Shown here piece after piece: positions 1 to 41,184 of a DNA stretch of 41,184 nt. Source of the stretch: Myxococcales bacterium (GTDB lineage Bacteria; Myxococcota_A; Polyangia; Fen-1088); NCBI GenBank assembly GCA_003158395.1, contig PMIX01000382.1, positions 604-41,787 on the forward strand, in the 5' to 3' direction. Below the pieces are notes generated by a model that was not told where the DNA came from, did not search any database, and worked only from the letters and a program-made list of their open reading frames with translations. The position numbers and the translations under genes were made by a program. Every line of letters begins with the position of its first letter. Positions within the stretch are counted from its first letter, which is position 1.

Positions 1-841
1 CATCGAGGCGGCCGTGAGCAAGATGGAATTTGCCCGCATGCTCTCTGGCCCCTACGACCGGCAGGGCGCTATCGTGAGCATCAATGCCGGCGCCGGCGGC
101 ACCGAATCGCAGGACTGGGCCGAGATGTTGCAGCGAATGTACGTACGTTGGGTGGCGCGTCGGGCCTACCAGGCCGAGATCTTGGACTTGCAACCGGGCG
201 ACGAAGCGGGCATCAAGAGTGTTACGCTGGGAGTCACAGGGGAGTGGGCCTATGGCTACCTGCGCGCCGAATCAGGCGTGCATCGCCTGGTGCGAATCTC
301 GCCCTTTGATGCCCAGGCGCGTCGGCACACATCGTTTGCGAGCGTCTTCGTGTACCCCGACATCGACGAGACGGTAAAGGTCGACATCGACGAGAAGGAC
401 CTGCGCATTGAAACCATGCGCTCAGGTGGGGCGGGCGGCCAGCACGTCAACAAGACCGAGTCCGCTATTCGCATCACCCACATTCCAACCGGCATCGCGG
501 TGCACTGCCAGCAGGAACGATCCCAGCACAAGAACCGATCCACGGCCATGCGTATCCTGCGGTCCAAGCTCATCGAGGTCGAGCAAAAGAAGCAGGAAGA
601 AAAGATGGGTGGCATTCATGCCCAGAAGAAGTCGATCGAGTGGGGCAGCCAGATTCGTTCGTATGTTCTGGCGCCCTATCGGCTGGCGTCCGACCACCGA
701 ACCGGCCTTAAGGTGGGCAACGTGGATGCGGTCCTAGATGGCGATCTCGACCAATTCATGGTCGCGCTCTTGCTTCAGATGGCCGGAGACCCGTCGGCGA
801 GACCTCTGTCCAAGCCGGACGAAGACGACATTGATGCCTAA
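1..841 (+). CDS. prfB: Peptide chain release factor 2 (5' end outside window)
   Basis: Translation has the RF class I GGQ motif ([26 protein letters not shown]) and RF2-like C-terminus ([35 protein letters not shown]). Frame is open to the window start. Confidence 0.95.
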
Positions 842-872
842 GTCGGGTTTCCTCCCACATTTTGCATCGAAC

Positions 873-946
873 TGTGGATAGGTCATGAAATATGCAGTTA
901 TTTCAAATACTTTCATGGGGTCCCCCTGTGGACAAACCGTGGATAG
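873..946. promoter_or_regulatory. Cluster of three co-oriented DnaA-box-like 9-mers flanking an AT-rich inverted-repeat segment (prfB-lysS intergenic)
   Basis: TGTGGATAG (~873), TGTGGACAA (~927) and CGTGGATAG (~938) compared with TGTGGATAA (reverse complement of TTATCCACA). The AT-rich stretch between has TGAAATA-tgcagt-TATTTCA and CATGAAA...TTTCATG inverted repeats. Confidence 0.3.
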
Positions 947-956
947 GGCGTAATCG

Positions 957-2507
957 ATGGCTGACGAACGCGAGTTGATCGCCGAACGGGAGCGCAAGGT
1001 CAGCGAGATCCGCGCGGCGGGTCAAAACCCCTACGCAAACGGTTTCCGCCCGACGTCGACGGCGCGCGCGATTCACGAGTGGTTCACTAGCGGGGCGGAT
1101 CGCGCGCATCCTCCCCAGGGCGCAGGCGAAGACGGCCGCGTCTCGGTCGCCGGTCGCATCGTCGCGATCCGCAGTTTCGGCAAGGCGGCCTTCGCCAAGA
1201 TTCGCGACCGCACGGGCGAAATCCAGGTCTGGGTCAAGCTGGATGTGGTGGGCGAGAAGGACTTTAGCCTGTGGAAGCTCGCCGAGCGCGGCGACTTCGT
1301 CGGGGTCGAAGGACCCACGAGCCTGCTGACCAAGACAAAGGCTGGTGAAGACAGCGTGGTCGCAGAGCGCGTGCACATCCTCACCAAGGCGACTCGCCCG
1401 TTGCCCGAGAAGTGGCACGGCCTGCAGGACACGGAGATCCGCTATCGCCAGCGCTACCTGGATCTGGTGGCCAACCCCGAGGTCTTCGAGGTGTTCCGCA
1501 AGCGCACGCAGATCGTGCACCATCTGCGCCGGTTCCTCGACGAGCGTGACTTCATCGAGGTGGAGACGCCGATGATGCACGCCGTGCTCGGCGGCGCGGC
1601 GGCGCGGCCCTTTCGCACGCACCACAACGCGCTCGCTCTCGACCTCTGCATGCGCATCGCCCCCGAGTTACACCTCAAGCGCTTGGTGGTGGGCGGTTTC
1701 GATCGGGTCTACGAGATCGGCCGCAATTTTCGCAACGAGGGGCTGTCGCGCCAGCACAATCCCGAATTCACCATGTTGGAGTTCTATCAGGCCTATGCGA
1801 CCTACGAAGATTTGATGGCTCTGACCCAGCAGCTTCTCACCGAGCTGGCGCGCGAGATCTGCGGCGGCACGCAGATCACCTATCAAGGCCAGGCCGTCGA
1901 CCTGGACCGCTGGGAACGCATTCCGATGAAAGACGCCATTGTCGCCGCAGTGGTCGCGGGCAAGCTACCCAAGGGGCTGGAGCGGCCGATGCTCGACGAC
2001 GAGGCGGCCTTGCTGGGTTGGGTGGCCGGCTCCGGCGTGCTCGATCGCAAGGATGAGCTGTCGGCGGTGTTGCCCAAGTGCGAGGCGCATGGCCACCGGG
2101 TGGGCGCGCTTTTTGACTACGCCGGCGAGCAGGCGCTGCCGCAGGATCGACCCGTTTTTGTGGTCGACTACCCTGCAGAAACCTCGCCGCTTTCGCGACG
2201 CAACGACGCGGAGCCAGGCAAGGTGGACCGTTTCGAGTTGTTCATCGTGGGTCGCGAACACGCCAACGCCTTTTCCGAGCTGAACGACCCGGTCGACCAG
2301 CGAGCGCGCTTCCAGCGTCAGGTCGAGGCCAAGGCGCGCGGCGCTGAAGAAACCATGGACTACGACGAGGACTATTGCCGCGCCCTCGAATACGGGCTGC
2401 CACCGACCGCGGGCGAAGGCATCGGCGTGGATCGCTTGGTCATGCTGCTCACCGACCAGCCCTCTATCCGCGACGTTATTCTATTTCCGCTCATGAGGCC
2501 GGAATGA
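957..2507 (+). CDS. lysS: Lysyl-tRNA synthetase, class II
   Basis: OB-fold N-terminus, [69 protein letters not shown]. Confidence 0.96.
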
Positions 2508-4066
2508 GTGAAAAGGTCCGCACTGGTTTCGAATGGTTCGTGGCTTGGCGCCATCTGCGTGACCCTGAGCGGCGTTCCCGCCGCGCTCTGTACCTTGGCC
2601 TCGGCGTCTTGCTGCTTGCCATCCTCGATCTGACAGCGCTCAGGCTGTTCGGCCAGCCGGCGCGCTCCCCCTCGGGTCTACTGGCGCTGCAGCCCTCGGT
2701 GACGCTTGAACGTCTGTGGATGGCGGGCGCGGTCGGCGTGATGGCGGGCGCAGTGATCACCTTCCTGGGTGTGCTTTTTGCGTCTTTCACTGTGTTCACG
2801 GCTATCTCAATCTTCGGCGTGTTCTTGGGCACGGCCGCGCCCATCCTGGCTCTTTCCGTGATGTCTGGCTTCGAGGTGGATCTCAAGACGAAGATCCGCG
2901 GAGCCAAGGCCGATGTGGTGATTACCACCACGGACGATCGGCCGTTCCTTGACTGGCGCAAGGTGCGCCAGGCGGTTCTGCGCGAGCCCGGGGTGGTGGG
3001 TGCCACTCCCTACCTGGAGGCAGAGGTGATGGTTCGGGCCGGGGCAGCTCCCGCTGGAATCATGCTGCGCGGGATCGATCCGGAAACCGCGCCGTCCGTG
3101 CTTGACCTCGGACGAACCCTGCGCGAGGGCAGCGTGGACGATCTGCAACACCCAGAGAAGGTCGCTGACGACCCGTTTTCCCGGGATGCCGGGGAGCGCG
3201 AAGCCGGCGACGATGAGCCAGCCCCACGCAAGGGCCAGCGCGCGCGGGCCGATGCGGTGGACGCCGACGGGGTCTTGCCGTCGATCCTGCTGGGCGAAGA
3301 GCTTTTCGCGCGCACACTGCGCGTCTTTCGCGGCGGCCACGTCGATGTCGTCTGTCCGCTCTGCAAGATGGGCCCTTCGGGTCCCATGCCCGGCCTCAAG
3401 GTGTTTCGGGCGGCGGGACACTTCTACAGCGGGATGTACGAGTACGACTCCAAGCTGGCCTACGTGGCGCTGGACGAGGCGCAGAGATTCCTGGGCGCGC
3501 CGGGTGAGGTGACGGGCATCGATCTGCGCACCCGGAGTCCCGACGGCGCTCCCGCCGTGGCCTCTGCCGTCCAGACCACCTTGGGCGATTCCTACGAGGT
3601 TCGTTCGTGGGAGGAGCTCAACAAGGGGCTGTTCATGGCCTTGCGTCTGGAGAAGATCGCCATGTTCGTGGTGATGACTTTCATCGCGCTCGTGGCATCC
3701 TTTTCCATCATTTCGACGCTCATCATGATGGCCACCCAGAAAGCGCGTGAGGTCGCCATCCTCAAGGCCATGGGCGCCGGCGACGGCGCTATCCGGCGGG
3801 TGTTCATCGCCGAGGGCGTGTACATCGGCCTGCTTGGCCTTGCGGTTGGTGTTCCCGCCGGCGTTTTGGGGTGCAAGCTGATCGAGCGGTACGGCCTGCC
3901 TCTGCCCACGGATGTCTACTACATCAGCAAGCTCCCGGTGGTGATGCGGCCGGGTGAGATCCTTGTCCTGGCAGCCTCGGCCATGGCTTTGTGTTGCCTG
4001 GCTACGCTGTATCCGGCGCTGTTGGCGTCACGCATGCGTCCCGTCGACGGCTTGAGGTACGAGTGA
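2504..4066 (+). CDS. LolC/LolE-family lipoprotein-releasing ABC transporter permease with extended N-terminus
   Basis: [17 protein letters not shown] plus C-terminal FtsX-like domain ([36 protein letters not shown]...). ATG at 2504 overlaps the lysS stop; the ORF-track start at 2375 is inside lysS. Confidence 0.85.
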
Positions 4067-4851
4067 GCGCATTGACACCGCCCACGCCGGTCGCTACGGT
4101 GCCAGTCCCGATGGCAAACCGGAAAGCCGGCGCCGCAGGAACCGAGCCAGATGCGAGCGACGCCCCTGGCGGTGCGCGCGTGCTCGTGCGCGACCTGTGG
4201 AAGGTCTTCGAGCATGGCGGTCGCTCGATCGAAGTCCTGCGCGGAATCAACCTCGACCTGGCGCCGGGCGCCCTGGTTTCGGTGGTTGGTGCGTCGGGGG
4301 TCGGAAAGTCGACCCTGCTGCACCTCCTCGGCACGCTCGATGTCCCGACCTCCGGCCAGATCCTGTTTGACGGGGCAAACGTCACCGACATGTCCCCGGC
4401 CAAGTTGGCCTCTTTTCGCAATCGCGAGATCGGGTTCGTGTTCCAGTTCCACCATCTACTGCCCGAGTTCACCGCGCTGGAGAATGTCATGATGCCCGGC
4501 CTGATCGCGCGCCGGCCGCGCAAGGACTGCCGCGATCGTGCCGAGGCCATTTTGGTGCGTGTGGGCCTGCAGGATCGGCTGCGCCACCGCCCCGGGGAAC
4601 TGTCGGGCGGCGAACAACAGCGGGTGGCACTGGCGCGGGCTCTCGTTCTCTCGCCGCGCCTGCTGCTCGGGGATGAGCCCACCGGCAACCTCGACACCAG
4701 AACCGGGCGCGCCATCCACGATCTGTTCTTCGAGCTGAACCGCGAGCTGGGAATGACCCTTCTTCTCGTGACCCACAACGACGAACTCGCGGGCCGGGCT
4801 TTTCGCAAGCTGCGCATGGTCGACGGTCGCATTCAGGAGGAGGGCGCATAA
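4063..4851 (+). CDS. lolD: LolD-family ABC transporter ATP-binding protein
   Basis: Walker [10 protein letters not shown], signature [15 protein letters not shown], Walker [16 protein letters not shown] start overlaps the preceding stop (GTGA); ATG at about 4111 is an alternative start. Confidence 0.88.
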
Positions 4852-4861
4852 TGATCGCGTT

Positions 4862-4935
4862 GGCGGCCGGCTTGCGGCACGCGGGTCGCGGCTCGCGAGG
4901 GCGTGAGCGTGAGCGAGTTCGTGGGAGTCTGGCGG
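4862..4935. repeat. Dispersed GC-rich intergenic repeat, copy A (divergent)
   Basis: GGCCGGC...CGCGGGTCGCG...GTGAGCGAGTTCGTG shared with the segments at about 10121-10195 and 34294-34372. Confidence 0.4.
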
Positions 4936-5060
4936 CTGGCGGTATGTGGTTCGGGCACCGCGCATCGCTCACGCCTGGGGGGCTTCGGGACGGACAGCCC
5001 ATCCTTCCCACCCCTCGCGCTTCGCGCTCGCCCGTCGCGCTCACGGGAACCGCTCACGCT

Positions 5061-7556
5061 ATGCGCAGTACGCGCACCGCTCACGCGCGCCGGCCTTTCG
5101 GGCTGCTCGGGATCCTCTGCGTCTGGGCAGTGTTCTCGTCCAGCCTTGCGCGCGCTCAGGACGACGCTGCGGAGGCGCCGCAGCGCTTGCGACCGCCCTC
5201 GCTGTCGGTTGAGCCCGAGGCAAAGCCGGAGGCGCCCGTGAAGGTCCCCAGCTTGAAGGTGGTGCGCGTCCAGTTCCGTGGCAACCGCAAGGTCGAAGAC
5301 GACGCCATCCGCGTCACCCTGCACACGCTGCCCGGCTCGTCGCTGAATAAGGACATTCTGCAGGAGGACGTGCGCGCTATCTGGAAGATGGGTTACTTCG
5401 AAGACGTGCAGGTCGAGACCACCGATGCCCCGGGCGGCGTGGTCCTGACCTACGTGCTCAAGGAGAAGCCCGCCATCCGCAAGATCTACGTGTCGGGCCA
5501 CGAGGAGGTCGGGCTTTCCAAGATCAATGAGGTGCTCGACATCAAGAAGGAGCAGGTCCTCGACCTGGCCAAAATCAAGAAGAACGTGGAAAAGATCCGC
5601 GAACTGTACCTGCAGCGCGGCTTCTACATGGCGGATGTCGACTACGAGTTGCGCCGCGACAGCCCGGGCGAGGTGGACGTGTACTTCCACGTGCACGAGA
5701 ACAGCAAGGTGGAGGTGCGCCGGGTCAACTTCACCGGCAACAGGCACGTGACCGATCAGGAACTGCGTGACGTCATGCTGACCCAGGCCGGCGATCTCTT
5801 CTCAGCCGTGACCTCGTCGGGCACCTACCGCGAGGACGTTTTCCAGCGGGATCTGACGCTGATTCAGGGTTACTACTTCGACCGTGGTTACATAAATGTC
5901 AAGGTCGCCGAGCCTCGCCTGGAGCTGTCCGCCGACAAGCGTTCGCTCTACATCAGCATTGCCATCGACGAAGGCGAACAATACCGCATTGGCAGCATCG
6001 AGATGAAGGGCGACCTCCTCGAGAAACCCGAGGTCCTTCTCGGCCGTCTGCAGGCCAAACCGGGCGAGATCTTCAACCGCTCCAAGGTGGCGCAGGATGT
6101 TCAGGCCATCGCCGAACACTACAAGGATAAGGGCTATGCCTATGTGAACTCCACCCCCGAGACCACGGTTAACGAAAAGCAAATGACCGTGAGTTTGTTC
6201 TTTGACATCCAGAAGGGCTCCGAGGTCACCTTCGAACGCATCAACATCCACGGCAACTCGAAGACGCGCGACAAAGTCATCCGACGCGAGCTGCGCATCT
6301 ACGAGGGGGAGCGTTACAGCCAGTCCGCCCTGGACCTGTCCAAGCGCCGAGTCAATGCCTTGGGCTTCTTCGAAAAAGTCGAGACCAGCACCAAGCGTGG
6401 CTCCGGCGACGACGCCATGGAGGTCAACGTGGAGGTGGCGGAGCGGCAGACCGGTGCTTTCCAGATCGGCGCGGGTTTCTCTTCGGTCGAGTCTTTCATC
6501 GCACAGGCGCAGATCTCGCAGAATAATCTCCTCGGCCGGGGCCAGTCGCTCGTCCTCCAGGCCCAGATGTCATCACTGCGGCAGCTCTTCATGTTGCAGT
6601 TCGATGAGCCGTATTTCTTGGATACCAACTGGCACTTTGGCTTCAATTTGTTCGACCAGCAGCGCTACTACCTCGGGTTCACGCGCCAGTCTAAGGGTGG
6701 CAGCCTGACCTGGGGCTACCTCCTCACCGACTATTTGCGGATGTTCCTCACCTATACCTTGCAGGACATCTCGGTCACGACCGGGGGCCGAAGCAACCTG
6801 TTCAGTGGCGGCCAGCGCAGCCCCTTGCCCCAAGGTTCGCTGGCCAATCTCCTACACGCCGGTGTGGTCTCGTCTTGGCGTATCTCGTTGGCTTACGACA
6901 CGCGCAACGACCGCATGTTCCCGCGCAGCGGCTGGTACAACTCGATTTCCGCCGAGTTCGCCGAACCGGCTTTCTTTTCGGAAGCCCAGTTCTCACGGTT
7001 TGAAGGCACGGCGCGCTACTTCTATCCGCTGTTGGGACCGCTGGTGTTGCGCTTGAAAGGCGACATCGGCGCGGTGGTCAGCCGCGCACCTCAGGGCGTG
7101 CCCATCTTTGAGCGCTACTTCGTGGGGGGCATCTACGACGTGCGCGGCTTCCAGTTGGCCTCGCTGGGCCCGCAGATCCGCGTGCCCAGCACGCAGTCGC
7201 CCGATTCTAACCTGCGGACCTTCTCGGTAGGCGGGAACATGCAGGTCGTGGGCAAGATCGAACTCGAAATGCCCATATTCGAGAAGCTCAACATTCGCGC
7301 CGTGGTGTTCACCGACGTTGGCAATGCGTACAACCTGGAGCGTCAGTACTGCCGACTCAAGCCCGCTTCGGCTGATATCTCCGTGGATCCCTGCACGGCC
7401 GTGTTTCCGCTCAACAGCTTGCGTTCAAGTTGGGGGTTCGGACTGCGCTGGTTTTCGCCGATTGGGCCGCTGCGCTTTGAATGGGGGTTCCCCTACAAGC
7501 CGCTGCCGGGCGAGGATTCGTCGGTCTTCGAGTTCACCATTGGGAACGATTTGTAG
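5061..7556 (+). CDS. bamA: Outer membrane protein assembly factor BamA (POTRA repeats plus Omp85 barrel)
   Basis: Successive POTRA-like repeats (VQFRGNRKVEDDAIR, RVNFTGNRHVTDQELR, INIHGNSKTRDKVIRRELRIYEGERYS), barrel motifs (VGGIYDVRGF, FGLRWFSPIGPLRFEWGFP). Likely start is MRSTRTAHARRPFGLLGILCVWAVFSSSLARAQ; the ORF opens at 4851 through repeat-like sequence. Confidence 0.92.
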   Translation: MRSTRTAHARRPFGLLGILCVWAVFSSSLARAQDDAAEAPQRLRPPSLSVEPEAKPEAPVKVPSLKVVRVQFRGNRKVEDDAIRVTLHTLPGSSLNKDILQEDVRAIWKMGYFEDVQVETTDAPGGVVLTYVLKEKPAIRKIYVSGHEEVGLSKINEVLDIKKEQVLDLAKIKKNVEKIRELYLQRGFYMADVDYELRRDSPGEVDVYFHVHENSKVEVRRVNFTGNRHVTDQELRDVMLTQAGDLFSAVTSSGTYREDVFQRDLTLIQGYYFDRGYINVKVAEPRLELSADKRSLYISIAIDEGEQYRIGSIEMKGDLLEKPEVLLGRLQAKPGEIFNRSKVAQDVQAIAEHYKDKGYAYVNSTPETTVNEKQMTVSLFFDIQKGSEVTFERINIHGNSKTRDKVIRRELRIYEGERYSQSALDLSKRRVNALGFFEKVETSTKRGSGDDAMEVNVEVAERQTGAFQIGAGFSSVESFIAQAQISQNNLLGRGQSLVLQAQMSSLRQLFMLQFDEPYFLDTNWHFGFNLFDQQRYYLGFTRQSKGGSLTWGYLLTDYLRMFLTYTLQDISVTTGGRSNLFSGGQRSPLPQGSLANLLHAGVVSSWRISLAYDTRNDRMFPRSGWYNSISAEFAEPAFFSEAQFSRFEGTARYFYPLLGPLVLRLKGDIGAVVSRAPQGVPIFERYFVGGIYDVRGFQLASLGPQIRVPSTQSPDSNLRTFSVGGNMQVVGKIELEMPIFEKLNIRAVVFTDVGNAYNLERQYCRLKPASADISVDPCTAVFPLNSLRSSWGFGLRWFSPIGPLRFEWGFPYKPLPGEDSSVFEFTIGNDL

Positions 7557-7561
7557 GGGTG

Positions 7562-7578
7562 GCCCCGTGTTCCGGGGC
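7562..7578 (+). terminator. Small hairpin between bamA and skp (attenuator or processing stem)
   Basis: GCCCCG-tgttc-CGGGGC, perfect 6-bp stem with 5-nt loop just after the bamA stop; no U tract. Confidence 0.3.
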
Positions 7579-7614
7579 GTGATATCCATGAGGCTCCCTG
7601 TGAACCAAATGGAG

Positions 7615-8190
7615 ATGAAGCGCATGATTCGTTCCACCTTAGTCGGATTGGTGATCGCGGCCGGCTTGATTCGGCCGGCGCTGGCCGAGGACTTGAAGCT
7701 CGGCTACGTGGACCTGCGGCGCGCCCTGTACGAGACTGAGGATGGGCGCAAGGCGCGAGCCTCGCTCAAGAAGGTTTTCGATCAGAAGCAAAAGGAACTC
7801 GACGAGCAGCAGGAAGACGTCAAGAAGGCCATCGAGGACCTGAACAAAAAACGCACCTTGCTTCCGGCGGACACGGTTCGTCAGAAGGAAGGAGAGTTGC
7901 AAGAACGAGTAGCCAAGGTCCAGCAAACCTACCTGCGCCACCAGCAGGATCTGGCCTCTAAGGAGGAGGAGGCGACCCAGCCCATCGTCGAGCGCCTGCA
8001 GCGAATCATCGGCAAGATTGCCGCGGCCGAGAACTTCACCATGATTTTCGACAAGAGCCAGGGCGTCGTGTTCGCCAAGCCTCATCTGGACCTGACCAAC
8101 GAGGTCATCCGGCGCTACAACTCAGGTGAGGAGAAGGGTTCTGCGCCCGCGTCCGCAGGCAGCAAGTCCGCGCCCAGCAAGAAGAAGTAG
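7615..8190 (+). CDS. skp: OmpH/Skp-family periplasmic chaperone
   Basis: Signal peptide ([24 protein letters not shown]), then [45 protein letters not shown] coiled coil. Sits directly after bamA. In-frame ATGs at 7588, 7609 and 7615; the track start 7318 lies inside bamA. Confidence 0.85.
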
Positions 8191-8198
8191 CGGGGGCC

Positions 8199-8663
8199 AT
8201 GGAGCTCGATAAGCGCGCCATCGAAGCCATCCTGCCGCACCGCGCACCCTTTCTCATGATCGACCATGTCGAGCTGGTCGACGGGGATCGCATTGTCGCG
8301 TCCAAGACTGTGGCCGCGGATGAGCCTCTTCTGCAGGGCCATTTTCCCGGCCATCCCATCATGCCCGGGGTGCTAATCATTGAAGCCATGGCTCAAGCGG
8401 GAGCGGTGTTGGCGGCCCGCCAGTCTTCTTTTGATCCCGCTCGCCAGATCATGGTGTTCATGGCCATCGACAAGGCGAAGTTCCGCAAACCGGTGCTTCC
8501 TGGTGATGTCCTGAGGTTGGAAGTGGTTCCCCTGCGCAAGGGAACCGCGATGTGGAAGATGCGTGGGGAAGCGAAGGTCGGCGATTCTTTGGTCGCTGAG
8601 GCGGAGTTCCTTGCTGGCATCCGGCCCCGTAGCGACGCGGCCTCTGCGCCGGGCGCGGAATGA
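8199..8663 (+). CDS. fabZ: 3-hydroxyacyl-[acyl-carrier-protein] dehydratase FabZ
   Basis: [14 protein letters not shown] and [24 protein letters not shown] hotdog-fold catalytic motifs. Confidence 0.95.
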
Positions 8664-10102
8664 CCCCCTCGGACGGGCAAGGGGATCGGCCCTCGGTTGC
8701 GGCGGCGGCGCTTGCCCTGCTCGTGGGTTTGGCTGGCCCTTCCTGCCATCGGGCACCGCATCTCATGCGTGGCGATGCGGCGGCAGTCGTGGTGGTGCAG
8801 CGACCGAGGGACGCAGGGGGGCCGCCACCGGTCGCGGAACGCGAGCCCAACAACACGCCAGCCCAGGCCCAGCCATTGACATGGGCCGGCACGCCTCCTG
8901 CCACGGCGGTCAAGGGAACGATCGATCGGACCGGTGCTGGCAGGGTTGCCGACGTGGACGTTTTCAAAATCGTTGTTCCCGGCCAACACACGGTCGTGTC
9001 CTCTGATGCGGGCCACGCTGCCGACGCGCTCATTGAGGCCAAGCGCCTATCCGTGGTTATCAACCCTGAGGCTGGGCTGGCGCTGGCGGTCGAGCTTCTC
9101 GACGATACCGAGCGGGTCGTGAAGACCGTAGCGGGCGGGCCGGGCGAGATGGTCGGGCTACCGAACATGGCCGTGTCGCCGGGCTGCACGTACTACGTAC
9201 GCGCCAAGGGGGCACCAACCAGCAAGGGTCGCGGTTCGGTGGATGCGGGCGCGTTGGGGGGTGGTTCGTACCATATGGCGCTTCTGCTGCTCGACTTCGA
9301 ATTCGCCGACGAGCGTGAGCCCAACGATCGGCCGGAATCTGCCGGGGAGATGTTTTGGCAGGGCCGAAGCGCGCTTGTGGCTGGGCTGTTCGGCTGGCAT
9401 CGCGACGAGGACTGGTACCGGCTGCCGATCGATGCCATCGAACCTGGCTGGGTCTTGAACTTAGACCTTGAGGGCGTGGAAGGCGTGGCCGCAGGGCTAG
9501 CCGTCAACGATTCAGCAGGTAGAAAAATCGTGGTGGTGCGCGGCCGAAAGGGTGAAAGGCTGACTTTGCACAACCTCGTGCTGCCGCACGTGGCTGGTGA
9601 CGCCGGCGTCTCCGCTGTCGGGGGCCGGTGGTGGTACTTGGTCGTGCGCGCAGAGGGCGGGCTCGATCGCGAGCGTCGCTACGTGCTGCACGCAGAGGCC
9701 GCGCTTCCCGACGCGAGGGGCGGTTTCGAAACCGAGCCCAACGACGATGCGGATCATGCATCGTCTCTGGCCGACGGCACGACTACGGGCTACCTACCCG
9801 TGGGCGACGTGGATGTCTTTCGCTATCTCGCTGGAGAGCCGCGCGCGCTGGACATTGACGTTAGCCCGCCGTCCAGGGTGAGGGTCAGGCTCGAAGTCCT
9901 GAGAGCGCGCGGTGGGCAGGTTCTCGCTGAAGCCGTTGCTGCCAAGGGACGCAACACGGTGAGCATCGTGGGGCTGTCCTGTCCGGCCGAACCGATCCTG
10001 ATACGGCTGTCCCAGGGCAAGCATGACGGAAACGCCAGCGAGCCCTATGCGCTGAGGGTGACCAGTCGGCCATTGCACTCAGACGCAGGGAAAGGGGAGT
10101 AG
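8660..10102 (+). CDS. Exported protein with three PPC-like (pre-peptidase C-terminal) repeats
   Basis: [14 protein letters not shown]...[22 protein letters not shown]...[21 protein letters not shown]...GDVDVFRY. N-terminus hydrophobic with a Cys. ATGA overlap with fabZ. Confidence 0.65.
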
Positions 10103-10120
10103 GGCTGTCCCTGATCAGCG

Positions 10121-10195
10121 GGCCGACCGAAAGGCCGGCCCGCGGGTCGCGTGGGTGAGCGCGTTCGTGTGGGGGACGCGGGATGCGTGGGCGAG
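10121..10195. repeat. Dispersed GC-rich intergenic repeat, copy B
   Basis: Imperfect hairpin GGGCCGACC-gaaa-GGCCGGCCC followed by CGCGGGTCGCG...GTTCGTGTGGGGGACGCGG; matches copy C at 34294-34372. Confidence 0.5.
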
Positions 10196-10285
10196 AGCCT
10201 GAGCGGGCCGCGATCCACGTTCCGCGATCCGCTGGTCGGAGACCCTCTTGTCGTACCGAGTGGCCACACCGCGGAAGCGTGACAC

Positions 10286-10804
10286 CTACTTTTCGTCGAG
10301 GCGGCGGTTCTTTTTGATCTGATCGAGCGCCTTCTGGTACTCGACTTCCCAGGTCGCGGTTCCCTCTTCCAGGTTCTTGATCCGGCGGCGTACCTCGGCA
10401 TCGATCTCGTCGTCAACCAGCATGTGCTTCTTCAGGACTTCGACCATTCGTTTTCGCAGGGTGGCGTCGTCGGCGAAGATCTCCTCTACATGCATGGATT
10501 GCATGAACGACTCGATGATCTGCGTGGTCATCCACTCCAGCCCCTCGTCCCCTAGGCCAAAGCTTTTTTCGCTGGCGAGGGAGCGCTTGACCTTGCCGAA
10601 CTGTTCGTAGGGTAGGTTGCGTTTCTGCAGCAGGTCCTTTGCCTTGTCGGTGATCTCCCGCTCTAGGCGCAGGTATTCCTTCAGGACCGCCTGCACGTCG
10701 AGTTCGGCCTCGGCCCGGTCGGTGACCGAAATCTCCCCCGTGTCGACCAGTGTCTTGATGATTTCGGCACCGATCACGGGGATCTTTCCGGCGTAGAGAC
10801 GCAT
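10286..10804 (-). CDS. DUF507-like protein
   Basis: MRLYAGKIPVIGAEIIKTLVDTGEIS start and highly charged body (RKRMVEVLKKHMLVDDEIDAEVRRRIKNLEEGTATWEVEY) as in DUF507 proteins. Confidence 0.65.
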   Translation of the reverse strand: MRLYAGKIPVIGAEIIKTLVDTGEISVTDRAEAELDVQAVLKEYLRLEREITDKAKDLLQKRNLPYEQFGKVKRSLASEKSFGLGDEGLEWMTTQIIESFMQSMHVEEIFADDATLRKRMVEVLKKHMLVDDEIDAEVRRRIKNLEEGTATWEVEYQKALDQIKKNRRLDEK

Positions 10805-10967
10805 GGCTCTTGCGGCTTCTATAGGAGCGGAAGGGGCTCCGTCAAGGAATCACGCGCCTTTCGCTCTTCTCTGAGAGCTTGACAGGCGAGTCCAGGTAAG
10901 CAAAAACCCCCCGCGTCTCTTTTTCGTTTGCTTCTTGGCAGGCGAGAGAGCGATGCATCAGACAAAC

Positions 10968-11041
10968 GGCGGGTTAGCTCAGCTGGTTAGAGCAGGCGTT
11001 TCATACGCGCCGGGCCCTCGGTTCGAGTCCGAGACCCGCCA
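10968..11041 (+). tRNA. tRNA-Met (anticodon CAT; tRNA-Ile2 not excluded)
   Basis: Folded by hand: acceptor GGCGGGT/ACCCGCC, D stem GCTC/GAGC, anticodon arm GGCGT-TTCATAC-GCGCC, T arm CTCGG-TTCGAGT-CCGAG. CCA not encoded. Confidence 0.92.
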
Positions 11042-11158
11042 CAAGTACAGGTTCCACGGCAGTCCGCGAACGTCCGGCAACTAGCGCAGATCACGCGGAT
11101 TTACCGTAGAATACGGTCCTGGAACGTCCGGGGCGTTCCGTTGACAGCCGGAAGGGGG

Positions 11159-11209
11159 TGGGGGTAACTTTGGGGGTAACTCCAGATTCACGAAGACAGT
11201 TACCCCCAA
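11159..11209. repeat. Integrase-proximal iterons (putative arm-type integrase sites): two direct and one inverted copy
   Basis: TGGGGGTAACTT TGGGGGTAACTC (12-bp period), then AGTTACCCCCAA, which is the perfect inverse of TTGGGGGTAACT, directly upstream of the integrase ATG. Confidence 0.6.
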
Positions 11210-11222
11210 CGAAAGAACCCTC

Positions 11223-12440
11223 ATGCTGACCGACACCGCGATCCGCAAGGTCAAGGCGATGGGCAAGCGAGTCCGGTTGTACGACGGCGCGGGTTTGTAC
11301 CTGGAAGTGGTGCCGGCTGGTGGCAGGTGGTGGAGATTCAAGTACCGTTTCGCTGGCAAGGAGAAGCTGCTCTCGCTGGGCGTCTACCCGGAGGTGAGAT
11401 TGGCCGACGCGCGCGCCCGGTGCGCCGAAGTGCGCAAGCTACTGGCCGACGGCATTGACCCCAGCGTTCACCGCCGGGCGCAGCGTGCCGCCCGGGCCGA
11501 GAACGCCGCCAACACTTTCGAGGTGGTGGCCCGGGAGTGGTTCGAAAAGAACTCGCCTACCTGGGCGCCCAGCCATGCCACGCGCGTCTTGAGCCGGCTG
11601 GAGCGGGACGTGTTCCCCTACATCGGCGGCCGGCCTATCGGGGAACTCGCGCCGCCGGAGGTTCTGCGCGTGCTCCAGCGTATCGAGAACCGCAACGTGC
11701 TCGAAACGGCGCACCGCGTGCGGACTGACATCGGTGCCGTGTTCAGGTACGCCATCGTCACCGGTCGTGCCGATCGGGACGCGGCGGCCGACCTGCGAGG
11801 CGCCCTCAAACCTACCAACCCAGAACACTTCGCGGCCGTGACCGACCCGGGCGAGCTGGGCGAATTGCTGCGTGCGCTGTGGGGCTACCACGACGGAACG
11901 CCGGTGGTGGCGGCAGCCCTCAAGCTGGCGCCCATGCTGTTCGTGCGGCCTGGGGAACTGCGCAGCGCCAAGTGGGCGGACATCGACCTGGAGAACGGCG
12001 AGTGGAAGTTCACCGCGAGCAAGACGAAAACGCCGCACCTTGTCCCGCTGGCACCGCAAGCGGTGGCGATCTTCCGAGAACTGCAACCGCTCACCGGGCG
12101 TGGCCCCTATGTGTTCCCCAGCGCGCGCAGCAACCAGCGGCCCATGAGCAACAACGCCGTCACCGCGGCCCTGCGTCGCATGGGCATCGAACGGGCGGTG
12201 ACGTGCGGGCACGGGTTCCGCGCGACGGCGCGAACACTCCTCGACGAAGCCCTGGGCTACAGGGTCGACTTGATCGAGACGCAGCTAGCCCACGCAGTCA
12301 AAGACGCCAACGGCCGCGCGTACAACCGGACCAGTTTTCTGGCCGAGCGGCGCAAGATGATGCAGGGCTGGGCGGACTACCTCGACAAGTTGCGCGCGAA
12401 CGTGAAGGTGATTCCGTTCAAGCAGGCGGAAGGGGCGTAG
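11223..12440 (+). CDS. Tyrosine-type site-specific integrase (DUF4102 N-terminal domain, P4-like)
   Basis: N-terminus LTDTAIRKVKAMGKRVRLYDGAGLYLEVVPAGGRWWRFKYRFAGKEKLLSLGVYPEVRLADAR; catalytic-domain motifs RPGELRSAKWADID, HGFRATARTLLDE, LAHAVKDANGRAYNR. Confidence 0.93.
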   Translation: MLTDTAIRKVKAMGKRVRLYDGAGLYLEVVPAGGRWWRFKYRFAGKEKLLSLGVYPEVRLADARARCAEVRKLLADGIDPSVHRRAQRAARAENAANTFEVVAREWFEKNSPTWAPSHATRVLSRLERDVFPYIGGRPIGELAPPEVLRVLQRIENRNVLETAHRVRTDIGAVFRYAIVTGRADRDAAADLRGALKPTNPEHFAAVTDPGELGELLRALWGYHDGTPVVAAALKLAPMLFVRPGELRSAKWADIDLENGEWKFTASKTKTPHLVPLAPQAVAIFRELQPLTGRGPYVFPSARSNQRPMSNNAVTAALRRMGIERAVTCGHGFRATARTLLDEALGYRVDLIETQLAHAVKDANGRAYNRTSFLAERRKMMQGWADYLDKLRANVKVIPFKQAEGA

Positions 12441-12892
12441 TGAAGCAATCGAGCGGCCGCGAGCATCCCGCCCCTTGGCGCCTGCATTTCTTCCAGCGCC
12501 ACCCGGCCGACGATCCCGCGCGTGTCGTGCCTGCGCTTGAGTTTCTGCGCACGTGCCCCACCAAGGTCGAGGCCATGATCGTGGCCGTGGTGAAGGCCGT
12601 AGCAGACGCGCCCCCACCGGCTTTCAGCGGTGGCGGGAAGTGGGAGGCCATGCACGGCGATATGTCCGGCTTCTACGAAGTCCGCGTCGATGGACCCAAG
12701 CGCCGCCACTATCGCCTGTTCTGCATCCTGGAACGTGGCGGCGCCTCAGTCGGGCTTGGCGGCCCCAGCGTTGTCTTGATCGCGGGCAAGGACAAGCCCT
12801 TCATGACCGTGCTGTCCGCGGCCGACTACGCCGAGGTGAAGGCTTTTGGTGCCGAATACCGAAAACGGACTCCAAGAAGTGTCATGCCGTAG
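12440..12892 (+). CDS. HigB/RelE (Gp49-like)-type putative toxin
   Basis: GGGKWEAMHGDMSGFYEVRVDGPKRRHYRLFCILERG...VVLIAGKDKPFMTVLSAADYAEVKAFGAEYRKRTPRS resembles phage Gp49-like/HigB toxins. GTG start overlaps the integrase stop; the track start 11879 is inside the integrase. Confidence 0.6.
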   Translation: MKQSSGREHPAPWRLHFFQRHPADDPARVVPALEFLRTCPTKVEAMIVAVVKAVADAPPPAFSGGGKWEAMHGDMSGFYEVRVDGPKRRHYRLFCILERGGASVGLGGPSVVLIAGKDKPFMTVLSAADYAEVKAFGAEYRKRTPRSVMP

Positions 12893-13247
12893 CGGCGAGC
12901 ACACCGGCGAGCTTGCGCGCTCTGCCTCGTTTCGCACGACCCTGCGCCGGCACAAGCGTCAGGCTGTAGCCGAGAGATCGCACAATGCTCATGACCGTGG
13001 CCAGCGTCGGGTTTGGGGCATCCATGGTGAGCAATCGGCGCATGGCCGCGGGCTGGGTTCCCGTGCGCTTGGCCAGCAACGCCTTCGACACGCCGGCCTT
13101 GCTCCGCATTTCGTCGAGCGAGCGCACGAAAGCGTCCACCGAGTCGATGCCAGCCCGCGCTTCTGTGTAGGCCGCGGCGAACTCCCGATCCTTCATCCTG
13201 TCGGTGAAGTAGCGGTCAAACCCCGTCTTGGCATGCTTGGTCTTCAT
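12882..13247 (-). CDS. XRE/HTH putative antitoxin, HigA-like, convergent to the toxin-like gene
   Basis: FVRSLDEMRSKAGVSKALLAKRTGTQPAAMRRLLTMDAPNPTLATVMSIVRSLGYSLTLVP is an HTH of HigA/XRE type. ATG at 13247 is preferred because the longer ORF would cover a palindromic operator. Confidence 0.65.
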   Translation of the reverse strand: MKTKHAKTGFDRYFTDRMKDREFAAAYTEARAGIDSVDAFVRSLDEMRSKAGVSKALLAKRTGTQPAAMRRLLTMDAPNPTLATVMSIVRSLGYSLTLVPAQGRAKRGRARKLAGVLAATA

Positions 13248-13257
13248 ACGACGGAGT

Positions 13258-13273
13258 GTAACATATGGGTTAC
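13258..13273. promoter_or_regulatory. Palindromic candidate operator for the antitoxin-like gene
   Basis: GTAAC-atatgg-GTTAC inverted repeat 11 bp upstream of the minus-strand ATG at 13247. Confidence 0.45.
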
Positions 13274-13351
13274 GCCGGCTCAAGGAGGGAATGATCGCTC
13301 CGCCCCAAGGCCGCCAGCCCTGCGGAGTAGCGCGCGGCTACGTGGCTTCGG

Positions 13352-13550
13352 CTACCCGCGTCTGGGCGGTGTTCGAGAGTCCCGCGCTACGAGGTCCTCC
13401 GGATCGGCTTCTAGCGCCGCGGCGATACGCCCCAGCCAGTTCAACGTCGGCGATTTTCTGCGGCCAAAGACCTCCCAGAAGTGCGAGCGCGCGACGGCCG
13501 CCCGACTGGCCGCTTCACTGGAGGCCGGGCCGATTGGCGAAGTAATCTCG
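13352..13550 (-). pseudogene. Partial XRE-type HTH domain (helices 2-5) in a second reading frame
   Basis: SSEAASRAAVARSHFWEVFGRRKSPTLNWLGRIAAALEADPEDLVA reads as an HTH C-terminal portion, without a clear helix 1 or start codon. Confidence 0.35.
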
Positions 13551-13776
13551 CCAGCGACACGCCAAAAGCCTCGGCGGCTGCCACGACCGTTCGGAGGGTT
13601 GGATTCAGGGCTGCATATTCGAGTTTTTGCAGGTGCTTGAGGTCGATTCCGACGGCGTCGGCCGCCTGCTGCTGCGACCACCGATGGGCAGCACGGAACC
13701 GCGCCAAGTTCGCGGCAAGGTTCCGCCTTGCGTTCTCGAAGGCCGGCACGGAAGCCATGCCCACCCGTAGCCCCAA
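13441..13776 (-). CDS. XRE-family transcriptional regulator
   Basis: ARRNLAANLARFRAAHRWSQQQAADAVGIDLKHLQKLEYAALNPTLRTVVAAAEAFGVSLARLL is a complete XRE HTH. Confidence 0.75.
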   Translation of the reverse strand: MGLRVGMASVPAFENARRNLAANLARFRAAHRWSQQQAADAVGIDLKHLQKLEYAALNPTLRTVVAAAEAFGVSLARLLRQSARPPVKRPVGRPSRARTSGRSLAAENRRR

Positions 13777-13805
13777 AGCGTCCCATCAAAAACCTCACGG
13801 ATGGG

Positions 13806-13813
13806 GTAATTAC
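13806..13813. promoter_or_regulatory. GTAATTAC palindrome in the divergent XRE/cargo intergenic region
   Basis: Perfect 8-bp palindrome between the divergent starts at 13776(-) and 13890(+). Confidence 0.35.
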
Positions 13814-13834
13814 TGACCTGGTCGTAGGAACGTC

Positions 13835-13863
13835 TTGAGACAGGCGCGCTTTCTGACGATAAT
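13835..13863 (+). promoter_or_regulatory. Sigma70-like promoter for the zinc-ribbon/HEAT gene
   Basis: TTGAGA, 17-nt spacer, GATAAT; GGAGG lies 7 nt before the TTG start at 13890. Confidence 0.5.
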
Positions 13864-13889
13864 TCTCCGAGAAGATTGGAGGTGGCACC

Positions 13890-15389
13890 TTGAGCGATCT
13901 GGAAACTGGTGCGACGAAGGGAGACGACACGAAGAAGTGCCCATTCTGCGCTGAGAGCATCAGTGGGGACGCAGTCAGCTGCCGATTTTGTGGCGCGATC
14001 ACCCAGCAATTCCATGTGTTCGACATGCGCGGTCTTTTGCTCCTTCTGGAGCCTGTCGTTGCGCTGGGCCTCTTTTCGATCTGGTACTACAAGGTCCCGG
14101 TCCTCAGCCTCCCGACCTACGTCGCGGCAGTGATGGCAGCGTTGACGGTGGTAGCGGCCACCACCGTTTCCTGGGACGAGGCCGCACTTGCTTCCTCCGC
14201 GCCGCCTGGCCGGGGGCAACGGCCCCGTCCCTTTGCGTGGTTCCTTTTCGTGCTGTGCCTGTGGGCCATCGCCTACCCCGCGCACATGTTCCGGCGGCGG
14301 CAACGGCTCGCCCCGGGCCTTCAAGCGGTGGCCAGTGCAGGCGTCGCCCTGGCACTCACGGTGACCCTGGTTGCAGGGACGTTGGGGCTGCTGCACCTGA
14401 CCCATCTGAAGCTCGAAGAGCTCCGGATCGGACAGGAGAGGGCCGCAGAGGATGCGAGAGAAGCGCAACGGGCGCTGGCGGCACGGATGGAAAAGATCGA
14501 GAACCCGCCTGTTACGTTGCAAGTGACAGCCACGACTTCTCTGGGGCACATAAACGCAAGGTTTTTCGATGGCAACTACACCCCGGGGAAGGGCAATCAC
14601 TTTCTGCTCGTTCGGGTGAGGGTGCAACTCGCCGAGGACGCGCTGGCCCCGGTTCTTTTTGCGGCGGACTCGTTTGAATTGAGGACTTCGAGCGGAGAGT
14701 TGCTTTCCGAAAACAGCGAACCGGGGATGAATCTGGCGAAGCCGTTCGGTACCCGCACCATCTACCCTGGCAAGTGGAACCAGGGCGATCTGTTATTCAC
14801 CGACGATTCGGCACCGTCGGCAACGTACGAGTTGCAATGGAAAGGACCGCGGGTTTCGGTCACCTTCAACCCAGTCAAGATTGTTGTCGATCTGCTCAAG
14901 TCCTCCAACAAGCAGACCCGCAAATGGGCGACGGAGCAGCTTTCGCAGATCGGCCCGGAAGCTCTGCCCGAGTTGTTGCGGGCGCAGAGGAAGACATTCA
15001 GCGAGGATGAGGAGGTTCAGGCCGGGGTCGCTGGGTTGGTCAAACGACTGGCGGCCCGATCAATTCCGCAACTCGTCGCCGCCCTTCGGGACAGGGAGAT
15101 CGCTGGGCAGGCCGCCTTTGCACTCAGCCAGATAGGAAGACCCGCGGCAGGCGCCGTTCCCGCGCTCACGGAATTGGCCAAGGATAGTGACACCCGGCTA
15201 CGTAGCCTGGCGATCCTCGCCCTTTCCAAGATGGGTGTGGCGGCACGACCAGGGTTCGAGCCCCTGAAAGCTGCTCTTGCCGACCCTGACGAACTGACCC
15301 GGAAGTACGCCGCCGATGCGTTGAAGGGGATTGGGGCCGATGGTCGGGCCGCCGTCGCCGCGGCTGGCAAGGATGGTGAGAAGCCTTGA
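13890..15389 (+). CDS. Membrane protein: N-terminal zinc ribbon, hydrophobic helices, DUF4352-like middle, C-terminal HEAT-like repeats
   Basis: KCPFCAESISGDAVSCRFCGA; several TM stretches; middle domain with HFLLVRVRVQLAEDALAPVLF; repeated helical units (ARSIPQLVAALRDREIAGQAAFALSQIGRPAAGAVPALTELAKDSDTRLRSLAILALSKMG). Confidence 0.65.
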   Translation: MSDLETGATKGDDTKKCPFCAESISGDAVSCRFCGAITQQFHVFDMRGLLLLLEPVVALGLFSIWYYKVPVLSLPTYVAAVMAALTVVAATTVSWDEAALASSAPPGRGQRPRPFAWFLFVLCLWAIAYPAHMFRRRQRLAPGLQAVASAGVALALTVTLVAGTLGLLHLTHLKLEELRIGQERAAEDAREAQRALAARMEKIENPPVTLQVTATTSLGHINARFFDGNYTPGKGNHFLLVRVRVQLAEDALAPVLFAADSFELRTSSGELLSENSEPGMNLAKPFGTRTIYPGKWNQGDLLFTDDSAPSATYELQWKGPRVSVTFNPVKIVVDLLKSSNKQTRKWATEQLSQIGPEALPELLRAQRKTFSEDEEVQAGVAGLVKRLAARSIPQLVAALRDREIAGQAAFALSQIGRPAAGAVPALTELAKDSDTRLRSLAILALSKMGVAARPGFEPLKAALADPDELTRKYAADALKGIGADGRAAVAAAGKDGEKP

Positions 15390-15472
15390 GGCGGGCGCCT
15401 GCTTACGTATGCGCCGCTGCCACTCTTCTTCTGTCTGCAAGGAGGCCCTCTATGGCGCCAGGAGGCTGGATG

Positions 15473-16444
15473 ATGAACATTCGAGACTTCAACGCCTTCC
15501 CTCTGCTGGTGGCAGCCTTGGCAATGGGTGGCCTCGCTTGCGCGGGAATGGTTGTTCGAGAAGCAGAGTCAAACCTCGGGGCGAAATTGCATGCGCACGA
15601 GATGACCTTCGAGGTGACTGCATCGAATCAAGCGGTCGATCTTCGGGTCGCAGACGCTGTCAACGCAGCGATCGAGCAGACCGTGGCCGAACGGGGCCGA
15701 ATGCCGTCCGAACGGCTAGAACCACTGGCATATGCCGTGGTGATGCAAACTGGGATCGCGCCCGGTCTACAACGTCTTTGTGGGAATCGAACGGGCGGAT
15801 TGTGTTGCAGCCTGCTGTGCCGTGTGATGAGGACCGACGCCAAGGCTGTCATGATCGAAGCGCGTGACGATCTCGACAGAGAGTTTCGCGTTGACTCACT
15901 CGAACCCCGCGTTGACCCAACAAGACGTTGTGCGGGAGGCTCGCTATCCCAGCGTCTCCAGTGCTTGCGTGGTCTGGTCACGGCCGAACCTTCGCATGTG
16001 AAGGTCGGCCCGTTTCTCGTCTCGGGACGCATAACCTCCGCAATGGCCAAGGCCTTCGACGTTGATCTCCAGATTGTAAGAGTCCAAGTCCAGTCCGCCC
16101 GCGAGGAGCAAGCCAATAGGGAAGCGAAGGAACAAGAGGCGCATAGAGAATGGCTCTGCAATGTAAAGGTAGACGAGGCTGGCGCGGCCGTTGAGAGATG
16201 GCGGCCCGACGTCGCAAGAGTGCGTGTGGTCTGGGAGAATGCGAAAAGTTCGTGCGGGGATCTCTGGTCGCCAATTCACCAGCAGCGCATGGACAACATG
16301 GTCCGGGAGTCGGCAGATCAAGACGAGCTACGCAAAAACTACCCAGGAGAAGCCGAGAAACTTACGCGGTCACCGCGGCCGAAGAGCCGCCCGCGCAACG
16401 ATCTCGAAGAGAAGAACATCAGAGATCGCGTGCTCGGTCCGTGA
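15473..16444 (+). CDS. Hypothetical exported protein or lipoprotein
   Basis: MNIRDFNAFPLLVAALAMGGLACAG signal-like N-terminus and Cys-rich middle (GNRTGGLCCSLLCRV). Start among 15386, 15470 and 15473 is uncertain. Confidence 0.5.
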   Translation: MNIRDFNAFPLLVAALAMGGLACAGMVVREAESNLGAKLHAHEMTFEVTASNQAVDLRVADAVNAAIEQTVAERGRMPSERLEPLAYAVVMQTGIAPGLQRLCGNRTGGLCCSLLCRVMRTDAKAVMIEARDDLDREFRVDSLEPRVDPTRRCAGGSLSQRLQCLRGLVTAEPSHVKVGPFLVSGRITSAMAKAFDVDLQIVRVQVQSAREEQANREAKEQEAHREWLCNVKVDEAGAAVERWRPDVARVRVVWENAKSSCGDLWSPIHQQRMDNMVRESADQDELRKNYPGEAEKLTRSPRPKSRPRNDLEEKNIRDRVLGP

Positions 16445-16682
16445 ATGTCGGGAAGTCCCCGACCAGCAACGTGGATAGACCGGCGGCAAGGGCATGCGCC
16501 TGGCGAGCCGCGGCTGTCGCTCGTAGCCTGTCCATCGCGCTTGTATCGTACCGGCGCCGACGCTGAGGTACACTGAGACATCCCAGGCAACCTGCCGGTT
16601 GATCTCCGGCGGGTGGGGCCGCCTCGCACCTTCGACGGCCCCAGCCTGGCTCTCTTTCGCGAAGGCGCATCGAAGGTGCAAC

Positions 16683-17588
16683 TTGTCGAAGGTCGAGAAT
16701 CCCGACGCCGCACGCAAGCGAGGGCGGCCGAGGATTGACCTCACCCCAAACTGGAGCACCAACCCTGCTTTTCGTCGCGTGCGAGCTGCGGAGCGGATAC
16801 AGGCGGAGCTATTCCTCGCTGCGTGCAAGATTCTCGATGGTGAGCCACAGGGGAAGGTTGAAGTCGATCTGCGCCGGCACTTGTCGGAATTTCCCAGCAG
16901 CGTCTGTGAATTGAAGGCGAACGAACAGCAAGCTTTCGCGGTCCGGGCATCGTGTGCCAGCATGGCGAGCCCTGATGCAATTCGGAAGGGAGGCGGCCCG
17001 GCGAAATGGGCAGATGCACAGACGGGAATCCTCATCGGTCACGGGCCGAACTGGTACAAGGACGCCGTTCGGCGCTCACCGTGGCCACCCGGAAAGCGGC
17101 GCCGCTACTCTCCAATTGCAGAAATGCGGCGCGAGATGAAACGGCACCCCAGCCGCTTCGACCGACTCACGGCTGAGGAACGGTGCTTTCTTCGTCTGCC
17201 ACAGGAGGCAAGGAATGCCATTGAGACGGCGGTGAGAGATGCATGGCAAGCCGAACGGGAGGAATGGCGGTGGCGGGGGGAACGACGGGACTTCCCCATC
17301 GTGGACTACTTCGAGCGTGGGCCGAAGGCACGGCAGTCCTTGGGCGTGCCGCCCTCTCTCAGAGACATCGTGGGGAAGGCGGTCGGGCATCTGGACAAGG
17401 GACTTCAGGCCGCCGTGCGTGGAGTGTGTCGTCGATATCTCACCAAGTGGGATGAACGACGCCAGCCCACCAAGAAGGAGGCGCGCAAACTAGGCCTGCC
17501 TGACGATTGGGCAACCGGCGGCGGCCAGCGGCGCCACCACTACGTCGACGTGACGCCGTTGCCCGCGCTGGGCCGGCTCTCGGACTGA
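16683..17588 (+). CDS. Hypothetical protein with AT-hook-like N-terminus
   Basis: ARKRGRPRIDLTPNWS contains the GRP core of AT-hooks. A TTG start at 16683 preceded by GAAGGTG is plausible; the ORF opens at 16599. Confidence 0.45.
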   Translation: MSKVENPDAARKRGRPRIDLTPNWSTNPAFRRVRAAERIQAELFLAACKILDGEPQGKVEVDLRRHLSEFPSSVCELKANEQQAFAVRASCASMASPDAIRKGGGPAKWADAQTGILIGHGPNWYKDAVRRSPWPPGKRRRYSPIAEMRREMKRHPSRFDRLTAEERCFLRLPQEARNAIETAVRDAWQAEREEWRWRGERRDFPIVDYFERGPKARQSLGVPPSLRDIVGKAVGHLDKGLQAAVRGVCRRYLTKWDERRQPTKKEARKLGLPDDWATGGGQRRHHYVDVTPLPALGRLSD

Positions 17589-17675
17589 CGGGGCAGTCGA
17601 ACGGCAGGGCGAAGCCCAGGCGGCCGGCTGGTGGTGGGGATTATTACCCCCCGCAGCGCGCTCCCCTTTGCCTTC

Positions 17676-17930
17676 ATGGAACAGAAAGACGCCCCGAAGA
17701 CGGTTATGGACGAACCGCAGTCGGCACACACCCTCCTGCGCCGCCGAGAGGTCGAAATGCGGGTCGGCTTGCGGCGCAGCGCCATCTATCTCCGTCTGAC
17801 CAACGGAACCTTTCCCAAACCCATAAAACTGGGTCCGCACTCGGTCCGCTGGATTGCCCGTGAGGTCGACGCCTGGGTTGCGGCCCGCATCGCTGAGTCG
17901 CGGCCCAGCACGGCCGAGGTGCGGCTATGA
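17676..17930 (+). CDS. AlpA-family (MerR-like HTH) phage regulator/excisionase
   Basis: LLRRREVEMRVGLRRSAIYLRLTNGTFPKPIKLGPHSVRWIAREVDAWVAARIAE is the classic AlpA pattern. Confidence 0.88.
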   Translation: MEQKDAPKTVMDEPQSAHTLLRRREVEMRVGLRRSAIYLRLTNGTFPKPIKLGPHSVRWIAREVDAWVAARIAESRPSTAEVRL

Positions 17931-18988
17931 ACGCCGGCAGCAGCCCCGGCGGACCGCCAGACAGAGCCCCAGAGGTGCGGCGCCTTCTGGTTGATGCGCG
18001 CGACGTTTGCCGTCGCCTTGGGCTCGACGAAGGTGCCAAGCCGCAGGCAGGGGGGCTACTCATCCGATGCCTCTGGCACAAGGAGCGCACCCCGAGTTGC
18101 TCCGTGCGACGTGCAGCCGATGGGACACTCGCCGTCCACTGTTTCGCCTGTGACTTTGGCGGCGATGTGTTCGATCTCGTCGCGGTGGCGCACGGGTTGG
18201 AAACTCGACGGGACTTCCCCGAGGTGTTGCGGCTGGCCGCAGAACTGGCCGGCGTACCGTCAGACGGAATCGGCGCCCGCCGAGGCTCCTTCAAACCGCG
18301 GCCTCATTTTCTGGTAGAAGCCAGCTACCCGCCGGCCGAGGAGGTGTCTGGACTCTGGGCCGCCGGCCGCCCCGTGGGCGACGTGCCCAAGGTGGTCGGT
18401 TGGCTGAAGTCGAGGGCACTGGACGCGGGCGCGGTCGAGGACTTCGATCTCGCGCGGGCGTTGCCCTTGGGCGTGCGGCTGCCCTGCTGGGCTGCGTGTC
18501 GGGGGCAGGCGTGGGGCGAAGCGGGCTACCGGCTCCTCCTGCCGATGTTCGACGGGTTGGGCGTCTTGCGGAGCCTCCGCGCCCGGCGGGTGGTGAATGG
18601 CGAGGGACCAAAGAATCTGGCGCCGGCCGGGTTCTCCACCGGCGGGCTCGTGATGGCCGATGCGCTCGGGCGCAAGCTACTGGCGACAGGGCGACGCCCC
18701 GAGGGCTGGCCGGACGCGGTTCCCCTCCAGATCGTAGTCGCAGAGGGGGAGCCAGACTTCTTGACCTGGGGGACACGGTTCTCCGACGGCAACGCGACCG
18801 CGCCCGCCGTCCTGGGCCTGGTCAGCGGCAGTTGGACATCCGGCATCGCGGGCCGCTTGCCGGATGGCGCGCGGGTGATCGTCCGAACACACCTCGACGA
18901 GCCTGGCGAAAAGTACGCGCGCGCCGTCCACGAGAGCCTGCGTGGTCGTTGCACACTTCTGCGCGGGGGATTGCGAGGTGCAGCGTGA
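17927..18988 (+). CDS. CHC2 zinc-finger/Toprim-like DNA primase
   Basis: CLWHKERTPSCSVRRAADGTLAVHCFACDFGGDVFDLVA zinc-finger motif; Toprim-like IVVAEGEPDFLTW. ATGA overlap with alpA. Confidence 0.8.
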   Translation: MNAGSSPGGPPDRAPEVRRLLVDARDVCRRLGLDEGAKPQAGGLLIRCLWHKERTPSCSVRRAADGTLAVHCFACDFGGDVFDLVAVAHGLETRRDFPEVLRLAAELAGVPSDGIGARRGSFKPRPHFLVEASYPPAEEVSGLWAAGRPVGDVPKVVGWLKSRALDAGAVEDFDLARALPLGVRLPCWAACRGQAWGEAGYRLLLPMFDGLGVLRSLRARRVVNGEGPKNLAPAGFSTGGLVMADALGRKLLATGRRPEGWPDAVPLQIVVAEGEPDFLTWGTRFSDGNATAPAVLGLVSGSWTSGIAGRLPDGARVIVRTHLDEPGEKYARAVHESLRGRCTLLRGGLRGAA

Positions 18989-20583
18989 GGCCCACCAGAG
19001 ACGACAGCAAGCTGGACGACAATGCGCGCGTCCAGCGGGGCGCATTTCTTTTCAACCCGGAGGCAGACGCAGAGGAAATGCGCCCAGGCGACGGGCAGTC
19101 GGAGGCGGCGGGACCGACGGCAGTCGTGACCCCGTGGCCGACGATGGTCGACGGCGCGTACTACGGGCCACTCGGCGAAGCTGCGCGGCTGATGGAGCCG
19201 CTGACCGAGGCCGATCCGGCGGCCGTGCTGGTGCATCTGCTGGTCGCCTTCGGTAGTGCCGTTGGCCGCGGTCCGCGATTGGTGATCGGATCCATACGGC
19301 AGACGGCGAATCTGTTTGCAGTCATCGTTGGAAAGTCATCGAAGGCCCGCAAGGGTACCGCCTGGTCAAACGCGCGGGAGATCATCGGCCCGGCCGACGA
19401 GGAGTGGGCAAAAGATCGCATCAAGAGTGGACTGTCCAGCGGCGAGGGTGTCATCCACGCGGTTCGTGATGCCGTCATCGCACGGGAGCCGATTCGCGAG
19501 GGAGGCAAGAAGACGGGCAAAATCGTTGAGTATCAAGAGGTGGAGGTGGACGCCGGAGAGTCTGACAAGCGGCTCCTCGTGGTCGAGCCGGAATTCGCGC
19601 GGACCCTCAAGGCGGCCAGCCGCAGAGAGAGCACACTCTCGCCGGTTCTGCGGGAAGCGTGGGACTCCGGCAGCCTGAGCACCTTGACCAAGTCCCCGTA
19701 CAAGGCAACCGGGGCGCACGTTTCTATCGTCGGGCACATCACCAAGGACGAGCTGAAACGCGAGCTGAGCGTGTGCGACTCAGTGAACGGCTACGCCAAC
19801 CGATTCCTGTGGTGTTGCGCCCGCAGAGCCAGGGAGCTGCCATTCGGCGAAAGACGAGTTGGAGATGCGGCGGCCCCGGCGATGGTGCACATCCAAAGCG
19901 CCATCATGTGGGCACGGGCCAGGGGTGACGACTTCGTGGTTTCGATGGACTCCGGTGCCCGGCAACTGTGGAGGGCCATCTACTCGCGTCTCTCCGCTGA
20001 CCAGCCAGGCCTGGTTGGCAGCGTCCTGGGCCGTGCGGAGGCACAGGTTCTTCGGATCGCGCTGGTCTACGCGCTGGCAGACGAGTCCGATTCCGTCCGG
20101 CGGCCCCATCTGGAAGCAGCGCTCGCACTGTGGCACTTCGTCGAGGAGTCAGCCCAGAACATTTTCGGCGACGCGTTGGGGGACTCCGTGGCTGACGAGA
20201 TTCTGCGCGTCCTGCGGGAGTCCCCGGAGGGGATGACACGGGAAGGGATATGCGACCACTTCAATCGGCACACGTCGGCGCCACGGTTGACGGAAGCCCT
20301 TCGTCTACTCGCAGAGAATGGACTCGCCACCTGCACCAAAGAGGCTGCGCGCGGCGGGATAGGCAGACCCGCCGAACGGTGGTTCGCGGTGGCCAAGCGC
20401 CGCGAGGGAAGCGAGGAAAGCGACGTTAGTGGCATCCGGTCGGCTACTTCCCTCGCTAACCTCGCCAACCTCGCACCCGTGCGGGAAGAGAACCCGCCGG
20501 CCATGCGGCAGGCTCAGAATCCTCAGAACCCTCAGAATCGGGCCGGCGTGGCGTCTGGCGACGCCGAGGAGATCGAGTTATGA
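18985..20583 (+). CDS. DUF3987-like ATPase/helicase-like replication protein
   Basis: Walker A-like LFAVIVGKSSKARKGTAW; VSIVGHITKDELKRELSVCDSVNGYANRFLW; winged-helix-like C-terminus. GTG overlaps the primase stop; the track start 18400 lies inside the primase. Confidence 0.75.
   Translation: MRPTRDDSKLDDNARVQRGAFLFNPEADAEEMRPGDGQSEAAGPTAVVTPWPTMVDGAYYGPLGEAARLMEPLTEADPAAVLVHLLVAFGSAVGRGPRLVIGSIRQTANLFAVIVGKSSKARKGTAWSNAREIIGPADEEWAKDRIKSGLSSGEGVIHAVRDAVIAREPIREGGKKTGKIVEYQEVEVDAGESDKRLLVVEPEFARTLKAASRRESTLSPVLREAWDSGSLSTLTKSPYKATGAHVSIVGHITKDELKRELSVCDSVNGYANRFLWCCARRARELPFGERRVGDAAAPAMVHIQSAIMWARARGDDFVVSMDSGARQLWRAIYSRLSADQPGLVGSVLGRAEAQVLRIALVYALADESDSVRRPHLEAALALWHFVEESAQNIFGDALGDSVADEILRVLRESPEGMTREGICDHFNRHTSAPRLTEALRLLAENGLATCTKEAARGGIGRPAERWFAVAKRREGSEESDVSGIRSATSLANLANLAPVREENPPAMRQAQNPQNPQNRAGVASGDAEEIEL
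20402..20538. repeat. Repeat-bearing 3' tail of the DUF3987-like gene
   Basis: 10-bp inverted repeat GCGAGGGAAG (20402-20411)/CTTCCCTCGC (20447-20456), AACCTCGC(C/A) x2, and three tandem CTCAGAA(T/C)C 9-mers, giving SLANLANLAP and AQNPQNPQNR. Confidence 0.6.
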
Positions 20584-21140
20584 CCCCCGAAGCCAGGAAA
20601 GTCCTGGCCCTCGCAGGCGCTCGCGGCGTTTCGGTCACGCTGGGGCAGGGCGGCCAGACGATCCGCCTTCACGGCCCAAGGGAGGCGCTCGCGGAACTGA
20701 AACCGGAGGTGGCAGCGCACAAGCCCGACCTGCTGCGCCTGCTGCGCGAGCCCCGGCAGGTTGAGGCGTCCCGTGCGTGGGCGGAAACGTTTGCGCGCCT
20801 CGCGGCCCTGTACCCGGACTCGCTGGCCGGCAAGCTGTGGACCGAGGTGGAGGCCACCTTTCCCAACCTGGCCGGGACCATTGATGCAGCAGAGCGAGCG
20901 GCCGACGTGGCCGCACTTGACTACCAGGCCGGCCGAGGAGCTGCTCCAGAGACGTTCCTGGCGTGCCTGGCGACCTGGGAAGCCCGCTGGGGCGAGGCCA
21001 TTGCGGCAGCCACGGCCCGCGGCGGTGCCTGCGACGACTGCGGCCGGGCCGACGCCACCGTCATGGTCACGACGGGCACGGGGCGTTTCTGCCGGCGATG
21101 CCTCAACCCAACGATGAAAGGAGCGCGGCACGATGCCTGA
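20580..21140 (+). CDS. TubC N-terminal docking-domain-like protein with C-terminal zinc ribbon
   Basis: ALAGARGVSVTLGQGGQTIRLHGPREALAELKPEVAAHKPDLLRLL resembles TubC_N; CDDCGRADATVMVTTGTGRFCRRCL zinc ribbon. Confidence 0.6.
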   Translation: MTPEARKVLALAGARGVSVTLGQGGQTIRLHGPREALAELKPEVAAHKPDLLRLLREPRQVEASRAWAETFARLAALYPDSLAGKLWTEVEATFPNLAGTIDAAERAADVAALDYQAGRGAAPETFLACLATWEARWGEAIAAATARGGACDDCGRADATVMVTTGTGRFCRRCLNPTMKGARHDA

Positions 21141-21336
21141 AGCCACGTGTCAGCGTGAAGCCTGTTCCTGCTGTGGCAGCTCGACTTGGGCTGAGGCGCA
21201 TTTCGCAGCCGGCGCGCTCGTCTGCCGCGGGTGCTGGTGCGAGATAGAGGCGAGCGGTCGCAAGGGTCCGCCGGCCCAACGTAGTGGCGCCACCGAAGGC
21301 GACACTTGTAAAGAACCAGACAGAAGGAAAGCGTGA
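21133..21336 (+). CDS. Small Cys-rich putative zinc-binding protein
   Basis: CQREACSCCGSSTWAEAHFAAGALVCRGCWCE; short ORF overlapping the upstream gene. Confidence 0.45.
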   Translation: MPEATCQREACSCCGSSTWAEAHFAAGALVCRGCWCEIEASGRKGPPAQRSGATEGDTCKEPDRRKA

Positions 21337-21339
21337 AAC

Positions 21340-21765
21340 ATGGTGAAATCAGATCACAAAACCTCACATCCCGCGGTGTCAGCGAATCAGCAACTTGCCA
21401 TCGACGTCTTGCTGGCCGGTGGCACCGATTCCGAGGCCGCCCAGGCTGCATCCGTCACGCGCGAAACCGTCTGTCGATGGCGGCACTCGGACGCCGACTT
21501 CATAGCCGCCTACAACCGCGAACGGCGGGCGGCCTCCGAGGCCACGGCGGACAGCCTGCGTCAGGCCTCGCTGAAGGCCATCAAGACGCTTTCGGATATC
21601 CTTTCCGACGAAGATTGCTCCTTGCGAATCAAGGCGGCGTCAATCCTCCTGGGACAGTACGACGAGGCGCAAGCGCCGGGTGATACCGACCCCGAGGCCA
21701 TCCGGGCAGGGTGGGACGAAGCCCGCCGCGAGCGTGAGCATCGTGCGTTTTTTGGCCAGCCATGA
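21340..21765 (+). CDS. HTH protein resembling a phage terminase small subunit
   Basis: QQLAIDVLLAGGTDSEAAQAASVTRETVCRWRHSDADFIAAYNRERRA is the HTH pattern typical of small-terminase-like proteins in elements. Confidence 0.6.
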   Translation: MVKSDHKTSHPAVSANQQLAIDVLLAGGTDSEAAQAASVTRETVCRWRHSDADFIAAYNRERRAASEATADSLRQASLKAIKTLSDILSDEDCSLRIKAASILLGQYDEAQAPGDTDPEAIRAGWDEARREREHRAFFGQP

Positions 21766-21965
21766 CCGCGGCCGAGTCTGACCTGCGCGGCGAAGTCGCC
21801 CTTGCGATCCTGGCCTATCTCTCGTGGGCCGAATACCACGGCGGCACCAAGTCCCTGCTTGACGGTAGCGTTGCGGCCCGGCTCACGGCTGGCCGGCTGT
21901 ACGATTCTGGAATCAGCCGAGCGCTCGTGAAGCTAATGCGCCAGCGCCGGGGTCCTGTTGGCTGA
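21762..21965 (+). CDS. Small hypothetical protein
   Basis: 67-aa ORF with ATGA overlap to the upstream HTH gene. Confidence 0.35.
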   Translation: MTAAESDLRGEVALAILAYLSWAEYHGGTKSLLDGSVAARLTAGRLYDSGISRALVKLMRQRRGPVG

Positions 21966-22407
21966 CAAACATCGTCCGGTAGACCCTTTCGACCTAAGCA
22001 CCTGGCATTGCCTTGACTACCGTGGCGAGGGTGCAGAAGATCTCTCGCGAGAGGTAGACATGACGCAAGAAGAACTAGCTGTGGCTTTGGTGAATGCACG
22101 CGCAGATCTCTTGAAAGCGCGACGAGACAGAGACAATGCCCAAAGGGTCAAACAAGACAGCGAAAGCGCCAAGGACAAGTTGTCAGCCTCATTCGACGCC
22201 ATGATTCCAATGAGGGTCGACTCTATCGCTACAGGAGTTACAGCCAAGGCGTGCGCTGACGGCGCCATTCGTTTTGCCAAGGCGGTGGCCACGTGGCAGG
22301 CGGCAGAAACGGCTCTGGTCACAGCTCAGGCATCGCTGGATGCGTGTACGACAGCGGCCGACAATGCACTCGCAGCACTCATAGTCGTTTGTCAGCCGAC
22401 CGGATAA
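21958..22407 (+). CDS. Hypothetical coiled-coil protein
   Basis: TQEELAVALVNARADLLKARRDRDNAQRVKQDSESAKDKL heptad-like pattern; TTG start overlapping upstream ORF, internal ATG at about 22060. Confidence 0.45.
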   Translation: MADKHRPVDPFDLSTWHCLDYRGEGAEDLSREVDMTQEELAVALVNARADLLKARRDRDNAQRVKQDSESAKDKLSASFDAMIPMRVDSIATGVTAKACADGAIRFAKAVATWQAAETALVTAQASLDACTTAADNALAALIVVCQPTG

Positions 22408-22499
22408 GCATGTAACGTAGTACAGGCGTGGACAGCTCGCAGCCGTGCCATCCGGTTTCCTTTGGTCCACGCCGGCCGACGTCCCACGGCTCCCTTTCC

Positions 22500-22522
22500 G
22501 GGGGTAACTTTGGGGGTAACTC
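22500..22522. repeat. Right-end copy of the integrase-associated iterons
   Basis: GGGGGTAACTTTGGGGGTAACTC is identical over 23 bp to the left copy beginning at about 11160. Confidence 0.75.
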
Positions 22523-22685
22523 ACCGTCGGGCAGATCGAAAAATGTAACGATTCTGCGTCGGTGCGCGGTCAGTTTGGTAGCGAGACCCCACGAGCAGGG
22601 TTGCGCCTTCTGGCACAGCCCTGGGTTGGGACGCGCGATCTCGCGGTCAGCGCCGGGGCAAGCGTGGCGAGGCCTCTGGCTTTCG

Positions 22686-23042
22686 CTACTTTGCTTTCTT
22701 CGGCGCGAGGCGCGCCAAACTGTCGCACAAGTTGCGCCAGTCGTCGCCGGCCTCAGTGAGGAAGATTCCGATGCGTGCCGTGAATCTAGGATCGATGCTT
22801 TCCATCGTGGCGGTATGCACGATGATTCCCGTCACGGTGATCTCGCGCCTTGGCTCCTCGATCCGGACGGTGACCCGGATCCGGGTGCCCACCGGTCGGG
22901 AATCGGGCATGACCAGCTGCATGCCCCGCTGGCTCGCGTTCACGATACGCGAGTGGATGGCCGGGCCCAATACGCCAAACGTGATGAGGGCGGTGGCCTC
23001 AAGTGCCAGCCGGGGTCCATCGCGGCGTCTTTCCATGGGCAC
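22686..23042 (-). CDS. PilZ-domain-like protein
   Basis: MERRRDGPRLALEATALITFG...SRIVNASQRGMQLVMPDSRPVGTRIRVTV...GIIVHTA matches the RxxxR...D/NxSxxG pattern loosely. Confidence 0.65.
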   Translation of the reverse strand: MPMERRRDGPRLALEATALITFGVLGPAIHSRIVNASQRGMQLVMPDSRPVGTRIRVTVRIEEPRREITVTGIIVHTATMESIDPRFTARIGIFLTEAGDDWRNLCDSLARLAPKKAK

Positions 23043-23071
23043 GAGGAAAGCTTCTCCCGTCGCCCGACGGT

Positions 23072-23851
23072 CTACTTCTTCTTTGCCGCCGAACCACTGC
23101 CAGCCGCGGGAGCGGGCGCGGGGTTTGCGGGAGCGGTGCTCTTGGCCGCGGGCGCTGGTGTCGCTTCTGAGGCCGTCTCCGCCGCCTCAGGATTGCGTTC
23201 CCACTTGTCTGCCCGGCCTGATCCAGTCGTGTCCATCCCGATGCGGTCCAGGCGGCCGTTTTCGTAGTACTGCCATTCGTCGGGTTTGCCGTCGCCGTTG
23301 CTGTCGCGCTCGATTCGAACCAGTTTCCCACCTTCGTAGAATTCCACGTAGTCAGGCTTCCCATCGCCGTCCATGTCGCGCTCCATGCGCACCTTCTTGC
23401 CTTCCTGATAGTAGACCCGCTCGTCGAACTTGCCGTCAAAGTCCAGATCGAAATCTTCTGTCATGAGCATTCCGCCCGGACCGTAGGTGTAGACGATGTC
23501 CATCTTGCCGTCGTGGTTCAGGTCTACTTGGCGACAGGTCAGTTGCTGCACCTTTTGCCCACCCTGTTCAACGACCGTGAAGAGCTTGATGACGTCAGAC
23601 TTGCCGTCGCCGTTGGTGTCCGCGCTGACGACTTGCTTTCCCCGGTCGTCGCAACGTGAACGGTCGAACTGGGCGCCGAAGTCGCCCTGACTCACCTTGA
23701 GCCCGCCGGCGGTGGCAGGCGAGGCCGCAGCCGTGCTGCCGCCGCAGCCAGAGTTTCCGAGGGCCATGGCGCAAGAGACCAACGAAAAGGCGAGAACTGC
23801 GCGGGACGCACCCAAGGAGCGCCCGCGTGACGAGGCATGACAATCAAGCAT
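23072..23851 (-). CDS. Putative lipoprotein with tandem DxDGDGKxD calcium-binding-type repeats
   Basis: DTNGDGKSD, DLNHDGKMD, DLDFDGKFD, DMDGDGKPD, DSNGDGKPD, DTTGSGRAD; N-terminal signal ending ALGNSGCGG. Start set to MLDCHASS (23851), not 24118. Confidence 0.7.
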   Translation of the reverse strand: MLDCHASSRGRSLGASRAVLAFSLVSCAMALGNSGCGGSTAAASPATAGGLKVSQGDFGAQFDRSRCDDRGKQVVSADTNGDGKSDVIKLFTVVEQGGQKVQQLTCRQVDLNHDGKMDIVYTYGPGGMLMTEDFDLDFDGKFDERVYYQEGKKVRMERDMDGDGKPDYVEFYEGGKLVRIERDSNGDGKPDEWQYYENGRLDRIGMDTTGSGRADKWERNPEAAETASEATPAPAAKSTAPANPAPAPAAGSGSAAKKK

Positions 23852-23959
23852 GGGGCCTAGGCTAGGCCCAAAAAAATGTGACAGCAAGTCCCATTGGTTT
23901 TCGGTGCTGTGCCGCGACAGGCGGTTGACTGCTGGGGTATGGTCATGCATGGTCTTGTC

Positions 23960-24145
23960 ATGGCACGGAAGAAGGTCTCGACAACCGTGTACATCACACC
24001 AGAGCAAGACGAGCTTCTCAAGCTCCTGCACCAGAAGACCAAGGTGCCGGTTGCGGAGTACATCCGCCAGGGAATCGACCTGGTGCTGGACCGGGAAAGG
24101 AGTCATCTTCCCGGGCAACTTTCTCTCGACGTCGTTCGCCGGTAG
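23960..24145 (+). CDS. Ribbon-helix-helix (CopG-like) protein
   Basis: ARKKVSTTVYITPEQDELLKLLHQKTKVPVAEYIRQGIDLVL. Confidence 0.75.
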   Translation: MARKKVSTTVYITPEQDELLKLLHQKTKVPVAEYIRQGIDLVLDRERSHLPGQLSLDVVRR

Positions 24146-24151
24146 CCGTCA

Positions 24152-25954
24152 GTGCCGACCCCCAGCCAACAGATACGAAATTTTTCTATCATCGCGCACA
24201 TTGATCATGGCAAGTCGACCCTGGCGGATCGCTTGCTCGAGGCGACCGGCGCCCTGACTGAGCGCGAGCAGAAGGCGCAGTTCCTCGACAGCATGGAGCT
24301 GGAGCGCGAGAGGGGTATCACCATCAAGGCCGCTACGGTGCGCCTCAGCTACAAGGCCGCCGACGGCCAAACCTACGAGATGAATCTCATCGACACCCCG
24401 GGCCACGTAGATTTCCACTATGAGGTGTCGCGCTCGCTGGCCGCGTGCGAGGGTGCGCTATTGGTCGTGGACGCTTCGCAAGGCGTGGAGGCCCAGACCC
24501 TGGCCAACGTCTACCTGGCGACCGAGCACAATCTGGCGATCATCCCGGTGATCAACAAGATCGATCTACCCTCGGCTGATCCTGAGGGAGCCAAGCGCCA
24601 GATCGAGGAAGTCATCGGCATCGACGCGTCGGGCGCTATCCTTGCTTCGGCCAAGGACGGGCGTGGCATCGAGGCCATCCTGGAGGCCGTGGTAGCGCGG
24701 ATTCCGCCGCCTGTGGGGTCTTTGGGGAGGCCGCTCAAGGTGTTGCTCCTAGATAGCTGGTACGACAGTTACCGCGGCGTGGTGTTGCTGGTGCGCGTGG
24801 TAGACGGCACCCTACGGCTGAAACAGAAGATTCGCCTCTTGGCGGCAGGACGCGACTACGAGATCGTGACCTTGGGTGTGTTTGCTCCCTTCGCCACGGA
24901 CGTGGCCGAGTTGGGACCGGGCGAGGTGGGATTCCTCACTGCCGCCATCAAGGACGTCGGCGACGCGCGCGTGGGTGACACCATCACCGAAGCGAGCAAG
25001 CCTTGCGAAGCGCCTCTGCCTGGCTTCCAACCCGCCAAGCCCATGGTCTTCGCAGGCATCTTCCCGACCGATCCGGCGCGCTACGAGGATTTGCGTGATG
25101 CTCTCGACAAGCTCCGCCTGAACGACGCCTCGTTCAGCCGCGAGCCAGAGGTTTCGGCGGCCCTCGGGTTCGGCTTCCGCTGTGGCTTTCTCGGCTTACT
25201 TCACATGGAAATCGTCCAGGAGCGGCTGGAGCGCGAGTACAACCTGGACCTGGTTACCACCGCGCCCACCGTGCGTTTCCGGATCGTCCTGCGCGATGGG
25301 GACGTCGTCGACCTGGACAACCCGGCCAAGTTCCCGGCGGAAGGCGAGATCGATCACATTGAAGAGCCGATGATCGCGGCCACCATCCACACGCCCCCTG
25401 AGTACGTGGGCGGGTTGCTTAAGCTGTGTCAGGAGCGGCGAGGCACCCAGACCGGCCTCAGTTATGCCGGCGAGCGACGGGTGATCATTCGCTACGACCT
25501 GCCGCTGACCGAGGTCGTGTTCGGCTTCTATGACCGCATGAAATCCGTGTCGCGCGGCTACGCCTCACTTGACTACGAGCCCAAGGGCTACCAGCCGGCG
25601 GATCTCGTGCGTCTGGACCTCTTGGTCAACGGCGACCGAGTTGATTCGCTCTCCGCGGTGGTTCACCGCGAAACCTCGTACATCAAGGGCCGCGACCTCT
25701 GCATCAAGATGAAGGAGCTGATCCCGATGCAGCAGTTCGAGGTGGCGATCCAGGCTGCCCTTGGCTCGCGCGTGATTGCCAAGACCGTGGTGAAGGCCCT
25801 GCGCAAGAACGTGACCGCGAAGTGCTACGGCGGCGACATCACCCGTAAGCGCAAGTTGTTGGAGAAGCAGAAGGAAGGTAAGAAGCGGATGAAGCAGGTT
25901 GGTAACGTGGAAATCCCGCAAGAGGCCTTTCTGGCCATCCTCAAGGTTGAATGA
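24152..25954 (+). CDS. lepA: Elongation factor 4 (LepA)
   Basis: [55 protein letters not shown]-terminal [32 protein letters not shown]. Confidence 0.97.
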
Positions 25955-26925
25955 ACATGGTGATGAGACTATGGTCCGCATGGCGGATGCACCGGTCCTG
26001 GAACCGGGCCCGAGACGAGAGCAAGCATCTGGTCAAGGAGTCGCGGCGAATTCTGAAGCGGAGGAGCTATCGCATCCCGCAGACCGTGGCCGCGGAGATC
26101 GAGTTGGCCGTGGCCGATGTGGAGTCAGCCGGCAAGGGCGACGACTTCGAGCGCCTGCGCGAGGCCATCACAGCCCTCGACGAGCGGATGGACAAGCACC
26201 TGGCCTTCGCGCGTAAGTCAACCGCGCGTGAGTACGCCGAGTCGATCGGGGTGGCCTTGGCGGTAGCCTTGCTCCTCCGCGCATTCGTGGTTGAGGCCTT
26301 CCAGATTCCTTCGGGGTCGATGATCCCGACGCTGGAGATTGGGGACCACATCTTCGTGTCAAAGTTCGCCTACGGCATCGGGATCCCGTTCACCAACAAG
26401 AAAGTCGTGGAATTCAACGATCCCAAACGCGGCGACATCATCGTCTTCCGGTACCCGCCCGACCCTTCGACAGACTTCATCAAGCGTGTCGTGGGTCTAC
26501 CCGGCGATTCGGTCGAACTTCGCCATAACCAGGTCTTCATCAACGGTCAACCCATGGCGCGCGAACGCACTGCAGGCACCTGCCGCTACAATGAGGGGCG
26601 CAGCCCCGAGGAGGCGCGTGACTGCGAGTTGTGGGTCGAGACCCTCGGCGGCAAAGCCCACCAGGTCTACCAGGACCCGAACCAGCCGCCGCAGGACTGG
26701 GGGCCACGGCTGGTACCCCCGCGCAGCGTCTTCGTCATGGGCGACAACCGCGACAACTCGCGCGATTCTCGGGTCTGGGGCTTCGTGCCCTACGACAATG
26801 TGAAGGGGCGGGCGCTCGTCGTGTGGTGGTCGCGCGATCCAGCGTACGGAGGGTGGTCACCCGCGGGCGTGGCCGATTGGTTCACGTCGATCCGCTTGGG
26901 GCGATTCTTCAGCGTGGTCAGGTAG
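25951..26925 (+). CDS. lepB: Signal peptidase I
   Basis: [58 protein letters not shown] overlap with lepA. Confidence 0.95.
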
Positions 26926-26926
26926 C

Positions 26927-28171
26927 CTACCGTGACAAGAGATAGATAGCGGTCCCCACGACGACCAAGATAGCGCCGACCACCGCCACTACCCGTTTCG
27001 CTTCCCGGCGTACAGGAGCGGCATCCAGGGTCGCGAGTGCCTCCGCGATGTGTTGGCGAAGTGCCCCGGCGCTTTCGTGCCGGTCCTTGCGAGCCTTGGC
27101 CACCATCTTCAGGACCACTTCATCCACCACGGCTGGGATCGCCAGGTCGGGTCGCAGGCTGGACGGGGTGGGAGGCGCCTCTTGCAGATGGAACTGGATG
27201 ATTTCCGTGGTGCTCTTCGCGTCCTTGAAGGGAAGCTGTCCGGTCAGCATCTCATAGGCGACCATACCTAGGGCGTAGACATCCGAGCGCCCATCCAGCG
27301 CCTTGCCACGCAGTTGTTCGGGCGACATGAATTCCAGGGTTCCCACGGTCTGCCCGATTGCGGTCAGGGCGGGTACCTTACTTCCGTCACCCGACAGGAT
27401 CTTCGCGATTCCGAAGTCCAGCACCTTCACAAAGTCCGCCTCGCCACGCCGCTCGACCATGATGTTCTCGGGTTTCATGTCACGGTGGACAATGCCTCTG
27501 TCGTGCGCCTCAGCCAGCGCCTCCGCGACCTGATCCAAGATGGCTAGGGCGCGGGTCGGTTCGATGACGCCGTCCCGGTGCTGGATCTCCTGCAAACTCT
27601 TGCCTCGAACCAGCTCCATGGCTAGGTAGAGGACTCCGTCCTCAGTTTGGTCAAAATCGTAGATGGTGACGGTGTGCGGGTTGCGAAGTTGCGAGCAGGC
27701 CTCGGCTTCGCGCCGGAAACGGGCTACCACAGTGGCATCGGCCACGCTGTGGGGGTGCAGGATCTTGAGCGCCACCGGCCGCCCGGTGGCGAGCTGCTTG
27801 CCTTCGAAGACCGCGCCAAATCCTCCTTCGCCGATCTTGCGTTCGACCCGGTAGCGGTTGTTCAGCGCCCGCCCCACCAGGCTGTCCAAGGAGGTCGGAC
27901 GGGGACCGGTTGCAATCGGGGCCGGCGTGATCGGAGGCGGAGCAAGCGGCACTACGCGACCGGAAAGCGGCACGCTGGCCTGGGCCACGGGAACGCCGGA
28001 TACGGGGCTCATCACGCGTGCAGGCTGGGAAGCGGCGGATTCGAGGGCTCGGTCGACGACGTTCCCAGATACAAGCGGCACAGCCGCACCGCAAACGCCG
28101 CAGAAGCGAGCCTCTGGCTCGGCGGCGGTCTTGCACTGTGGGCATAGCCTGGTCGCCATGGGTTCTCTCAC
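26927..28171 (-). CDS. Ser/Thr protein kinase with N-terminal zinc ribbon and extreme C-terminal TM helix
   Basis: CPQCKTAAEPEARFCGVCGAAV; GEGGFGAVFEGKQLATGRPVALKIL; HRDMKPENIMV; DFGIAK; tail RVVAVVGAILVVVGTAIYLLSR. Confidence 0.93.
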   Translation of the reverse strand: MREPMATRLCPQCKTAAEPEARFCGVCGAAVPLVSGNVVDRALESAASQPARVMSPVSGVPVAQASVPLSGRVVPLAPPPITPAPIATGPRPTSLDSLVGRALNNRYRVERKIGEGGFGAVFEGKQLATGRPVALKILHPHSVADATVVARFRREAEACSQLRNPHTVTIYDFDQTEDGVLYLAMELVRGKSLQEIQHRDGVIEPTRALAILDQVAEALAEAHDRGIVHRDMKPENIMVERRGEADFVKVLDFGIAKILSGDGSKVPALTAIGQTVGTLEFMSPEQLRGKALDGRSDVYALGMVAYEMLTGQLPFKDAKSTTEIIQFHLQEAPPTPSSLRPDLAIPAVVDEVVLKMVAKARKDRHESAGALRQHIAEALATLDAAPVRREAKRVVAVVGAILVVVGTAIYLLSR

Positions 28172-29428
28172 CTAGGGCTCTCTCCCAGCGTCGGCCGTGG
28201 ACGCCTCAAGTGCCTGTGGACGTGCGGGTGAGGGTGGCGCGATCGACGGGGACGCCACCCCGCTATGCGAGGCGAGGCTGGTCCGGTCGAAGCTGCGGTC
28301 TGGCATCCTTCCGCGCTGAGAAACCAGAAACAGGGCCCCCGCCAAGGCCGCCAGCAGGGTGACCAGAACAAAGGCAAGCAGAGAGCGGGGTTCTGGGATG
28401 GGTTGCGCGGGCAAGCGGGCGGCGCGGGCCCCGGGAGGAGTGCTGTCGATGGGATCCTTGGCCACCGTCAACTCGGTGGTGGCCTGTCGTTCTTGGACAG
28501 CGCTGGTTTCGTCTGCCTTCTCGGTCGAGAGCGGGAGTCCTTCAGGTTCAGGGTCTTCCGGATCCTGCCCCGGGTCGTAGGCCAGGAAGCTCACTTCGTC
28601 ATCGGCGCCCGCCTCGGGCAACCCGGGACCGTCGAATCGGGCAAGGACCACCGTAATGTTGTCGGGGCCATCGTGCTCGTTGGCGCGAGCAATGAGCCGA
28701 TCGCAAGCCTTTCTCACATCGGGCTGATCGAGCAGGATTTGCTTGATTTCGTCGTCGCTGACCGGGCCGTGCAACCCATCGGAGCAAACCAGAACCACAT
28801 CGCCTCGACGGAGCGGGACCTGTGAGAGCACGACCTCGACTTTCTCCTGGACGCCCAGCGCCTGCAGGATGATGTTGGCGTGCTCGAAGCCTTTGGCCTC
28901 CTCCAGCGTCATGGCGCCGGCTTCGATGAGCTGCCAGGCGAGAGATTGGTCCCTGGTTGTCTGGATCAGGCGGCCGCCGCGCAGCAAGTAGCAGCGTGAA
29001 TCCCCAACCTGCCCTATCAGCAAGGCGGCGTCGACCAACCCAACCGCCGTGCAGGTCGTGCCCATACCGCGCTCGCTCTGGTTGTCGCGCGATTGGGTGT
29101 AGATGCCTTCGTTGGCCTCCTCAATGGCGCGGCGCAGGCGACGCGCAAAACGCGCCCGCGACAGAGGGCCGGCGTCGCCGACAGCCGCCGAGATGGACTG
29201 CACGGCCATGGTTGAAGCGACCTCGCCCGCCGCGGCTCCCCCCATACCGTCACACACCAAAAAGAGAGCGCCCTTCTCCTCGAGCGAAAAGTCCAGTGAG
29301 GCGTCCGGCGAGGGCCCTTGCGCACTTGCAAAGTCCACCACGAGGAAGTTGTCCTCGTTGTGCTCACGCATCAGGCCGACGTCGGTCTTGCCGTAGACCG
29401 TGATCTTGATTTCAGAAGGGCTTGCCAT
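28172..29428 (-). CDS. PP2C-family protein phosphatase with C-terminal TM segment
   Basis: TDVGLMREHNEDNFLV, FLVCDGMGGAAAGEVAS, LVCSDGLHGPVSDDEI, EHDGPDNITVVLARF; TM LLAFVLVTLLAALAGALFLVSQ. Confidence 0.93.
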   Translation of the reverse strand: MASPSEIKITVYGKTDVGLMREHNEDNFLVVDFASAQGPSPDASLDFSLEEKGALFLVCDGMGGAAAGEVASTMAVQSISAAVGDAGPLSRARFARRLRRAIEEANEGIYTQSRDNQSERGMGTTCTAVGLVDAALLIGQVGDSRCYLLRGGRLIQTTRDQSLAWQLIEAGAMTLEEAKGFEHANIILQALGVQEKVEVVLSQVPLRRGDVVLVCSDGLHGPVSDDEIKQILLDQPDVRKACDRLIARANEHDGPDNITVVLARFDGPGLPEAGADDEVSFLAYDPGQDPEDPEPEGLPLSTEKADETSAVQERQATTELTVAKDPIDSTPPGARAARLPAQPIPEPRSLLAFVLVTLLAALAGALFLVSQRGRMPDRSFDRTSLASHSGVASPSIAPPSPARPQALEASTADAGREP

Positions 29429-29470
29429 CCGCGGGGCTTTGATTTGTCGTCCCTGCCTACAAGCTTCGCC

Positions 29471-30379
29471 TCAACCTATCTCGAAGCGCAAGAGTTCATC
29501 GCCGAGCCGAATCATTTCCCCGGGGACAAGGGCGTGTTGGCCGGTGAGGCGGACAAAAGTGCCATTCGAGCTACCCAGGTCGGAGAGCAGCGCAACGCCA
29601 CTGCGAAACTGAAGCAGGGCGTGGCGGCGGGACATGAACTCGTCGTCTGGGAAAACCATATCGCCCTGTTCGCGGCCGAGCACGAGGTCACTGCGAGTCA
29701 GGTGGTAAATATCGCGGCTTGTCCCCGCCGAAGTGAGCTGGCGCAGGCGTGCCCAGGGCGCCTTGAGCGGCGTGCCGAACAGGACCACGCCGTGTTCGAC
29801 GGCAGGACGCAGGGTCTTCTCGACATCGGATACGAACTCGAAGCGCAGGACCTGTTTGCCGACCAGGATCAGGTTGCCGTCCGCCAGCTCCACTGGTTGG
29901 CTAATGCGCCGGTAGACGCCGTTGCGGGATTCGAGCGGCGTGATCACATGTTGGCCGGCCCGCAGGGTGATGCGGGCATGGCGCGGGGCGAGATGCGGAT
30001 CATCGAAGTGGAGATCGCCTTCGCTGCGTCCAATGTCGACCTGCTCGCCGGGCAGGGGATATGACTCACCGTCACTGCCATCCCGTCGCACCGCCACCAA
30101 CCGTGGCCCGCCGGGCTGGCTGGCGGCTGCGACCGAGGGTCGGGCGGCCGCCGCCGCGGCCAAGGCCGCCGAGGCATCCGCGCTCATCGGAGTGGTGTGG
30201 CCGAGACGGCGCCCACACGCATGGCAGAAGTTGGTCCCCATCGGGTTGCGATTCCCGCACCCCGAGCAAACCAGGAACGAGTCGTCCGCAGGCGGCAGCC
30301 CCACAGGGGCGCCGCAGCGCTGACAGAAGGCAGCGCCATCCGTGAGCGCCCCGCCGCATTGGAGACAGCTAATAAGCAT
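29471..30379 (-). CDS. Double zinc-ribbon plus FHA-domain protein (probably two FHA modules)
   Basis: CLQCGGALTDGAAFCQRCG and CSGCGNRNPMGTNFCHACG; FHA motifs IGRSEGDLHFDDPHLAPRHARI and LGREQGDMVFPDDEFMSRRHALLQFRSGVALLSDLGSSNGTFVRL. Confidence 0.85.
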   Translation of the reverse strand: MLISCLQCGGALTDGAAFCQRCGAPVGLPPADDSFLVCSGCGNRNPMGTNFCHACGRRLGHTTPMSADASAALAAAAAARPSVAAASQPGGPRLVAVRRDGSDGESYPLPGEQVDIGRSEGDLHFDDPHLAPRHARITLRAGQHVITPLESRNGVYRRISQPVELADGNLILVGKQVLRFEFVSDVEKTLRPAVEHGVVLFGTPLKAPWARLRQLTSAGTSRDIYHLTRSDLVLGREQGDMVFPDDEFMSRRHALLQFRSGVALLSDLGSSNGTFVRLTGQHALVPGEMIRLGDELLRFEIG

Positions 30380-30550
30380 CTTCCCTAGTCGTTGCCAGAA
30401 AGGGCCGGCGAACGTTGCAAGGCAGCCCATCCTCTACTAGAAGGCGAGCGGGACATTACCTGTACAGACGGGCATGACACCCACCCATTCACCGTGCAGC
30501 AACTAATACCAACGATTTCGGAGAGCGTCAAATCCGCGCGAAGCGGGCCA

Positions 30551-31660
30551 TTGTCGAGGCTGACCAGGGCCGTCTTGCTTGCCGCCGTTGGATCGGCGTG
30601 TGGTCCCGTGGTGGAGAACGCGCCGTTCTCGGCACGCCCGGACACGCTGCGGCCGGGAGACCTTCTGGGACCCTTCGACGGAGTGGTCGCCGACGGCGAA
30701 ACCGACCGGCCGCTGGGGGGCGTCGTGGTGGCTGGGGCATGGGCATTCGAGCGTGGCATCGGCCTGCAGGGGCCGGCGGCTGCGCTGGAGGCCGCAACCG
30801 AAACGGGCGCGGACGGCCGCTATCGGGTGAGCATCCCCGCCGATCTTCCGAGGGGCGAAGGGGTCCGCCTGCGCCGATTCACCCTCATCGTCTACCGGCG
30901 AGGGTACGTGGCCTGGCGCAGCGACAGCAGCTTCCCGACGGGCGAGCCGCGCCACGACTTCGCCCAACGGGGAAACCGCGTACGCTTGGAAAAATGGCAG
31001 CCCTCCATGTCCCACTACCGGCATTTGGTTTTTCTGGGCGGCGGCCCCGCCGTCCGGACCGCGGCGGCTTGGGAGGTACAACTGGCGGGACTGGAACTCG
31101 ACGGCACCTCGCCTGCAACCACTTCCAAGCGCCCGGCAGAAGACGCGCGGGCTGGCTCGTCGGCCACGCTCGACATCTTGCCTCTCTTGTCCGAGGACGA
31201 AGTGCGCGGCGTGACCGGGTACGCAGGAAAGTTCGAGGTGGGCAAGTTGGCTGACCGAGCCACCAGCGACGTGTATGACAGCCGGCACTTCAAGGCCAGT
31301 GACAAGCCCGAAACCTATGACGTCGGCCTGCGGGTGTGGGCCGTCGGGTCGGAAGCCGCTGAAGCGCAATTCAGGAAGCTGCTCAGCGATCTCCCGAGCG
31401 CAGTTGCGACCGAAGAGATTGGGGATGCATCGCTCCGGGCCAAAGGCGGCGATGTGACCGGGTTCGCTTTCTTGTTGCGCGAGAAAGGAGTCGTGATGCA
31501 ACTGAGTTGCGGCCTTGCTCAGTGCCCTGAATCGTCGATGATCCTGCGTCTCGCCAAGCTGGCGGAAAGCCACCTACCCGAGGTCAGGCTCCCGTCGCCC
31601 GAGAGCACCGGGCTTCTGCCCGTGTCGGCTCCGTCGCTCGCACCGGGAGGCAAGCCGTGA
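30551..31660 (+). CDS. Exported protein with carboxypeptidase-regulatory-like domain near N-terminus
   Basis: FDGVVADGETDRPLGGVVVAGAWAFE...TGADGRYRVSIPADLPRGEGVRLRRFTLIVYRRGYVAWRS. Open from 30392; signal-like segment LSRLTRAVLLAAVGSACGP supports a TTG start near 30551. Confidence 0.5.
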   Translation: MSRLTRAVLLAAVGSACGPVVENAPFSARPDTLRPGDLLGPFDGVVADGETDRPLGGVVVAGAWAFERGIGLQGPAAALEAATETGADGRYRVSIPADLPRGEGVRLRRFTLIVYRRGYVAWRSDSSFPTGEPRHDFAQRGNRVRLEKWQPSMSHYRHLVFLGGGPAVRTAAAWEVQLAGLELDGTSPATTSKRPAEDARAGSSATLDILPLLSEDEVRGVTGYAGKFEVGKLADRATSDVYDSRHFKASDKPETYDVGLRVWAVGSEAAEAQFRKLLSDLPSAVATEEIGDASLRAKGGDVTGFAFLLREKGVVMQLSCGLAQCPESSMILRLAKLAESHLPEVRLPSPESTGLLPVSAPSLAPGGKP

Positions 31661-33120
31661 AGTGCACAGGCCTTGTCGCCGGCACGCGGTCCACGCTGGC
31701 AGCATTCGCGTGCGCGGGGGCGCTGTTCAGCTCTCCGGCGGCACGTGCGTATGAGCCAGCTACCACGCATGCTGGCTTGACCGAGCGCGCCCTGGAAGCC
31801 TCCCGACTGCACAACGTGATCGCCCGTCTGGGACGACCGCTGGGACTGCTGGAGCCTTTGCGTCTTGGCCTGGACCTCGTCGATCAGGACGAGCGGCGGG
31901 CCCTGCAGGCCCGGCTCGACTCGCTCGACCCGGCAGGCGGCTACCGGCCCGGGCCTGACGGCGAAGCGGGCGCAGGCCACTGGGTGGTGGCAGGTGCGGT
32001 CTTGGCCATGACGCCGCCTGAGCAGGGTGCGAATCATTTTTTGGATCCGGCGAGTGGGAGGGGACTGAGAGACGATCCGGGGCTGTCAGGTGTCGCCCAC
32101 ACCTTGCGGCTGCTCTTCGACGGCGGCACAAGCGTGCGCGAGCTTGCCGCGGGCACAGCCTTCAGCCTGGACGGCAAGTCCGCGCTGGACTGGATCGAGT
32201 CGCCGGGCAACGACTTGGGCGTTCCCGTGTTCTTCGACAACTGGGAGCGTGCCGTCACCTTGCCTGAACCGCGCGAACGTGAATCAGCCCTGGTGCGGGC
32301 CTTGCTAGCCCTCGGTGGGGTGATGGCGGTGCTCGAAGACGTCGGGGAGCCAGCCTTTGTGCGCAACGACTTCCGGGTTGCATTCCTGCAGCGGAACGAG
32401 GGCTCGGCCTACGAGCAGTTCGTGGCTGAGCGCTATGGCCGCACGGGGCTTCCTCCCGCGGCGACGCTGGTGCCCCGGCCCAATATCGTCAGTTTCTTTG
32501 CGTCCGACGACGGCCAAGGACTAGCCAATCGCACGCAGCGTCGCTTTTTTTCAGAGGGCACGATCCCCACCGACATCTCACTTGAACGAGACACCACGTT
32601 GGCCGACGTGGTTCGCCGGGCGCGCGAGTCGCTCGTGCTTTCCTCGCCCACCCTGTCCGGACTGGTGCTGAGGCCGGCGGAACACCGCCACTATCTGGTT
32701 CTGGAGGGCCGTCGTGTTCTTGCCTACGAAAACAGCGGGACACAAGTGCATTTCCTCCTCGATGACGTCGTCTACGCGGACATGGCGCGCGCTCTCCTGC
32801 CTGAGATCGCTGGCTACGCCGCGGGCTTGCTCAATCATCTCCTGCGAGCGAGCCTGGAGCTGACACTCGCGGGAAACAAGGGCACGACCAAGGTCACTGT
32901 GCGCCTGGGCAGTGATGTCAAGGAGGGCGGGGTTGTGCGCGTGTTTGTCGAGTACGGGAGCGGGCGTCGGCGTGAGCTGCCCGGAACGGCCGCGACACTG
33001 GCGCCGGGCGGTGAGATGGTGGTCGACCTGCCTGCCGGGGTCAAGAAGCTGGCCACGGTGCTGCGCGGTAGCGACGCCGGAGGCCCTTTCGTGGCCGCGG
33101 GGGAAGTGACGGTGCCGTGA
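31657..33120 (+). CDS. Exported protein, weakly zinc-phospholipase-C-like
   Basis: Signal peptide then YEPATTHAGLTERALEAS, GANHFLDPASGRGL, ALGGVMAVLEDVGEPAFVRNDF. GTG overlaps the upstream stop (GTGA). Confidence 0.4.
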   Translation: MKCTGLVAGTRSTLAAFACAGALFSSPAARAYEPATTHAGLTERALEASRLHNVIARLGRPLGLLEPLRLGLDLVDQDERRALQARLDSLDPAGGYRPGPDGEAGAGHWVVAGAVLAMTPPEQGANHFLDPASGRGLRDDPGLSGVAHTLRLLFDGGTSVRELAAGTAFSLDGKSALDWIESPGNDLGVPVFFDNWERAVTLPEPRERESALVRALLALGGVMAVLEDVGEPAFVRNDFRVAFLQRNEGSAYEQFVAERYGRTGLPPAATLVPRPNIVSFFASDDGQGLANRTQRRFFSEGTIPTDISLERDTTLADVVRRARESLVLSSPTLSGLVLRPAEHRHYLVLEGRRVLAYENSGTQVHFLLDDVVYADMARALLPEIAGYAAGLLNHLLRASLELTLAGNKGTTKVTVRLGSDVKEGGVVRVFVEYGSGRRRELPGTAATLAPGGEMVVDLPAGVKKLATVLRGSDAGGPFVAAGEVTVP

Positions 33121-33136
33121 GCTCGATTGCCTCGTA

Positions 33137-34189
33137 CTAGACGCCTAGCGCGCGGGCCGCGAAGTAGGTTACAGCCGCGATGGCGGCCGACGCCGGGATG
33201 GTGAAGATCCAGGCCCACAGAATACGAGTGGCCACGCCCCAGCGGACCCGGCCGGGGTTGGACACAGAGCCCACGCCCAGAATGGCACCGGTAATGGTGT
33301 GCGTGGTCGACACGGGAATCCCCAAGGAAGTTGCGATGAAGATGGCCAGAGAGCCGCCGGTTTCAGCGCAGAATCCGCCAAAGGGACGCAGCTTGGTCAG
33401 CCGCATTCCCAAGGTCTTCACGATGCGCCAGCCGCCCGCCATGGTGCCTAGCCCCATGGCCAGATAGCAGGCAACGACGATCCAGACTGGAATGCGACCG
33501 GCTGTGTGGAACTCCTCGCCCAGCAGACCCTGGGAATAGAGCAGCACGGCGATGATCCCCATGGTCTTCTGCGCGTCGTTGCCGCCATGATTGAGGCTGA
33601 AAGCAGCCGCGGACAGGAGTTGCAGGCGCCGGAACCACTTGTCCACGCGCCCGGGTGTTGACTTGCGGAACAGCCAAGAAGTGGTGACGGCCAGCAGGTA
33701 CGAAGCAAAGAAGCCGATAATCGGAGACAGGAAGATGAAAGCAGCGGTGCTGCCGATCTTCTGCCAGCCCAGGATGCCGAGCCCCGCCTTGGATACGCCC
33801 GCGCCTATCAAGCCGCCCACGAGGGCGTGGGACGAGCTGGACGGCAGACCCCACAACCAGGTGAGCAGGTTCCATGCGATGGCCCCACCCAGGGCGCCGA
33901 CGATCACAGCGACGTCGACCACGCCCGGGTCGATGATCCCCTTGCCAATGGTGCTGGCCACCTGGTGCTTGAAGAGCGCGAAGGCGATGAAGTTGAAGAA
34001 TGCCGCCCACAGCACCGCGCGGAACGGCGTCAAGACGCGAGTCGAGACGATGGTTGCGATAGAGTTGGCCGCGTCGTGAAACCCGTTGATGAAGTCGAAG
34101 GCCAGGGCGGCGACGACCACCGCGACGATCAGGATGATTTGGTTGAGATTCAATGCGTTCATGAGGACAGTGACACCAAGAGGGGTCAA
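33137..34189 (-). CDS. PiT-family inorganic phosphate transporter
   Basis: FDFINGFHDAANSIATIVSTRVL, WGLPSSSSHALVGGLIGAG, LNHGGNDAQKTMGI, GIPVSTTHTITGAILGVG. Confidence 0.94.
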   Translation of the reverse strand: MTPLGVTVLMNALNLNQIILIVAVVVAALAFDFINGFHDAANSIATIVSTRVLTPFRAVLWAAFFNFIAFALFKHQVASTIGKGIIDPGVVDVAVIVGALGGAIAWNLLTWLWGLPSSSSHALVGGLIGAGVSKAGLGILGWQKIGSTAAFIFLSPIIGFFASYLLAVTTSWLFRKSTPGRVDKWFRRLQLLSAAAFSLNHGGNDAQKTMGIIAVLLYSQGLLGEEFHTAGRIPVWIVVACYLAMGLGTMAGGWRIVKTLGMRLTKLRPFGGFCAETGGSLAIFIATSLGIPVSTTHTITGAILGVGSVSNPGRVRWGVATRILWAWIFTIPASAAIAAVTYFAARALGV

Positions 34190-34293
34190 GGTCGCATTGA
34201 AGCGGATCGCTGTCGTTGGCCCGGCCCCAAGCTGGTGTCGCGTCCCTGTACCACGAACATGACCGTCCTACTAGAGCCTGTCGTGAAACCCGA

Positions 34294-34372
34294 GGCTGGC
34301 CCAAGGGCCGGCGCGCGGGTCGCGGGTCGCGGGTCGGGTGGGCGTGGGCGAGTTCGTGTGCGCGACGCGGAA
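34294..34372. repeat. Dispersed GC-rich intergenic repeat, copy C
   Basis: Hairpin GCTGGCCC-aa-GGGCCGGC, then GCGCGGGTCGCGGGTCGCGGGTCGGGTGGGCGTGGGCGAGTTCGTGTGCGCGACGCGG; internal tandem CGCGGGT 7-mers. Confidence 0.55.
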
Positions 34373-34399
34373 CCAGCTACGAATGTGCGAGAGGCGGTT

Positions 34400-36274
34400 C
34401 TAGCGCTGCAACACGTTGTCGGGCACACTCACACCGCCCGCTTCCAGCTTGCCAGCCAGGCGTGACGACACGCGGGTGGCAATGAAGCGGCCCTTGCCTT
34501 TGCCTTTGCTCTGCCAGGCGAAGAGGGTCTCGGCGCGCAGTTCACCAGCAGATCCCAAGGTGGGCTCTGCGATCTCCATGACCCGGACACTCCCATCAGT
34601 CTGCGTGACAGCGTAGACCAGCATGTCGAGACTCGATCCGAGGAGGTCATTGGGCGTCGAGGACGGCCCAGAGGCCGCGCCCATCACCCGCAGTCGGTAG
34701 AGGGCATCGTTTGCCGAGCGGGCGATCAGGGCGGTGAGAACGCCATTTTGCCCCCGGGCGCATTCTCGCAGCAAGTCGCCCAAGAGCAGGAATGCCGCCG
34801 CGTCTGCAACGACATAGTCAGGTCGGAGCGCTATTGCAGCCGCGACCAAGTCAGGAGTGCGGGCAGCGACCGGCAGCTTCAACCAAGTGGCTGCGCTGGC
34901 CGGTGGGCTGATGGTCTCGGCCAGCACCACGACCCGTGCCACCCGATCGAGCGACCAGGCCAAGGTGCCTAGAAGCAGGTCGCAAGCCGGTCGGTCGCCC
35001 GCGATGAGGAGGTTCTGCCGAGTGCCTACGCATGCTTCGAGGAGCTGCTGCATCTCGGGTGAGAGGCTTCCGTCGGCCACCAACTCTTCTAGAGTCTTGT
35101 GGCCAACGTTCGGCCGTCGAATTGAGGCGTACACGCGGTCGCACAGTGGCGGAAACAGGGCCGTGATGCGTGTGCCATCGGCCAGGGTCGTGTCAATGAC
35201 CGGCGCATCGGGTTCTGGTCGCGGGACGCCCTTGCCAGCCAGCCTGCGCAGATGGTCCGGCAGCGAGGCCAAATCGGCTGATGCGACGACAGCCGATTCT
35301 CGATGACCGTTCCGCTCAACCTCCACCGACTGCGTTCCGGCAAAGAACGCAGCGGTTGCGTCGTCGCTGTCCAGCAAGTGAGCCAGCCAGCGGGGGTAAT
35401 CTCCGCTTGCCTGTGGGGGTGCCGGAGGAAGGATGGACGGGGAAAAGGCGGCAGAAGAAGGGGCGGCCGAGGAAGGGGCGGTCAGGGCAGGGGCGGCCGG
35501 GGGCGGAGGCACAGGCGGCGGAGCTACCATCGCGGGTCGCTCTGGCTCGTGGACCAGGGGCGCCGGCGTGCCTCGGGGCATGGTCCGGGGCTCGTCGGGC
35601 GACGGCGACGGCGGCAGGACGGGAACCGGCGGCTTGAGGGGAGGGAGGTTCAGGCGCGGTGCCGGGCTAGACAAGCTATCATCGTCATCTAGGCTTATTT
35701 CCGTAGGCAGGGAAGGCGCGAGATGGGCCTCGGCTGTCACCGCAGGCATGGGTTTGCTTTCTCGCTTGGGGGGTGGCGGCGGGACATGGAGCGCGGATCC
35801 GCGTGTGGGCAGGGGCCCGGAACCCTCATCGGCTCCGCGCAAGACAGGGGGTCGTGGTGGCGGGGGAGGGGGAGGAGGCGGCGGCCGCCGGGGCAAGGCT
35901 GTGCTGAGCGAGCCTGCCTCGGGCGCCGAGGACGCGTACGGCGGTGGCGGCGGCAGAATGCCGGGTTGTGATTCGGCTCCGCGCACCCCGCTGGTGACGC
36001 GAATGACGAAATCGCCGACGAAAACCTTGTCGGCGGTGCCAAGCGACGTGGCTTCGGTGATCTTCCGGCCGTTCACATAGGTCCCGTTGGTGCTGCCCAG
36101 GTCTTCGACCACGAGCTGGCCGTCCTGAAGCAGCAGGTGACAGTGGTGCTTGGACACATTGCCCTTGGGAAGCACGATGTCGTTGTCTCGGACTCGTCCC
36201 ACCCGGATTTCAGTCTTATCGAAGCTGAGATCCTTGGAATCTCCACCTTTCTCGGCCAGCGTGAGGATCAGCAT
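34400..36274 (-). CDS. FHA domain - Pro-rich linker - CpaF-like secretion-ATPase domain with degenerate nucleotide-binding motifs
   Basis: FHA: RVGRVRDNDIVLPKGNVSKHHCHL...DLGSTNGTYVNG. CpaF-like: VIDTTLADGTRITALFPPLCDRVYASIRRP...TLEELVADGSLSPEMQQLLEACVGTRQNLLIAGDRPACDLLLG...IALRPDYVVADAAAF...NDALYRLRVM. Confidence 0.75.
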   Translation of the reverse strand: MLILTLAEKGGDSKDLSFDKTEIRVGRVRDNDIVLPKGNVSKHHCHLLLQDGQLVVEDLGSTNGTYVNGRKITEATSLGTADKVFVGDFVIRVTSGVRGAESQPGILPPPPPYASSAPEAGSLSTALPRRPPPPPPPPPPRPPVLRGADEGSGPLPTRGSALHVPPPPPKRESKPMPAVTAEAHLAPSLPTEISLDDDDSLSSPAPRLNLPPLKPPVPVLPPSPSPDEPRTMPRGTPAPLVHEPERPAMVAPPPVPPPPAAPALTAPSSAAPSSAAFSPSILPPAPPQASGDYPRWLAHLLDSDDATAAFFAGTQSVEVERNGHRESAVVASADLASLPDHLRRLAGKGVPRPEPDAPVIDTTLADGTRITALFPPLCDRVYASIRRPNVGHKTLEELVADGSLSPEMQQLLEACVGTRQNLLIAGDRPACDLLLGTLAWSLDRVARVVVLAETISPPASAATWLKLPVAARTPDLVAAAIALRPDYVVADAAAFLLLGDLLRECARGQNGVLTALIARSANDALYRLRVMGAASGPSSTPNDLLGSSLDMLVYAVTQTDGSVRVMEIAEPTLGSAGELRAETLFAWQSKGKGKGRFIATRVSSRLAGKLEAGGVSVPDNVLQR

Positions 36275-36418
36275 GGCAACACGCTAAGCAAAAATGTGCT
36301 CCTTGTCCACTTGTGGGTCGTCGTGGCATTGGCGACTATCGTGCGGGCTCGCTCTGTGGTGGAATGATGGACAGCCCGTGGTGGACGCAACTATCAACTG
36401 CCTAGATGGAGGGTGACT

Positions 36419-37012
36419 ATGCGGATCCCGAGAATCGCTGCTTTGGCCGGAACTTTGACCGTGGCGATCAGCTTCGCCGGTCGCGCGAGCGGCGATGCCC
36501 AAAAGCCAAAGTACTACTTTATCATAAGTGGCGTAACCTCTGAAGACAAAAACATTATTCCTTTGGCAAAAGGACTCCTTGCCAAGGATATTTTGAGCCG
36601 CTCCGAGTTCACCCAGGACCTGGGTGGTGCCGAGGGCGAAGCCGCCAGGGCTGCAGCGATGCGCAAGCTAGGGCTACAGGGCTTTCAGGTGAACCTGCGA
36701 ATCACAAACTTTAGGAAGGAAATCAAACCGCCGGCGCCCGGCCGACGCGACAGGCAGATGGCCATCCAGGTCAAGCTGGGTGTGTACGGTACGACCTACC
36801 CCGGAGGAAAGCTCAGCTTCACCGGTGACGGCGAGGCTTCGCTTGTGGGCGATTTTGCGGAGCGACGCATGGAAAGTGACGTCGAGGACATGACGAAGAC
36901 AGCCCTCGCAACTGCGCTGAAACAGGCCGTCAGCACGGCGGTAGCCAAAATGTCAACCGCCACTCTGCCAGATTCACCCCGACGCACGGGCAAGAAGAAC
37001 AAGTCCAGGTAG
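36419..37012 (+). CDS. Hypothetical exported protein
   Basis: Signal peptide RIPRIAALAGTLTVAISFAGRASG; no recognised domain. Track start 36413. Confidence 0.55.
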   Translation: MRIPRIAALAGTLTVAISFAGRASGDAQKPKYYFIISGVTSEDKNIIPLAKGLLAKDILSRSEFTQDLGGAEGEAARAAAMRKLGLQGFQVNLRITNFRKEIKPPAPGRRDRQMAIQVKLGVYGTTYPGGKLSFTGDGEASLVGDFAERRMESDVEDMTKTALATALKQAVSTAVAKMSTATLPDSPRRTGKKNKSR

Positions 37013-37076
37013 CCTTGTTCTTGCCGCCCCTGCGACTCGAAGCCGGCGAGCCGAGGGACGGTCTGTGACGTAAACT

Positions 37077-37838
37077 GTGTGCCCCGCTATGTGGTTCAAT
37101 CGCCCAGGCTCCCGAGCCCACACAACCTTAGCGCTTCTCGTTCTGGTCGGTGCTTGCAAGAAGGGGGCGCCGCCGGCTCCACCACCCACGGCCCAGGCCG
37201 AGCTGCCGCCGCTCGAGGTGAGCAAGGATTCGGCGCTGCTCTTTACCCATGTTGGGCCCAACGGAAGCTTCGCCACGACCGACAAGGCCGATAAGGTGCC
37301 CGAGGTTGCCCGGCGTCTAGTGCGGGTCATCGACCCGGCCAAGGGTGTGGCCGAGCGGCGTGACACGTCCAACGTCTATGTCGTTGACCTGCGCGAGTTG
37401 CTTGCCAACGGCAAGGCGCGGGCACGGGCCATGTCCCGCGAGGCCTTCGAGACCGGCGCGTTGGCGCAGTTGCCGCCGGGTGATTCCAGCACGCTGACCG
37501 GCCCTCATGGTCCGCCGTTGCCCGAGGAGCCCGGGGAAGCGGGCTCGGATGCTGGGATCGCGGGTCATGCGTCCGCAGGCGGCCCGCCGGTCGTCATCCT
37601 GTACGGAACACCGTGGTGCGGAGCCTGCAAGGCAGCGCGCCAGTACCTGGCTGCCAAACGCATTCCCTTTGCCTACAAAGACATCGAAAATGATCAGTCC
37701 GCTGCGCGCGAGCTGCAACAGAAGGCGTCGCGGTTGGGAATTCCAGCGGATCGGGTGCCCATCCTCGACGTGCGAGGCCGCTTGCTGGTCGGATTCGACC
37801 GAGCTCGACTGGAGGCACTGTTGGGCGATGCGACGTGA
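37077..37838 (+). CDS. Putative lipoprotein with C-terminal glutaredoxin-like domain
   Basis: LALLVLVGACKKG lipobox; VVILYGTPWCGACKAARQYLAAKRIPFAYKDIENDQSAARELQQKASRLGIPADRVPILDVRGRLLVGFD. Confidence 0.75.
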   Translation: MCPAMWFNRPGSRAHTTLALLVLVGACKKGAPPAPPPTAQAELPPLEVSKDSALLFTHVGPNGSFATTDKADKVPEVARRLVRVIDPAKGVAERRDTSNVYVVDLRELLANGKARARAMSREAFETGALAQLPPGDSSTLTGPHGPPLPEEPGEAGSDAGIAGHASAGGPPVVILYGTPWCGACKAARQYLAAKRIPFAYKDIENDQSAARELQQKASRLGIPADRVPILDVRGRLLVGFDRARLEALLGDAT

Positions 37839-37929
37839 GGCTGGAATTCCGGATCGGGACGCCGGCGCCGAAAGCCCGCTTGTCGCGCACGCCGACTTCG
37901 GCCGCATAACCTGGTAGGGTCCCTACTAC

Positions 37930-38805
37930 GTGAATTCTAGCATTCCATTCTCCCGCCTGGCGCTCATCGGCGTCGGCTACATTGGAGGCTCTGCCGCTCT
38001 GGCCGCGCGACGGGCTGGACTGATCGGTTCCGTGACCGGCTACGATGTTGACCCCCAAGCCGGGCCACTGGCTCGTGCGCGTGGCGTGGTCGACGAGATG
38101 GCGGACAGTGCTGAAGCCGCGGCCTCAGGGGCATCGTTGGTCTTGCTGGCCGCGCCGGTGCAGAGCCTGGCCGGGCTGGTTCGTCGCATAGCTGGGAGGC
38201 TGGCGCCCACGGCGACGGTCATCGATGTCGGCAGTGTCAAGCAGCCGGTCGTGCTGGAGGCCGACGCCGCGTTGCCGGGCGGGCGGTTCGTGGGTTGCCA
38301 CCCGATGGCCGGGGCCGAACATATGGGCGTGGGCGCCGCCGATCCCGAGATCTTCGCGGGCCGCGTGTGTTTCCTGTGCCCGAGTGATCGAACCAGCGCC
38401 GAGGCTGCCAGGGCAGCGTCCGTATTCTGGCAGGGCCTCGGCTGCCAGGTGGCATCCATCGAGCCCTCGCTGCACGATCGCCTGATGGCAGCGGTCAGCC
38501 ACTTGCCTCACGTGGCCGCCTTTGCCTTGGCAGCCAGCCTGGCCGATGCCCTCCCGTTGGTCGAGTCGAATGTCCTGCCCGGCAGGCCCACCACCAGCTT
38601 GCGCGATACGATTCGTATCGCCGCGTCCAGTCCGCAGGTTTGGCGGGACATCCTCCTCGCGAACCGGGAGCATCTGCTGCCCCTCGTGCGCGAGTTGGAA
38701 CAACGGGTGAACACCATCGGCGCCGCTATGGCGGCCGGGGATGCAGCGACGCTCGAGGCGGCGTTGGCCTTCGGACAAGCCTGCCGCGAGCGGCTGGTGA
38801 AGTGA
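37930..38805 (+). CDS. tyrA: Prephenate dehydrogenase
   Basis: Rossmann motif LALIGVGYIGGSAALAARRAG; VGCHPMAGAEHMGVGAADPEIFAGRVCFLCP; SHLPHVAAFALAASLAD. Confidence 0.85.
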   Translation: MNSSIPFSRLALIGVGYIGGSAALAARRAGLIGSVTGYDVDPQAGPLARARGVVDEMADSAEAAASGASLVLLAAPVQSLAGLVRRIAGRLAPTATVIDVGSVKQPVVLEADAALPGGRFVGCHPMAGAEHMGVGAADPEIFAGRVCFLCPSDRTSAEAARAASVFWQGLGCQVASIEPSLHDRLMAAVSHLPHVAAFALAASLADALPLVESNVLPGRPTTSLRDTIRIAASSPQVWRDILLANREHLLPLVRELEQRVNTIGAAMAAGDAATLEAALAFGQACRERLVK

Positions 38806-39944
38806 GCGTGGCCACAGCTTGCACATTTGACATGGGAACCCTCAAAGGGTTCGCTTCGCCCTTCGGCCCCCCACCCGCCACCCGACCCCACTCGCTTCGC
38901 TCGGCCTCGCCATGCCTTGTCCTGCCGGGCGCGCTTGGCGCCTTGCTGGTCGCATCCTGCGCCACCCCGGCTTGGCCAGGGCCGTCGGCGGTTTCGGCCG
39001 CCACGCGCACCGCTGCCGACGACGATGATCTCTGGGCGCTGGCGCCCGCCGAGGCGGAGCTGCTGGTATGGGCCGACATGGCCCAGCTCCGCGAATCAGC
39101 TTGGACCAAGGCGGCTTTGGGCAAGACGGATTCTGAGGAGCGCGCGGCTCGTGCTGCTGCGCGCGGCTTTGATGAGGTGGACGACGTGGATCGCCTGCTC
39201 TACGCAACAGTACCGCCCTTGCGCGAGGGAGCGAGCATCCTGGTCGCGCAGGGGCGCATGGATCGCGAGCGCCTGAGCGCGGCCTTCCGGCGCCAGCATC
39301 CCCAAACGACGGCGTCCGATTACCGGGGCGTGGGCGTACTGGCCGAGGCTGAGGAGGCCATCGCCTTTCTCACCCAGCGAACCGTTCTGTCCGGCCCGCT
39401 GGTGGCCGTTCGTGCCGCAATCGACTGTGGCTTTGGCTTGGCCCGCAGCGCGGCCAACGAGTCATGGTTGTCCGCTCTCCAGGCCATGCTTCGTGAGGGC
39501 CGGGGTCCGTCGCGGCGCTTGCCGGCAATGGCTGCGGCGGTGCGGGTCAGTCCGACCATGCGCGGCCAGCTCGAAGCTGAGATGGGCGAAGGCGGAACAT
39601 TGGAACAAGTCGGGGCACGCCTCGACCTCGGCCGTGACCTGGATGTGGCCATGGTCGGGCTGGTGCCCACTCATCAGCAAGCCACGGACCTGGCCGCTCG
39701 TGTATCTGCGGTGCTGCGCGAGCAGCGCAACCGGCCGCTGGTCTTGATCCTGGGCCTGCAGCCTATCCTCGACGGCGTTCGTCTCGCAGCTCGCGAGAAC
39801 CGAGTGGAAGCAAGGTTGAGCATTCCCGAGGATCAGCGCGCGGAAATCGCCGACCGCATGGCACTGGTGGCGCAGCAGATTGCGCGTCGTCGTGCCAGCA
39901 TAGCAGGCAAGGGCGAGGGAGCTGTCGAAGGAAGTACCCGATGA
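38802..39944 (+). CDS. Hypothetical lipoprotein
   Basis: Lipobox-like GALLVASC; GTG overlaps the tyrA stop. First part (about 38830-38930) is GC-rich low-complexity sequence, so the start is uncertain; the track start 38640 is inside tyrA. Confidence 0.5.
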   Translation: MSVATACTFDMGTLKGFASPFGPPPATRPHSLRSASPCLVLPGALGALLVASCATPAWPGPSAVSAATRTAADDDDLWALAPAEAELLVWADMAQLRESAWTKAALGKTDSEERAARAAARGFDEVDDVDRLLYATVPPLREGASILVAQGRMDRERLSAAFRRQHPQTTASDYRGVGVLAEAEEAIAFLTQRTVLSGPLVAVRAAIDCGFGLARSAANESWLSALQAMLREGRGPSRRLPAMAAAVRVSPTMRGQLEAEMGEGGTLEQVGARLDLGRDLDVAMVGLVPTHQQATDLAARVSAVLREQRNRPLVLILGLQPILDGVRLAARENRVEARLSIPEDQRAEIADRMALVAQQIARRRASIAGKGEGAVEGSTR

Positions 39945-41184
39945 AACAGAAAGACCCGAGGTCGGAACACCTGCTTCGTGTCAACCGCAGTCCTGCGCTC
40001 CGGGGCATGGTGAGTGTACCGGGAGACAAGTCCATCTCGCATCGCGCTCTGCTGTTCGGCGCGCTGGCCGACGGCCCGGTCGAGATCAGCGGCCTGGGCA
40101 TGGGCGGCGACAATGCGAGCACGATGGCGGCCTTGCGTGCGCTGGGTGTGCCCATCCAGCAGGCGGGCACGGACGCGCGTGTGGAGGGAGTTGGTCTGGC
40201 CGGGCTGCAAGAGGCCTCCGCTGCGCTGGATTGCGGGAATTCGGGCACCACGATGCGTCTCTTCTGCGGGCTTCTGGCGGGCCGGCCATTCGTCTCCACC
40301 CTGACCGGCGATTCCTCGCTGTCACGCCGGCCCATGGCCCGGGTGGCAACGCCCCTGCAGCGTATGGGCGCGGTGATCGACGGCCGGCAAGACAGTGCCC
40401 GGCCGGGTGATCTGTTTCCGCCCCTCACGGTGCACGGCGGGACGTTGCAAGGCATCCGGTACGAGCTTCCGGTGGCGAGCGCCCAGATCAAGAGTGCCCT
40501 GCTGCTGGCCGGACTGCAGGCCCGCGGGAGAACCGTCATCAACGAGCCGGGCCCATCCCGCGATCACAGCGAACGCATGCTGCGCTTCTTCGGCGCACCG
40601 GTGAGTACCGAGCCAGAGCAACGGCGTGTCGTGGTGGATCCGACCGGATGGAACGGCCACCTGCGCGCAGGAGCGGTGAGTGTGCCTGGCGACCTGTCTT
40701 CTGCGGCGTTCTTGCTGGTCGCCGCGCTCGTCGTTCCGGAGAGCGACATCACGGTGGAGAACGTGGGGCTGAACCCCACCCGCACCGGGGTGCTGGATGC
40801 CCTGGTCGCGATGGGGGCTGACCTAGAGGCCAAGGTCACGGGCCAGGTCATGGGCGAGCCGGTCGGCACCGTGCGCGCGCGCTGGACCGGAAGACGGCTG
40901 CGCGGCATCACGGTTGCGGGGGAGCTGGCCCTGCGTTCCATCGACGAGATTCCGGTACTGGCTGTGGCGGCAGCCATGGCCAAAGGCACCACCGAGTTCC
41001 GTGACCTGCGGGAGCTGCGCGTGAAAGAATCGGACCGTATCGCCTGCATCGCGCGCGAGTTGCAGCGAGCCGGCGTGACGGTGCACGAGGCCCCGGATGG
41101 GCTTTCTGTGGTGGGCATAAGCGGACAGCCCTCTCAGGGCGGGCGTGTGCAGCCGGATGGTGATCACCGCATTGCCATGGCGGG
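39941..41184 (+). CDS. aroA: 3-phosphoshikimate 1-carboxyvinyltransferase (EPSP synthase), 3' end outside window
   Basis: VSVPGDKSISHRALLFGALADGP, LDCGNSGTTMRLFCGLLAG, SRRPMARVATPLQRMGA, ASAQIKSALLLAGL, LRVKESDRIACIARELQ, DGDHRIAMA. ATGA overlap with the lipoprotein gene; absent from the ORF track because no stop occurs in the window. Confidence 0.96.
   Translation, partial: MKQKDPRSEHLLRVNRSPALRGMVSVPGDKSISHRALLFGALADGPVEISGLGMGGDNASTMAALRALGVPIQQAGTDARVEGVGLAGLQEASAALDCGNSGTTMRLFCGLLAGRPFVSTLTGDSSLSRRPMARVATPLQRMGAVIDGRQDSARPGDLFPPLTVHGGTLQGIRYELPVASAQIKSALLLAGLQARGRTVINEPGPSRDHSERMLRFFGAPVSTEPEQRRVVVDPTGWNGHLRAGAVSVPGDLSSAAFLLVAALVVPESDITVENVGLNPTRTGVLDALVAMGADLEAKVTGQVMGEPVGTVRARWTGRRLRGITVAGELALRSIDEIPVLAVAAAMAKGTTEFRDLRELRVKESDRIACIARELQRAGVTVHEAPDGLSVVGISGQPSQGGRVQPDGDHRIAMA

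Follow-up and report, generated by a model that had tools for sequence, protein, structure and literature searches.

The window, i.e. the whole stretch of 41,184 nucleotides that was analysed, carries on its minus strand the gene for a 624-aa protein, here called FHA-pseudo-CpaF. The open reading frame is as the earlier note gave it, and every peptide quoted there is present. The gene is organized as follows:

34400..36274, minus strand: FHA-pseudo-CpaF gene, 624 aa, ATG start
35981..36274, minus strand: FHA domain, residues 1-98; G26, R27, S41, H44 and N63 intact
35405..35980, minus strand: Pro-rich linker, residues 99-290, presumed from its composition to be disordered; relaxed (dN/dS 0.32)
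34403..35404, minus strand: degenerate CpaF domain, residues 291-624; both the NTD and the C-terminal ATPase domain are present (dN/dS 0.17)
34967..34996, minus strand: site of the lost P-loop, DRPACDLLLG, residues 427-436

The surrounding genes are the following:

26927..28171, minus strand: Ser/Thr protein kinase with a zinc ribbon, syntenic
28172..29428, minus strand: PP2C-type phosphatase, syntenic
29471..30430, minus strand: zinc-ribbon-FHA-FHA protein, syntenic
30392..31660, plus strand: neighbour c4, lipoprotein-like, conserved, no Pfam or NCBIfam family
31657..33120, plus strand: neighbour c3, secreted-like, conserved, no Pfam or NCBIfam family
33137..34189, minus strand: PiT-type phosphate transporter, downstream neighbour in this genus only
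36413..37012, plus strand: neighbour c6, secreted-like, conserved
37077..37838, plus strand: glutaredoxin-domain protein, N-terminus lipoprotein-like, conserved next to the locus within the family

The kinase, PP2C and zinc-ribbon-FHA-FHA genes (26927-30430, minus strand) are arranged head to tail with gaps of 0-42 nt, and zinc ribbons are found at the N-terminus of both the kinase and the FHA protein.

The N-terminal part of the 624-aa protein matches Pfam FHA at residues 23-84 (E=1e-16). As judged from the sequence comparisons, the CpaF homology of the C-terminal domain is certain, despite the fact that Pfam does not detect a T2SSE domain in the protein; the NCBIfam TadA model TIGR03819 also stays below its threshold (66 bits vs the cut-off of 373). 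Residues 299-599 match the CpaF structures 8rkd and 9e24 in the PDB with E=5e-19 in a single-sequence phmmer search, and a profile of 10 orthologs of the window protein reaches PDB CpaF with E=3e-42. In the hhalign profile-profile comparison the probability is 99.9 % over 330 columns, end to end (residues ~296-624). The real domain scores 104 bits, with a maximum of 9 bits among 200 shuffled sequences. The proposed fusion of an FHA domain to a CpaF-like domain, as well as the CpaF similarity of residues ~300-624, is thus borne out by Pfam for the former and by phmmer, profile and hhalign searches for the latter. The AlphaFold2 prediction, based on 6 near-identical sequences, had low scores (pLDDT 47, pTM 0.30) and was not used, so the retention of the fold in the CpaF domain rests on the sequence profiles.

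The NTD and C-terminal ATPase domain align end to end with those of CpaF/TadA, the motor ATPase of the Tad pilus (PDB 8rkd, 9e24; PMC12019362, PMC11300603), but the three-helix bundle upstream of the CpaF domain is missing in the family of the window protein. The order of N-terminal FHA domain, linker and CpaF domain is that of the class III CpaF proteins (PMC12019362) and of KilF from M. xanthus (PMC8460266).

The residues of the active site, numbered according to C. crescentus CpaF (PMC12019362), are lost in the window protein. The Walker A motif GGTGSGKTT reads GDRPA-CDL, with K287 and T288 gone, and Walker B, VGE(357), is replaced by ADA, in agreement with the earlier note, to which both motifs appeared lost. 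Further losses concern the Asp-box glutamates E308 and E312 (VLAETISP), the arginine finger R347, which is an alanine, and the His box, where TTxH(382) is changed to TALI; only the NTD arginines remain among the canonical contacts examined. An intact P-loop was also looked for elsewhere, and GK[ST] is absent throughout the whole protein and its genus orthologs. The surroundings of D215/R217 (DGTR) and the IRRP segment are retained, so the first lobe resembles CpaF more closely than the active site does. In Caulobacter CpaF the K287A substitution by itself leaves no ATPase activity (PMC12019362). We infer that the window protein does not hydrolyse ATP, and it probably does not bind ATP either. 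KilF, described as an ATPase and required for killing (PMC8460266), differs from it in this respect, the window protein having none of the catalytic residues.

The same losses are found in the five genus orthologs (~80 % identical) and in the family orthologs (identity down to 34 %), the protein being present in 15 of the 18 family genomes. Strain-level decay is ruled out by the genus orthologs. The fragmentation of the source genome (88.9 % complete, 461 contigs) could suggest an artefact of assembly, a frameshift or a strain-specific pseudogene, but in independent assemblies the reading frame is also open and equally long, the losses are identical and synteny is conserved, and this explanation is refuted by the orthologs to the point of being negligible. 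Within the genus, dN/dS (Nei-Gojobori, 5 sequences) is 0.16 for the FHA domain, 0.17 for the CpaF domain and 0.32 for the linker; both domains are under purifying selection. A full-length CpaF domain is retained in every family member read. The loss is therefore shared by genus and family and maintained by selection, and with its catalytic residues lost and its domain and gene kept, the predicted protein is a pseudoenzyme.

The earlier note treated the gene as a local curiosity, but within a class of myxobacteria it is class-wide, near-universal and usually single-copy, with a traceable catalytic ancestor. In 191 class genomes of at least 85 % completeness, searched with a profile of the FHA type of the window protein (E<=1e-27), this FHA type is found in 169, nearly always as one match per genome. 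About 80 further class loci were read, for a total of 103 FHA proteins, and a CpaF-like domain is present in all 103 (weakest match E=3e-4). An intact ATPase site is present in six of these proteins, from families f2, f7, f18 and f20; two others are truncated, and the remaining 95 are all more or less degenerate. Among these 95 rows, GK[ST] (K287 and S/T288) survives in 5; K287, E312, E357 and H382 occur together in none of them, and 43 have none of the four. All 103 class proteins, and likewise all 38 proteins from outside the class, have the FHA pocket residues G26, R27, S41, H44 and N63 unchanged, and by these residues the FHA domain should be competent for phosphothreonine reading, as had been assumed. 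The CpaF domains of the 38 outside proteins are mostly degenerate as well. In family f3 (L059, L061, L070, L087) a deletion of three residues, and not substitution alone, has shortened the P-loop.

Some class relatives (L054, L090-L092, L163) keep GKT and the Walker B glutamate. Family f35, from outside the class, mostly keeps the P-loop lysine, E357 and the histidine (L168, L169, L172, L176, L177, L181, L201-L203) and is possibly an ATP-binding form. Both groups would be in line with an atypical active enzyme, in which nucleotide would be bound or hydrolysed at a non-canonical site. For the window protein such activity is very improbable, as K287, T288, E308, E312, R347, E357 and H382 are all gone and the K287A change alone abolishes CpaF activity (PMC12019362).

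The trees, computed without the catalytic motif columns, have the intact forms branching first (support 98/95), followed by L054, L095, family f12 and then all fully degenerate proteins. L054 has GKT and the Walker B glutamate and has lost the histidine, and in the mixed family f12 GKT is present in four proteins and gone in three. A single loss of the P-loop, with the GKT-less proteins as one clade, was rejected (p-AU 0.0004). At least 4 losses of GKT were counted by hand on the tree, if regain is excluded. On these trees the loss of the catalytic residues is stepwise and occurred more than once within the class. The intact forms are basal on these motif-free trees, and the family is read as descended from a catalytic, FHA-fused CpaF motor of class III, KilF-like.

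Repeated and stepwise loss of the motifs could also describe a decaying relic, with the FHA domain carrying the function and the CpaF domain an eroding vestige. The missing three-helix bundle would be consistent with erosion, as would the CpaF similarity in L093, L139 and L148, which is barely detectable. The low dN/dS of the CpaF domain and its persistence, at full length in all family members read and across the class, argue against a vestige, and we regard this explanation as improbable.

According to the earlier note, the protein might be a scaffold or regulator of a Tad/T2SS-like ATPase; the regulation of a Tad ATPase is unsupported by searches for CpaF and TadB in family and class. The 7 genomes of the own genus (incomplete but concordant) and two other near-complete carriers, G008 and G012, gave neither canonical CpaF nor TadB. 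Of the 18 family genomes, 5 have a canonical CpaF (a partial copy in G016), and these five are also the ones with TadB. In the class, TadB is found in 103 of 191 genomes. The FHA protein and TadB occur together in 89 genomes, the FHA protein only in 80, TadB only in 14 and neither in 8, a count in which two FHA-negative genomes are taken to be G195 and G198. With 80 of the 169 carriers of FHA-CpaF lacking TadB, its presence has no class-wide association with Tad. The intact-site genomes in the sample (G023, G031, G051, G063, G068) all have TadB. The presence of FHA-pseudo-CpaF is independent of Tad, and the gene persists without the Tad machinery.

A regulatory subunit or inhibitor would co-assemble with an active CpaF, PilB or GspE, or compete for its platform, in a phospho-switched manner. 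Hexameric secretion ATPases have this fold, TadB is also present in 89 of the 169 class carriers, and the source genome has other T2SSE-family ATPases. These are of non-CpaF subfamilies, however, and nothing ties them to the window protein. CpaF and TadB are both missing from the own genus and from several near-complete carriers, Tad association is absent class-wide and no secretion or pilus genes adjoin the gene. Such a role is doubtful, although less so than that of a vestige.

In the intact relatives L055, L060, L062, L097 and L137 the gene order is secretin, FHA-CpaF and FHA/TPR. The secretin is absent from the degenerate loci. In M. xanthus, Kil cluster 1 contains KilC (the secretin), KilF (the FHA-fused ATPase) and, downstream of KilF, KilD; the platform genes belong to another cluster (PMC8460266). 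The intact basal relatives are likened to it by gene order (secretin, FHA-CpaF, FHA protein, with platform genes elsewhere), and in the genome of L060 TadB/TadC are on a separate contig (L220). The genus of the window protein, unlike these systems, has no Tad genes and no Tad/Kil ATPase and platform. Of 142 loci, intact and degenerate ones taken together, 40 have a co-oriented FHA gene downstream at a distance below 200 nt.

The Ser/Thr kinase to which the earlier note had pointed belongs to a compact Ser/Thr phosphorylation operon (26927-30430), and the kinase, PP2C and FHA genes are in conserved synteny within the family. The family block consists of FHA-pseudo-CpaF, an SMI1-TPR gene, c3 and c4 on the opposite strand, zinc-ribbon-FHA-FHA, PP2C and the kinase; the SMI1-TPR gene follows FHA-pseudo-CpaF in other family members and is replaced by the PiT transporter in the own genus. 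Portions of the block (kinase, PP2C, zinc-ribbon-FHA-FHA, c3, c4) recur in families f6, f12, f13, f19 and f23. Synteny of c3 and c4 with FHA-pseudo-CpaF is seen in several families. A universal kinase/PP2C partnership was rejected, the synteny being found in the own family and partly in others, not class-wide; different genes adjoin FHA-CpaF in other families. As the adjacency is not universal, the phospho-partner may be encoded in trans.

The best explanation, to which we assign a probability of roughly 55 %, is that FHA-pseudo-CpaF is a pseudoenzyme derived from an FHA-fused CpaF motor and now acts as an ATP-independent, phospho-dependent scaffold together with FHA/TPR partners. We infer the scaffold function, phosphothreonine docking, oligomerisation and control by kinase and PP2C. 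The FHA domain would dock on a phosphothreonine of a partner, the mark being set by a Hanks-type kinase and removed by a PP2C phosphatase, and the CpaF domain may serve as an oligomerising or docking platform on which the partners gather. The best partner candidates here are the syntenic kinase/PP2C pair and the zinc-ribbon-FHA-FHA protein; elsewhere the candidate is the FHA/TPR protein encoded directly downstream. The protein would then be a phosphorylation-controlled scaffold that outlived its pilus. From family to family the CpaF domain has diverged strongly, which counts against a scaffold and is compatible with a loosely constrained role.

The FHA signalling adaptors (T6SS Fha, PMC3953482; GarA, PDB 6i2q) likewise have an intact phosphothreonine-binding FHA domain, which here lies near a kinase and a phosphatase and, unlike in these adaptors, is fused to a pseudo-CpaF. 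The T6SS Fha proteins offer a precedent for a secretion machine that is switched through an FHA domain (PMC3953482).

The ATPases of secretion systems and pili are seen as motors, and the class III FHA-CpaF proteins are included with them. One class of myxobacteria holds here a graded series with intact, partly eroded and fully dead members and an invariant phospho-reader, which opens the proposed change from motor to signalling scaffold to direct tests. The wider proposal, that a type IV filament motor became an ATP-independent, phosphothreonine-controlled scaffold, stepwise and in several lineages, near-universal in the class and kept without a pilus, has in our estimate even odds. Such genes should not be annotated as ATPases or taken as evidence of Tad or Kil systems, and they point to a Ser/Thr phosphorylation module that is conserved in myxobacteria. 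No published account of a degenerate or dead CpaF family was found in the open-access literature searched, though this does not establish that there is none.

A second, intact FHA-CpaF type is present in the phylum, between the secretin and TadB-TadC (L215 6746-8659, L216 7150-9027, L218 7013-8875, L219 6193-8064). Its FHA domain differs (VSRRH, SANG), and it is distinct from the family of the window protein and not to be confused with it. DUF4388 domains recurrently adjoin FHA-CpaF genes, either alone or fused to FHA (L142 3243-4226, L060 14672-15943).
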